From Rhodovulum sp. PH10 (GTDB taxonomy: Bacteria; Pseudomonadota; Alphaproteobacteria; Rhizobiales; Xanthobacteraceae): DNA of 64,000 nt. The DNA lies in the NCBI RefSeq assembly GCF_000293785.1, contig NZ_AKZI01000008.1, forward strand, positions 62,001 to 126,000, given 5' to 3'. Below the pieces are notes generated by a model. That model did not search any database. It was not told the DNA's origin and saw only the letters and a list, made by a program, of their open reading frames with translations. Below, piece by piece: positions 1 through 64,000 of this stretch (position 1 is its first letter; each line of letters opens with the position of its first letter). The translations under genes were made by a program, and so were the position numbers.

Positions 1-97
1 GATCGGTCATCGGCCGAGGCCGGTGCTGCGTGGCGGCGAAAGCGACCAGCCGGACCGCGGCCGATGCCTCGTACCGGCGCGCGATTGCAGTGACTTT

Positions 98-196
98 CTC
101 CTCATGGTGAGGAGCGGCCGAAGGCCGCGTCTCGAACCATGAGGCCGCCCTCGCCCTTCGAGACGCACTCCTGCGGAGTGCTCCTCAGGGTGAGGC
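98..196. repeat. dispersed palindromic intergenic repeat, copy A
   Basis: The stretch carries two self-complementary arms, CCTCATGGTGAGG and CCTCAGGGTGAGG, around the words GGCCGAAGGCCGCGTCTCG and CTTCGAGACGCACTCC. The same words recur at 15189-15234, 23558-23709 and 52402-52517, always between genes. This copy lies just downstream of the hicB stop codon, where it could form RNA hairpins and help end transcription. Repeats of this style are widespread in Hyphomicrobiales genomes. No coding frame here looks real, and bases 1-97 show no gene. Confidence 0.75.
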
Positions 197-227
197 GGAG
201 AGAGGTCCTTTGGAGTGCACGCCGGTA

Positions 228-632
228 TCAAGCGCCGAGCTTCGCCTTGGCGGCCGCGGCGAGAAAGTCCGAGCGTGACAGGCCGGCGCGCTCGGCGGCG
301 CGGTCCACCGCGGCGATCAGCTTTTCGTCGAGCGCCACGTCGAGCGGCACGATTTTGTTGCCGGACAGATCGACCGGCAGCGCGACGATCATCCCGCCCT
401 CTGCATCGTCCCGGAAGACGGGATCGGCCTTGAGCCGGTCGAGGCTTCGCGGGGTCGGAACGGGTTCGCCGTCCTCCAGTAGACTGTCGATATAGGCGGC
501 GAGCGCCGCCGCGCCACGGCGGAGCACGTCGTCGAGGTCGTCGCCCGCCGCGATGCATCCCGGAAAGTCCGGGAAGGCGATGCCGTAGACGCCGGCTTCC
601 TCGTGAACGATCGCGATCGCATGTGTCGTCAT
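228..632 (-). CDS. hicB: HicB-family antitoxin
   Basis: A 134-residue protein in two parts. Residues 1-65 are a HicB-type partial RNase H fold with the typical stretch around GIAFPDFPGCIAAGDDLDD. The last 35 residues (DEKLIAAVDRAAERAGLSRS onward) look like a ribbon-helix-helix DNA-binding domain. In this family the first part binds the HicA toxin and the tail represses the operon. The start at 632 is chosen because GGCGGAGA lies five bases upstream; an in-frame ATG at 659 would overlap hicA and has no better ribosome site. It sits 14 bases after the hicA stop on the same strand, so the two are very probably cotranscribed. Confidence 0.88.
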   Translation of the reverse strand: MTTHAIAIVHEEAGVYGIAFPDFPGCIAAGDDLDDVLRRGAAALAAYIDSLLEDGEPVPTPRSLDRLKADPVFRDDAEGGMIVALPVDLSGNKIVPLDVALDEKLIAAVDRAAERAGLSRSDFLAAAAKAKLGA

Positions 633-646
633 GCCGGTCTCCGCCG

Positions 647-853
647 TCACCACTCCCAACCCGCCATCCGGTAGATCGCGCGGAGCGTCCCGATCGGGAT
701 CTCCTTCTTTCCCGGATCGACCACCACGCGTCCGGTCCGGGTCGGATGGCGAAACACGATATGGTCCCCCTTGCCGGGCCGGCCGATCCAGCCGTCCTGC
801 TCGAGCCGGCGGATCAGCGCCCGCGTTTCGTAGAGGCGAGGGGTGCGCGCCAT
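647..853 (-). CDS. hicA: HicA-family mRNA interferase toxin
   Basis: A 68-residue protein matching HicA in length and pattern: an N-terminal helix (TRALIRRLEQDGWIGRPGKG), the conserved His in GDHIVFRHP, and the C-terminal IPIGTLRAIYRMAGW segment. HicA toxins are small double-stranded-RNA-binding-fold ribonucleases that cleave mRNA when not held by HicB. The start at 853 (MARTPRLYET) gives the usual family length; the open frame runs upstream to 952 but those residues are not HicA-like. Toxin-first order, short spacing to hicB and a shared strand fit a complete type II module. Both proteins look intact. Confidence 0.86.
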   Translation of the reverse strand: MARTPRLYETRALIRRLEQDGWIGRPGKGDHIVFRHPTRTGRVVVDPGKKEIPIGTLRAIYRMAGWEW

Positions 854-1057
854 CGCCCGAGCATAGGAGTCGTCGTGTTCGCCCGCAATGCGGGTGGGCC
901 GAGCCGTGGCGCTCGATGCCAGCGAAGAACGGGCCATGTCCCCTTCCGCCACCCTGCGGCGAAACGTCTCCGGCAGCGCGCAGAGCGTTTCCTATATTGA
1001 AGCTCGCGATTGCGCCGCCGGCTTCATTTCGAGCGGCTTGCCGACGACGAGGACGAG

Positions 1058-1630
1058 ATGACCGAGACGACCCGAATGCTGGACCGCGCCGACGCGGTGG
1101 CGTTCAAGGAATTGAAGCCGCTGCCGGCGCTGATCTTCGGATCGCGCTGGCTGCAGCTGCCCCTCTATGTGGGGCTGATCGTGGCGCAGGGCGTCTATGT
1201 GGTGCTGTTCCTGAAGGAGCTGTGGCACCTGGTGGCGCACTCGTTCGACTTCACCGAGCAGCAGATCATGCTGCTGGTGCTCGGCCTGATCGACGTGGTG
1301 ATGATCTCGAACCTTCTCGTGATGGTCATCGTCGGCGGCTACGAGACGTTCGTGTCGCGGCTGCGGCTCGAGGGGCACCCCGACCAGCCGGAATGGCTCA
1401 GTCACGTCAATGCGAGCGTCTTGAAGATCAAGCTCGCGATGGCGATCATCGGCATCTCGTCGATCCATCTCTTGCGCACCTTCATCGAGGCCGGCGGCCT
1501 GTCGTCGGCGCGCGCCGCGGTCACCACCGAAGGCGTGATGTGGCAGACCATCATCCACTGCGTGTTCATTCTCTCGGCGATCGGCATCGCCTATGTCGAC
1601 CGCCTGAGCCAGCCGCCCGAGGGGCACTGA
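1058..1630 (+). CDS. YqhA-type (UPF0114/TIGR00645) inner-membrane protein
   Basis: A 190-residue protein with about four membrane spans: residues 32-60 (LQLPLYVGLIVAQGVYVVLF), 72-100 (MLLVLGLIDVVMISNLLVMV), 125-145 (KIKLAMAIIGISSIHLL) and 165-185. The signatures FGSRWLQLPLY, SNLLVMVIVGGYE and the C-terminal HCVFILSAIGIAYVDR match the UPF0114 family, whose function is not established. The start at 1058 is preceded by GAGGA; the frame is open further upstream, but those residues are arginine-rich and not membrane-like. It is transcribed divergently from hicA, so the roughly 200 bases between them probably hold both promoters. Confidence 0.85.
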   Translation: MTETTRMLDRADAVAFKELKPLPALIFGSRWLQLPLYVGLIVAQGVYVVLFLKELWHLVAHSFDFTEQQIMLLVLGLIDVVMISNLLVMVIVGGYETFVSRLRLEGHPDQPEWLSHVNASVLKIKLAMAIIGISSIHLLRTFIEAGGLSSARAAVTTEGVMWQTIIHCVFILSAIGIAYVDRLSQPPEGH

Positions 1631-1687
1631 CGCACGCCGCCTGCGGCTGCGTGGCACTCGTGCCCGCGATGCGCGTCGCCGCCCGGC

Positions 1688-3508
1688 TCAGGCGCCGTGC
1701 GGCGGCGTCGCGGCCTCCGTTTCGCGTGTGACGGCGACGCCTTTCTCACGTGCGGCGGCGAGCCGGTGCTGGGCATCGACGAAATCGCGCGCGGCGGCGG
1801 TGCCGAACAGCGCGGCCTCGCCGTCCGCGTCGTCCCAGTCGCTGGTCGCGCGGTCGGAATAGGCGCCCTTGTTCGGGTCGTGCTTGATGCCGAGATAGAT
1901 CCGCCGCAGTCGCAGATACAAAAGCCCGAGCTTCACGAGCTTCGACGCGGTGTGCGCCCAATACCGCGGATAGAACGTCACCGCCGGCTCGAGCGCAAAA
2001 CCCGGCCGCCGGTCGCGCCGGAATTTTCTGCGCAGAAAGCCCGCCTCGAGCGGGTGGATCTTCTCGAAATCGATCGAGCCCTTGAACCACGTGATCAGAA
2101 ACAGCGCATTGGAGGCGTTGCCGCCGCTCGCCGCCACCCGTTTCATGATCGTGGTGATGTGCTCGGTCGTGTAATAGTGCCGCCAGGCGTCGAGATAGAC
2201 GGCGTTCCAGTCGGCCTCCGACATTTTGGGGTGCGCCGTGCAGACGTGATTGAGGTCGTACTTGTTGAGGTCGGGATCGAGCGGCGTGCCGGCCCGCACC
2301 AGTTTTTGGTGATCCTCCGAGCCCGGCAGCGGCGTGAGATAGAAGAACTCCAAGAGATCGACCGGCAGCTCGCGCTTGATGGTGTCGATGTCGCGGCGGA
2401 TCGACTCCGGCGTGTCGTTGGGGAAGCCGAGAATGTAGCCGGCATAGGTGATCACCCGCACCGCCTTCCAGGCGAGCAGCATCTTGCGATACTCGGTGAT
2501 CTTGTTCTGCCGCTTCTTGGCGCCGGCGAGATTTTCGGGGCTGATGTTCTCGAGGCCGATGAACACCCGCCGCACGCCCGCCCGCGCGCACTTCTCCACG
2601 AAGTTCGGCAGCTTGTGGCACAGCGTGTCGACCTGGATGATGAAGCCGATCCTCAGCTTCTCCACCTCGCGCAGATGGATCAGCCGGTCGAGGATCGGCT
2701 CCCAGTCCTTGTTGCGGGCGAAATTGTCGTCGGTGATGAAGAAGCTGTGCAAACCCTGGGCGTAGTTGGCGCGGACGATCTTTTCCACGTCGTCGGGCGA
2801 GCGGCGGCGCGAGATGCGGCCCTGCACGTTGATGATGGTGCAGAACGAGCACTGGTAGGGGCAGCCGCGCCCGGCGTCGAAGGTGGTGGCGCCGCCGGCG
2901 GTGCGCCGCACGCGCTCGGCCGAGAGAATCGGGATCGGCGCGCCGGCGATCGAGGGCAGGTCGCGCATGTGATCGTAAATCGGCGCGAGCGTCCCGGCAT
3001 AGGCGTCGCGCAGCACCGCGTCGAGCCGGCCTTCCGCCTCGCCGGCGAACAGCGTGATGCCCATGTTTCGCGCGCGATCGAGGTCGGTGTCCTCGCCGCC
3101 CAGCATGCTGGTGACGCCCGACACGTGGAACCCGCCGATCGCGACCGCGATGCCGCGCTCGCGCAGCGGACGGGCGATGTCGAGCGCGCGCGGAAACTGG
3201 TTCGACTGCACGCCGACCAGCATCACCATGCCGGCGCCTGCCGTCTCGATCGCGCGGGCGACGCGGGCCGGGCGGATGCGCGTGTTGGTCTCGTCGAACG
3301 CCTGGATCTCGATCGCGACGTCCGGCCCGAGCACGTCGCGCGACGCGCAGTCGGCGGCGATGCCGAAAACCGCGGCGAGCGAGTTCGAGGGGATCGGCGA
3401 GCGCAGCCACTGAATCACGTAGCCGTCGTCGTCGTAGTGCGAGGGCTTGATCAGCACCAGGCAGAAGCGGTGGGGGCGGTCGGGGGTCGACGTTTCGGGC
3501 AATTGCAC
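1688..3508 (-). CDS. B12-binding-domain radical SAM protein
   Basis: A 606-residue protein. Residues 10-150 form a cobalamin-binding-like alpha/beta domain with the glycine-rich stretch VAIGGFHVSGV. The radical SAM cluster motif is seen as C216-x3-C220-x2-C223 in GRGCPYQCSFC, followed by FFITDDNFARNKDW and IGLENISP, typical of the core barrel. The C-terminal 200 residues are basic and aromatic and match no domain I can name. Such enzymes use a [4Fe-4S] cluster, S-adenosylmethionine and often cobalamin for methylations or rearrangements; the substrate cannot be inferred. No ATG lies in frame near the conserved start, so a GTG at 3508 is proposed; that choice is weak. The gene is convergent with the YqhA-type gene. 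Confidence 0.8.
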   Translation of the reverse strand: MQLPETSTPDRPHRFCLVLIKPSHYDDDGYVIQWLRSPIPSNSLAAVFGIAADCASRDVLGPDVAIEIQAFDETNTRIRPARVARAIETAGAGMVMLVGVQSNQFPRALDIARPLRERGIAVAIGGFHVSGVTSMLGGEDTDLDRARNMGITLFAGEAEGRLDAVLRDAYAGTLAPIYDHMRDLPSIAGAPIPILSAERVRRTAGGATTFDAGRGCPYQCSFCTIINVQGRISRRRSPDDVEKIVRANYAQGLHSFFITDDNFARNKDWEPILDRLIHLREVEKLRIGFIIQVDTLCHKLPNFVEKCARAGVRRVFIGLENISPENLAGAKKRQNKITEYRKMLLAWKAVRVITYAGYILGFPNDTPESIRRDIDTIKRELPVDLLEFFYLTPLPGSEDHQKLVRAGTPLDPDLNKYDLNHVCTAHPKMSEADWNAVYLDAWRHYYTTEHITTIMKRVAASGGNASNALFLITWFKGSIDFEKIHPLEAGFLRRKFRRDRRPGFALEPAVTFYPRYWAHTASKLVKLGLLYLRLRRIYLGIKHDPNKGAYSDRATSDWDDADGEAALFGTAAARDFVDAQHRLAAAREKGVAVTRETEAATPPHGA

Positions 3509-4004
3509 GTCCCATGGTTGTCGCACGGCATGCGGCGCCGGATACGGGCACTGCCGAACCCGCGAACGTGACGCCGTGCGGGCCGAGGTGTCAATCGCGT
3601 CCGCGAAATCGCGCCCGCCGCGCCCTTTCGTCAACCGAATCTTCACCGGCCACGCTCCGTTTCCGATTCGTGTTCCGAGACCGGAGCACGAACATACCGA
3701 CGAAGCCCTCGCAAATGCCCGTCGCATGCGGCTTCGCGGATCTCGAGGATTTGTTAACCGCCCCCTGTCCGTTTCCGATTCGTCTGAAATCACGGAATGT
3801 TCCGGCGGGCGAGGCGGACCCTGCGGATCGTCGGACGTGACCGACGAGGTGGCGAGCGGGCATGGCGCGCCGCGTCTCCTCCGCCCACCGCAGGGCGCGT
3901 CGGGCGGCCGGTAATCTCGCGGTCTCCAAATTAAAACCTTGTTTACCGGCCTCTCTCCGTTTCCGATTCGTCCGAATTCCCGGAACGTTCCCGAAGAGGC
4001 CCGG
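3509..4004. other. gene-free interval with a three-copy repeat
   Basis: About 500 bases between the radical SAM gene and the lytic transglycosylase gene contain no convincing coding frame. The word CCGTTTCCGATTCGT occurs three times, at 3657-3671, 3769-3783 and about 3957-3971. Copies 2 and 3 share a longer block of roughly 55 bases, from a TTGTTWACCG left end to a GGAAYGTTCC right end. The right ends are short palindromes. In copy 1 the right end is instead an imperfect hairpin between TTCGTG and CACGAA. The third copy lies directly upstream of the transglycosylase start and may belong to its promoter or leader. Confidence 0.7.
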
Positions 4005-5258
4005 ATGACCCGGAAAAACCTGCTCTGCACCGCCGTTCTGCTGCTGGCGGCCGTCGTGTGGCTCGGCGCGGCGGTGGCGCCGGCGGCTGCCGCCGACGCG
4101 GCGTTCCGCCAATGGCTCGACAGCCTGTGGCCGGACGCCCAAAAGCTCGGCGTCTCGCGAAAAACCTTCGAGACGGCGATCCGCGGCCTGGAGCCGGATC
4201 TGTCCTTGCCGGATCTGCGGGTGCCGGGGCGGGCGGAGAAGCCGCCGCGCGGGCAGGCGGAGTTCGTGCAGACGCCCGAGCAGTATCTGCGCGAGCGCAC
4301 GCTCGCCAACCTCGCCGGCCAGGGCAAGCGGCTCTACCGGCAGCATCGCGACACGCTGGCGGCGATCGAGACGCGCTACGGCGTGCCGGCCTCGGTGGTG
4401 CTGGCGATCTGGGGCCGCGAGACCTCGTTCGGCAATTACAGGCTGCCGCACGACGCGCTGCAGGTGCTGGCGACGCAGGGTTTTTATGGCAAGCGGGCCG
4501 ACTATTTCCGCAACGAGTTTCTGTACGCGATGAAGATGCTGGAGGACGGCCACGTCGCCCGCGGGGACATGCGCTCGTCGTGGGGTGGGGCGATGGGGAT
4601 GACCCAGTTCCTGCCGTCCGAATATTACCAGCACGCGGTCGATTTCGACGGCAACGGCCATCCCGACATCTGGCACTCGGTGCCGGACGCGCTCGCCTCC
4701 GCCGCCGAGCAGCTCGCCCACAAGCACTGGCAGCCCGGCCACCAATGGGCCTACGAGGTGAAGGTGCCGGCGAGCCTCGACTGCACCATCGCCGATCCCG
4801 ATCACAAAAGGCCGCTGCGCGCCTGGCTCGCCGACGGCTATCGGCCGGTCGGGAAAGAGCCGCAAAAAGCCGATCTCGGCGAGGAGGCGTCGCTTTTGAT
4901 GCCGGCCGGGCTCTACGGCCCGGCGTTCCTGATCCTGAGAAACTACTACGTGATCAAGGACTACAATTTCTCCGATCTCTACGTGCTGTTCGTCGGCAAC
5001 GTCGCCGACCGGATCGCCGGCGGCGGGCCGTTCACGACGCCGTGGGAGAAGGTGGTGCAGCTGCACAGCCGCGATCTCGAGGAGATGCAGCGCCACCTCG
5101 CCGCGCTCGGCCTCTACGACGACAAGATCGACGGCAAGGCGGGCATGCGCACGCGGCTCGCGGTCGGCGCCTATCAGAAGGCGAACGGCCTGAAGCGCGA
5201 CTGCTGGCCGACCGCGGCGGTGCTCGACCACATGCGCGGCAAGGCGGCGCGGCGGTGA
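4005..5258 (+). CDS. MltB-family lytic murein transglycosylase
   Basis: A 417-residue exported enzyme. Residues 1-31 are a signal peptide ending AAVAPAAAADA. The catalytic domain spans about 35-330, with the catalytic Glu139 in WGRETSFGNY and the MltB signatures GAMGMTQFLPSEY and DFDGNGHPDIW. Residues 350-415 are a peptidoglycan-binding type 1 domain (MQRHLAALGLYDDKIDGKAG). The family cleaves the MurNAc-GlcNAc bond of peptidoglycan and forms 1,6-anhydro ends. No lipobox cysteine follows the signal, so this is probably a soluble periplasmic form. ATG 4005 is chosen because it begins the signal peptide; GAAGAGG lies upstream. Confidence 0.92.
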   Translation: MTRKNLLCTAVLLLAAVVWLGAAVAPAAAADAAFRQWLDSLWPDAQKLGVSRKTFETAIRGLEPDLSLPDLRVPGRAEKPPRGQAEFVQTPEQYLRERTLANLAGQGKRLYRQHRDTLAAIETRYGVPASVVLAIWGRETSFGNYRLPHDALQVLATQGFYGKRADYFRNEFLYAMKMLEDGHVARGDMRSSWGGAMGMTQFLPSEYYQHAVDFDGNGHPDIWHSVPDALASAAEQLAHKHWQPGHQWAYEVKVPASLDCTIADPDHKRPLRAWLADGYRPVGKEPQKADLGEEASLLMPAGLYGPAFLILRNYYVIKDYNFSDLYVLFVGNVADRIAGGGPFTTPWEKVVQLHSRDLEEMQRHLAALGLYDDKIDGKAGMRTRLAVGAYQKANGLKRDCWPTAAVLDHMRGKAARR

Positions 5259-5284
5259 GACGATGAGGCGCGGCGGTCGGCGGA

Positions 5285-5635
5285 TCAGAGATCCGGGCCG
5301 TCGCGCCGCTCCCATACGATCGCGGTATCGGGAATGTTCAGCCGCGATGTGATGCGATGCACGGCGGCCGTGATGTCGGCGACGTCACGCAGGTGGCGGG
5401 GCAAGTAGATCGTGGAGCTGTCGGCGGGATGGCCCTGGTAACGCATCAGGGCGAACGGCATCCCGTCCAGCTCGAACCCGGCGCCGTCATAGCAGTCGAA
5501 GTCGTCTTGCCCGGACTCGAGCGGAAATCCGGCGTGCTTCGCCAGCAGGTCGATCGCTTCTCCGACGATGGCCTGAGGAACGAGAGGCTCGCGTTCGAGA
5601 AGCTTTTTCAGGTCGGCGATTTTCATGGATGCCAT
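5285..5635 (-). CDS. small acidic protein of unknown function (possible immunity partner)
   Basis: A 116-residue acidic protein with no family I recognise. The first 45 residues look helical (MKIADLKKLLEREPLVPQAI); the middle contains beta-like segments around FDCYDGAGFELDGMPF and ALMRYQGHPADSSTIYLP. No signal or membrane segment is visible. Start 5635 has a strong ribosome site (GGAGGAGGAG). An alternative ATG at 5749 overlaps the upstream gene's stop as ATGA and would add 38 unremarkable residues. It follows the 107-residue gene on the same strand, so the two are likely one transcript. Size, acidity and position would suit an immunity or antitoxin protein, but that is inference only. Confidence 0.6.
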   Translation of the reverse strand: MASMKIADLKKLLEREPLVPQAIVGEAIDLLAKHAGFPLESGQDDFDCYDGAGFELDGMPFALMRYQGHPADSSTIYLPRHLRDVADITAAVHRITSRLNIPDTAIVWERRDGPDL

Positions 5636-5745
5636 GTGCTCCTCCTCCGGCGGGTCGAGCGGATCGGCCCGCGGTTGGTCCTCGAGCACCGAGGCCGCCG
5701 TTTCCGGATCGCGGATTCTAGGCAGTGGCCGTAAAGGGCACGTTG

Positions 5746-6069
5746 TCATGGCTGAAAATTCTTCACCACTGCGGGAATAACAGCGAATTCCTCGTTCTCC
5801 AAATTACGCTTCAACAATACTCCCGGAGTCAGGGGATAATACCACCGCGCTTCGTAGAGGGATCCGCTGCCCGGCTGCGGCGCGACGGGGGTCGTGAACT
5901 CGATTCCCCGACGGCCGTCCGGCATCGGGCCGCGATAGGCCTTGACGCTCGGGATGTCGCTCCCCCGCGCCGGCCGTCCCCAAATCTCTCCGGTTTCGAC
6001 CTGCCGCACGGCATCCTGGTCCGTCTGCGTCCACGGGTTCTGCAGCCGGTGAAACCGATCCTTCGCCAT
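5746..6069 (-). CDS. small protein of unknown function, possibly ADP-ribosyltransferase-like
   Basis: A 107-residue soluble protein. GAAGG lies five bases before the ATG at 6069. The pattern VKAYRG, then GIEFTTP, then LENEEFAVI loosely recalls the Arg, Ser-Thr and Glu-x-Glu order of ADP-ribosyltransferase folds; this is a guess from pattern, not an assignment. No secretion signal is visible. The DNA is visibly richer in A and T than the neighbouring genes, suggesting transfer. Its stop overlaps an in-frame upstream ATG of the next gene, supporting coupled expression with the acidic 116-residue protein. It could equally be a domain orphaned from a larger protein. Confidence 0.55.
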   Translation of the reverse strand: MAKDRFHRLQNPWTQTDQDAVRQVETGEIWGRPARGSDIPSVKAYRGPMPDGRRGIEFTTPVAPQPGSGSLYEARWYYPLTPGVLLKRNLENEEFAVIPAVVKNFQP

Positions 6070-6240
6070 CCGGACCTTCGCCCCCCACGGGAGTCGGACA
6101 TCGGTGACCTGTCGACGATGTGCAACATTGGGCTTCTCGGTGGCGAATTGTCAACGCGCGCAACCGAGGCGCGTAATGCGGTCGGAGGCGCCGTCACGCC
6201 GGTCGTGGAGGCGAGGGCCAACCCCATTCTTTCGACATAG

Positions 6241-6268
6241 GAACGAAAACGGCCGGCGAGAGCCGGCC
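6241..6268 (-). terminator. Rho-independent terminator after the 131-residue secreted protein
   Basis: A perfect 7-base-pair stem, GGCCGGC with GCCGGCC around a GAGA loop (6251-6268), is followed on the minus strand by GTTTTCGTTCC. It lies about 40 bases past the stop codon of the gene ending at 6310. Confidence 0.65.
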
Positions 6269-6309
6269 GCTGGTCACGTTTCTGTCATGCGCCGCTGCGG
6301 GCGAGCCCC

Positions 6310-6705
6310 TCACGGGCAGAAGAAGTGCGGCCGCGAGTAGCGGATGAACTCGCCGTACGGCCCGTAGATCGGCTGGCGCGCCCAGTAGCCGCCGGGGCAG
6401 CCGACCGGGATCGGCTCGGCATAGGCCGGATACGGCACCCAGCCGGCGACCGGCGCATAGGCGCGATACGGCGGCGGCGGGGGCGGAGGCGGCGGTGCGG
6501 CATAGACCGGCACGCCGTAGGCGGGCCGCGAGTTGGCGATCGCCCCGCCGAGGATCGCGCCGGCCGCCAGCCCGCCGATCACCCCGGCCGCCACCGCTCC
6601 GCCGTTGTCGTGGTGGTAGTGCCACTGGGCGTTCGCGTCGCCCGCCGGCAGCGTGACCGCGGCAGCGAGCGCCGCCGCCGCGAGAGCAGTCAGGGTTTTC
6701 GTCAT
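6310..6705 (-). CDS. small secreted proline- and tyrosine-rich protein
   Basis: A 131-residue protein with a signal peptide (residues 1-26, ending GDANA), a glycine-zipper-like hydrophobic stretch (AAGVIGGLAAGAILGGAIAN), a run of nine prolines, and a Cys-containing tail (GCPGGYWARQPIYG to the final Cys). The predicted place is periplasm or outer envelope; no function is known to me. GAGGGG precedes the ATG. The next gene upstream (6880-7272) encodes a protein with the same plan: signal peptide, glycine-rich segment with GG(A/I)xAN, then a short two-cysteine tail. The two look like diverged duplicates, each with its own terminator-like hairpin. Confidence 0.8.
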   Translation of the reverse strand: MTKTLTALAAAALAAAVTLPAGDANAQWHYHHDNGGAVAAGVIGGLAAGAILGGAIANSRPAYGVPVYAAPPPPPPPPPYRAYAPVAGWVPYPAYAEPIPVGCPGGYWARQPIYGPYGEFIRYSRPHFFCP

Positions 6706-6774
6706 GGTCCCCTCGTTGAACCTCGTATCGGCGGCGGATCGACACCGTGCGCGGTGGGCCCGGCCGAGGGCAGG

Positions 6775-6793
6775 AAAATGGCTCCGCCATTTT
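6775..6793 (-). terminator. probable terminator hairpin after the 130-residue secreted protein
   Basis: AAAATGGC and GCCATTTT form a perfect 8-base-pair stem around a three-base loop, about 90 bases downstream of the gene ending at 6880. The U-tract is only the last four bases of the stem, so the terminator call is tentative. Confidence 0.4.
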
Positions 6794-6879
6794 GTCGACA
6801 GTGGGGCGAATACGCTGCCACGGCGACCGAGAGCATCGCGTGAAAGCTCAACGATCGTGAATACTTGTTCAGCAATCCT

Positions 6880-7272
6880 TCAGTAACAGATCGGCGCGGT
6901 GCGCCACCGCCAGCCATACTCCGTCCAGATCCGCCGGCGCGCGACGAAGCAGCCGGGCGGCACCGGCAGGACGACGCCCGGCCGCACCACCGGTCCCGGC
7001 CACGGACGCGGCGCGGGCGCCGCCAGGGGATCGGCGACGACGTACGGGCCGTAGGCGTAATTGCCGGTATTGGCGACGATGCCGCCGACGATCGGACCCG
7101 CCGAGACTTTCGCGCGCGCGTGGTGTGTCGGGCCGGCGCGGTGGAGGTCGGCGGCATTCGCCGGCAGCGCCGTCGCGGTCGCGAGCAGGCCCGCGAGGAG
7201 CACCGAGACGGCCGGTGCGGCCGGCCGGCGGTGCCCCGGCCAAAACCTCGAAGAGGGTATTTTCGTATTCAT
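6880..7272 (-). CDS. small secreted protein, diverged relative of the 131-residue neighbour
   Basis: A 130-residue protein with a signal peptide (cleavage near ALPANAAD), a glycine-rich segment (GPIVGGIVANTGNYAYGPY), a proline-rich linker and a tail with two cysteines (PPGCFVARRRIWTEYGWRWR to the ICY end). Predicted exported; function unknown. The start at 7272 is chosen because AAAGG lies eight bases upstream; the frame continues to 7293 without a ribosome site. It is divergent from the PepSY gene at 7385, so the 112 bases between them must contain both promoters. Confidence 0.75.
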   Translation of the reverse strand: MNTKIPSSRFWPGHRRPAAPAVSVLLAGLLATATALPANAADLHRAGPTHHARAKVSAGPIVGGIVANTGNYAYGPYVVADPLAAPAPRPWPGPVVRPGVVLPVPPGCFVARRRIWTEYGWRWRTAPICY

Positions 7273-7384
7273 GGAACAACCTTTTTCGGTCATCGCCGTA
7301 GCGCTCGAGGTAGGGAAGGCTTAACGGCCAATTCCTAGACTCGTATCCGGTTTTGGTCGTTCGCCAGCGTTCGGAGAGGCCGCC

Positions 7385-7726
7385 GTGAGTTCCCGTTTTC
7401 CGCTGCCGCAGATCGGCGGGGTGGTCGTCTCCCGGCCGGCTCTCGCCGGCGGTGTCCCCGTCGCCGCACTCGTCGCCGTTGCCGCCCTCGTCGCCGTCGC
7501 CTCGGCCGCGCACGCCTCGCCGGTCTGCACCACCTCGCCGGAGGCCGCCTGGGTGCCGCGCGAGACCATGCGCCAGCGCATCGTCGACGCCGGCTACGAC
7601 ATCGCGGTGTTCAAGACCACCGACGGCAATTGTTACGAGATTTACGGGCGCGACAAGACCGGGCGGCGAGTGGAGATCTATTTCGACCCGGTGTCCGGTC
7701 AGCCCGTCAAGGTGACCGTCCGTTGA
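7385..7726 (+). CDS. periplasmic PepSY-domain protein
   Basis: A 113-residue protein: a long hydrophobic export signal (cleavage near SAAHASPVC), then a single PepSY-like domain at residues 55-113 with the pattern RQRIVDAGYDIAVFKTTDGN, YEIYGRDKTGRRVEIYFDP and a final GQPVKV strand. PepSY domains are small periplasmic modules, often linked to protease inhibition or to sensor proteins. The start is GTG with GGAGAGG upstream. Its TGA stop overlaps the TTG start of the following hybrid kinase, which strongly suggests coupled translation and a shared role, perhaps as a periplasmic accessory of the kinase. Confidence 0.8.
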   Translation: MSSRFPLPQIGGVVVSRPALAGGVPVAALVAVAALVAVASAAHASPVCTTSPEAAWVPRETMRQRIVDAGYDIAVFKTTDGNCYEIYGRDKTGRRVEIYFDPVSGQPVKVTVR

Positions 7727-10542
7727 CCGCCCCGGCGCCGCCGGAGCGCGGCTCGACGGCGGCGAGGGCGCATGCCCGCGATGCCGTGCCGCTGGTGATC
7801 GCCACCGCCCTCCTGGTGGTCGCGATCGTCGGCCCGGCGTTCTTCTATGCGTGGGAGCTGTCGACCGGCAAGGCGCGGATCGAGGCGATCGAGACCGACA
7901 TCAAGCGCTACGATCTCGCCCGCTCGCTGCACCGCGATTTCTCCGAGGTGTTGTCCGGGCTCGCGGCCCTGAGCATCGGCGTCGAGCCGGCCGAGCGCGA
8001 CCGGGTGATCGCCACGGCGCAGGCGAAGATGGCGCGGGCGACCGCGCTCGGCGCGCCGCTCGACCAGCTCCTCTCGGCCTCCGCCGCGTTCGTGCCGCCG
8101 GAGCGGCAGATCGCCCTGTGGGAGGCGATGACCACCATCCGCGACAGCTACGAGCACGTGGCCGAGTGGCGGCGCGACGGCTCGACCGAGGTCGAGCGCA
8201 CGTTTCACTTCCTGCAGATCCACGACGGCATCCGCACCGCCGAGGCGGTGCTCGGCGAGATCGACCGCGGTTTTGCCAAGCGCATCGCCGCCTCGCTGGC
8301 GGAATCGCGGGCGACCCTGCTGACGGCCGAGCGGGTGCTGGTCGCGCTCGCGCTGGCGACCGCGCTGATCGCGGCGGCGATCGCCACCTTCGTCGCCGTG
8401 TCGCTCCGCCGCATCCGCCGCGCCAACCGCGACCTCGCGGCGGGCGAGGCGGAGCTGTCGGACCAGAACCGCCGGTTCCGCGACGCGCTGGAGAGCATGG
8501 GCCAGGGCCTGGCCATGTTCGACGCCGACGGCCGGCTGATCGTGTGTAACGCGCGTTACGTCGATCTCTACGGCCTGCGGCCGCTCGATCCGAAGCCCGG
8601 CACCACGCTGCAGGAGATCGTCGGCTACCGGATCGCCGCCGGCATCGTCGAGCGACAGGTCGACGAGCGCTCGCACGCGGTGCCGGAGGTCGACGATCAC
8701 TGGGTGATCCCGCTCGCCGACGGCCGCTTCATCGCCGTCTTCCGGCGGATGCGCGCGACCGGCGGGTGGGTGGCGACCCACACCGACATCACCGACATCA
8801 AGCGCGCCCAGGACGAGCGGGCCCGCGCCGAGGCGGAGGCCGCCCGCTCGCGCGAGCAGGAGATCGCCGCCAAGGAGGCGTGCGCGACCAAGACGGCGTT
8901 CTTCGCCACCATGAGCCACGAGATCAGGACGCCGCTCAACGGGCTGCTCGGCCTCGCCGCGACCCTGCTCGAGACGCCGCTCGACGCCGACCAGCGAAAA
9001 ATCCTCGAGGCGATCGACCAGTCGGGCGAGAGTTTGCTCGCGATCGTCGACGACATCCTCGATCTGTCCAAGCTCGACGCCGGGCGGATGCTGTTCGAGG
9101 AGGTGGTGTTCTCGCCGCGCGCGCTGGTCGCCGAGGTCGAGCGCGTGCTCGCCACCCAGGTGCGCGCCAAGGGCCTGTCGTTCCGCACCGAGGTCTCGGC
9201 CGCGGTGCCGGGCCACCTGCTCGGCGATCCGGCGCGGCTGCGCCAGGTGCTGCTCAACCTCGCCGGCAATGCGGTGAAGTTCACCGCGCGCGGCGGGCGG
9301 GTGGCGATCCGGATGGACGGCACGGTCGAGGGGGACCGCGCGAGCCTCGTCTGCGCGGTGAGCGACAGCGGCATCGGCATCGCGCCGGAGCGGCTGGCGA
9401 CGCTGTTCTCCGACTACGTCCAGGCCGATTCCTCGATCAATCGCCGGTTCGGCGGCACCGGGCTCGGGCTCGCGATCTCGAAACGCATCGTCGAGCAGAT
9501 GGCGGGCACCATCGCGGTCGCCTCGACGCCGGGCGCCGGCTCGACCTTCACGGTGTCGCTGACGTTGCCGGTCGCCGCCGCGCCGCCTGCCGAGGAGAAG
9601 CGCGCGCCGGTCTCCTACGCCTCGTTCCGCGCCAAGCTGATGCGGCTCGGCCGGCCGCTGAAGGTGTTGCTCGCCGAGGACAACGCCACCAACCAGCTGG
9701 TCGTCACCCGCATGCTGAAGGAGTTCGACGTCGCCGTGAGGATCGCCCCGGACGGCCGGCAGGCGGTCGCGGCGGTCGCCGAGCAGGCGTTCGACATCGT
9801 GCTGATGGACGTGCGCATGCCCGGCATGGACGGGCTCGAGGCGACCCGCTGGATCCGCGCGCGCGGCGGCGCCTTCGCCCGCCTGCCGATCGTCGCGCTC
9901 ACCGCCAACGCCTTTCCCGACGACGTCCGGGCCTGCCGCGAGGCCGGCATGACCGGCTTCATGGCGAAGCCGGTGCGCAAGGTGACGCTGCTCGAGACGC
10001 TCGCCGAGGTGACGCGCGGGCTGCTCGCCGAGGCGGCGGACGAGGCGTATCCCGGCGACCCGCAGGCCGACCATTCGGTCGCGCCGCCGGAGCCGCGTTC
10101 GGACACGGCCGGGGCGGGCTTGCCCGGCGCGGGCTTGCCCGGCGCGAGCTTGCCCGGCTCGAGCTTGCCCGGCCCGGACACCCCGGTGCTCGATCTCGAC
10201 GACGCGGCGGAGCTGCGCGAGGCGATCGGCGACGACGGCTTCGACGAGACGCTCGCCTGCTTCCTCGCCGATTCGGCGGCGCGCCTGCGGCTGCTGCGCG
10301 ATCTGGTCGGGCAGGCGGATCGCGCGGCGATGAAGGCGGAGGCGCACACGCTGAAAGGGGCGGCGCGCGCGCTCGGCTTCCGCCGGCTCGCCGACATCGC
10401 CTTCGCGCTCGAGCGCGACGCCGACCTGATCGCGACGGAGGTCGCGACCACGCTGGTCGACCGGATGGACGGCGCCTTCCTCGAGGCCCGCGCGGCGGCC
10501 GCCCGGCCGGAGGCGCGCCGGTCTTCTGCCGACGCGGCCTGA
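7723..10542 (+). CDS. hybrid sensor histidine kinase with PAS, receiver and Hpt domains
   Basis: A 939-residue membrane kinase. Two membrane spans (about 20-42 and 205-230) flank a helical periplasmic sensor of about 160 residues; a PAS-7-type domain follows (GQGLAMFDADGRLIVCN). The HisKA phospho-acceptor is His399 in MSHEIRTPLNG, the ATPase has N, G1 (DSGIGI) and G2 (GGTGLGLAI) boxes, the receiver has Asp696 in LMDVRMPGMDG, and the Hpt has His875 in HTLKGAARALG. It thus carries a whole phosphorelay; the output protein is not nearby. Start TTG 7723 overlaps the PepSY stop (TTGA), with AAGGTGA upstream. The receiver-Hpt linker contains a short tandem repeat of LPG units. Confidence 0.9.
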   Translation: MTAPAPPERGSTAARAHARDAVPLVIATALLVVAIVGPAFFYAWELSTGKARIEAIETDIKRYDLARSLHRDFSEVLSGLAALSIGVEPAERDRVIATAQAKMARATALGAPLDQLLSASAAFVPPERQIALWEAMTTIRDSYEHVAEWRRDGSTEVERTFHFLQIHDGIRTAEAVLGEIDRGFAKRIAASLAESRATLLTAERVLVALALATALIAAAIATFVAVSLRRIRRANRDLAAGEAELSDQNRRFRDALESMGQGLAMFDADGRLIVCNARYVDLYGLRPLDPKPGTTLQEIVGYRIAAGIVERQVDERSHAVPEVDDHWVIPLADGRFIAVFRRMRATGGWVATHTDITDIKRAQDERARAEAEAARSREQEIAAKEACATKTAFFATMSHEIRTPLNGLLGLAATLLETPLDADQRKILEAIDQSGESLLAIVDDILDLSKLDAGRMLFEEVVFSPRALVAEVERVLATQVRAKGLSFRTEVSAAVPGHLLGDPARLRQVLLNLAGNAVKFTARGGRVAIRMDGTVEGDRASLVCAVSDSGIGIAPERLATLFSDYVQADSSINRRFGGTGLGLAISKRIVEQMAGTIAVASTPGAGSTFTVSLTLPVAAAPPAEEKRAPVSYASFRAKLMRLGRPLKVLLAEDNATNQLVVTRMLKEFDVAVRIAPDGRQAVAAVAEQAFDIVLMDVRMPGMDGLEATRWIRARGGAFARLPIVALTANAFPDDVRACREAGMTGFMAKPVRKVTLLETLAEVTRGLLAEAADEAYPGDPQADHSVAPPEPRSDTAGAGLPGAGLPGASLPGSSLPGPDTPVLDLDDAAELREAIGDDGFDETLACFLADSAARLRLLRDLVGQADRAAMKAEAHTLKGAARALGFRRLADIAFALERDADLIATEVATTLVDRMDGAFLEARAAAARPEARRSSADAA
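10109..10172. repeat. 15-base tandem repeat coding LPG units in the kinase linker
   Basis: About four near-identical 15-base units built on GGCGCGGGCTTGCCC lie in frame between the receiver and Hpt domains, giving GAGLPGAGLPGASLPG. A multiple-of-three unit can expand or contract without breaking the frame, so linker length may vary between strains. Confidence 0.8.
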
Positions 10543-10568
10543 CCGCCGAGCGTCGTTCCCGGTAGCGG

Positions 10569-11015
10569 TCAGCGCGCGCTGTCGGAGCTTCCGCGGCCGG
10601 GGCCCGTGCCCGTGCCCGTCGCGGAGCCCGAGCCGCCGCCGGGTCCGGGTGCGACACCCTCCGCGGTCTCCGGCTGGGCGGTCGGCGAGCCGGGGGCGGG
10701 CGCGTGCGGCGAGGTGCCGATATAGGCGCCGCCGGTGCCGCCGGTCCAGCCGGTCGAGCCCTCGTTGCCGGGCGCGGTGCCGTCGCGCTCGGGGGCCGGC
10801 GCGGTCGCCGGGCGGTCCGGCTTTTCCGCAGCCGAGACGGGAGCGACGGGCGGCGCGGCGAGCGCGAGGCCGAGCGCCAGCGCGCCGAGAAAGGCGAAAC
10901 CGGTGCGCGCCGACACGCGCGGCGACGAGGGGGCCGGGGTTTTCAGGGGCGTCGTCGCGGGGCGGGGCGAGCCGCGCGTTCGCGTCGTCTCGGTCCTGGT
11001 GGTCCTGGCGGTCAT
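10569..11015 (-). CDS. low-complexity exported protein of unknown function
   Basis: A 148-residue protein: a basic Thr/Arg-rich N-terminus, a hydrophobic segment at residues 37-62 (GFAFLGALALGLALAAPPVA) that could be a signal peptide or anchor, then a disordered Pro/Gly/Thr-rich tail without recognisable domains. AAGGGAGA upstream of the ATG at 11015 supports translation. It converges on the hybrid kinase with a gap of 26 bases. Low-complexity high-GC frames are easily mistaken for genes; the ribosome site and signal-like segment favour a real one, with moderate confidence. Confidence 0.55.
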   Translation of the reverse strand: MTARTTRTETTRTRGSPRPATTPLKTPAPSSPRVSARTGFAFLGALALGLALAAPPVAPVSAAEKPDRPATAPAPERDGTAPGNEGSTGWTGGTGGAYIGTSPHAPAPGSPTAQPETAEGVAPGPGGGSGSATGTGTGPGRGSSDSAR

Positions 11016-11138
11016 GGGCGTCTCCCTTGGGTCTTTTTCGTGCGAAAGACCGCAACGCCAATCACCGCATCCTGCAAATGTTCCCGGCCGGGCCCCGCCC
11101 GCTGCGCGGCGCCGGCTCTCACTGCCGCACCGATAGCT

Positions 11139-12260
11139 TCAAACCACCACGGTGAGGCGCTTGGCGGCGCGGGTGATGCCGGTATAGAGCCACCGTTCGC
11201 GAGTCTCGGCGAAGGCGAAGCTCTCGTCGAACAGCACCACCTCGTCCCATTGCGAGCCCTGCGCCTTGTGGACGGTGAGCACGTAGCCGAAGTCGAACTC
11301 GTCGTAGACCTTGCGCTGCGCCCACTCGAACTCCTCGATGCCGCCGAGAAAGCACTCCGAGCGCACCGTCACCTTCAGCGCCTTGGCCGAGCGCTCGGCG
11401 GTGTCCTCGTCCGGCACGATGCGCATGGTCACGAGCGCCCGCGAGCGGCCGATCTTGCGCTCCTGCACGCTCCACAGCCCGCCGTTGAAAAGGCCCTTCT
11501 TGCGGTTGTTGCGCAGGCACACGAGCTTGTCGCCGGCGAGCGGCAGCGGATCGGAAAACTCCTTCAGCTCGCGCAGGCGGGCGTTGTAGGCGCGCCGCGT
11601 GGCGTTGCGCCCGACCAAGACCTGGTCGGCGCGCGGCACGCTCGCCGGATCGAGGTCGGCCCGCCGCACCACCTTGCTCTCGCCGTAGTCGCCCGGCGCG
11701 ATCCGGCTGCCTTCGCGCACCTGCATCGAGAGATGGACGATCGGGTCGTCCTTGGCCTGGCGATGCACCTCGGTCAGCATCGCGTCGGGCTCGTGCTCGG
11801 TGAAGAAGCCGCCGCCCTGGATCGGCGGCAGCTGCGCCGGATCGCCGAGCACCAGGAGCGGCACGCCGAACGAGAGGAGGTCGCGGCCGAGCTCGGCATC
11901 GACCATCGAGCACTCGTCGATCACGATCAGCTTGGCCTTGGCGGCCGGCGCGTCGTCCCACAGGGTGAAGCTCGGCTGCTCGCTCGCGCTCTCCTGCGCC
12001 TTGTAGATCAGGCTGTGGATGGTCGAGGCGCCGTGGCAGCCCTTGTTGCGCATCACCTGCGCGGCCTTGCCGGTGAAGGCGGCGAATTTCACCGGGCCGT
12101 CGACGTCGGCGGCGAGATGGCGGGCGAGCGTCGTCTTGCCGGTGCCGGCGAAGCCGAACAGCCGAAAAATCTGCGGCGTGCCGGCGCGGCCCGGCTTGTC
12201 CTTCAGCCAGCGGCCGACGGCGGCGAGCGCTTTTTCCTGGTGTGGCGAGAAGACGGGCAT
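11139..12260 (-). CDS. RecD-like ATP-dependent DNA helicase (superfamily 1)
   Basis: A 373-residue helicase. Walker A is GFAGTGKTT (about 36-44), Walker B is VIDECSMVD, motif III is LGDPAQLPPI, and the C-terminal UvrD_C_2 region has VLTVHKAQGSQWDEV and WLYTGITRAAKRLTVVV. The length fits the short stand-alone RecD-like ATPases rather than RecD of RecBCD; it probably unwinds DNA 5' to 3' in repair or recombination, and no recBC is seen here. The frame begins at ATG 12260. The protein looks complete with all helicase motifs in order. No operon partner is evident: the next gene on this strand is more than 100 bases away. Confidence 0.9.
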   Translation of the reverse strand: MPVFSPHQEKALAAVGRWLKDKPGRAGTPQIFRLFGFAGTGKTTLARHLAADVDGPVKFAAFTGKAAQVMRNKGCHGASTIHSLIYKAQESASEQPSFTLWDDAPAAKAKLIVIDECSMVDAELGRDLLSFGVPLLVLGDPAQLPPIQGGGFFTEHEPDAMLTEVHRQAKDDPIVHLSMQVREGSRIAPGDYGESKVVRRADLDPASVPRADQVLVGRNATRRAYNARLRELKEFSDPLPLAGDKLVCLRNNRKKGLFNGGLWSVQERKIGRSRALVTMRIVPDEDTAERSAKALKVTVRSECFLGGIEEFEWAQRKVYDEFDFGYVLTVHKAQGSQWDEVVLFDESFAFAETRERWLYTGITRAAKRLTVVV

Positions 12261-12522
12261 GGGATTTTTTCGGCCGGCGGTGAAGTCTCGTGCGAGCCGG
12301 TCGCGACCGGTTCGGGCGGGACTCCAGTGTTACCGGGATTCGTCCGGGTCGTTAACGCCCGGTGAACGGGAGGCTCGGCCGCGAGGGTCCACTTTTCCGC
12401 ATTCTGGTGTGGGGGCGTTAATCGGTCGGTGTGGGAATTCCCCTAAAGAACGAGATACCGGTCGGCACGCTCGCGCATGCGGATCGGCGTCGCCATTGGG
12501 GACGGGTGGGGGAAACGGCACG

Positions 12523-14286
12523 ATGCTCGCGGCTTTTTCTGCGCTTCACCACCGGGTCTCGGCGAGCCTCAAGATCCGGGTCCTCCTGCTCACCCTCGCG
12601 GTGTTCGTGGTGGTGTCGCTGCCGGCCTATGTCGCCTTCGAGTGGATCGTGCGCAACACCGTGGTGCAGCTCGGCACGCTGTTCGCCGAGAAGCAGGTGC
12701 TCTACGATCGCTATCGCGGCCTCGACGCGCTGATGCGCGAGGTCTCGCTCGCCGAGAACCTCACCCGCGCGCCGAGCGTGGTCGACTGGGCCGAGGACGA
12801 GGGCGACCCGGTGAAGCGCAAGCGGGCGCTCGCCGAGTTCGAGCGGTTCCGCCGCTCGTTCCAGGACGAGAGCTGGTTCTTCGTCGTCCACGCCTCCGGC
12901 AATTATTATTTCAACGATCGCACCGGGCAGTATGCCGACGCGCCGAAGCGCTACACCGTGAGCCGCGACAATCCGCGCGACGGCTGGTACTTCACCACCA
13001 TCGCCCGCGGCCGCGGCTGTCGCCTCAATGTCGACCGCGACGACAACCTGCTGGTCACCAAGGTTTGGATCAACTGCGTCGTCGGCCGCGGCGAGAAAAC
13101 CCTCGGCGTGGTCGGCACGGGCGTGGATCTCACCGCCTTCATCCGCGAGGTGGTGGACATCCCGCAGACCGGGGTGCAGAGCATGTTCGTCGACCAGTCG
13201 GGGGCGATCCAGGCGCACCGCGACCCGCGGATGGTCGACTTCCACAGCCTCACCAAGGACACCAAGGCGAAGAAGACGATCTTCGCGCTGGTCGACGACG
13301 AGGCGGGCCGGGCGACCATCGCCGGCATGATGAAGCGCCTCGACGGCGGCGCCGGTGCGGTCGAATCGAGCTTCGTGACGATCGGCGGCAAGGACTACCT
13401 CGTCGGCATCGGCTTTCTCGATCGGGTCGGGTGGTACAACGTGACACTCATGGACGTCGACGCCGTCATCGATCGCGAGATGTTCGTGCCGATCGCGGTG
13501 CTGCTGGCGCTGATCGCCACCGCCGCGGTCGCGCTGATGACGCTGCTGTTTCGCCGCAGCGTGCTCGACCGGCTGGCGCGGCTCGAGGTGGCGATCCGCC
13601 GCATGGAGGCGGGCGACTTCGCCGCCTCGGTCGATCGGGGCCGCGACGAGATCGGCCGGCTGTCGCGCGCTTTTGCGCGCATGGCGACCGCGGTCGGCGA
13701 TCACACCGAGCTGCTGGAGACGATGGTCGCCGAGCGCACCGAGCAGCTCCGCCGCCTGGCACACCAGGATCCGCTCACCGCGATCTACAATCGGCGCGGC
13801 GTGCTGGTGGCGGTGGAGGCGCTGCGCGCCCGCGCCGGCGAGGAGAAGTTCGCGCTCGGCCTGCTGCTGATCGACCTCGACCTGTTCAAGACGATCAACG
13901 ACGCGCACGGCCATCACGGCGGCGACGCGGTGCTGTCCGAGGCGGCGCGGCGGCTGAAGGGCGCGCTCGGGCCGGACGACGTCTATGGCCGCTGGGGCGG
14001 CGACGAGTTCATCGTGGTCGCGGTCGACCGCCCGGACGAAAGCCTCGCCGAGGTCGCCGCGCGCCTGCTCGCCGCGATCGGCGGCCGCCCGGTGCGGCTC
14101 GAGGACGGCGGCAGCGTCGCGCTGTCGATCAGCATCGGCGCCTGCCCGCTCGCCGGCGACACCACGGTCGATGCCGCGCTCGCGCAGGCCGACGCCGCGC
14201 TCTACGCCGCCAAGCGCTCGGGCCGCGACACCGCGGTGGTCTACGATCCCGCCGCGCACGGCGATCAGGAGCGGCGCTCCGCGTGA
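12523..14286 (+). CDS. membrane diguanylate cyclase (dCache-HAMP-GGDEF)
   Basis: A 587-residue protein: membrane span at 17-40, a periplasmic Cache-type sensor (about 45-315), a second span at 325-345, a HAMP segment, then a GGDEF domain with intact GGDEF at 492-496 (RWGGDEFIVV) and LIDLDLFKTINDAHGHHGGD for metal and GTP binding. It should make cyclic di-GMP in response to an external ligand. The inhibitory site five residues before GGDEF reads GPDD rather than RxxD, so classic product inhibition is probably absent. The ATG at 12523 has GGGGGAAAC upstream and starts the first span. The 262 bases before it hold no gene. Confidence 0.88.
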   Translation: MLAAFSALHHRVSASLKIRVLLLTLAVFVVVSLPAYVAFEWIVRNTVVQLGTLFAEKQVLYDRYRGLDALMREVSLAENLTRAPSVVDWAEDEGDPVKRKRALAEFERFRRSFQDESWFFVVHASGNYYFNDRTGQYADAPKRYTVSRDNPRDGWYFTTIARGRGCRLNVDRDDNLLVTKVWINCVVGRGEKTLGVVGTGVDLTAFIREVVDIPQTGVQSMFVDQSGAIQAHRDPRMVDFHSLTKDTKAKKTIFALVDDEAGRATIAGMMKRLDGGAGAVESSFVTIGGKDYLVGIGFLDRVGWYNVTLMDVDAVIDREMFVPIAVLLALIATAAVALMTLLFRRSVLDRLARLEVAIRRMEAGDFAASVDRGRDEIGRLSRAFARMATAVGDHTELLETMVAERTEQLRRLAHQDPLTAIYNRRGVLVAVEALRARAGEEKFALGLLLIDLDLFKTINDAHGHHGGDAVLSEAARRLKGALGPDDVYGRWGGDEFIVVAVDRPDESLAEVAARLLAAIGGRPVRLEDGGSVALSISIGACPLAGDTTVDAALAQADAALYAAKRSGRDTAVVYDPAAHGDQERRSA

Positions 14287-14309
14287 TCGGGTCCCCCGAC
14301 GCGTCGCCG

Positions 14310-14329
14310 GCCGTCGCATCGACGGTTTT
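14310..14329 (+). terminator. short Rho-independent terminator after the diguanylate cyclase
   Basis: CCGTCG and CGACGG form a 6-base-pair stem around CAT, followed by five T residues. It lies 24 bases past the stop codon. The stem is short, so efficiency is uncertain. Confidence 0.5.
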
Positions 14330-14398
14330 TCCCGCGCCGTCGCGTTAACCATCGGTCGCCGAGATCGGTACGAGAGCCCGGCAAGAGCTGCCCGGGAC

Positions 14399-14423
14399 GG
14401 AACAATCTGCCCGGCTCGACGTT
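14399..14423 (+). promoter_or_regulatory. EcfG-type general-stress promoter
   Basis: GGAAC (14399-14403) and CGTT (14420-14423) are separated by exactly 16 bases, the consensus for the alphaproteobacterial general-stress sigma factor EcfG (SigT/RpoE2 family). It precedes the gene starting at 14529 by a leader of about 100 bases. A CtrA-like half-site, TTAACCAT, lies at 14345-14352. Confidence 0.65.
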
Positions 14424-14528
14424 TGTCCGACCAGCCAAGCGTTTCATAACAAGAAGGAAAGTCACGACCGGCGCGGGCACGACGATTGCTAGGGGAATGG
14501 CGATCGTGCGTCCCAGGAGTTCCGTGCC

Positions 14529-15161
14529 GTGTTCGTGTCGCCCAGTTCCATGTTCTCCAATCGAGTTCTTCACACCGTGCGGTCCTCCGCTGCGGCGGAC
14601 CGCGACTTCGACACCTTGGTGGACACCGCCTCGACGGATGCGACATCGGGCGCGACATCGGGCACCGGCACCGGCATCACGACGTCGACCGGCGGCGACA
14701 TCCGCGCCGGCACGGCCGGCATTCGGATCGATCCGCGCGACGTCCACCGCTTCGCCGAGCCGACCCGCGAGGGCGTCGCCTCGCTCGCCGTCGATCTCGC
14801 CGAGGAGCTCGATCGCGTGCTCGGCAGTGCCGGCCTCGCGGCCGAGCCGCCGATCACCTTCACCATCGATTCCACCGGCATTCATGCGAGCGGCGACCGT
14901 GACGACCTCGCCGCGGTCGAATCGGTGGTGCAGGGCGACTCGCACCTCGCGCTGTCGCTGCGCATCACCAAGGCGATCGCCGAGCAGGCGCACGCCCTCG
15001 AGCAGACCGACCCGGACAAGTCCTACCGCAACGAGACCGACCCGGTGCGGGCGATCGCCAAGTATCAGGAGATGATGGCCGCCCACCGTACGACGCCGAT
15101 GGCGCTGGTGTGGAACGGCACCGCCGTCTCGGTCGCCGCCGGCAGGCAGACCTGGCTGTGA
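14529..15161 (+). CDS. unknown 210-residue protein under a predicted stress promoter
   Basis: A 210-residue acidic protein I cannot assign. Residues 1-60 are low-complexity (TSGATSGTGTG). Residues 65-210 look folded, with helices around REGVASLAVDLAEELDRVL and a conserved-looking KYQEMMAAHRTTP near the end. No signal peptide, membrane span or catalytic motif is visible. The start is GTG with AGGAG nine bases upstream; a later ATG at 14550 lacks a ribosome site. The upstream GGAAC-N16-CGTT element suggests induction in the general stress response, and the next gene downstream has the same element. Confidence 0.7.
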   Translation: MFVSPSSMFSNRVLHTVRSSAAADRDFDTLVDTASTDATSGATSGTGTGITTSTGGDIRAGTAGIRIDPRDVHRFAEPTREGVASLAVDLAEELDRVLGSAGLAAEPPITFTIDSTGIHASGDRDDLAAVESVVQGDSHLALSLRITKAIAEQAHALEQTDPDKSYRNETDPVRAIAKYQEMMAAHRTTPMALVWNGTAVSVAAGRQTWL

Positions 15162-15188
15162 TCGCGGCGCGCAATCGCACTGCCTCTC

Positions 15189-15234
15189 TCCTCGTGCCGA
15201 GGAGCGGCCGCCGGCCCCGTCTCGAACCATGTGG
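15189..15234. repeat. dispersed palindromic intergenic repeat, copy B (partial)
   Basis: CCTCGTGCCGAGGAGCGGCC followed by CCGTCTCGAACCATGTGG matches the first half of copy A at 98-196. The second half is missing. It lies between the 210-residue gene and the next EcfG promoter. Confidence 0.6.
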
Positions 15235-15344
15235 CCGACCGCGCCCGATGGTGCACGGCATGCAGCCGCCGCGCGAGGACGTCGCTGCGGCAGCCGGGCG
15301 TCGGCTCTTCCGGTAGCGTGCTGCCACTTTCTCGCGACCGCGCG

Positions 15345-15369
15345 GGAACTCGCCGCCTCATCGCCCGTT
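15345..15369 (+). promoter_or_regulatory. EcfG-type general-stress promoter for the DUF1328-like gene
   Basis: GGAAC (15345-15349) and CGTT (15366-15369) are again exactly 16 bases apart. The ATG follows 22 bases after the -10 element, leaving room for a short leader with AGAGGAGG. DUF1328-type membrane proteins are commonly found in general-stress regulons, which supports the call. Confidence 0.75.
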
Positions 15370-15391
15370 CACGAGGGCAGAGGAGGCTCGG

Positions 15392-15616
15392 ATGCTCAAA
15401 TTCGCGATCATTGCTCTGGTGATTTCCCTGATTGCCGGCGCCGTCGGCCTGACCAACGTCTCGCGCATCGCCAAGCAGGTGGCGCTCGGGGTCTTCGTGC
15501 TGTTCTTTCTCGGCTTCCTCGCGCTGCTCGGCTTCGCCTATCTGCTCGGCGCGGCGTTCGACGCCGGTCAGCACGCGATGCTGATCGATGCGGTCCGCGC
15601 CGCCGCGATCGGCTGA
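15392..15616 (+). CDS. DUF1328/YtjA-like small membrane protein
   Basis: A 74-residue protein with two hydrophobic spans, residues 3-22 (KFAIIALVISLIAGAVGLTN) and 30-54 (ALGVFVLFFLGFLALLGFAY). The start, spacing and the intervening VSRIAK turn match DUF1328. Family members are short inner-membrane proteins of unknown mechanism, often stress-induced. The last 20 residues extend beyond the usual 50-60-residue family length. AGAGGAGG lies five bases before the ATG, and an exact EcfG-type promoter sits just upstream. It converges with the following cyclic-di-GMP gene, with a gap of 28 bases. Confidence 0.85.
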   Translation: MLKFAIIALVISLIAGAVGLTNVSRIAKQVALGVFVLFFLGFLALLGFAYLLGAAFDAGQHAMLIDAVRAAAIG

Positions 15617-15644
15617 GGTCGCGCGTCGGCCGGCGCGCCGCCGG

Positions 15645-18128
15645 TCAGCTCGCCTGCAGGCGGCGGCCGCACATGCTCATCAACGGGCCGAGCTCGGAGG
15701 CGGGCTTCGGCTCGCTCAGCAGATAGCCCTGCACCTCGGTGCAGCCCTCGTCGCGCAGCTGCTGCAGCTGGAACGGCGTCTCGACGCCCTCGGCGGTCGT
15801 GGTGATGCCGAGGGCGCTGCCGAGCCCGGCGATCGCCCGGACGATCGCGATCGAGTCCGACTGCTCGGCGAGGTCGTGGATGAACGAGCGGTCGATCTTG
15901 ATCTTGTCGAACGGGAAGCGGCGCAGATAGCCGAGCGAGGAATAGCCGGTGCCGAAATCGTCCATCGAGATGCGCACGCCGAGGTCGCGCAGCTCGTTGA
16001 GCGTGGCGATGGTGGCGTCGGTGTCCTGCAGCAGCACCGTCTCGGTGATCTCGAGCTCGAGCCGCTGCGGCGCCAGCCCGGAGGCGCCGAGCGCCGAGAT
16101 CACGTCGAGCGCCACGGTGCCGGCCGCGAACTGACGCGGCGACAGGTTGACCGCGATGTTGTACGGCTTCGGCCAGCGCGCGGCGTCGGCGCAGGCCTGG
16201 CGCAGCACCCAGGCGCCGATCGGCGTGATCAGGCCGATCTCCTCGGCGAGCGGGATGAAGTCGGCCGGCGGCACCAGCCCGTGCACCGGATGGCGCCAGC
16301 GCAGCAGCGCCTCGAAGCCCGACACCTTCTCCGACTTCAGGTTCATCAGCGGCTGATAGAACACCTCGAACTCGCCCATCGCCAGCGCTTTTCTCAGGTC
16401 GAGCTCCAGCGTGCGGCGCGACTGCATGCGCGCGTCCATCGCCGGCTCGAAGAAGCGGTGAATGCCGCGGCCGTCCTCCTTGGCGCGATAGAGCGCCATG
16501 TCGGCGTTCTTCATCAGCACGTCGGGGTCGCGGCCGTCGGCCGGAGCGACCGCGATGCCGACGCTCGCGCCGACCACCACGTGATGGCCGGCGACCTCGA
16601 ACGGCGCGCTCAGCTCCTGGATCAGCCGGGTCGCCAGCACGGTGCCGCCGACCGGCTGGTCGGCCGCCACCTGCAGCACCACGAACTCGTCGCCGCCGAA
16701 CCGCGCGACGGTGTCGGTGGTGCGAAGACACTGGCGCAGCCGCTCGGCCACCGCCTGCAGGAGCTGATCGCCGATCGGATGACCGAGCGTGTCGTTGACG
16801 GTCTTGAAGCGGTCGAGATCGACGCACAGCACCGCGAGGCTCTCGCCGCGGTCGACCCGGGCGAGCCCCCGCTCGATCTCCTGGCGGAAGGTGACGCGGT
16901 TCGGCAGGCCGGTGAGCGCGTCGTGATGGGCGAGATAGGCGATCTTCGCCTCGGCGCGGCGGCGCTCGGTGACGTCCTCGTGCAGCGCGATCCAGCCGCC
17001 GTCGAGCATCGGCTGGTGCGAGATCGAGATCACCCGGCCGTCGTCGAGCTCCTGGATCAGATAGAGCGGCTGGGACTCGGCGACCGCGGTGAGCTGCTGC
17101 TCGACATAGGCGGCGGTCTCGGCCGAGCCGCCCGAGATGCGCTTCTGCAGGATGCTGCCGAGCAGCGTGCCCGGCCGCACGCACGACGGATCGAGGCCGT
17201 ACAGCTCGACATAGCGCCGGTTGCACACGATCAGCCGCCGATCGCGATCGAACATGCAGATGCCCTGCGGCATGTTGTTGATCGCCGCATCGAGCCGCTG
17301 ATAATGCGCGGCGAGCTCGGCGCGGGTGGCGTCGAGCTCGGCGATGGTGCGGTTGAACGAGGTCGCGAGCGTGCCGATCTCGTCGGTGCGGCGGAGCATC
17401 GGATCGTCCTGCGGCAGCGTCACGAGATCGGCTTCGCGAACGCGCACCGCGTGGGCGGCGAGCCGCTGCAGCGGGCGCGACACCCACAGATGGGTGGCGC
17501 CGGCGGCGAGCAGCACGGTCACGAGCGTCCCGCCGGCGAGCACGATCACCGCGGCCCAGAACGCCCAGGCCTGCTCGGTCTCGGCCTGCGCGACCACCGT
17601 CTTCACCTCGGCGCCGAGAATGTTGATCAGCCGGTTGGTCTGGAACGCGGTGTCGTCGAGCGCCGCCTCGAACAGGAGATCGATGGTGGTGCGGGCGGCC
17701 TCGGGGCGGCCGTTCAGCACCGCCTCGCGGGCGCGCGAGGCGAGGCCGTAGACCCGGTCGAGCCGCGTGCGGATCGCCGCGACCGTCTCGACCTGGCTCG
17801 GGAAGTAGGCGACCACGTTGTCGAGCGAGACGACCGCCACCTCGTACTGATTGCGGATCTCGCCGGCGGCGGCGCGCACGCTCTCGGGGTCTGCGGCGGC
17901 GATCGTCTTGTAGGTCGCGAGCCCCATCGCGGTCACCGCGGCCTTCGCCTCGGCGAGCGCGAGGCGGGCCGGCGAGACGCTCTGCGCCAGTGTCTTGTTG
18001 ACGGTGTCGAGCCGGTCCACGCTGCGCAGGCAGAACCAGTTGGCGAGCACCGACATGCCGGCGAGCAGGAGAATCAGGAAGACGGCCTTGGCGGCGATGC
18101 CGGGCCGGAGGCGGGCAGTGGAGATCAT
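15645..18128 (-). CDS. membrane GGDEF-EAL cyclic-di-GMP protein with PAS
   Basis: An 827-residue protein: membrane span 12-32, a helical four-helix-type sensor (about 35-190), second span near 195-215, HAMP, PAS-7 (QGICMFDRDRRLIVCNRRYV), GGDEF at 478-482 and EAL with Glu606 in GFEALLRW. The GGDEF is intact and is preceded by the inhibitory site RTTD at the right spacing. The EAL domain keeps the metal and catalytic motifs (NLSPRQF, ELEITE, MDDFGTGYSS, KIDRSF). It could both make and break cyclic di-GMP; which activity dominates cannot be told. ATG 18128 begins the first span. The layout parallels the protein at 25867-28569. Confidence 0.9.
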   Translation of the reverse strand: MISTARLRPGIAAKAVFLILLLAGMSVLANWFCLRSVDRLDTVNKTLAQSVSPARLALAEAKAAVTAMGLATYKTIAAADPESVRAAAGEIRNQYEVAVVSLDNVVAYFPSQVETVAAIRTRLDRVYGLASRAREAVLNGRPEAARTTIDLLFEAALDDTAFQTNRLINILGAEVKTVVAQAETEQAWAFWAAVIVLAGGTLVTVLLAAGATHLWVSRPLQRLAAHAVRVREADLVTLPQDDPMLRRTDEIGTLATSFNRTIAELDATRAELAAHYQRLDAAINNMPQGICMFDRDRRLIVCNRRYVELYGLDPSCVRPGTLLGSILQKRISGGSAETAAYVEQQLTAVAESQPLYLIQELDDGRVISISHQPMLDGGWIALHEDVTERRRAEAKIAYLAHHDALTGLPNRVTFRQEIERGLARVDRGESLAVLCVDLDRFKTVNDTLGHPIGDQLLQAVAERLRQCLRTTDTVARFGGDEFVVLQVAADQPVGGTVLATRLIQELSAPFEVAGHHVVVGASVGIAVAPADGRDPDVLMKNADMALYRAKEDGRGIHRFFEPAMDARMQSRRTLELDLRKALAMGEFEVFYQPLMNLKSEKVSGFEALLRWRHPVHGLVPPADFIPLAEEIGLITPIGAWVLRQACADAARWPKPYNIAVNLSPRQFAAGTVALDVISALGASGLAPQRLELEITETVLLQDTDATIATLNELRDLGVRISMDDFGTGYSSLGYLRRFPFDKIKIDRSFIHDLAEQSDSIAIVRAIAGLGSALGITTTAEGVETPFQLQQLRDEGCTEVQGYLLSEPKPASELGPLMSMCGRRLQAS

Positions 18129-18425
18129 GACCGGGCACTGTCGGTTGCGATGGTGATCTGTTACCGGAGAGTCGTTTGTGGAAACTTAAACCTCCTAGCC
18201 CGATATGCATGACCGCCTCGTAACGGCGGGCAGCGCAGCGGCTCGGCGCGATGCAGTGATGCGCGAGACGAGGCCGTCGTCCGCTCCGCCCTCGTTCCGC
18301 CGTCATCGCGACGTCACAAAACTCCACCCCACCTCGTGGCGGCGCGCGCCGTGCGACCTGCGAGCGATATCGACCGACCGACCCCGACCGAGTGATCCGC
18401 ACGTGATCAGTTCCTCCTGCCCTTC

Positions 18426-20234
18426 GTGAGCCGCCCGGTGCCGAGATCGCTGCTTCACGTCGTCACCGATTTCGAGATCCCGCACACCATCCGCGTCGCG
18501 GTGCGCTCGCGCGAGGCCGGGCTCGTCCTGCTGGCGGCGATCGTCGGCGTCGTCGCCGGCGTCGTCGTCGCGGCGATGGGGGTCGGTGTGCAGACTTTGC
18601 ATGCCGTGTTCTTCGGCCTGCCGCCCGGCGCCCGGCTGTCGGCGCAGCCCTTCGTCGATCCGGTGGTGGTGCTGTCGGTGCCCTCGCTCGGCGGCCTGAT
18701 GCTCGGCCTCGCCTTCGTGCTGATCAAGAAGCGCCGGCCGAAGCGCGAGATCGACCCGATCGAGGCGAACGCGCTGCACGGCGGGCGGATGTCGGTGCCG
18801 GGCAGCGTCATCGTCGCGGCGCAGACGGTGTGGTCGAGCGGGGTCGGCGCCTCGGTCGGGCTCGAGGCCGGCTACACCCAGCTCGCGAGCGGCCTCGCCT
18901 CGCGGCTCGGCATCGCCTTCCGCCTGCGTCGGGCGGACTTGCGCACGCTCGCCGGCTGCGGCGCGGCGGCGGCGATCGCCGGTGCGTTCGGGGCGCCGCT
19001 CGCCGGCGCCTTCTATGCCTTCGAGCTGGTGATCGGAAACTACTCGATCGCCGGCCTCGCGCCGGTCGGTGTCGCGTCCGTCGTCGGCTGGGTGGTGGCG
19101 ACCGGGCTCGCGCCGTCGCATCTCGGCGTGGTGGCGCCGGGCGGGATCGCGGTCGAGAATCACGATCTGGTCGCCGCCGCCGGCCTCGGCCTGCTCGCGG
19201 CCCTCGTCGGCATCGCGCTGATGCGCGGCGTCACCTTGTGCGAGACGGCGTTCGTGAAGCTGAAGGTGCCGGCGGCGCTGCGCCCGGCGATCGGTGGCCT
19301 TCTGGTCGGGCTCCTGGCGCTCGTCACGCCGAAGGTTCTCTCGTCGGGGCACGGCGCGCTGCACGTCTCCGGTGCGCTCGGCCTGCCGCTCGCTGCGGTG
19401 GCGCTGGTGTTCGTGCTGAAGGCGCTCGCCTCGATCGCCTCGCTCGGCTCGGGCTTTCGCGGCGGCCTGTTCTTCTCCTCGCTGCTGCTCGGCGCGCTGT
19501 TCGGCCAGATTTTTGCCGAGGTCGTCTCGCGCGGGCTGGCGGCGACGCCGCTCGCGGTCACCCTCGATCCGAGCCTCTATGCGCTGATCGGCATGACCGC
19601 CCTGTCGTCCTCGGTGATCGGCGGCCCGCTGACCATGGCCTTCATCGCGCTCGAATCGACCGGCGATCTGTGGCTCACCGCGCCGGTGCTGATCGCGGTG
19701 ATCCTCGCCTCGCAGGTGACGCGGGAGATCTTCGGCTACTCGTTCGCCACCTGGCGGTTTCACGTGCGCGGCGAGTCGATCCGCAGCGCCGCCGACATCG
19801 GCTGGATCCGCGAGCTGACGGTCGGCGTGATGATGCGGCCGGACGTGCGCACCGCCCCGGCCGATCTCACCGTCGCCGCGTTCCGCGAGACATTTCCGCC
19901 GGGCTCGACCGGCCAGGTGGTGATGGTGGAGCCGGACGGCCGCTATGCCGGCCTGGTGGTGGTGCCCGAGGCCCACGTGCCGACGCTCTACGGCGGGGCG
20001 AGCGTCCGCGAGATCATCCGCCACGTCGACGACGTGCTGGTGCCGAGCATGACGGTGCAGCAGGCGATCCGGGTGTTCGAGAGCACCGAGGCGGACGTGC
20101 TGGCGGTGGTCGAGTCGGACGCGACGCGGCGCGTCGTCGGCCAGCTCAGCGAGGCGCACGCGCTGCGCCGCTACATGAACGAGCTGGAGCTGCGTCGCCG
20201 CGAGCTGTTGGGCGAGCGCCGGGTCGAGGCGTGA
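18426..20234 (+). CDS. ClC-family chloride channel or transporter with C-terminal CBS region
   Basis: A 602-residue protein with about ten to twelve membrane helices in residues 25-445 and a cytoplasmic tail carrying a CBS-pair-like region (about 465-585: MMRPDVRTAPADLTVAAF, LVVVPEAHVPTLYG, VLVPSMTVQQAIRVF). The ClC gating-region sequence is GASVGLEAGYTQ, keeping a glutamate where the external gating Glu usually lies; GSGFRGGLFF stands for the GxFxP pore loop. Both depart from the textbook consensus but occur in this branch. Likely moves chloride or exchanges it for protons. The start is GTG 18426 with a weak ribosome site. The 297 bases upstream hold no gene. Confidence 0.87.
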   Translation: MSRPVPRSLLHVVTDFEIPHTIRVAVRSREAGLVLLAAIVGVVAGVVVAAMGVGVQTLHAVFFGLPPGARLSAQPFVDPVVVLSVPSLGGLMLGLAFVLIKKRRPKREIDPIEANALHGGRMSVPGSVIVAAQTVWSSGVGASVGLEAGYTQLASGLASRLGIAFRLRRADLRTLAGCGAAAAIAGAFGAPLAGAFYAFELVIGNYSIAGLAPVGVASVVGWVVATGLAPSHLGVVAPGGIAVENHDLVAAAGLGLLAALVGIALMRGVTLCETAFVKLKVPAALRPAIGGLLVGLLALVTPKVLSSGHGALHVSGALGLPLAAVALVFVLKALASIASLGSGFRGGLFFSSLLLGALFGQIFAEVVSRGLAATPLAVTLDPSLYALIGMTALSSSVIGGPLTMAFIALESTGDLWLTAPVLIAVILASQVTREIFGYSFATWRFHVRGESIRSAADIGWIRELTVGVMMRPDVRTAPADLTVAAFRETFPPGSTGQVVMVEPDGRYAGLVVVPEAHVPTLYGGASVREIIRHVDDVLVPSMTVQQAIRVFESTEADVLAVVESDATRRVVGQLSEAHALRRYMNELELRRRELLGERRVEA

Positions 20235-20298
20235 CGCCGCACGAGGCCGGCGAACTCGCGCGCCGCCATCGGGTTGGTCTCCGACAGGAGGTGCGGCG

Positions 20299-21267
20299 AT
20301 GGCGAAGCGGACGTCTTTTCTCGTGAGCGTTCTCGGCGTGGTGCTCGCGTTGTGCATGATCGCCGCAACGCCGATCGTGCGGGCGGAAACGTTTGGCGAT
20401 CTCGACGCCCTGCGGCAGCGCGCGCTCGAGGCGGTCAACCAGTCGCGCTCGGACAACGGCCTGCCGCCGCTGACGCTCGGCGAGAACCTGAACGAGGCGG
20501 CGCAGGCCCACGCCGAGGACATGGCTCGGCGGCGCTATTATTCGCACACCTCGCCCGACGGCGGCACCGTGCAGGACCGCTACGTCGCCGCCGGCGGCAG
20601 CAAATGGGAGCTGATCGCGGAGAACATCGCCCGCTGCGACAACTGCCCGCCGCCGCCGACCGAGGCGAACGTGGAGCGGCTCGAGCGCGGCTGGATGAAC
20701 AGCCCCGAGCATCGCGAGAACATCCTTCGACACGGGCTTGCGCGGTTCGGCTACGGAATCGTGGTCGACGCCGACCAGGGGCTTTATGCGGTGCAGACCT
20801 TTGCCGGCCCAGGAACGCCACGCGGCGCCTCGGAGGGGGAAGCGGCGGGCGAAATCCCGCACGAGCGGCAGGTGGCGGTGGCGCTCGACCGCATCAATGC
20901 GGCGCGCCGCGAGGCGAAGGTCGCGCCGCTCGCGGCGAGCGACGCGCTCGACACGGCGGCCCGCGCGCTGGTGCCCGATCCGCAGGCCGACGCGCTGTCG
21001 ATCGGTGGCGGCGGGTCGCTGCGCGACGCGCTGCCGGCCGGTGCGCGGCGCGACTGGCGCACGCTTTCGACGCTCGCCGCCGCCTGCGGCGGCTGCGGCA
21101 CCGCGCCCACCGCGGCCGACCTGCGGTTCTTCGTCGGCCAGTGGCTCGACGGCGGCAACTCCCGGCGCACGCTGCTCGACGAGCGGTTCGGCGCGCTCGG
21201 CCTCGCGCTGGTCACCGACGGGAAAGGCAAGAAGGTCGCGCTGGTGGTGCTCGGCGCGTCGCGCTGA
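20299..21267 (+). CDS. exported protein with two CAP (SCP-like) domains
   Basis: A 322-residue protein: signal peptide 1-29 (cleavage near PIVRAETF), then a CAP domain at 35-165 with the family signatures ARRRYYSHTSPDGG, AENIARCDNC and GWMNSPEHRENIL followed by FGYGIVVD. Residues 190-322 repeat the fold pattern (VALDRINAARREAKVAPLAA, then ERFGALGLALVTD) but lack the His-containing motifs, so the second copy looks degenerate. Bacterial CAP proteins are periplasmic or secreted and poorly understood. AGGAGG precedes the ATG. It converges with the PAP2 gene. Confidence 0.87.
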   Translation: MAKRTSFLVSVLGVVLALCMIAATPIVRAETFGDLDALRQRALEAVNQSRSDNGLPPLTLGENLNEAAQAHAEDMARRRYYSHTSPDGGTVQDRYVAAGGSKWELIAENIARCDNCPPPPTEANVERLERGWMNSPEHRENILRHGLARFGYGIVVDADQGLYAVQTFAGPGTPRGASEGEAAGEIPHERQVAVALDRINAARREAKVAPLAASDALDTAARALVPDPQADALSIGGGGSLRDALPAGARRDWRTLSTLAAACGGCGTAPTAADLRFFVGQWLDGGNSRRTLLDERFGALGLALVTDGKGKKVALVVLGASR

Positions 21268-21301
21268 GGCATCTCGATCGCGTGCGGCGCGCAGGCGCCG
21301 A

Positions 21302-22057
21302 TCAACGGGGCGGCTGGTCGGGCGGCGTCTCGATCTTGCCGCGGCTCTGCAGCCACAGGCCGATCTGCCAGCACAGCATCGCCCAGGCGGCGCCGAGGCA
21401 CCAGCCGGCGAGCACGTCGGTCGGCCAGTGGACGCCGAGATAGACCCGGCTCGCGCCGATCGTGATCGTCAGGGCGAGTGCGACGCCGATCACATAGGCC
21501 TTGAGGCGCCAGCCGGTCTGCACCCGCGCGAGCAGCGTGCCGAGCGTGAGGAAGGTGACGGCGGAGGCGGTCGCGTGGCCGCTCGGGAAGCTGTAGGAAT
21601 CGACCTGCACCAGATGGGCGACGAGATCGGGGCGCGGCCGGGCGATCGCCAGCTTGGTGAGGCTGGTGAGCAGCGCGCCGCCGGCGACCGACACCAGCAC
21701 GAACAGCGCCGCCGCCCGCTTGCGGTCCATCACCAGATAGCCGACCACGATCGCGGTGACGAGCGTCAGCACGGTGATGCTGCCGAGCGCGGTGATGTCG
21801 CGAACGACCACCTCGAGCCAGGCCGGCCCGATCGGGTCGGCGAGATCGGCCGGGTTGCGCAGCGTGCGCAGGATCGCCTCGTCGAAGGCGTGCGACTCGC
21901 CCTCCAACACCTCGTCGGCGATCTGGAAGAAGCCGAACAGCGCGGCGGCGACCAGAAACAGCGTCGCCACCGGCGCGAGCTCGGCGAAGCGGCGCTCGCG
22001 CAGCGCCGCGGCCCAGCGCCGGGGAAGGGCGGTCAGTCGGGAAAGGTCCTGCAGCAT
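21302..22057 (-). CDS. PAP2-family membrane phosphatase
   Basis: A 251-residue integral membrane protein with six spans and the complete PAP2 signature: KLAIARPRP (KX6RP), SFPSGHATAS (PSGH) and SRVYLGVHWPTDV (SRX5HX3D). The catalytic pair of histidines is present. Such enzymes dephosphorylate lipids such as phosphatidic acid, phosphatidylglycerol phosphate or undecaprenyl pyrophosphate on the outer face of the inner membrane; the exact substrate cannot be told. ATG 22057 is chosen at the start of the recognisable region; an in-frame ATG at 22099 is possible and neither has a strong ribosome site. Confidence 0.88.
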   Translation of the reverse strand: MLQDLSRLTALPRRWAAALRERRFAELAPVATLFLVAAALFGFFQIADEVLEGESHAFDEAILRTLRNPADLADPIGPAWLEVVVRDITALGSITVLTLVTAIVVGYLVMDRKRAAALFVLVSVAGGALLTSLTKLAIARPRPDLVAHLVQVDSYSFPSGHATASAVTFLTLGTLLARVQTGWRLKAYVIGVALALTITIGASRVYLGVHWPTDVLAGWCLGAAWAMLCWQIGLWLQSRGKIETPPDQPPR

Positions 22058-22212
22058 CGAGAATAAGGCTCCGTCCCGGAAACGCGGTCGGCGCGGCATG
22101 GTTCGCGGCGCGCCGAAGGCAAGCGAGCGAACGACGTACCACCGTCGGGGCGCAGGCGAAAACCGCGACGGAGCGGCGCAGGGGCCGGAGGCGGCGGAGG
22201 AGGCCTCGAGGC

Positions 22213-22743
22213 TCAGAGGCCGTGGTCGCGCCGCAAGCGGTCGATCAGGGTCTCCGCCTCCGGCGGCAGCGATTTCACGCCGGCCGCGGCGGCGGCCGAG
22301 AGATAGGGATGGAGGCGCGATTCGGTGAGATAGCGCGGCTGCAGATGCACCGGCACCAGCCGGTCGAAGATCAGCACCATCGCCACCGCGACGAGCCCGA
22401 TCCGCCCGACCCCGAGCATCGCCCCGGCGAGCCGGTCCGGCAGGCCGACCACCGTCCCGACCAGAAGCCCGACGGTGCGCCGCATCAGTGCGCCGAGCAC
22501 CATGCCGACGACGAGCAGCAGAAGGCCGAACACCCCCCATTCCGGCACCTGCGGCAGGTCGGGCCGCGCCGCGAGCGTTTGCGTCACCACCGGCGTCAGT
22601 GCGACCGCGGCGGGGGCGGCCGCGACATAGCCGATGATGGTCGCCATGCTGCGCAGGAGGCCGGTGGCGAATCCCATCACCGCGGCGATCAGCGCCAAGC
22701 TGCCGATCACCGCGTCGAAGGCGTTGATGGAGGAGGGGTCCAC
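22213..22743 (-). CDS. CvpA-family inner-membrane protein
   Basis: A 176-residue protein with four membrane spans: INAFDAVIGSLALIAAVMGF with a following GLLRSMATIIGYVAAAPAAV, then VFGLLLLVVGMVLGALMRR and LGVGRIGLVAVAMVLIFDRL. The pattern (N-terminal Asp, GLLRS, polar loop with GLPDRLAGAMLGVGRI) matches CvpA, named for its role in colicin V production and linked more widely to envelope integrity. The GTG at 22743 is chosen because it begins the conserved part; the frame runs upstream to 22872 with arginine-rich, non-membrane residues. It is divergent from the secreted-protein gene at 23037, so the 293 bases between should hold promoters. Confidence 0.82.
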   Translation of the reverse strand: MDPSSINAFDAVIGSLALIAAVMGFATGLLRSMATIIGYVAAAPAAVALTPVVTQTLAARPDLPQVPEWGVFGLLLLVVGMVLGALMRRTVGLLVGTVVGLPDRLAGAMLGVGRIGLVAVAMVLIFDRLVPVHLQPRYLTESRLHPYLSAAAAAGVKSLPPEAETLIDRLRRDHGL

Positions 22744-23036
22744 GGGGGTGATCTCGGGTGGCCTCGGCTGGGTCTCGGTGCGGGTGATCCGGGCGCGGGC
22801 GGTCTCGCACGGGCGCGGCGGGCGGCAGTCTAGCCGCAACCGGCCGGGCGGTGGAGCACGATCGGCGGACACGGTTTATCGCCGGCCGTTTTCGGCGGCG
22901 CCGGTACGGGCGGACGGGGTGCTGGGAACGGCGCCGGCACCGACGTATGGTGCAGCCGGCCGAATGATTTCCCGGCGCGTCCGTGCGCGGGAAAAGCCGG
23001 CCGGTCGGGCGTCACGCCCCGGGGAGGGACTGCAGC

Positions 23037-23471
23037 ATGCGGGTCATGTCGGGTTTTCGGAGCATTCTCGTCGCCTTGGCGATGGTGCTGGTCGCGGTCT
23101 CCGCGGCGAGCGCCGACAGCGGGCGGATCGCGATCACGATCTACAAGGGCGGCTGGATCATCGGCGGCTCGGGCGGCAGCGGCACGCTGACCTTCAACGG
23201 GCGAAAATACCGGCTGTCGATCGGCGGCCTGAGCGCAGGCCTGGTGTTCGGCGCCTCGAAGGCCAATCTGCACGGTCGCGTCCGAAATATCCGCCGGCCG
23301 TCCGACGTCGCCGGGGTGTACGGCGCGGCCGGTGCCGGCGGCGCGGTGGGGCGCGGGGCCGGGCTGATCGTCCTGCGCAACGAGAAGGGCGCGGTGCTCG
23401 AGCTGCAGGGCCGGCAGGTCGGCCTGATCGCCAATCTCGATCTCAGCGGGCTGGTGCTGTCGCTGAATTAG
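23037..23471 (+). CDS. small exported protein of unknown function
   Basis: A 144-residue protein with a signal peptide (residues 1-27, ending VSAASADS) and a glycine-rich beta-like mature part (GGWIIGGSGGSGTLTFNGRK, then YRLSIGGLSAGLVFGASKA, then RPSDVAGVYGAAGAGGAVG). It ends in short hydrophobic strands (NLDLSGLVLSL). The regular alternation suggests a small beta structure in the periplasm; I know no named family with certainty. GGAGGG lies about ten bases before the ATG at 23037; a second ATG nine bases later is also possible. It is convergent with thiC. Confidence 0.75.
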   Translation: MRVMSGFRSILVALAMVLVAVSAASADSGRIAITIYKGGWIIGGSGGSGTLTFNGRKYRLSIGGLSAGLVFGASKANLHGRVRNIRRPSDVAGVYGAAGAGGAVGRGAGLIVLRNEKGAVLELQGRQVGLIANLDLSGLVLSLN

Positions 23472-23521
23472 CGGCGCCGGGTTTTGCGGACCGGGCGCTT
23501 CGCCCGATCCGCCGAACGCCT

Positions 23522-23550
23522 CTGTCGCCTTCTCGTACGAAAGGCGACAG
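23522..23550. repeat. perfect inverted repeat between convergent genes
   Basis: CTGTCGCCTT and AAGGCGACAG are perfect 10-base complements around a 9-base loop containing CGTACG. It lies 50 bases after the secreted-protein stop codon. No T-run follows, so it may be part of the adjacent repeat element rather than a terminator. Confidence 0.6.
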
Positions 23551-23557
23551 GGTTGGG

Positions 23558-23709
23558 CCTCGTCCAGAGGAGCACTCCGCAGGAGTGCGTCTCGAAGGAC
23601 GAGGGCACGGACGACGGCAAAGCTGGGGCCTCATCCTTCGAGACGCCGGCGGAGCCTGCCCTCGGGCCGCGCGAAGCGCGGACCCGGGGGGCGGCTCTCA
23701 GGATGAGGT
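23558..23709. repeat. dispersed palindromic intergenic repeat, copy C (longest)
   Basis: CCTCGTCCAGAGGAGCACTC and GTGCGTCTCGAAGGACGAGG open the element and CCTCATCCTTCGAGACGCC to CTCAGGATGAGG closes it. Compared with copy D (52402-52517), it has an extra inner block with a GCGCGAAGCGCG hairpin. It separates the convergent secreted-protein gene and thiC, where long hairpins on both strands could stop transcription from either side. Confidence 0.75.
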
Positions 23710-23728
23710 GACAGTGCCGCAGTCGGCC

Positions 23729-25790
<2,062 letters not shown>

Positions 25791-25866
25791 CGGAACGAAG
25801 GGCCCACTCTAGGGAATGGTTTTCGCGTGTCAACGAGGGGCTACGAGCCGATCGCGACGCGTGCAA

Positions 25867-28569
25867 TCAGGCGGCGGCCGAGGTGGTGCCGAGCCGGGCG
25901 TCGAGCACCAGCCGGTCGGCCGGGACCGGGCGGCCGAACAGCCAGCCCTGCGCCTCGCGACATCCCGCGGCGCGCAGAAGCGTCACCTGCTCGACCGTCT
26001 CCACGCCCTCGGCGGTGGTCGCCATGTCGAGCGCCTTGGCGAGGTTCATCACCGTGCAGACGATCGCCGCGCAGTCGGCTCGGCTCGACAGCTCGGCGAC
26101 GAACGACTTGTCGATCTTGATCTTGCTGAACGGGAACATCTGCAGGTAGCTGAGCGACGAGTAGCCGGTGCCGAAATCGTCGAGCACGATGTGGACGCCG
26201 AGCGCGGCGAGGTCGTGCAGCACGGCGAGGCCGCCACGGTCCTTCTGCAGGAGCACCGATTCGGTGATCTCGAGCTCGAGCCGCGGGGCCGGCAGGCCGC
26301 TGTGGGCCAAGGCCGTGCGCACCGTCTCCACCAGCCCGCCCGAGCGCACCTGCACCGCCGACAGGTTGACCGCGAGCCGCACGGTCTCCGGCCAGGCGGC
26401 GGCGGTCTCGCAGGCGGTCTGGAGAATCCATTCGCCGAGCGGGACGATCAGCCCGATCTCCTCGGCCACGGGGATGAACTTGTCGGGCGAGATCAGCCCG
26501 TGGCGGGGGTGGCGCCAGCGCACCAGCGCCTCGACCGCGCACGCCTTGCGGGTGGCGATGTCGACGATCGGCTGATAGTGGATCTCGAACTCCTCCCGCA
26601 CCAGCGCCTCGCGCAGCTCGAACTCGAAGGCGCGGTGGAGCCGCGCGTCGGCGTCCATCTCCGGCTCGAAGAAGCGGCTGCAGCCGCGTCCGTCGGATTT
26701 CGCGCGGTAGAGCGCGAGGTCGGCGTTGCGGAGGATCTGGCTCGGCTCGGTGCCGTTCACGGGCGCCAGCGCGACGCCGATCGAGATGCCGATGACCACC
26801 CGCTGGCCGTCGATCTCGTAGGGCGCCTGGACGACGTCGAGCAGACGGGCGGAGAGCGCGGCGGCCGCCGCCTGCGGATCGGCGGAGTTGCCCTGCACCA
26901 CCGCGAACTCGTCGCCGCCGATCCGCCCCGCGGTGTCGCCGTCGTCGATGCAGCCGCGCAGCCGCTGCGCCACCGCCCGCAACAGCGCGTCGCCGCCGCC
27001 GTGGCCGAGCGAGTCGTTGACCGACTTGAACAGGTCGATGTCGAAGATGAACACCGCGAAGCCGTGGCCGGACGCCGCCATCCGCTCCAGCGCCTCGTCC
27101 ATCCGCTCGGCGGCGAGCGTGCGGTTGGCGAGGTCGGTCAGGGCGTCGTGGCGCGCCATGTGGGCGATGCGCTGCTCGGCGCGGGTGCGCTCGGTGATGT
27201 CCTCGTGCACGGCGACCCAGCCGCCGTCCGACATGCGGTCGTTGAGAACGGCGATGATGCGCCCGTCGGCGAGCTCGGTGGTGAAGTGCGTCTGCCGGGC
27301 GCCGGTGCCGAGCCGGCGCAGCTCGGCGACATAGCCGAGCGGGTCGCCCGAATAGGTGCCGACCGCGATGCGCCGGCGCATCAGCTCCTCGAGCGTGGTG
27401 CCGGGCTGCGCCATCTCGCGGCCGAGCCGGTACATGCGCAGATAGCGGTCGTTGCAGACCAGAAGCCTGCCGGTGCGGTCGAACATGCACAGGCCGTGCG
27501 ACATGTTGTTGAGCGCCGCGTCGAGCCGCATGTTGGCGCGCTCGAGCTCGCGCGACTTCTCCTTGAGGTCGGCCTTGCCCTCGGCGAGCGAGGCCTCGGA
27601 GGCGACCAGCCGGCGGAACTGGTGATAGACGCCGGCGAGCAGCAGGAAGGCGCACAGCGCCGCGACCGCCGTGCCGGCGCCGATCCGGATCGCGTGCTGA
27701 TGCCAACGCGCGAGCGCGTCCGCCCGCGGCACCGCCGTGCTCACCACCAGCGGCAGGCCGGGCACCGATGCGGCGGCGGCGATCCGCGGCACGCCGTCGA
27801 AGAAGCCCGGCGAGCGGAACGGGCCGCCGCCCGCGCGCACGACGTCGTACCACGCGGACGATCCCGGAATGCGCCGGCCGGTGAGCGAGACGGACTCGGC
27901 GTTGGTGGCGAGAATGGTGCCGTCGCGGCGCGCGATGACGAAGGCGCGGTCCCCGAACCGGGAATAGGTCGCGTAGATCTGGTCGAAATAGGCGACCGGA
28001 ACGGCCACCGCGACGATGCCGACGAAGGTGCCGGAGGTGCCGACGATGCGCCGGCCGAGATAGACGCGCCACTGCTTCGGCCTCGCCGTGAGGATCGGCG
28101 GGCTGACATAGAGGCCGTTCTCGCCGGCGATGCCGAGCTGGCGGAAGAACTGGTAGTCGTCCGTTCGCGGGGCCTCGCCGCCGTCGCGCTCGGCGGCGAC
28201 CAGCAGGCGGCCGTCGGGGGCGAACAGCCGGATGCCGATCGCCTGCGGCACGTGCAGCATGCGGTCTTCCAGAAGATCGGCGATCGGCCCGACCGCGAAG
28301 GTGCGCTCGAACTCCGCCGGGGTCGTCACGCCGAGCTGCGGCACGACGTCGCCGAGCTCGGTCAGCAGGCGCTCGAGCGGGCGCACCAGGGTCGCGATCT
28401 GGTCGGCGACGAACCGCGCGGTGTTCTCGGATTCGCGTTCGGTCGCCCGGATCGCGTCCGTGCGCAGGGCGGCGACGGTCACGCCGATCGCCAGGGCCGA
28501 CAACCCGACCATCAGTCCGGCGACGACGATGAGAGCTTGGAACGGGAGCAGCTTCTTCCGGAGATCCAT
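25867..28569 (-). CDS. membrane GGDEF-EAL cyclic-di-GMP protein with Cache sensor and PAS
   Basis: A 900-residue protein: membrane span 12-34, a periplasmic dCache-type sensor (about 40-285), second span near 295-315, a short coiled coil, PAS-7 (HGLCMFDRTGRLLVCNDRYL), GGDEF at 551-555 and EAL with Glu680 in AVEALVRWRHP. The GGDEF core is intact, but the inhibitory site reads DDGD rather than RxxD. EAL motifs are present (NLSAVQV, ELEITES, LDDFGTGYSS, KIDKSF). It may be bifunctional or chiefly a phosphodiesterase. The PAS, GGDEF and EAL parts resemble the protein at 15645-18128, with a different sensor. ATG 28569 begins the first span. Confidence 0.9.
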   Translation of the reverse strand: MDLRKKLLPFQALIVVAGLMVGLSALAIGVTVAALRTDAIRATERESENTARFVADQIATLVRPLERLLTELGDVVPQLGVTTPAEFERTFAVGPIADLLEDRMLHVPQAIGIRLFAPDGRLLVAAERDGGEAPRTDDYQFFRQLGIAGENGLYVSPPILTARPKQWRVYLGRRIVGTSGTFVGIVAVAVPVAYFDQIYATYSRFGDRAFVIARRDGTILATNAESVSLTGRRIPGSSAWYDVVRAGGGPFRSPGFFDGVPRIAAAASVPGLPLVVSTAVPRADALARWHQHAIRIGAGTAVAALCAFLLLAGVYHQFRRLVASEASLAEGKADLKEKSRELERANMRLDAALNNMSHGLCMFDRTGRLLVCNDRYLRMYRLGREMAQPGTTLEELMRRRIAVGTYSGDPLGYVAELRRLGTGARQTHFTTELADGRIIAVLNDRMSDGGWVAVHEDITERTRAEQRIAHMARHDALTDLANRTLAAERMDEALERMAASGHGFAVFIFDIDLFKSVNDSLGHGGGDALLRAVAQRLRGCIDDGDTAGRIGGDEFAVVQGNSADPQAAAAALSARLLDVVQAPYEIDGQRVVIGISIGVALAPVNGTEPSQILRNADLALYRAKSDGRGCSRFFEPEMDADARLHRAFEFELREALVREEFEIHYQPIVDIATRKACAVEALVRWRHPRHGLISPDKFIPVAEEIGLIVPLGEWILQTACETAAAWPETVRLAVNLSAVQVRSGGLVETVRTALAHSGLPAPRLELEITESVLLQKDRGGLAVLHDLAALGVHIVLDDFGTGYSSLSYLQMFPFSKIKIDKSFVAELSSRADCAAIVCTVMNLAKALDMATTAEGVETVEQVTLLRAAGCREAQGWLFGRPVPADRLVLDARLGTTSAAA

Positions 28570-28940
28570 GGGACCAGCGATGGGTTGCTCGATCGTCGAG
28601 TTCTATTCCGTGCGACCTTAATGCTTCCGGAACTTCGTGGGTAATCTCGGAAAATGCTTAAGGAAAGGTGGTAATGGAGGCCGGTGGCCGTCCTAGTTGT
28701 TTCGGACGTCGACCTGTCGGGTGGGTCGTAGTACGGCCGGCTCGTCTCGCCTCTCCCTGCGGAAGCTTGCACGCGTCTTGGCAACGGCGAGTGGAGCGGC
28801 CCGACGACGGGTGGTCGAAGGAGAGAAAAAAGGCCGGCCGCGGGGGCATTCCGGGACCGGCCGAGAGATGAAGGCTCAGAGTGAGTGTGCGGGGCGTGCG
28901 TGTTGGAGAAAACCCCGTTCGTCGTCGTCAAAAAGTCGTA
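28570..28940. other. gene-free interval between two minus-strand genes
   Basis: About 370 bases hold the promoter region of the GGDEF-EAL gene and the terminator of the L,D-transpeptidase gene. Near 28614-28664 are two facing TTAAGG-like words, CCTTAATGCTTCC and AAAATGCTTAAGG, of unknown meaning. No coding frame in the interval is convincing. Confidence 0.6.
28826..28864 (-). terminator. Rho-independent terminator after the L,D-transpeptidase gene
   Basis: On the minus strand a long GC stem, CGGCCGG to CCGGCC with an AATG apex, is followed by six T residues. It lies about 80 bases downstream of the stop codon. Confidence 0.75.
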
Positions 28941-29648
28941 TCAGCCGCGGGCGTCGGGACGGCGTTCGGCGTGGTGCGCGCGGATCGGCAGCACGATCAC
29001 CCGGGTGCCGACGCCGACTCGGCGATAGAGGTCGATCACGTCGTCGTTGACCATGCGGATGCAGCCCGACGACACCCGCCGGCCGATCGTCTCCGGCGCG
29101 TTGGTGCCGTGGATGCGATAGACCGTGTCGCCGAGATAGAGCGCGCGGGCGCCCATCGGATTGTGCGGGCCGCCGGCCATGAAGCGCGGCAGATAGGGCT
29201 GGCGGCGCAGCATCTCGGTGGGCGGCGTCCAGTCGGGCCATTCGGCCTTGCGGCTGATCGCCTGGGTGCCGGACCAGGCGAACCCCTCGCGGCCGACGCC
29301 GATGCCGTAACGGACCGCCCGGCCGTTGCCGAGCACGAAGTAGAGATAGGTATTGGGCGTGTCGACGATCACCGTGCCGGCCGGCGCGTCGGTCGTGTAG
29401 TCGACGGTGCGGCGGGCGAACCGCGACGGCGCGGCGCCGCGCTGCGGCTCGGGCTCGATCGCCGTTCCGCCGGGCGCGAAGGCGGGCGCCGGGCCGGCGT
29501 CGGGCGGCACCGCCACCGCCGCGGGGGCCGGTGGCGCGAACAGCGGAAGCACGAAGAACGGATTGGCGGCGGCCGGCGTGGCGACGACGGCGCCCGCGAG
29601 CGCCAAGGCGGCGACGGTTGTCGAAAGAGCCGAGATCGAACGTGGCAT
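28941..29648 (-). CDS. L,D-transpeptidase (YkuD domain)
   Basis: A 235-residue exported enzyme with a signal peptide at 1-28 (ending TPAAANPF), a Pro/Ala-rich linker to about residue 75, and a YkuD domain at 90-225. The catalytic motif is complete: HGTNAPETIGRRVSSGCIRM with Cys196 as nucleophile. These periplasmic enzymes form 3-3 peptidoglycan cross-links or attach proteins to the wall, using L,D chemistry that resists most beta-lactams. ATG 29648 gives a clean signal peptide. A strong terminator follows. The genome region also carries an MltB homologue and other envelope genes. Confidence 0.93.
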   Translation of the reverse strand: MPRSISALSTTVAALALAGAVVATPAAANPFFVLPLFAPPAPAAVAVPPDAGPAPAFAPGGTAIEPEPQRGAAPSRFARRTVDYTTDAPAGTVIVDTPNTYLYFVLGNGRAVRYGIGVGREGFAWSGTQAISRKAEWPDWTPPTEMLRRQPYLPRFMAGGPHNPMGARALYLGDTVYRIHGTNAPETIGRRVSSGCIRMVNDDVIDLYRRVGVGTRVIVLPIRAHHAERRPDARG

Positions 29649-30145
29649 TGATCACCCCCGTTGTCCCGGTGGTCGTAGCCGATCACCGGTTCAGGTCGCT
29701 CGAGACGGGGTTCGGCAATTCGATGAGGATTTTAATCGATTTGGCCGCGGCGGCGGAAAAGTCCCCGGCGGCGGCGGGCGATGCGCCGAAAACGTCCGAA
29801 TTGTGGTGGTTTTCGCGGCCTGTGGACGAGCGAATGCGCGGCAAGCTTTCGTAAAGCACGCCGGGAATTTGCCGATTTCATTCGTGTGCCGCAGGGGCGC
29901 TCGGGCGTGCACGTCGCCAACGAGCACGATGCTTCGACGAGCACGATGGTTCGATGAACACGGCGGGGTCGCCGATATCTCCGCCGTCATCGCCGGGCCG
30001 GCCGTAGGCCGAGACCCGGCGATCCATCACGTCGAACTCGAAGACGTTTTTCATTCTCGATGGATGCGCGGGTCGGAGCCCGCGCATGACGGATGCTTGT
30101 ATCCGAGGCGATCGTTGCATGCCCCGGCTCGAGGCCGCGAGCGGA
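29649..30145. other. gene-free interval with palindromic repeats
   Basis: Nearly 500 bases without a convincing gene. A 17-base tandem repeat (GACGAGCACGATGCTTC, second unit with GGTTC) spans about 29918-29965. From 29985 to 30030 an imperfect palindrome runs GTCATCGCCGGG to CCCGGCGATCCATCAC. At 30059-30092 ATGCGCGGG and CCCGCGCAT form a perfect 9-base-pair stem. Such paired GTCATxGCCGGG/CCCGGCxATCC elements are common intergenic repeats in this bacterial order. The first part should contain the transpeptidase promoter. Confidence 0.6.
30059..30092. repeat. palindromic intergenic repeat (GATGCGCGGG type)
   Basis: ATGCGCGGG and CCCGCGCAT are perfect complements around a six-base loop, framed by GATGG and GACGGATG. 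It is 55 bases downstream of the trmO stop codon on the minus-strand reading and may act as its transcription end. Confidence 0.6.
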
Positions 30146-30727
30146 TCAGGTGTCCGACCGCGCGGTGCCGGACCCGCTCTCCGGCTCGCCCGCCGTCACC
30201 TCGCGGGCTGTGTCGCCCACCCCGTCGATCGTGGGGTAATGGGGCTTCAGGTCGATCAGCGGCGTGCCGTCGATGCAGTCGAGCCCGACCACCCGCACGC
30301 GCGTGCCCTCGATGCCCAGCAGCGTCACCACGCTCGCGGCGATCGGGTTCGGCCGCACCGGTGAGCGCAGCGAGAAGGTGCCGCGCAGCCCATCGGCGTG
30401 GCGGGGCGCCTGCACCACGAGGTCGCGCCGCGCCCGGTCCATCCAGTAGAGCACCAGCAGACGGGCGGAGGCCTCGACCCCCGCGAGCGCCGGCGCGAAC
30501 CGCGGATCGAGCTCGAGCGTGCACACCGCCTCCGACTGGCGGGCATTGCGCGGGCAATCCGCGCGCCGCGTCCAGGGCGTGCGGATGCGGCCGATGTAAT
30601 AGAGGCCGGCGTCGAAGGTGTCGGGCAGCGCGACCGCGACCTCGCCGGGGCGCGGCTTGTCGGCGTCGTGCGGCTCGCTCGCGGCGGCCGGGCGGATCGG
30701 TAGGCTCTTCTGTTCGGCGGAGGTCAT
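30146..30727 (-). CDS. trmO: tRNA (N6-threonylcarbamoyladenosine(37)-N6)-methyltransferase TrmO
   Basis: A 193-residue protein of the TsaA/TrmO (UPF0066) family. It should methylate N6-threonylcarbamoyladenosine at position 37 of ANN-decoding tRNAs using S-adenosylmethionine. Family marks: IGRIRTPWTRRADCPRNAR near the start, LRSPVRPNPIAASVV with the RPNPI motif, and LDCIDGTPLIDLKPHYPTID. Residues 1-35 and the last 20 are low-complexity extensions. The start at 30727 has ACGGAG six bases upstream. It is divergent from the ArsR-methyltransferase gene, about 270 bases away. Confidence 0.92.
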   Translation of the reverse strand: MTSAEQKSLPIRPAAASEPHDADKPRPGEVAVALPDTFDAGLYYIGRIRTPWTRRADCPRNARQSEAVCTLELDPRFAPALAGVEASARLLVLYWMDRARRDLVVQAPRHADGLRGTFSLRSPVRPNPIAASVVTLLGIEGTRVRVVGLDCIDGTPLIDLKPHYPTIDGVGDTAREVTAGEPESGSGTARSDT

Positions 30728-30897
30728 TCGGGCTCCGTTGCGGCTGTCGTCACGGAAAGCGGGCCGTCGGCGGTTTCGTGGCGAAGAATGTCTCGGTTTC
30801 CGAACGGTCTCTTAGCAGATTTTCCCTTTGATCGGCCGCGCGGCCGGCATGCCCGCCGAGCGGAGCCGAACCGATCGCCGGCAACCGAGTTCAAGGC

Positions 30898-30913
30898 ATA
30901 AAGATATCTTTAT
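30898..30913. promoter_or_regulatory. perfect 16-base palindrome, probable SahR-type operator
   Basis: ATAAAGATATCTTTAT is its own reverse complement and stands out as an A/T-rich island in high-GC DNA, 82 bases upstream of the ArsR-methyltransferase ATG. ArsR-family repressors bind such palindromes over the core promoter. Control of methionine-cycle genes by the SAH-responsive regulator SahR is known in Proteobacteria; assignment of this site to it is inference. Confidence 0.7.
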
Positions 30914-30994
30914 ATCGGCTGCGAGGTGCGATATAGGAGGCGACCGCCCGGCGCCACCCGCCGCCGGAACCGGCAGATACGGACCGTTTCGACC

Positions 30995-31993
30995 ATGCGG
31001 CAAACCCTCGGCTTCGACGATCTCGGCGCCGCCCTCAAGGCGGCGGCGGAGGAGACGCGCCTGCGCATCCTCGCGTTGCTCGCCGAGAGCGAGCTGACGG
31101 TGTCCGACCTGACCGCCATTCTGCGCCAGTCGCAGCCGCGCATCTCCCGCCATCTCAAGCTCTTGGCGGAAGCCCGGCTGGTCGACCGGTTCCGCGAGGG
31201 GTCGTGGGCGTTCTTCCGGCTTGCCGAGCAGGGCGCCGCCGCCGATTTGGTGCGCGATCTGATCGGCCGGCTCGACCCGGCCGACCGCACCATCGGCCGT
31301 GACCGCGAGCGGCTCGCCGCCGTGCGCGCCGCCCGCATCAGCGCCGCCCAGACTTATTTCGCCGAGCACGCCGCGGAGTGGGACCGCATCCGCAAGCTGC
31401 ACGCCGCCGACGAGGCGGTGGAAAGCGCGATCGTCGCCGCGCTCGCCGAAAAGCCGTTCCGCGCGCTGCTCGATCTCGGCACCGGCACCGGCCGGATGCT
31501 CGAGCTGTTCGCCCCTTCGATCGAGCGCGGGCTCGGCATCGATCTGTCGCGCGACATGCTGGCGCTCGCCCGCGCCCGGCTCGACCGCGCCGGCTGCCGC
31601 CACTGCTCGGTGCGCCACGGCGACATCTTCGACCTCGCGCTGCCGGCCGACTCGTTCGATCTGGTGATCGTCCATCAGGTGCTGCACTTCCTCGACGACG
31701 GCGCCCGCGCGATCCGCGAGGCGGCGCGTGTGCTGCGCCCGCAGGGCCGGCTCCTGGTGGTCGACTTCGCCCCCCACGATCTCGAATTTTTGCGCGAGCA
31801 GCACGCCCACCGGCGGCTCGGCTTCTCGCAAGAGACGGTGACGCAGTGGCTCGAGCAGTCCGGCCTCGAGCCGTGCTCGCACCAGATCGTCCCGCCCGAT
31901 GCTGGTTCCGACGGAAAACTCGCCGTCGGGCTCTGGCTCGGCCGCGACCGCCGGGTCGCGCTCGCCGACGCACAACCCCGTGAGGTCGCCTGA
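30995..31993 (+). CDS. ArsR-type repressor fused to a SAM-dependent methyltransferase domain (SahR-like)
   Basis: A 332-residue fusion. Residues 8-85 are a winged-helix ArsR domain (EETRLRILALLAESELTVSD, SQPRISRHLKLLAEARLV). Residues 150-260 are a class I methyltransferase domain with motif I LLDLGTGTGRMLELF, the acidic loop IDLSRDMLALAR and VLRPQGRLLVVDF. Fusions of this kind beside metF are the expected form of SahR-like regulators in this group, sensing S-adenosylhomocysteine through the methyltransferase fold. Its TGA overlaps the metF ATG (TGATG), so the two are coupled. The palindrome at 30898 is the likely operator, giving autoregulation. ATG 30995 has only a weak ribosome site. Confidence 0.87.
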   Translation: MRQTLGFDDLGAALKAAAEETRLRILALLAESELTVSDLTAILRQSQPRISRHLKLLAEARLVDRFREGSWAFFRLAEQGAAADLVRDLIGRLDPADRTIGRDRERLAAVRAARISAAQTYFAEHAAEWDRIRKLHAADEAVESAIVAALAEKPFRALLDLGTGTGRMLELFAPSIERGLGIDLSRDMLALARARLDRAGCRHCSVRHGDIFDLALPADSFDLVIVHQVLHFLDDGARAIREAARVLRPQGRLLVVDFAPHDLEFLREQHAHRRLGFSQETVTQWLEQSGLEPCSHQIVPPDAGSDGKLAVGLWLGRDRRVALADAQPREVA

Positions 31994-32943
31994 TGTCCAC
32001 CGAGCTCCGCCCGAGCCGCGTCCCGCACCACCGCAACGGCATGCGCGTCTCCTTCGAGTTCTTCCCGCCGAAGACCGAGGAGATGGAGAAGACGCTGTGG
32101 GAGTCGGTGACGCGCCTCGCGCCGCTTTCGCCCGCCTTCGTCTCGGTCACCTACGGGGCGGGCGGCTCGACCCGCGAGCGCACCCACGCGACCGTCAAGC
32201 GCATCCTCGACGAGACCGGCCTGACGCCGGCCGCTCATCTCACCTGCGTCGCCGCCACCCGCGAGGAGGTCGACGACGTGGTCCGCGGCTACGTGGCGGC
32301 GGGCGTCCGCCACATCGTCGCGCTGCGCGGCGATCCGGTCGGCGGCATCGGCACGCCCTACGCGCCGCACCCCGGCGGCTACGTCAATGCGGCCGACCTG
32401 TGCGGCGGCATCAAGCGGCTCGCCGCGGCGGAGAAGGTGGAGATCGAGGTGTCGGTCTCGGCCTATCCCGAGCGGCACCCGGAAAGCCCGTCGGACGAGG
32501 CCGACATCGACATGCTCGCCCGCAAGGTGGATGCCGGTGCGACGCGGGCCATCACCCAGTTCTTCTTCGACAACGATCTCTATTTCCGCTACCTCGACAA
32601 GGTGCGCGCCCGCGGCATCTCGCTGCCGATCGTGCCGGGCATCCTGCCGGTGCAGAACTTCAAGCTCGCGCAGTCGTTCGCCGCCAAGGCCGGCGCCTCG
32701 ATCCCGTCGTGGCTCGCCGACCGCTTCGCCGGGCTCGACGACGATCCGGCGACCCGCAAGCTGATCGCCGCCGCCGTCGCCGCCGAGCAGGTATTCGACC
32801 TGGTCGACCGCGGCGTCACCGAATTCCATTTCTACACGATGAACCGCGCCGATCTCGTCTATGCGATCTGCCATCTGCTCGGCCTGCGACCGATCGGGGC
32901 CTCGGCCCCGGCGGCTACTGCGGCGGCCGAAGCCGTGGCGTGA
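31993..32943 (+). CDS. metF: methylenetetrahydrofolate reductase
   Basis: A 316-residue flavoprotein that reduces 5,10-methylenetetrahydrofolate to 5-methyltetrahydrofolate, the methyl donor for MetH. Family motifs: VSFEFFPPKTEEME near the start, SVTYGAGGSTRERT, HIVALRGDPVGG, QFFFDNDLYFRYLD, VPGILPVQNF and EFHFYTMNRADL. Length is normal and the barrel looks complete. ATG 31993 shares one base with the stop of the upstream regulator, so it sits in the same operon. metH follows after an 83-codon gene, placing donor synthesis and use together. Confidence 0.96.
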   Translation: MSTELRPSRVPHHRNGMRVSFEFFPPKTEEMEKTLWESVTRLAPLSPAFVSVTYGAGGSTRERTHATVKRILDETGLTPAAHLTCVAATREEVDDVVRGYVAAGVRHIVALRGDPVGGIGTPYAPHPGGYVNAADLCGGIKRLAAAEKVEIEVSVSAYPERHPESPSDEADIDMLARKVDAGATRAITQFFFDNDLYFRYLDKVRARGISLPIVPGILPVQNFKLAQSFAAKAGASIPSWLADRFAGLDDDPATRKLIAAAVAAEQVFDLVDRGVTEFHFYTMNRADLVYAICHLLGLRPIGASAPAATAAAEAVA

Positions 32944-33013
32944 GGCGGGCGGCGGGGGAGCGGAATCGAGACGAGACGCCTATTTGTAGAGAGACCCGTT
33001 GCAGGAGACCTCC

Positions 33014-33265
33014 ATGGCCGAGCCCGAGAACATGATATTGGTCCTGTTGCGTGAACTGCGAAGCAGCATGGAGACGCGTTTCGATGCGATCGATCGGAAG
33101 CTCGCCGAGCACGACGGTCGTTTCGAGGCGCTCGACAGCAAGGTCGAGACCGTCAAGAAGGCCGCCTTCGGCGAGTCGCTGGTCGGCCGCTACATGGCCG
33201 CCGAGGTCGAGGAGCGGCTCGCCGCCATCGAGGAGCGCTTGTCCAGGCTCGAACGCCGGCCCTGA
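33014..33265 (+). CDS. small coiled-coil protein between metF and metH
   Basis: An 83-residue, highly charged, helical protein with heptad-like repeats ([34 protein letters not shown], then [18 protein letters not shown]). It has no signal peptide or membrane span. The start at 33014 (MAEPENM) has GCAGGAG six bases upstream; a TTG at 32999 is also in frame. It is 70 bases after metF and 83 before metH, on the same strand, so cotranscription is likely. Similar short coiled-coil proteins are scattered in Hyphomicrobiales without assigned role; a link to methionine metabolism is suggested only by position. Confidence 0.75.
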
Positions 33266-33348
33266 GCCGTCGACGGGCGAGATGCCCGCGCCGATACGTC
33301 GTCGAAGAAGAAAACGCCTCTCCACCCGGGCGAGGAAGAAAGCACACC

Positions 33349-37098
<3,750 letters not shown>

Positions 37099-37204
37099 CC
37101 GCGTCCGCGGCCCGCGATGCACGACACGGAGGGGGCGAGGGCACAAAATCGCGGCTCGTGCGTTGACGCCGGGATTTTTGCCTGTCCTGGAACCCCGTTG
37201 CGTG

Positions 37205-39385
37205 ATGTCCGTTGAAGCCGTCGAACTCGACCCCGATTGCATCCTGCGGCCCGGCCACAATGTGTGGCGGGTCGCCGAGGCCGATCGCGCCGCCGTCCTG
37301 ATCGACGGCGAGGGCTACTTCTCGGCACTGCGGCGCTCGCTGACGGCGGCGCGGAATTCGGTGCTGATCGTCGGCTGGGACATCCACAGCAAGACCCGGC
37401 TGCCACGCACCGATCCCGACGACGACCTTCCCGAGACCCTGGTCGATTTCCTCGGCGCCCTCGCGCGTCGCCGGCCGGAGCTGACGATCCGCCTTCTCCT
37501 GTGGAACTACTCCGTGCTGCTCGCCGCCGAGCGCGAGTGGTTTCCCTCCTTCGTGATCGATCAGCGCACCCCCGAGCAGGTGATCCTGCGGCTCGACGAC
37601 CGGCTGCCGTTCGGCTCCTCGCAGCATCAGAAGATCGTGCTGGTGGACGATCGCGTGGCGTTCGTCGGCGGCATCGATCTCACCGTGCGGCGCTGGGACA
37701 CCTCCTCGCATCGCCCGGACGATCCGGCCCGCGTCGACCCGGACGGAAAACCCTATGCGCCGTTCCACGACGTGCAGCTGGTCGCCGACGGCAGTGCGGC
37801 GCGCGCGCTCGGCGAGGTGGCGAAGGCACGCTGGTTTCGCGCGACCGGCGAGCGGTTGCCGACCTGCGTCGCCTCTCACGATCCTTGGCCTGCGGGTGTG
37901 AAACTGGATCTCGTCGACACGAGGCTCGGCATCGCCCGCACGGTGCCGTGCTGCGAGGGGCAGGTCGAGGCGCGCGAGGTGGAGGCGCTGTTTCTCGACT
38001 CGATCGATCGGGCGCGCCGCAGCATCTATATCGAGAATCAGTTCGTCACCGCGAGCGCGGTCGCCGAAAAGCTCGCCCAGCGCATGCGCGAGGTGCCGGG
38101 GCTCGAGCTTCTGGTGATCACGCCGCGCGAGTATCACTCGTGGATCGAGGCGAACACCATGCATGCGGGGCGGGCGCGCTTCCGCCGCATCCTCGCCGAG
38201 GCCGGCGTCGCCGACCGCGCGCGCTTCCTCTATCCGCAGGTGCGCGAGGGTGGGCAGGTCGCCGACACCATGGTGCATTCCAAGGTGATGGTGATCGACG
38301 ACCGGCTTTTGCGGGTCGGCTCGGCCAATCTCAACAACCGCTCGATGGGCGCCGACGCCGAATGCGACGTCGCGATCGAGGCCGAGAGCGAGGCGGAGCG
38401 GCGGGCGATCGCGCGCATCCGCAATCGGCTGATCGGCGATCATTGCGGCGTCTGCGAGCAAACGGTCGCCGACATGCTGGTGCGCACTGGCTCGCTGCTC
38501 GCCGCGGCCGAGCGTTTGTCCGGCGGCGGGCATCGGCTCTGTCCGGTGAGCGATCCCGACGACGATCCGGCCGAGCTGATCGAGCCGTTCGCCGATCCAG
38601 GCAAGCCGCTCGGCCTCGAGACGGTGGAGCAGGTGGTCGACGGCATGAGAAACGGCGCGACCGGCGCGCGCGGCGGCCGCATGGCGGGCCGCGCGTCGGG
38701 CCGCATGTCGGGCCGCATGCCGCGCCTCGTGCCGATCGCGCTCGCCGTGCTGGTGGTCGCGGCGGTGGTTCTGGCGTGGCACTTCACGCCGCTCGCCGCG
38801 CTCACCGACGTGGCGCACGTGCGCGAGCTTCTGCAGGGGCTCGACGGCATCGGCCAGCCGTTCGCGGTGCTGGCGATCTTCGTCGTGGCGGGGCTCGCCG
38901 GCTTTCCGGTGACGGTGCTGATCGCCGCGACGGCGCTGGTGTTCGGCCCGTGGCTCGGGCTCGCTTATGCCGGGCTGGGCGCGATGGCGAGCGCGGTGGC
39001 GGGCTACGCGGTCGGCGCCGCGCTCGGCCAAAAGCCGCTGCTCGCGCTGCTCGGGCCACGGCTCGAGCGCATCCGCCGGCAGATCACCCGGCGCGGCGTG
39101 CTGGCGGTCGCCGCCATCCGGCTTCTGCCGATCGCGCCGTTCGTGGTGATCAATCTCCTGTCGGGGGCGAGCGGCGTGCGTTTCTGGGATTTCGTCGGCG
39201 GCACCGCGATCGGCCTCGCGCCGGGGATCGTCGCGCTGTCGGCGTTCGGCGACAGCGCCTACCGGGCGCTGCGCGATCCCACCCCGGCGAGCGTCGCGCT
39301 GGCGCTCGGCCTGCTGGCGCTGTGGATCGCGATCGCGTTCGGCCTGCAGACGCTGGTCTCGCGGCTGGGGAATCGCGAGCCGTGA
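37205..39385 (+). CDS. phospholipase D-type protein fused to a VTT (DedA-like) membrane domain
   Basis: A 726-residue two-part protein. Residues 10-485 are a phospholipase D fold with two HKD motifs: HQKIVLVDD and HSKVMVIDD, each followed by Gly-Ser/Gly-Gly and Asn-rich stretches (VGSANLNNRSMGADAE). After a repeat-rich linker (MAGRASGRMSGRMPR) there is a membrane part of about 210 residues with a VTT/SNARE-associated pattern (GLAGFPVTVLIAATALVFGP, RLLPIAPFVVINLLSGAS). It may act as a cardiolipin synthase-like transphosphatidylase or phosphodiesterase at the membrane. ATG 37205 begins the soluble part. The stop overlaps the next start as GTGA. Confidence 0.87.
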   Translation: MSVEAVELDPDCILRPGHNVWRVAEADRAAVLIDGEGYFSALRRSLTAARNSVLIVGWDIHSKTRLPRTDPDDDLPETLVDFLGALARRRPELTIRLLLWNYSVLLAAEREWFPSFVIDQRTPEQVILRLDDRLPFGSSQHQKIVLVDDRVAFVGGIDLTVRRWDTSSHRPDDPARVDPDGKPYAPFHDVQLVADGSAARALGEVAKARWFRATGERLPTCVASHDPWPAGVKLDLVDTRLGIARTVPCCEGQVEAREVEALFLDSIDRARRSIYIENQFVTASAVAEKLAQRMREVPGLELLVITPREYHSWIEANTMHAGRARFRRILAEAGVADRARFLYPQVREGGQVADTMVHSKVMVIDDRLLRVGSANLNNRSMGADAECDVAIEAESEAERRAIARIRNRLIGDHCGVCEQTVADMLVRTGSLLAAAERLSGGGHRLCPVSDPDDDPAELIEPFADPGKPLGLETVEQVVDGMRNGATGARGGRMAGRASGRMSGRMPRLVPIALAVLVVAAVVLAWHFTPLAALTDVAHVRELLQGLDGIGQPFAVLAIFVVAGLAGFPVTVLIAATALVFGPWLGLAYAGLGAMASAVAGYAVGAALGQKPLLALLGPRLERIRRQITRRGVLAVAAIRLLPIAPFVVINLLSGASGVRFWDFVGGTAIGLAPGIVALSAFGDSAYRALRDPTPASVALALGLLALWIAIAFGLQTLVSRLGNREP

Positions 39386-40179
39386 CCGTGCCTGCCGCCC
39401 CCGGCACCGTCCGGGTGATGACCTGGAACATTCACGGGGCGCTCGGGCGCAACCCGCATTTCGATCTCGCCCGCGTGCTGGCGCTGATCGGCCGGCACGA
39501 CCCCGACGTCGTCGCCCTGCAGGAGGTCGATTCGCGCCGCCCGCGCACCGACGTGGTCGATCCGTTCACGGCGATCGAGCGCACGCTCGGCCATTTCGGG
39601 CTCGGTGCAAAGACCATCGTCACGGCGGACGGCGCCTATGGGCAGATGCTGCTCACCCGCTGGCGGCCGCGCCGCACCGACGTGCACGACATCTCCTATC
39701 CGGAGCGCGAGCCGCGCCGCGCCGCAGTCGCCGACATCGACACGCCGCACGGGCCGTGCCGGGTGATCGCCACCCATCTCGGCCTCACGCTGCGCGAGCG
39801 GCAGAGCCAGGCGAAGGCGCTGGCGACGCTGATCGGCGAGGGGCCGCAGGCGACCGTGGTGGTCGGCGATTTCAACGACTGGTTCTGGGGAGGCTCGGTG
39901 CGCTCGGCGCTGCGCGGCCTGTGCCCCGGGCGCAATCGCTTCCGCACCTTTCCGGCGCGCTTTCCGCTGCTGCGGCTCGACCGTATCTATTGCCGGCCGG
40001 CGGGCGTGCTGGTGCGCGCCTTCACCGATCGCGACGCCGCGGCGATCTCCGACCATCTGCCGGTGATCGCCGACGTGCGGCCGGTCGCCGTGGCGGGGCG
40101 CCTTCAGTCGGACAGCCCGTCGCACGACGAGACGATCGTCGCGAAGCGGTCGGCGAGCGCGGCGAGCGCGTTGCGGTGA
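39382..40179 (+). CDS. endonuclease/exonuclease/phosphatase (EEP) family phosphodiesterase
   Basis: A 265-residue cytosolic-looking enzyme of the EEP superfamily. Motifs in order: MTWNIHG, VVALQEVDSRRP, ATHLGLTLRERQ, VVVGDFNDWFW and the terminal AISDHLPVIAD, which together provide the metal-binding and catalytic Asn, Glu, Asp and His residues. Substrates in the family range from DNA to phospholipids; coupling to a phospholipase D-VTT protein points to phosphodiester lipids. The start is GTG 39382, overlapping the upstream stop by four bases. Its last 76 bases overlap the opposite-strand isochorismatase gene, so the two genes collide tail to tail. Confidence 0.87.
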   Translation: MTVPAAPGTVRVMTWNIHGALGRNPHFDLARVLALIGRHDPDVVALQEVDSRRPRTDVVDPFTAIERTLGHFGLGAKTIVTADGAYGQMLLTRWRPRRTDVHDISYPEREPRRAAVADIDTPHGPCRVIATHLGLTLRERQSQAKALATLIGEGPQATVVVGDFNDWFWGGSVRSALRGLCPGRNRFRTFPARFPLLRLDRIYCRPAGVLVRAFTDRDAAAISDHLPVIADVRPVAVAGRLQSDSPSHDETIVAKRSASAASALR

Positions 40180-40706
40180 ACCTCGTGCGCCGGGATCACG
40201 GCGCCGCTCAACGGGTCGCGCAGGTCGCGGGTCGCGGTGGCGCCGGCGATCACCGCCGCCTTGATGCCGAGATCGATCGCGCCGCGCGCCGTCGCCTCGA
40301 TGCACATGTGGGTCATGAAGCCGGCGAGCACCACCGACGAGCGGTGCAGCGCATGCAGGCGGTCGGCGAGGTCGGTGCTGGCAAAGGCGTTCGGCAGGCT
40401 CTTGGTGAGCACCGGCTCGCCGGGCGCCGGCGCCGCCGGCGCGACGATCTCCACCCCACGGGTGCCGGGGGTGAACGGGCCGCCGCCGCCCTTGCCGTGA
40501 TGCACCACGTGGATCACCGGCACCGCCTCGCGGCGGGCGAGGGCGAGCAGCCGGCCGAGCTCGTCGAGCGCCGGATCGATGCCCGCGAGCGGCAGCGCGC
40601 CGTCGACATATTCGTGCTGGGCGTCGACCACCACGACCACGGCGTCGGCGAGGCGGACCAGGGCCGGCGACGCGCCGGCGAGCTCGAGCAGGGTTTTGGG
40701 GGTCAT
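40104..40706 (-). CDS. isochorismatase-family cysteine hydrolase
   Basis: A 200-residue enzyme with the isochorismatase fold. The triad is visible: Asp in VVVVDAQHEYVDG, Lys in VLTKSLPNAF and Cys in FMTHMCIEATARG preceded by the cis-peptide GFMTH. The family hydrolyses amides and related bonds (nicotinamidase, ureidoacrylate or isochorismate types); the substrate cannot be read from the sequence. ATG 40706 has GTGGAG seven bases upstream; a GTG at 40718 is in frame but poorer. It overlaps the 3' end of the EEP gene. Confidence 0.87.
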   Translation of the reverse strand: MTPKTLLELAGASPALVRLADAVVVVVDAQHEYVDGALPLAGIDPALDELGRLLALARREAVPVIHVVHHGKGGGGPFTPGTRGVEIVAPAAPAPGEPVLTKSLPNAFASTDLADRLHALHRSSVVLAGFMTHMCIEATARGAIDLGIKAAVIAGATATRDLRDPLSGAVIPAHEVHRNALAALADRFATIVSSCDGLSD

Positions 40707-40850
40707 CGCGGTCTCCACTCGGCATCGGCAGGGGCTCGCTGGAGAGATAAGGCGGCAGTGCGCGGTTTGCAGCCGGACATCGGGCCGCGGGCACGCCAGC
40801 GGTCGGGCGCGCGAGGAGAGGCCGAGGGACGGCGAGGAGAAGCGGACCGA

Positions 40851-40885
40851 ACAAACAAAACACCGGAGAACGTCGTTCTCCGGTG
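40851..40885 (-). terminator. strong Rho-independent terminator of the 27-residue gene
   Basis: CACCGGAGAAC and GTTCTCCGGTG form a perfect 11-base-pair stem around a 3-base loop (40861-40885), followed on the minus strand by TTTTGTTTGT. It ends the small transcript that begins upstream of 41033. Confidence 0.85.
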
Positions 40886-40949
40886 CCCCTTTCGATTCGA
40901 CATGAACGCGAGCGTCACCCCTCGATGAACGCCCCAGTGTCGGATCGGG

Positions 40950-41033
40950 TCAGAATGCCCCCAGCACGATCGCCGCGACGAACAAGAACACGACGCCGAC
41001 CGCCAAGGTATTCAGATCGATCGAACGGACCAC
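40950..41033 (-). CDS. 27-residue single-span membrane protein
   Basis: A very short gene: a GTG start at 41033 with GAGGAGA five bases upstream, 27 codons, and TGA at 40950-40952. The protein begins VRSIDLNTLAVGVV (the first residue would be Met) and continues as one hydrophobic helix ending AAIVLGAF. A perfect terminator hairpin lies 65 bases downstream, so a complete small transcription unit is present. I have the impression that short proteins of the pattern LNTLAV-hydrophobic-GAIVLGAF are common in Hyphomicrobiales, but I cannot confirm this without a search. Function unknown; it may regulate a membrane complex as other single-span miniproteins do. Confidence 0.72.
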   Translation of the reverse strand: MVRSIDLNTLAVGVVFLFVAAIVLGAF

Positions 41034-41101
41034 CGATGTCTCCTCATCCAATTTCGCTCGACCCTTTGTAGCAGAACCGGACGTCCGACAGAAGCGAGAA
41101 A

Positions 41102-41123
41102 CATGTTGCGTTGCCGCAACATG
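41102..41123. promoter_or_regulatory. 22-base perfect inverted repeat upstream of the small membrane protein
   Basis: CATGTTGCG and CGCAACATG are perfect 9-base complements around TTGC. It lies 69 bases upstream of the 27-residue gene on its strand, at a suitable place for an operator. No known regulator family is identified for it. Confidence 0.45.
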
Positions 41124-41273
41124 GAGCGGATCGAAAAGACACTGTGGGCAGCCGTGGAGGAGTTTGTCGGCTCCTGGTTCATAATCTTCGCTTATGGGAA
41201 TTCAGCGTCGATTCACTGCACGGTGACCGACACGACACGGCGGTTCACCGGCTTTTCTCGGAGAAAGGAAAAG

Positions 41274-42566
41274 TCAGCCGGCGCGAACGATCGCCTGCTC
41301 GACGAACAGCGCCGCCTCGAGCGCGGCGCGGTCGCCGGCGAAGCGGCCGACCACCTGCACGCCGAGCGGCAGGCCGTCCGGGTCGTCGAGGCCGGGCACG
41401 TTGATGCACGGCGTCCCCATCAGCGTCCACAGCCGGTTGAACACCGAGGTGCCGGTCGAGCCGAGGGTTTGCGGCGCGGCGCCCGGCGCCGAGGGCGTCA
41501 GCAGCACGTCGACCTCCGCCGTCACCTCGGCGAGCGCCTTGCGGGCGCGCTTGGCGGTGCGGCGGGCATCGTCGTAGGCGGCGGGCGTCACCGTCGCCGC
41601 CTCGTCGAGCAGCCGGCGCAGCAGCGGCCGCAGCCGGTCGCGGTGGTGGTCGTACTCGAAGGCGAGCGCGCGATACGCCTCGTAGTCCTGGATCGTCGCG
41701 TGGATGCGGAAGGCGTCCTCGAAGATCGCCGGCAGGGTGATCTCGCGCACGGTCGCGCCGGCCTTTTCCGCTGCCTTCGCAGCGGTCTCGACCGCGCCCT
41801 GCATGGCGGGGCTCGCCTCGGGCCACAGATGGGTGCGCACCAGCCCGATGCGCGGCGCGGCGGGCGTCGCCCGGTCGACCCGGAGATCGCGGCCGGTGAT
41901 CGCGGCGGCGCCGAACGCGGCATCGGCGACCGACACGGCGAAGATGCCGGCGGTGTCGAGCGACCATGAAAAATGCTTGCAGCCGACCATCGGCAGCAGG
42001 CGGAACGACGGCTTGAAGCCGGCGACGCCGCAATAGGCGGCCGGGCGGATCATCGAGCCGCCGGTCTGGGTGCCGATCGCGAGCGGCAGCATGCCGGCCG
42101 CGACCGCTGCCGCCGAGCCGGACGACGAGCCGCCCGGCGTGTGCGCCGGCCGGCGCGGATTCTTGGTGCCGGCCGGATCGAGGAAGGCGAACGGCGTCGT
42201 CACCGTCTTGCCGAGGAGAAGCCCGCCGGCGCGGTCGATCATCGAGACCAGCGCGGCGTCGGCTGCCGGCCGGTGCCCGGCGTAAATGGGCGAGCCGTAT
42301 TCGGTCGGCAGATCGGTGGTGTCGAAGATGTCCTTGATGCCGAGCGGCAGGCCGCGCAGCGGCGCGCGCATCAGCCGGTCGGCGGCGGCCTCGGCGCGCC
42401 GCCGGGTGCGCTCGATATCGAGGGCGGCGAAGGCGCCGATCTCGCTCTCGCACGCCGCGATCGCCTCGGCGCAGCGATCCACCACGGCGGCGGGCGTCAG
42501 CGCGCCGGCCTCGATCTCGTTCGCGAGCTCCAGCGCACGCAGCGGGCGCCCGATGGTGGACGGCAT
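41274..42566 (-). CDS. amidase-signature family hydrolase
   Basis: A 430-residue enzyme of the amidase-signature family with the Ser-cisSer-Lys triad: Lys in LPLGIKDIFDT, the first Ser in GGSSSGSAAAVAAG and the nucleophile in GTQTGGSMIRPA. The rest of the fold is as expected, with a C-terminal LMGTPCINVPGL loop. Members hydrolyse amides and can be indoleacetamide hydrolases, malonamidases or GatA relatives; no gatB or gatC lies beside it, so tRNA amidation is unlikely. GAGGGG precedes the ATG at 42566. It is divergent from the lipoprotein gene at 42745 and is the only gene of its strand here. Confidence 0.9.
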   Translation of the reverse strand: MPSTIGRPLRALELANEIEAGALTPAAVVDRCAEAIAACESEIGAFAALDIERTRRRAEAAADRLMRAPLRGLPLGIKDIFDTTDLPTEYGSPIYAGHRPAADAALVSMIDRAGGLLLGKTVTTPFAFLDPAGTKNPRRPAHTPGGSSSGSAAAVAAGMLPLAIGTQTGGSMIRPAAYCGVAGFKPSFRLLPMVGCKHFSWSLDTAGIFAVSVADAAFGAAAITGRDLRVDRATPAAPRIGLVRTHLWPEASPAMQGAVETAAKAAEKAGATVREITLPAIFEDAFRIHATIQDYEAYRALAFEYDHHRDRLRPLLRRLLDEAATVTPAAYDDARRTAKRARKALAEVTAEVDVLLTPSAPGAAPQTLGSTGTSVFNRLWTLMGTPCINVPGLDDPDGLPLGVQVVGRFAGDRAALEAALFVEQAIVRAG

Positions 42567-42744
42567 GGCGATTCCCCTCGGTGACGGTGTTTTCCGCTCC
42601 GTGTGTCGGAAATTTTTCGGGGCATCAAGGGGCGGCGACGCGGGCCAGTCCCGCGCGCCACCCGTTACCGATCGGACACGCCGCAAAGAAGTTCCGTCGA
42701 CAGCATCAAGCGTCTCTTAACGGAATGACTCGCATTGTCGGGGC

Positions 42745-44283
42745 ATGACGCGCGACGTTCGTTTGTATCTCGTCGGCTCGCTCGTTCTCGTCCTGCTCGC
42801 CGGCTGCGCTCACAACTTCATGAGCGGCCAGCGCGAGCCGTGGCGGCGTGAGGCCGAAGTGCAGTGCCTGCAGTCGGGGGCGGTGACCCCCGGCTCGGCG
42901 GTCGCGCTGCTGTCGCCGATCGACGGGCCCGGCATGTGCGGGGCGGCCTATCCCCTGAAGGTGACGGCGCTCGGCGAGAGCGGGACGCTCGGCTACACCG
43001 ACGAGCCGATCCGGCCGCCGGGTGCGGTTCCGGGCGGCAGCCGTGCCGCGGGTGCCGGCCGGGTGCTGGGCAGCCCGCCCGGTTATCTGCGCGTGCCCGA
43101 CGCGCCGCCGCCCTCCTCGTCCCGGCGCTGGACCTCGCCCGACGCGGGCGGGGCGGGTGCGGGGCAGGGACCGGGATACGGATCGGGGCATGGGCCGGTC
43201 GCGCTGTCGCCGCCCGGCGTCGACGCGCCGCCGCCGGACGCCGCCGGCAGCTACACCCCGCCGATGCCGTCCTATGGCGGGTCGGCGCACGGCCGCCGCA
43301 GCCCGGCCGGCGCGTCGTCGAAGGGCATCGCCCGCAGCGGCCTGCCGCCGGTGTCCGGCGGATCGCCGTCGGGTGCCGGATCGTCCGGCCCCTCGCGCGG
43401 CCCGTTCGACTATTCCGATCCGACCTTCTCGCCGGTGCCGATGCACGAGGCGGTGCCGCGCCGCGGCGCGTCGCGCGCGACCGGCGACCGCGTCGGCTCG
43501 CTGCCGCCTTCGCCCGGCGCGCCGCAGGTGCGGGCCTCGGCGGTGCGCGAGGCGGCGGTGCACGCCGACCCCGACCTCACCCCCGAGTCTGACGGCGACG
43601 AGGTTCCGCCCAGCCTGCCGGCGATGGGCGAGCGGGTGCCGGTGTCGCCGTCGCGTGCGACGCCGCTGTCGACCGCGAGCCTGTCGGTCGCGCTGAAGCC
43701 GGCCGCGACGCTCGCCTGTCCGATGGTCTCCGCGCTCGATCGCTGGGTCGCCGAGGGTGTCCAGCCTGCCGCCCAAAAATGGTTCGGGCAGCCGGTGGTG
43801 CAGATCAAGCAGATCTCGGCCTATTCGTGCCGCGGCATGAACGGCAACCCCCGCGCGAAAATCTCCGAGCACGCGTTCGGCAACGCGCTCGACATCGCCG
43901 GCTTCGTGCTGGCCGACGGCCACGTGATCACCATCAAGGGCTCGTGGCGCGGCACGCCGGAGGAGCAGGGCTTTCTGCACGACGTGCAGGGCTCGGCCTG
44001 CGACATGTTCACCACCGTGCTGGCGCCGGGCTCCAACGTCTTCCATTACGACCATATTCATGTCGACCTGATGCGGCGCTCGAGCGGCCGGCAGATCTGC
44101 CAGCCCAAGGCGATCCCCGGAGACGTGGTCGCCGCGCGTGCACGGGGCGGCAGCTATGCGCGCCGTCACGACGGCGGCGTCACCGGCTCGATCGGCAGCC
44201 GGCGGCACGTCGCCAACCGCCCGGCGGAGCGACGGAACTCCGACGAGCCGGAGCTGCCGGCGGCGGTGGCGGGCGAGGATTGA
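42745..44283 (+). CDS. lipoprotein with extensin-like (Extensin_2) C-terminal domain
   Basis: A 512-residue lipoprotein. The signal ends in a lipobox LLAGC, so Cys21 should be lipidated. A conserved Cys-containing stretch follows (to about 90), then 220 residues of Pro/Gly/Ser-rich disorder, then an extensin-like domain at about 315-455. That domain carries SEHAFGNALDIAGF and HYDHIHVDL, with His/Asp and HxH placed as in zinc DD- or LD-peptidases of the M15 type, and four cysteines. A peptidoglycan role in the periplasm is plausible but not proven for this family. The last 60 residues are basic and low-complexity. Confidence 0.85.
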   Translation: MTRDVRLYLVGSLVLVLLAGCAHNFMSGQREPWRREAEVQCLQSGAVTPGSAVALLSPIDGPGMCGAAYPLKVTALGESGTLGYTDEPIRPPGAVPGGSRAAGAGRVLGSPPGYLRVPDAPPPSSSRRWTSPDAGGAGAGQGPGYGSGHGPVALSPPGVDAPPPDAAGSYTPPMPSYGGSAHGRRSPAGASSKGIARSGLPPVSGGSPSGAGSSGPSRGPFDYSDPTFSPVPMHEAVPRRGASRATGDRVGSLPPSPGAPQVRASAVREAAVHADPDLTPESDGDEVPPSLPAMGERVPVSPSRATPLSTASLSVALKPAATLACPMVSALDRWVAEGVQPAAQKWFGQPVVQIKQISAYSCRGMNGNPRAKISEHAFGNALDIAGFVLADGHVITIKGSWRGTPEEQGFLHDVQGSACDMFTTVLAPGSNVFHYDHIHVDLMRRSSGRQICQPKAIPGDVVAARARGGSYARRHDGGVTGSIGSRRHVANRPAERRNSDEPELPAAVAGED

Positions 44284-44462
44284 CCGCGCCGGTCCAATCC
44301 TGCGGATCGATTGCGCCACGGCCGTCCCGATCGTGTTATGCAGCAAAGCCGTGAGGGGAAAAAACGTGTTGCCGACCGGCCCTGCCGGTCCGGGCAGCGC
44401 ACTCGTGTCGAAGTCGCCGGGCCGTGACCGGACCGGCGGCACAGCGTAGCGGAGCACCCCGC

Positions 44463-53040: not shown

Positions 53041-56000
53041 TCACTCCGCCGGCGTCGCGCCGGAGGTCGTGCCGGGCGGCGTGCCGGACGGTTCCTTGGG
53101 CGTCTGGTCGTGCTTCGGCCGGGCGCCCGGCCGCACCTTTTCGCGGATCGCCTGGAACATCACGTAGAGCGGCGGGATCACGAAGATGCCGACCAGCGAC
53201 GCCAGGATCATGCCGCCGAACACCGGGGTGCCGACGTCGCGCCGCGCGAGCTGCGAGGCGCCGGTCGCCACCACCAGCGGGTAGAGGCCGAGGATGAAGG
53301 CGAACGAGGTCATCATCACCGGCCGGAAGCGCAGGCGGGCGCCTTCGGTCGCGGCCTCGACCAGCGGCACGCCGCGCTCGCGTTGCTCCTTGGCGAACTC
53401 GACGATCAGGATGCCGTTCTTCGCCGCCAGCCCGATCAGCACCACCATGCCGATCTGGGCATAGAGGTCGAGCGTGAGCCCGCCGAGCACGATGCCGACG
53501 AACGAGCCGAACAGGCCGACCGTCACCGACAACAGCACCGGCACCGGGATGGTCCAGCTCTCGTACAGCGCCACCAGGAACAGGAAGGCGAACAGCACCG
53601 CGAAGCCGAGGATCATCGCGGTCTTGCCCTCCGCCCGCTTCTCCTGGAAGGCGGTGTCGGTCCACTCGCCGGCATAGCCGGCGGGCAGCGTCTTGGCGGC
53701 GACCGTCTCCATCGCGGCGAGCGCCTCGCCCGACGACACGCCGGCCGCAGGCTCCCCCTGGATGGTGACGGCGCGGCGGTTGTTGTAGCGGATCAGCGAC
53801 GGCGAGCCGACCACCAGCGAGGCGTCGACCAGGCTGCGCAGCGGGATCATGTCGCCCGCCTTGTTGCGCACATTGATGCGGTAGATGTCGTCGACCCGCG
53901 CGCGGTCGCTCGCCTCGGCCTGCAGCTCGACCTTCCAGGTGCGGCCGAACAGGTTGAAGTCGTTGACATAGGCGCCGCCGAGCGTGCCCTGCAGCGCCTG
54001 GAACACGGCCGACAGCTCGACGCCGAGCACCTGCACCTTGTCGCGGTCGATGTCGAGGTGGATCGACGGGTTGGTGGCCGAGAAGGTGGAGAACACCCGC
54101 GACAGCTGCGGGTTCTGGTTGGCCTGGATCAGCAGGCCGCGCAGCACCTGGGCGAGCACCTTGGGGTCGCCCGCCTGGAGGTCCTCCAGCACATAGGTGA
54201 AGCCGCCGCCGGTGCCGAGGCCGATGATCGGCGGCGGCAGCATCGGCAGCACGGTGCCGCCCTCGATCTGACGGAATTTCTGGGCGAGCCGCGCCATCAC
54301 CGCCTGCACCGACTGCGTGCGGTCGGTGCGCTCGTCGAACGGCTTCATGGTGACCACCATGAACGCGGCGTTCGACTGGGCGTAGTTGTCGATGAAGTTG
54401 AGGCCGACCACCGAGGTGAAGTCGTCGATCGCGCTCTCCTGGTGCATCGCCTCCTCGGCCTGGCGCACCACGTCGGTGGTGCGATTGAGCGAGGCGCCGC
54501 CGGGCAGCTGCACCACGACGAAGAAGCCGCCCTGGTCGTCGGACGGCAGGAAGCCGGTCGGCGTCGCCGCCATCATCCCCCAGGCGCCGGCGCCGGCCGC
54601 CGCCACCGCGACGATGCCGATCACCGAGATGCGCACCAGCCGGGCGACCACCTGGCCATAGGCGTCGCGCACCCGGTCTATCGCCCGCATGACGTACCCG
54701 ATCGGCCCGTGGCGCGGCCCTTCGTGCCGCCGCAGCATCACCGCGCACAAGGCCGGCGACAGCGTCAGCGCGTTGATCGCCGACAGGAACATCGCCACCG
54801 CGACGGTGACGGCGAACTGGCGGAACAGCTCGCCCGAGATGCCGGGAATGAACGCCACCGGCACGAACACCGAGAGAAGCACCATCGTGATGGCGACGAT
54901 CGGCGCGGTGATCTCGCGCATCGCCAGCTTGGTCGCTTCGGCGGGCGTCAAGTCGGGCCGCTCCTCCATCACCCGCTCGACGTTCTCCACCACCACGATC
55001 GCGTCGTCGACCACGATGCCGATCGCCAAGACCACCGCGAGCAGCGACACCGAGTTCGCCGAGTAGCCGATCGCGTTGAGCACGATGAAGGTGCCGATCA
55101 GGCTGACCGGCACCGCCACCGTCGGGATCACCGTGGCGCGCAGGCTGCCGAGGAACAGGAACACCACCAGCACTACCAGCACGAACGCCTCGATCAGCGT
55201 CTTCTGCACCTCGTGGATGGTCGCCTTGACGAAGGTGGTCGGGTCGTAGGTGACCTTCCAGGCGAGGTCCTCGGGGAACCGCGTCTGGAGCTCGGTCATC
55301 AGCTTGCGGACATTGTCGAGGGTGGTGATCGCGTTGGCGCCGGGTGCCTGGAACACGGCGATCGCCGCCGCCGGCTTGCCGTCGAGCCGGGTCGAGGTGT
55401 CCGAGGAGGCGGCGCCGAGCTCGACGCGGGCGACGTCGGCGAGCCGCAGCACCGAGCCGTCCGGGTTGGTGCGCACGACGATCTGCTCGAACTCCTTGGT
55501 GGAGGTGAGCCGCCCCTTGGTCTGGATGTTGAGCTGCAGCTGCTGGTCGTCGGAGATCGGCCGGGCGCCGATCCGGCCGGCGGCCGCCTGCACGTTCTGC
55601 GCCTGGATCGCCGAGATCACGTCGCCGGTGGTGAGGCCGAGGCCGGTCAAGCGGTCGGTCTGCACCCACACCCGCATCGAGTAGTCCTGCGGGCCCCACA
55701 GCGAGGCGTCGCCGACGCCGGGCGTGCTCTTGATCTGGTCGAGAATGTTGATGGTGACGTAGTTGGAGATGAACAGCGGGTCGTGGGTCTGCTTCGGTGA
55801 CGACACCGCGATCACGCCGAGCATCGCCGACGACTTCTTCTTCACCGTCACGCCCTGGCGCTGCACGTCGCTCGGGAGCTTGGAGAGCGCCACCTGCACG
55901 CGGTTGTTGACGTTGACGGTGTTGATGTCGGGGTCGGTGCCGAGCTCGAACGAGACCAGCAGCGTGTAGCTGCCGTCGTCGCCCGACACGCTCTTCATGT

Positions 56001-56232
56001 AGATCGCCTTGTCGACGCCGACCACCTGCGCCTCGAGCGGCTGGGCGACGGTCGCCTCGACCACCGCCGCCGAGGCGCCGGGATAGTTGGTGGTCACCGA
56101 CACCTGCGGCGGCACGATGTCGGGATACTGGGCGAACGGGATCGCCGACAGCGAGATCAGGCCGGCGATGGTGGTGACGATGGCGATGACGATCGCGAAG
56201 CGCGGCCGATCGACGAAGATCGAGGACAGCAT
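53041..56232 (-). CDS. RND efflux permease (HAE1 family, AcrB/MexB-like)
   Basis: A 1,063-residue inner-membrane drug/proton antiporter. The twelve-helix layout with two large periplasmic loops is intact. The proton relay is present: two Asp in [18 protein letters not shown] and Lys in [13 protein letters not shown]-terminal [19 protein letters not shown] and the loop [20 protein letters not shown] match the HAE1 group, which exports amphiphilic drugs with an adaptor and a TolC-type channel. The tail is a Pro/Thr-rich extension. Its start lies four bases after the adaptor stop. No outer-membrane channel gene is in the window. Confidence 0.96.
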
Positions 56233-56236
56233 CGGT

Positions 56237-57358
56237 TCAGCTCCGGCCGACCGTCGGGATCGGCGTCGCCCGCACCGCGGTGCCGGGCCGCAGGCTCTGC
56301 AGCCCCTGCACGACCACCAGCTCGCCGCCGGTGAGCCCGCTCTCCACCACCTGGTCGGTGCCGACGCCGGGGCCGACCTTCACGCGCCGCACCACCGCCT
56401 TGCCGTCCTCGACGACGAACACGTAGAGGCCCTGCTGATCGGCGATCAGCGCCGCCTGCGGCACCACCACCCGCTCCTCGGGCTGCACCGTCTCGAGCTT
56501 CACCCGCACCAGCTGGCCGTCGATCAGCGTGCCCTTCGGGTTGGCGATCACGGCGCGCACCAGCACGGTGTCGGTCGAGCGGCTCACGCTGACGTCGAGG
56601 AAGTCGAGCCGGCCCTTCTGGTCGTAGACGGTGTCGTCGGCGAGCCGGATCGTCACCGCGAGATCCTTGGCGCTCTTCTTGCCGCCCTTGGCGGCGGCCT
56701 CGAGCAGGTCGCGCTGGCTGACCGGGAAGGAGACGTACATCGGATCCTGGCTGACGATGGTGGTCAGCGGCGTCGTGCCGTCGGGGCCGACCACGTTGCC
56801 CTTGGTGATCGAGGTGCGGCCGATCTTGCCGTCGATCGGCGAGGTGATGTCGGTGTAGCCGAGATTGATCTTGGCGGTGTCGAGGTCGGCCTTGGCGGTC
56901 AGCACGGCGCCCTGCGCCTGCTGCTCCTGGGCGACCGCCTGGTCGCGGGCGACCACCGTGCCGGCGTTCTTGTCGACGAGGTCCTGGGCGCGCTGGCGCT
57001 GCAGCGTGGCGAGCGTCAGCGCCGCCTCGGCGCGGTCGAGCGCGCCCTGCGCCTGCTCGACGGCGGCCTGGAACAGCCCCTTCTCGATCGTGTAGAGCGA
57101 GGCGCCGGTCTTGATCCGGTCGCCTTCGGTGAAGTTGACCGCCTCGAGATAGCCCTTCACCCGGGCGCGCACCTCGACCCGCTCGATCGCGTCGATGCGG
57201 CCGACGAAATCGGCGCCGTGGGTGACCGGCTTCGTCTCCGCCTTGACCACCCCGACCGGCACGGTCTGGCCGGCCTGCGGCTGCTGCGCGGCGGCCGGCT
57301 GCGCGCCGACCCAGAGCATCAGACCGAGCGCGAATGAAAGTTTCAGCGGCAACCGCAT
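56237..57358 (-). CDS. RND periplasmic adaptor (membrane fusion protein)
   Basis: A 373-residue exported adaptor. The signal peptide is residues 1-24 (ending QPAAAQQP); no lipobox cysteine is seen, so it is probably soluble or anchored by the signal. Domains: lipoyl/barrel-sandwich halves ([20 protein letters not shown] and [20 protein letters not shown]), an alpha-hairpin between them (about 85-145), a beta-barrel and a membrane-proximal part. It joins the RND pump to a TolC-like channel. GGGGGACGAG precedes the ATG at 57358. No local TetR or MarR regulator gene is present. Confidence 0.94.
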
Positions 57359-57707
57359 CTCGTCCCCCAGACGTCCGTCACCATGTCGTCGCGCCGGCGG
57401 CAGCCGCCGGCCGGCACCGTTCCATACGATCGCATCGGTCGATGATTCGTTAGCGACGGGCCGGCGAGATGCCATCACGCGCCGTGCGGGGGGACAAGAC
57501 CAATCTTTTCACGGAGCAGCACTTTGCGCCGCGGTCGGCGCGAGCCGGCCGCGGGGATCGGGTCGAGGAATACGCCGATCGGGTCGACGGATGCGAATGT
57601 GTCGGACCGACTCGCACCCGTCGCCGCCATTGTCGTCGCAGCGGTGTCTTCATCGCCATCGTCTTCACCGCCGTCGCCGACGGCGGCGTCACCGACGACG
57701 TGCCGGC
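57359..57707. other. gene-free interval upstream of the efflux operon
   Basis: About 350 bases between the adaptor start and the deacetylase stop. Near 57430-57446 CATCG and CGATG face each other over two bases, a possible small operator for the efflux operon. From about 57660 to 57690 a GC hairpin (GCCGCCGTCGCC with GGCGGCG) may help end the deacetylase transcript, although no T-run follows. No coding frame is convincing. Confidence 0.5.
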
Positions 57708-58562
57708 TCAGGCCGGCTCGGCCTGCATCATCGCGCCGAACAAACGCTCGCGCGCCTCGCGGGCGGCGGTCTCCATGGTGGCGAACACCGCGCCGTCCGC
57801 CAACAGGTCGTCGATCAGCCCGTCGAGCGCGCGCAGCATGGCGCCGCGGCCGCTGGCGCCGGCATGCAGCGTGTAGGTGACGACGCCCCAGCTGGTGACG
57901 TCGCGCATGGCGAGGAACTCGTCGCGCCAGGCGGCGGCGAGCAGCGCCGGCAGCGGGCCGCCGGGGGCGGCGCCGTCGCGATAGGGGTCGGCGCCGTCCG
58001 GCTGATCGATCCGGGTCGGGGCGATCGGCATCTCGACGATGTCGGTCTCGGCACCGGCGGCATAGGGCAAGCCGGGCAGCGCGGTGCCGGCGGCGGCCAG
58101 CGGATAGGGCCACACGTCGCCGCCCATCAGCGAGGAGTCGTAGACGATGCCGTACGACTCGAGCAGCATGATCGTGTGATCGCGCAAGTCCCAGCCGGGC
58201 GCGCGAAAGCCGTGCGGGCTCGCCCCGGTGAGAGCGCGGATCGCGTCCTCGGCGCGCACGAAGTCGGCCTCCTCCTCCGACCGGGTCTGCTGCAGCGGCG
58301 GTACGTGCGCCCAGCCGTGATGGCCGATCTCGTGGCCGCAGGCGACGATCCGCTCGCACGCCTTCGGGTGGCTCGCCAGCGTGACGCCGGGCACGAACCA
58401 GGTGGCCGGCACGGCGTGACTGGTCAGGAGATCGAGCAGGCGGCCGGCGCCGACGGCGTCGTAGGCGCCGCGGGCGAGCGGCCCGGCGGACGTCTCGCCG
58501 CGGGCGATGTAGGGCGCTTCGGCGTCGAGCTCGATGGACAGGCAGACGATGTGACGCGACAC
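57708..58562 (-). CDS. polysaccharide deacetylase family (NodB-fold) protein
   Basis: A 284-residue cytosolic protein with a NodB-like carbohydrate-esterase fold. Visible marks: an opening IVCLSIELDAEAP with Asp/Glu pairs, ATWFVPGVTLASHP, GHEIGHHGWAH supplying the metal histidines, and HGFRAPGWDLRDHT. Members of this soluble branch remove acetyl or act on cyclic amides (as in allantoinase PuuE), so the substrate is open. The start is GTG 58562, with GGAGGAT eight bases upstream. It follows the alpha/beta hydrolase by 32 bases on the same strand, so the two are likely one operon and may act on the same compound. Confidence 0.83.
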   Translation of the reverse strand: MSRHIVCLSIELDAEAPYIARGETSAGPLARGAYDAVGAGRLLDLLTSHAVPATWFVPGVTLASHPKACERIVACGHEIGHHGWAHVPPLQQTRSEEEADFVRAEDAIRALTGASPHGFRAPGWDLRDHTIMLLESYGIVYDSSLMGGDVWPYPLAAAGTALPGLPYAAGAETDIVEMPIAPTRIDQPDGADPYRDGAAPGGPLPALLAAAWRDEFLAMRDVTSWGVVTYTLHAGASGRGAMLRALDGLIDDLLADGAVFATMETAAREARERLFGAMMQAEPA

Positions 58563-58594
58563 GGGCAAATCCTCCGGTTTTGCGCCGCGTCCCT

Positions 58595-59404
58595 CTATGT
58601 CGACGGGGAGTTCTCGGCGCTCCGCAGGAAGGGTAGCACGATGCCGAGGAAATCGGAGCCCGCCGTCTGCGAGCATGCGTGACCACCGTACGGCAGAATT
58701 CTCAGTTTCGCGCCGGGAATGCCGCGCGCGATCTCCTCGGAGAGATGCGGCGGCGTGAGCATGTCGTCGGCGGCGCAGACCACCAGCGTCGGCACGCCGA
58801 TCGCCTTCAGGCGATCACGGCGGTCGAACGCGACGATCATGTCGATGCGTGCCGCGGTCACCTCGGCCGGCGGGGCGTCAGCGGTGCCGGCGGCGACGAT
58901 CGCCGCGACTTTTTCCGGGTTCTCGGCGTTCCACCGCGGCGGATAGAGAAACAGCGGCCCGGCCTCGGCATAGGCATCGACGCCGAGCTCCAGAAGCGCG
59001 CGCTTGCGCACCCGGAAGCAGTGGGCGAAATGCGGGTCCGGTCCCGCCCAGCCGCCGAACAGCACCAGCCGCGACATCCGCTCCGGCGTCTCGGCGCCGA
59101 GAATTTGGCCGACCGCGGCGCCGGTCGAATGGCCGAGCAGGCGATAGACCGGAAAGCCGAGATGCGTCATCAGCGCATCGACGTCGACCGCCAACGCCTC
59201 GACCGTGTGATGCGTGCGCCGCGAGCGCGAGCGGCCGGTGCCCATGTGGTCGTGAGTGACCACCGTGAAATGCTCGGCGAGCGCCGGCACCAGATTCGAC
59301 CAGAACGCGCCGGCGCCCGACAGGCCCGACACCAGAGCGAGCGGCGGACCGCTGCCGGTCACCTCGTAGGGGAGATCGCCATCGGGACGTTCGAGCATCG
59401 GCAT
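58595..59404 (-). CDS. alpha/beta-fold hydrolase (RutD-like)
   Basis: A 269-residue hydrolase. The nucleophile elbow is GHSTGAAVG, the acid is in VVCAADDMLTPP and the His is in YGGHACSQ. The stretch VVTHDHMGTGRSRS with RLVLFGGWAGPDPHF and CFRVRKRALLELG resembles RutD of pyrimidine use, but no other rut genes are present. GAGG lies nine bases before ATG 59404; an ATG at 59413 is also in frame. It leads a two-gene unit with the deacetylase. A link to breakdown of a nitrogen compound is plausible but unproven. Confidence 0.82.
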   Translation of the reverse strand: MPMLERPDGDLPYEVTGSGPPLALVSGLSGAGAFWSNLVPALAEHFTVVTHDHMGTGRSRSRRTHHTVEALAVDVDALMTHLGFPVYRLLGHSTGAAVGQILGAETPERMSRLVLFGGWAGPDPHFAHCFRVRKRALLELGVDAYAEAGPLFLYPPRWNAENPEKVAAIVAAGTADAPPAEVTAARIDMIVAFDRRDRLKAIGVPTLVVCAADDMLTPPHLSEEIARGIPGAKLRILPYGGHACSQTAGSDFLGIVLPFLRSAENSPST

Positions 59405-59857
59405 GGAACACATCCTCGTGAGCGCGACGTGAACACGGCCGCCGTGGGCGCGTTCGGTCGGCTGCAACGGTACCAAGCTTCGACACGGTTACCATGGCTT
59501 GGAAGGCCGAGCAGGGGCGATCGGAGGGAATTCGCGACCGCTGCTCCGCCATGTGACGCGCGAATCGCTCGCGCTCACATGTACGCCATCCGACCTTCGT
59601 CATTTCTCGAGAGATCGCGCGGTCAACTGACGGTCAGCAGGGAGAAACACGGATCCGGAGTATTCCCGATCACGAGACGTCGGCAATTCATTACCTGATT
59701 GTGAACCTATAGTTGTGGGTTCGTAGTTGCAACAATACCAAATCACGCCGCGTTATGTCTGCATGACGACGAATGTATCGGTCGTGTTCGGCCGTACGCG
59801 CGTAGAGTTGGCGGAATGTGACAGAAGAGACTAATAACCAACAAAGGCGGTCTAGCC
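59405..59857. other. gene-free divergent promoter region
   Basis: About 450 bases between the hydrolase and the TPR protein genes. Near 59472-59504 CCAAGC and GCTTGG face each other across a 20-base loop. From about 59690 to 59770 the DNA is unusually A/T-rich for this region and holds GAACC/GGTTC facing words and GTTGCAAC, a likely promoter and operator area for the gene at 59858. No coding frame is convincing. Confidence 0.55.
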
Positions 59858-61720
59858 GTGCCGATCTGCAACGAAACCAACGAGAACGACCGGCCGTCGG
59901 ATCACGAGATTCGGGAGGCGCTCGGTCGCGTCTTGAAGAGTCCGCGGTTTCGAGACTCCCCGCAGATTTCGTCGTTCCTGCGTTACGTCGTCGAGACGAC
60001 GCTCGCCGGCAAGGCGGAGCTGATCAAGGGCTACACCATCGCGGTGGAGGCGCTGGGCCGCGACGAGAGCTTCGATCCCAACAGCCAGTCGATCGTCCGC
60101 ACCGAGGCGGCGCGGCTGCGCAACGAGCTCGCCCGCTATTTCGAGGGGATCGGCCGGCAGGACCCGCTGCGCATCCTGTTGCCGCGCGGGCGCTACGTTC
60201 CCGAGTTCGTCTATCATCAGGAGACGGCTCCGGAGGAGCCGGCGCCGGCTGCCGTGCCGGCTCCGGCGTCGCTCGCCGCCGTGCCGCCGGGTGCGTCGCC
60301 GAGCGCCGCCGATCCGGCCGCGCCGATGCCGGGCGTTCTGCCGCCCGCGCCGACCACCGCCGAGCCGCAACCGGCGAGCCGTCCGCGGGCCCGCTCGGGC
60401 ATGCTGCGCGGCGCGGTGCCGGCGCTGCTCGGGCTGGTCGTCGCGCTGTTCGGCTACGCCGCGTTCGACGCCTTCGTCCTGGAATCCTGGCTCGAGCCGG
60501 CCCGCGGGATGCGGCAGGCGGACGCCGCCGGCCTGTCCCGGCCGGTCGCCCCTCGCCACGGCGAGCCGCGCATCCTGGTGGAGTCGGTGGGCACGGCCCG
60601 AACGAATGTCAGCGCGGAGTTCGAGAACCGGTTGATCGACGTGCTGTCCCGCTTCGAGGAGATCGTGGTGGTGCTGCCACCGCCGGGAGGGGACGACGAT
60701 CCGACCACCATTGCTGCGATCCCGACCGATTACGTCCTGTCGATCGCCGACGCCCGTGGTTCCGCCGGATCGCGCAGCCCGCTGCGCCTGCGGCTCACCG
60801 ATGCGCGCAGTCGCGCGGTGCTGTGGCAGCGCGAATACGTTCCCGCCGCGGCCGGCGACGCGACGCCCGTGCGCGACCAGTTCATCCTGTCGGCGGTGAC
60901 GATGCTGCTGCAGCCGTCCGGGATCGTCCCGGCGATCGAGCGCGGCCGGGTGCAGGCGGGCGAGCCGCGCCGGCCGTACCACTGCGCGCTCGATGCGATG
61001 CAGGCCAGCCGCTATTTCGACCGGGCGACGCGCGACAGCGCCCGGGAATGCCTCGAGAAGGCGGTGGCGGACGACCCGAGCTTCGGCTTCGGCTACGTCG
61101 CGCTCGCCCGCATGCATCTGCGCGGCTACATCTATGCCGGCAAGCCGGCGCCGGACGAGCTGGATCGCGCCCTCGACTATGCCCGCCGCGGCGTCGAGCT
61201 GGGGCCGACCAGCGCGCGGGCTCACTTCACGCTGATGCAGGTGCAGGTCGCCCGCGGCTTCGTCGACGACGCCACCATGCTCGGCGAGCGGGCGCTCGCC
61301 CTCAACCCGTTCGACATCCGTGTGCTGACGCGATACGGCAGCCATCTGGTGGGAAAGGGCGAGATCGCGCGGGGGCGGGCCTATCTCGAGCAGGCGCGAC
61401 AGGCGAGCGCCGTGCTGCCGCTGCCGCTGGCGTGGTCGCTGTTTCTCGCCGCCTATCTGCAGGACGATCTCGACACCGCCGCCCTGTGCGCCGACCAGAT
61501 GACGGACGACTTCGAGTACAATCTGGTCAGCCGTGCGCTGCTGGCCGGCGCCCGCAACCAGGCCGAGACCGCTCGGCGGATGATCGCCCGGCTGCACGCC
61601 AAGAACCCCGACTGGGCCGCCGACCCGCGCGGGCATCTGGCGCGGATCATCCCGTCCGAGGCGATCCTCGAGCGACTGTCGAAGGACTTGATGCGGCTGA
61701 ACGCGCTGGCCTCGAACTGA
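59858..61720 (+). CDS. membrane-anchored protein with DNA-binding-like N-terminus and TPR tail, function unknown
   Basis: A 620-residue protein. Residues 12-120 are a helical domain (DHEIREALGRVLKSPRFRDS, LRYVVETTLAGKAELIKGYT, RTEAARLRNELARYFEG) found at the start of proteins often labelled adenylate-cyclase-like or transcriptional regulators. After an Ala/Pro-rich linker, one membrane span lies at about 183-205. Residues 230-350 resemble a TolB-like region, and 370-610 form TPR-type helical repeats (FGFGYVALARMHLRGYIYAG, TSARAHFTLMQVQVARGF). No cyclase catalytic domain is seen. The start is GTG 59858 with AAAGGCGG upstream. It may be a one-component, membrane-bound regulator of CadC style. 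Confidence 0.75.
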   Translation: MPICNETNENDRPSDHEIREALGRVLKSPRFRDSPQISSFLRYVVETTLAGKAELIKGYTIAVEALGRDESFDPNSQSIVRTEAARLRNELARYFEGIGRQDPLRILLPRGRYVPEFVYHQETAPEEPAPAAVPAPASLAAVPPGASPSAADPAAPMPGVLPPAPTTAEPQPASRPRARSGMLRGAVPALLGLVVALFGYAAFDAFVLESWLEPARGMRQADAAGLSRPVAPRHGEPRILVESVGTARTNVSAEFENRLIDVLSRFEEIVVVLPPPGGDDDPTTIAAIPTDYVLSIADARGSAGSRSPLRLRLTDARSRAVLWQREYVPAAAGDATPVRDQFILSAVTMLLQPSGIVPAIERGRVQAGEPRRPYHCALDAMQASRYFDRATRDSARECLEKAVADDPSFGFGYVALARMHLRGYIYAGKPAPDELDRALDYARRGVELGPTSARAHFTLMQVQVARGFVDDATMLGERALALNPFDIRVLTRYGSHLVGKGEIARGRAYLEQARQASAVLPLPLAWSLFLAAYLQDDLDTAALCADQMTDDFEYNLVSRALLAGARNQAETARRMIARLHAKNPDWAADPRGHLARIIPSEAILERLSKDLMRLNALASN

Positions 61721-61790
61721 CGGCGCGGGCGAGGAACGGGGCACCAGCGAGGCGACGAGCGGCGACGAAGAGGCGACGGAGGAGGGGCGG

Positions 61791-63608
61791 TCAGCGCCCC
61801 TCGATCTCCTCGCGCAGAATCTCGAGCTCGAGCCAGCGCTCCTCGGCGGTCGCGAGCTCCGTCTCGGCGCTCGCAGCATCCGCCGAAATTTCGTCGAACG
61901 CCGCGCGGTCGCGCGAATAGAGCGACGGGTCGGCGAGCTTCTCGTGCAACGCCGCGATTTTCTTCTGCAGCTCGGCCATCCGCTTCGGCAGCGTCTCGAG
62001 CGCGTGCTTCTCGTTGAAGCCGAGCCGGCGCTTGGCCGCCTTCGGCTCCTGATCACGAACCGCCTTCGGCTCCGGTGGCTCGTCCTTGGTGGCCTTGCCG
62101 GCGGTCGAGCGAGAGAGATCCCGGCCGCGCTGGGCCAGCATGTCGGTATAGCCGCCGGCATATTCGGTCCAGCGGCCGTCGCCCTCCGGCACGATCACCG
62201 CATTGACGATGCGGTCGAGAAAGTCGCGGTCGTGGCTGATCAGCAGCACGGTGCCGGAATAGTCCGCAAGCGTCTCCTCGAGCACGTCGAGCGTGTCGAG
62301 GTCGAGATCGTTGGTCGGCTCGTCGAGGATCAACAGGTTCGAGGGCTTTGCCAGCGCCCGCGCCAGCATCAGCCGGCCGCGCTCGCCGCCCGACAGCGCG
62401 CCGACCGGCGTGCGGGCCTGCTCGGGGGCGAACAAAAAATCCTTCATGTAGCCGATCACGTGGCGCGGCTTGCCGCCGACCGTCACGCTGTCGCCGCGCC
62501 CGCCGGTCAGCGTCGCCGCGACGGTGGCGTTCGGATCGAGGCTTTCGCGGGTCTGCTCGAGGGTCGCGACCTCGAGATTGGTGCCGAGCTTCAGGCTTCC
62601 CTCGTCGGGCGCGAGCGTGCCGGTGAGGAGCGACAGGAGCGTCGTCTTGCCGGTGCCGTTGGGGCCGACGATGCCGATGCGGTCGCCTCGCCGCACGCGG
62701 GTGGAGAAGTCTTTCACGATCGGCCGGCCGTCGTACGCCTTGGACAGTCCGTCCGCCTCGATCACCAGCGCGCCGGAATTGTCCGCTTGCGCGGCGGTGA
62801 GCGCGACGCTGCCGGCGGCGCCGCGAAACTCGCGCCGCGCCCGGCGCAAATCCTCCAGCTCGCCGACCCGGCGCATGTTGCGCTTGCGGCGCGCGGTGAC
62901 GCCGTAGCGCATCCAGTGCTCCTCGGCGACGATTTTTCGGTCGAGCTTGTGCTGCTCGCGCTCCTCCTCGGCGAGGATTTCGTCACGCCAGGTCTCGAAG
63001 GCGTCGAAGCCGCGCTCGATCCGCCGCAGCGTGCCGCGGTCGAGCCACACGGTGACGCGCGACAGGCCGGCGAGGAAGCGCCGGTCGTGGCTGATCATCA
63101 CCATCGCCGCGCTCGAGCTTTTCAGCGTGTCCTCGAGCCATTCGATCACCGGCAGGTCGAGATGGTTGGTCGGCTCGTCGAGCAGCAGGATGTCGGGCTC
63201 GGGCGCCAGCGCGCGGGCGAGCGCGGCGCGGCGCGTCTCGCCGCCGGAGAGCGTCGCGGGGTCCTCCTCGCCGGTCAGTCCGAGCTGCTCCAGCAGAAAG
63301 CGCGCGCGGTGCGGGTCGTCGCCCGGGCCGAGCCCGGCCTCGACATAGGCGAGCGTGGTGGCGGCGCCGGAGAAATCGGGTTCTTGGGGGAGGTAACGGA
63401 CGGTCGCGCCCGGCTGCACGAAGCGGCTGCCGTGGTCGGCCTCGATCTGGCCGGCGGCGATCTTCAGCAGCGTCGATTTGCCGGAGCCGTTGCGCCCGAC
63501 CAGGCACACGCGCTCGCCGGCGCCGACGGTGAGCTCCACGCCGTCGAGCAGCGGCCGGCCGCCGAAGCCGAGGCCGATGTTTTTCAGCTGAAGGAGCGGC
63601 GGCGCCAT
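61791..63608 (-). CDS. uup: ABC-F family ATPase (Uup-like)
   Basis: A 605-residue soluble protein with two ATPase cassettes and no membrane part. Cassette 1: GRNGSGKST, LSGGE, ILLLDEPTNHLD. Cassette 2: GPNGTGKTT, LSGGE, LLILDEPTNDLD. A linker of charged helices lies between, and the last 90 residues form a coiled coil (LPKRMAELQKKIAALHEKLA, then AETELATAEERWLELEILRE), as in Uup. ABC-F proteins bind ribosomes at the E-site or, for Uup, also affect DNA and transposon stability. ATG 63608 overlaps the upstream stop (TGATG), so it is coupled to the UPF0178 gene. Confidence 0.9.
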   Translation of the reverse strand: MAPPLLQLKNIGLGFGGRPLLDGVELTVGAGERVCLVGRNGSGKSTLLKIAAGQIEADHGSRFVQPGATVRYLPQEPDFSGAATTLAYVEAGLGPGDDPHRARFLLEQLGLTGEEDPATLSGGETRRAALARALAPEPDILLLDEPTNHLDLPVIEWLEDTLKSSSAAMVMISHDRRFLAGLSRVTVWLDRGTLRRIERGFDAFETWRDEILAEEEREQHKLDRKIVAEEHWMRYGVTARRKRNMRRVGELEDLRRARREFRGAAGSVALTAAQADNSGALVIEADGLSKAYDGRPIVKDFSTRVRRGDRIGIVGPNGTGKTTLLSLLTGTLAPDEGSLKLGTNLEVATLEQTRESLDPNATVAATLTGGRGDSVTVGGKPRHVIGYMKDFLFAPEQARTPVGALSGGERGRLMLARALAKPSNLLILDEPTNDLDLDTLDVLEETLADYSGTVLLISHDRDFLDRIVNAVIVPEGDGRWTEYAGGYTDMLAQRGRDLSRSTAGKATKDEPPEPKAVRDQEPKAAKRRLGFNEKHALETLPKRMAELQKKIAALHEKLADPSLYSRDRAAFDEISADAASAETELATAEERWLELEILREEIEGR

Positions 63609-64000
63609 CACACGCCCGCCCTGGTGCGCAGGGAGCGGCGCACCACCGTCTCGAGCGATTGGAGGAAGGCCGAGCGGTCGCGCGGCGCGAACGGTTTTGG
63701 GCCGGACGTCTCGTGGCCGGCCGAGCGCAGGTCGGTCATCAGGTCGCGCACCGCGCGGGCCATGCCGATCTCGGCCTCGGTCAGGATCTTTCCGGTCGGC
63801 GAGACCACGGTGGCGCCGGCCTTCACGCAGCGGTCGGCGAGCGGGATGTCGGCGGTGATCACCACGTCGCCCGGTCTCGCCCGTTCGGCGATCACGTCGT
63901 CGGCGGCGTCGAGGCCGGGACCGGCGGCGATCCGCTCGATCGACGGGTCCTGCGGCACGCGGATGAAGCCCGCCGCCACCACCGTCACCGGCACGCCGTG
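63608..64000 (-). CDS. UPF0178/YaiI family protein (N-terminus outside the window)
   Basis: The visible 130 residues match UPF0178 (YaiI/YqxD) from VPVTVVAAGFIRVPQDPSIE through DAADDVIAERARPGDVVITA and ADIPLADRC to GPKPFAPRDRSAFLQSLE. The family's first 25 or so residues (an acidic start ending in a short helix) would lie beyond base 64000, so this is a truncation by the window, not by mutation. Members have a PIN-like or Toprim-like fold and unknown role. The stop is shared with the ABC-F start, making a two-gene operon. Confidence 0.88.
   Translation of the reverse strand, partial: HGVPVTVVAAGFIRVPQDPSIERIAAGPGLDAADDVIAERARPGDVVITADIPLADRCVKAGATVVSPTGKILTEAEIGMARAVRDLMTDLRSAGHETSGPKPFAPRDRSAFLQSLETVVRRSLRTRAGV

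Follow-up and report, generated by a model that had tools for sequence, protein, structure and literature searches.

A conserved, unannotated 27-residue predicted membrane protein of the Rhizobiales and its candidate control by the carbon-storage sensor PhaR

Sequence comparison establishes that a stretch of only 27 codons in Rhodovulum sp. PH10 (Xanthobacteraceae) is a real, unannotated gene and not a chance ORF, and shows that this gene, equipped with a ribosome-binding site and a terminator of its own, encodes a 27-residue protein of a conserved family. It lies in a window (the whole stretch of DNA that was analysed) of 64,000 nt, corresponding to positions 62,001 to 126,000 of contig NZ_AKZI01000008.1. 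It is probable, if only narrowly so, that this is the first-described order-wide family of membrane miniproteins controlled by PhaR and polyhydroxybutyrate (PHB), with one lineage rewired to stress, and that the nodule-expressed RNA SmelC549/sm4 of Sinorhizobium meliloti is its mRNA. The unit in the window comprises:

40950..41033, minus strand: 27-codon gene with its stop codon, MVRSIDLNTLAVGVVFLFVAAIVLGAF (direct reading, homologue searches)
41039..41045, minus strand: Shine-Dalgarno sequence GAGGAGA, 5 nt from the GTG (direct reading, relatives)
40861..40885, minus strand: intrinsic terminator with an 11-bp stem, a 3-nt loop and a T-rich tail at 40849-40860 (direct reading, terminator scanner)

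On the minus strand, direct reading places the GTG start codon at 41033-41031 and the TGA stop codon at 40952-40950. The terminator begins 64 nt past the TGA, its stem (40885-40875 paired with 40871-40861) being perfect over 11 bp around the loop GAC and followed by TTTTGTTTGTTC; a terminator scanner recovered the same stem, lengthened to 15 pairs. Two terminator-like sites occur within 40700-41300, the second of them inside the gene, while shuffled sequences average 0.6, and a terminator-like hairpin is found no more than 160 nt past the stop at 37 of 77 family loci, compared with 58 of 3081 control windows. GGAGG-like stretches occupy the Shine-Dalgarno position in the relatives examined. 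Both the GTG with GAGGAGA at good spacing and the perfect 11-bp terminator with a T-rich tail, as reported in the preliminary description, are correct on direct reading.

Homology searches indicate that the family is widespread in the window's order and is almost always 27 codons long. A single-sequence search at E<=1 matched 21 of 60 genomes, one of them being the window's; in 22 of its 24 matches the surrounding ORF has a Shine-Dalgarno-like stretch ahead and stops at the same residue or one residue later, while the other two (L015 and L026) lie inside long ORFs and were dropped as chance. Profile A1 (19 sequences) found the family in 197 of 296 genomes of the window's GTDB family at E<=0.1, A2 (36 sequences) in 208 of 397 order genomes at E<=0.01, and the broader A4 (51 sequences) in 229 of 397, the window's own genome being included in the last two counts and some rows of all three alignments coming from genomes that were themselves searched. 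When A2 was applied to a draw from the class, five of the 288 genomes other than the window's were matched, three or more genomes in the draw belonging to the window's order. A column-scrambled profile matched none of 101 order genomes, an empty answer that shows little without a known positive. The family profile matched the window at E 1.7e-10, the sole match at E<=0.1 in its genome and hence a single copy. Two very similar gene copies on separate contigs were observed for L019, L025 and G426 (C27, C58), reflecting either duplication or assembly redundancy.

No family in Pfam-A or NCBIfam exceeded its cut-off for the window's protein or four relatives. YldA (NCBIfam NF041476), likewise a small membrane protein by its title, was rejected as a family at E 0.15 and 12 bits against a cut-off of 45. 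The plasmid collection, searched with the family member from L008, gave no match; peptide strings of the family were absent from the literature searched by sequence string; and the accessible part of a study of Bradyrhizobium sORFs (PMC5082802) contained nothing matching the miniprotein.

Further comparisons were made on 77 loci, namely the window, 40 stretches of its family and 36 from other families of the order, picked for spread and thus non-random. An ATG, GTG or TTG start stands exactly 27 codons ahead of the stop at 67 of these loci; at the other ten the start lies elsewhere, and those examined have one 25-31 codons ahead of the stop. Among the ten same-genus pairs formed by the window and L055-L058 (L059, a sixth same-genus genome, lies outside the set), dN/dS ranges from 0.12 to 0.42 with a median of 0.26, and it is below 1 in at least 87% of 1043 pairs with dS of 0.2-1.5; the share below 1 and the same-genus pairs serve as the summary, since saturated pairs give no usable all-pairs median. 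The shifted frames give dN/dS medians of 1.16 and 1.76 and contain stops in 71 and 10 of the 77 loci, the true frame being free of stops by construction. The preliminary description had presented the unit as a whole gene overlooked for its small size and had named a non-conserved frame in relatives as evidence to the contrary. Its claim is supported, as no such breakdown emerged: purifying selection has preserved reading frame, length and sequence in the relatives.

The protein consists of a short N-terminus, usually with K or R (within the first eight residues at 64 of 77 loci), followed by one hydrophobic stretch running to the protein end; charged residues are absent beyond position 8 at 68 of 77 loci. 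With a mean Kyte-Doolittle value of 2.68, residues 9-27 approximate a single predicted transmembrane helix, which agrees with the earlier proposal of a single-span membrane miniprotein, the membrane location being read from hydropathy only. The best-conserved residues are A21 (72/77), G25 (70/77), F18 (69/77), A14 (61/77) and F16 (60/77). Conservation along one helix face (heptad-like positions 11, 14, 18, 21 and 25) produces a moment peak at 100 degrees; the packing face is only suggestive, because this test is non-significant (p = 0.10).

The gene is flanked in the window by the following neighbours:

41274..42566, minus strand: upstream tandem gene, which we take to be amidase-like, starting at the methionine of MPSTIG; variable neighbour, outside the unit
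42745..44283, plus strand: presumed extensin-like gene; conserved divergent neighbour (46/77 loci, a lower bound)
33349..37098, plus strand: presumed metH; conserved convergent neighbour, with a metF homologue beyond

A metH, metF or ArsR-type methyltransferase gene lies convergently downstream at 51 or more of the 77 loci, an extensin-like gene divergently upstream at no fewer than 46, and one or both at 66 at least; these counts are lower bounds, as some stretches are short, and the names are our own readings of the sequences, taken additionally from annotation for metF and ArsR. This stable neighbourhood is compatible with vertical descent. The conserved neighbours are convergent or divergent to the miniprotein gene and are therefore not on its transcript. 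Where an amidase-like gene precedes the miniprotein gene in the same orientation, as it does in the window (at a distance of 240 nt) and some relatives, a read-through transcript is possible. No recognised neighbour points to a partner for the protein, most neighbour clusters being without annotation.

A candidate promoter, of which the preliminary description had described none, is proposed here from the following elements:

41101..41121, minus strand: PhaR-like box TGTTGCGGCAACGCAACATGT, 88-68 nt upstream of the start (published-site matrix, de novo motif)
41065..41073, minus strand: possible extended -10 element TGCTACAAA, weak and picked by eye from the family pattern, with the start of transcription guessed at about 41058

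A scanner found no sigma-70 consensus match upstream of the window's gene. Another sequence there, TTGCGGCAACGCAA, which fits the FixK2 consensus, was set aside as a FixK/FNR box in favour of the PhaR-like motif, the pattern being present in only 6 of 77 upstreams and at differing distances.

The core site of S. meliloti PhaR has been described as YGCRNYGCR (PMC12542648). A motif found de novo in the family's upstreams, approximately TGYYGCRNTGCAGCA, has this same core; its estimated share is 0.59 of loci, it mostly begins 83-94 nt ahead of the start codon, and its log-likelihood is 310. Six mononucleotide-shuffled sets, given roughly half the number of restarts used for the real upstreams, reached 66-72. 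With a matrix built solely from the 16 published sites of EMSA-bound S. meliloti promoters, the window's box scores 12.7 and is the third best site in the 64 kb, its core differing at one base from the consensus. Scores of at least 8 were reached in 28 of 77 upstreams versus 62 of 8213 control windows from the same loci, the controls being mostly coding and the loci related by descent. When four orthologues (two from Sinorhizobium, one from Rhizobium and one from Shinella) were added, 32 of 81 upstreams reached this score, whereas 300 column-permuted matrices averaged 1.06 such upstreams and never exceeded 6. Sites at this threshold occur in 10 of 41 loci of the window's family and 18 of 36 from the order's other families; the 49 of 77 loci that remain below it (31/41 and 18/36, respectively) count against the PhaR reading. 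An extended pattern, GCRNYGCANCRNCGAATTT, occurs once per genome, just upstream of the miniprotein gene, in six of ten genomes and is absent from the other four, while the reversed pattern is found in none; because it was derived from several of the same upstreams, this count shows uniqueness per genome and not frequency. Of the five class-level matches, which fall outside the order, three (L199, L200 and L203) have the box, located between -92 and -88 and scoring 14.8-15.9, and L201 and L202 have none (-11.0 and -6.7).

Two further observations concern the boxes of the window. A perfect 8-bp inverted repeat, CATGTTGC-N6-GCAACATG at 41102-41123, overlaps the PhaR-like box; no repeat of this form was noticed among the displayed upstreams of relatives. 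The best matrix site of the window lies at 47981-48001 (18.0), about 100 nt upstream of a plus-strand gene with a probable start at 48103; this gene, presumably CBS-domain-like, is a second candidate PhaR target.

Phasin loci served as a positive control: 26 of 30 carry a site of at least 8 within 500 nt ahead of the domain match. Those without one are L188, L191, L194 and L195, of which L195 comes from the window's genome; the other phasin locus examined in that genome, L180, has sites of 27.8 and 24.9. The miniprotein sites score below most phasin sites. The window's genome encodes PhaR (PF07879, 5.6e-30) along with phasins, and PhaR (PF07879) is present in 329 of 397 order genomes. With profile A4, 222 of these genomes have both PhaR and the miniprotein, 7 the miniprotein only, 107 PhaR only and 61 neither (Fisher 9e-19, a genome-level test that ignores descent); the corresponding A2 counts are 202, 6, 127 and 62. 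By GTDB family, the miniprotein occurs in 32 of 44 PhaR-bearing families versus 1 of 8 without PhaR (p 0.002, counted by eye). The 107 PhaR-bearing genomes lacking a detected miniprotein count against the PhaR reading. From motif, matrix and co-occurrence, direct control of the gene by PhaR is strongly suggested for much of the order. The box with its YGCRNYGCR core is shared with the PhaR (AniA) regulon, the S. meliloti site lying near the position of the distal phaP1 site; a difference is that the miniprotein gene is absent from one PhaR target table of the published study (PMC12542648). A literature search for PhaR together with a small membrane protein and PHB returned nothing relevant, judging from the hits as listed.

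The promoter appears to have changed in one part of the window's family. The EcfG site of Rhizobium etli has been given as GGAAC-N16-CGTT (PMC3892343). This exact pattern precedes the gene at 7 of 77 loci (L064, L065, L087, L090, L093, L094 and L135) versus 12 of 8181 controls, EcfG-type sites with a spacer of N16-17 at 11 versus 22 of 8181, and the relaxed form GGAAC-N15-18-YGTT at 14 versus 30 of 8181 control windows; the 150 nt preceding the window's gene contain no exact match to the pattern. Nine loci of genera g16, g24, g25 and g26, all in the window's family, have the relaxed form 58-76 nt upstream and no PhaR-matrix site reaching 8, which strongly suggests that in this clade the gene has passed to an EcfG general-stress promoter. 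At L063, L064 and L081, among the other five matches, the EcfG-like GGAAC...YGTT overlaps the PhaR-like box, which may be chance or may represent an intermediate between the promoter types.

Control by PhaR together with the phasins could alternatively mean that the product is a phasin-like micropeptide coating PHB granules, its hydrophobic stretch embedded in the granule surface. Such a role would account for the PhaR-like box, the similar boxes at phasin loci of the same genomes and the co-occurrence with PhaR; however, the stretch is uniformly hydrophobic and long enough for a bilayer, the boxless clade retained the gene under a stress-type promoter, and no PHB gene was recognised among the clustered neighbours (most clusters being unannotated). 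Granule coating is thus considered unlikely.

A tblastn search with a rhizobial version gave weak matches (E 0.7-5) in six Sinorhizobium, Shinella and Rhizobium records. Orthologues were located between a DMT transporter gene and metF in S. meliloti Ak57 and Rhizobium leguminosarum, at sites where no gene is listed in a gene table known to be incomplete, and the two further records retrieved carry no annotation. The two orthologous peptides read MGLTHSLNVLMISAAFAFVAVMLFV and MGLTQSLNVLLVSAAFAFVLSMLFI, and PhaR-matrix sites score 16.1 at -86 and 18.1 at -84, respectively. The Rhizobiaceae members L210-L213 have 25 residues and lack the otherwise conserved G25, two of them having been recognised by their position beside metF. 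The record of L210 (CP090106.1), titled plasmid pSymB of S. meliloti Ak57 (3.72 Mb), looks mislabelled, because metF and its neighbours there are chromosomal in strain 1021.

Published transcripts bear on this locus. The sRNA candidate sm4 of S. meliloti was assigned to a 541-nt region after SMc01844 (orientation > > <) and seen on microarrays under a condition marked "S", taken here as high salt (PMC2573895). SmelC549, equated with Sm4, spans 2371597-2371855 (259 nt) with a 5' end confirmed by RACE (PMC2873474), and a review lists its expression in nodule zones (PMC7143759). SMc01845 is reported as a lytic transglycosylase (PMC4941405), and the gene before the DMT transporter in L210 is likewise one. 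Like SmelC549/sm4 (SMc06721), the L210 locus has 541 nt between the DMT transporter gene and metF, with a 25-codon ORF of the family inside, and a 259-nt transcript would end at the foot of the terminator hairpin if its 5' end lay 25 nt before the ATG, a placement guessed from the promoter. On this match, which draws on the gene order of strain Ak57, region length and transcript length and not on the strain 1021 sequence, the RNA is probably the mRNA of the S. meliloti orthologue, although it has been published as a non-coding trans-sRNA; the literature retrieved gives no function for SmelC549 or SMc06721. In addition, SEP6 of S. meliloti has been described as a protein of fewer than 30 residues with a predicted helix, supported by Ribo-seq and western blot, found mostly in the membrane/ribosome pellet and conserved in Hyphomicrobiales (PMC10117765). 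It resembles the miniprotein in size, helix, pellet fraction and conservation, and, by this comparison of descriptions only, may be a family member, which is a guess.

The catalogued trans-sRNA status of the 259-nt transcript with its RACE-confirmed 5' end, as well as its long 3' part, would also fit a transcript that acts mainly as a regulatory small RNA, with the ORF secondary or dual-function. What is conserved across the order, however, is the peptide, its length, the Shine-Dalgarno sequence and the stop. Folding of two transcripts is barely more stable than that of shuffled sequences (z -1.15 for the window, -1.57 for S. meliloti), Rfam at gathering scores gave no match at the gene in seven loci (only RNase P, elsewhere in L132), and a published RNA-based search, in its accessible part, placed relatives of SmelC549 only in the Sinorhizobium/Ensifer group. 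A mainly RNA-based function is therefore judged improbable.

Fixed length and strong conservation would also suit a small CydX/KdpF-like protein that serves as a constitutive structural subunit of a membrane complex, respiratory or other, with the box being incidental, and other small subunits of about 27 residues are known. Yet no recognised conserved neighbour encodes such a complex (most clusters being without annotation), and the box-to-gene distance stays constant while the upstream neighbours change, which makes this explanation similarly doubtful. A type I toxin-like hydrophobic peptide restrained by antisense RNA, suggested by the size, the single hydrophobic stretch and the stress-type promoters, which resemble those of such toxins, is highly improbable, as type I toxins are usually patchy and fast-evolving, whereas this gene is single copy in the window's genome, keeps its neighbours across the order, is conserved in sequence and has a short, unstructured leader with a strong Shine-Dalgarno sequence.

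The reading preferred here, held with slightly more confidence than doubt, is that of a monocistronic inner-membrane miniprotein controlled by carbon storage or stress and packing against a membrane partner. A role in regulating a transporter, kinase or respiratory complex, put forward in general terms in the preliminary description, is possible, and the promoter evidence offers a narrower lead towards carbon storage and stress. Control of the candidate promoter by PhaR is well supported by the sequence evidence, and sequestration of PhaR by accumulating PHB is a model confirmed for S. meliloti (PMC12542648). In the proposed mechanism, PhaR would occupy the miniprotein promoter until stored PHB draws it off; PHB build-up would thereby sequester PhaR and open the promoter, yielding a short mRNA with a strong Shine-Dalgarno sequence, and the peptide would be made under carbon surplus or stress. 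It is predicted to insert in the inner membrane with its N-terminus inside, given the early K or R and the lack of charge after residue 8. There, A14, F16, F18, A21 and G25 might mediate packing onto a helix within a larger membrane complex, possibly a transporter, a respiratory enzyme or an envelope enzyme, and let the peptide adjust that complex. Support thus changes along the chain: as far as the mRNA it comes from sequence, insertion is a prediction, and the partner and its effect are what we infer.

The finding adds a deeply conserved protein family, skipped by gene finders. If the preferred reading holds, this family would be tied to a carbon-storage sensor. The reading would also make a messenger of one of the small RNAs catalogued in a model symbiont, and it would turn the question of what the PHB state tells the membrane into one that can be tested with a single small gene.
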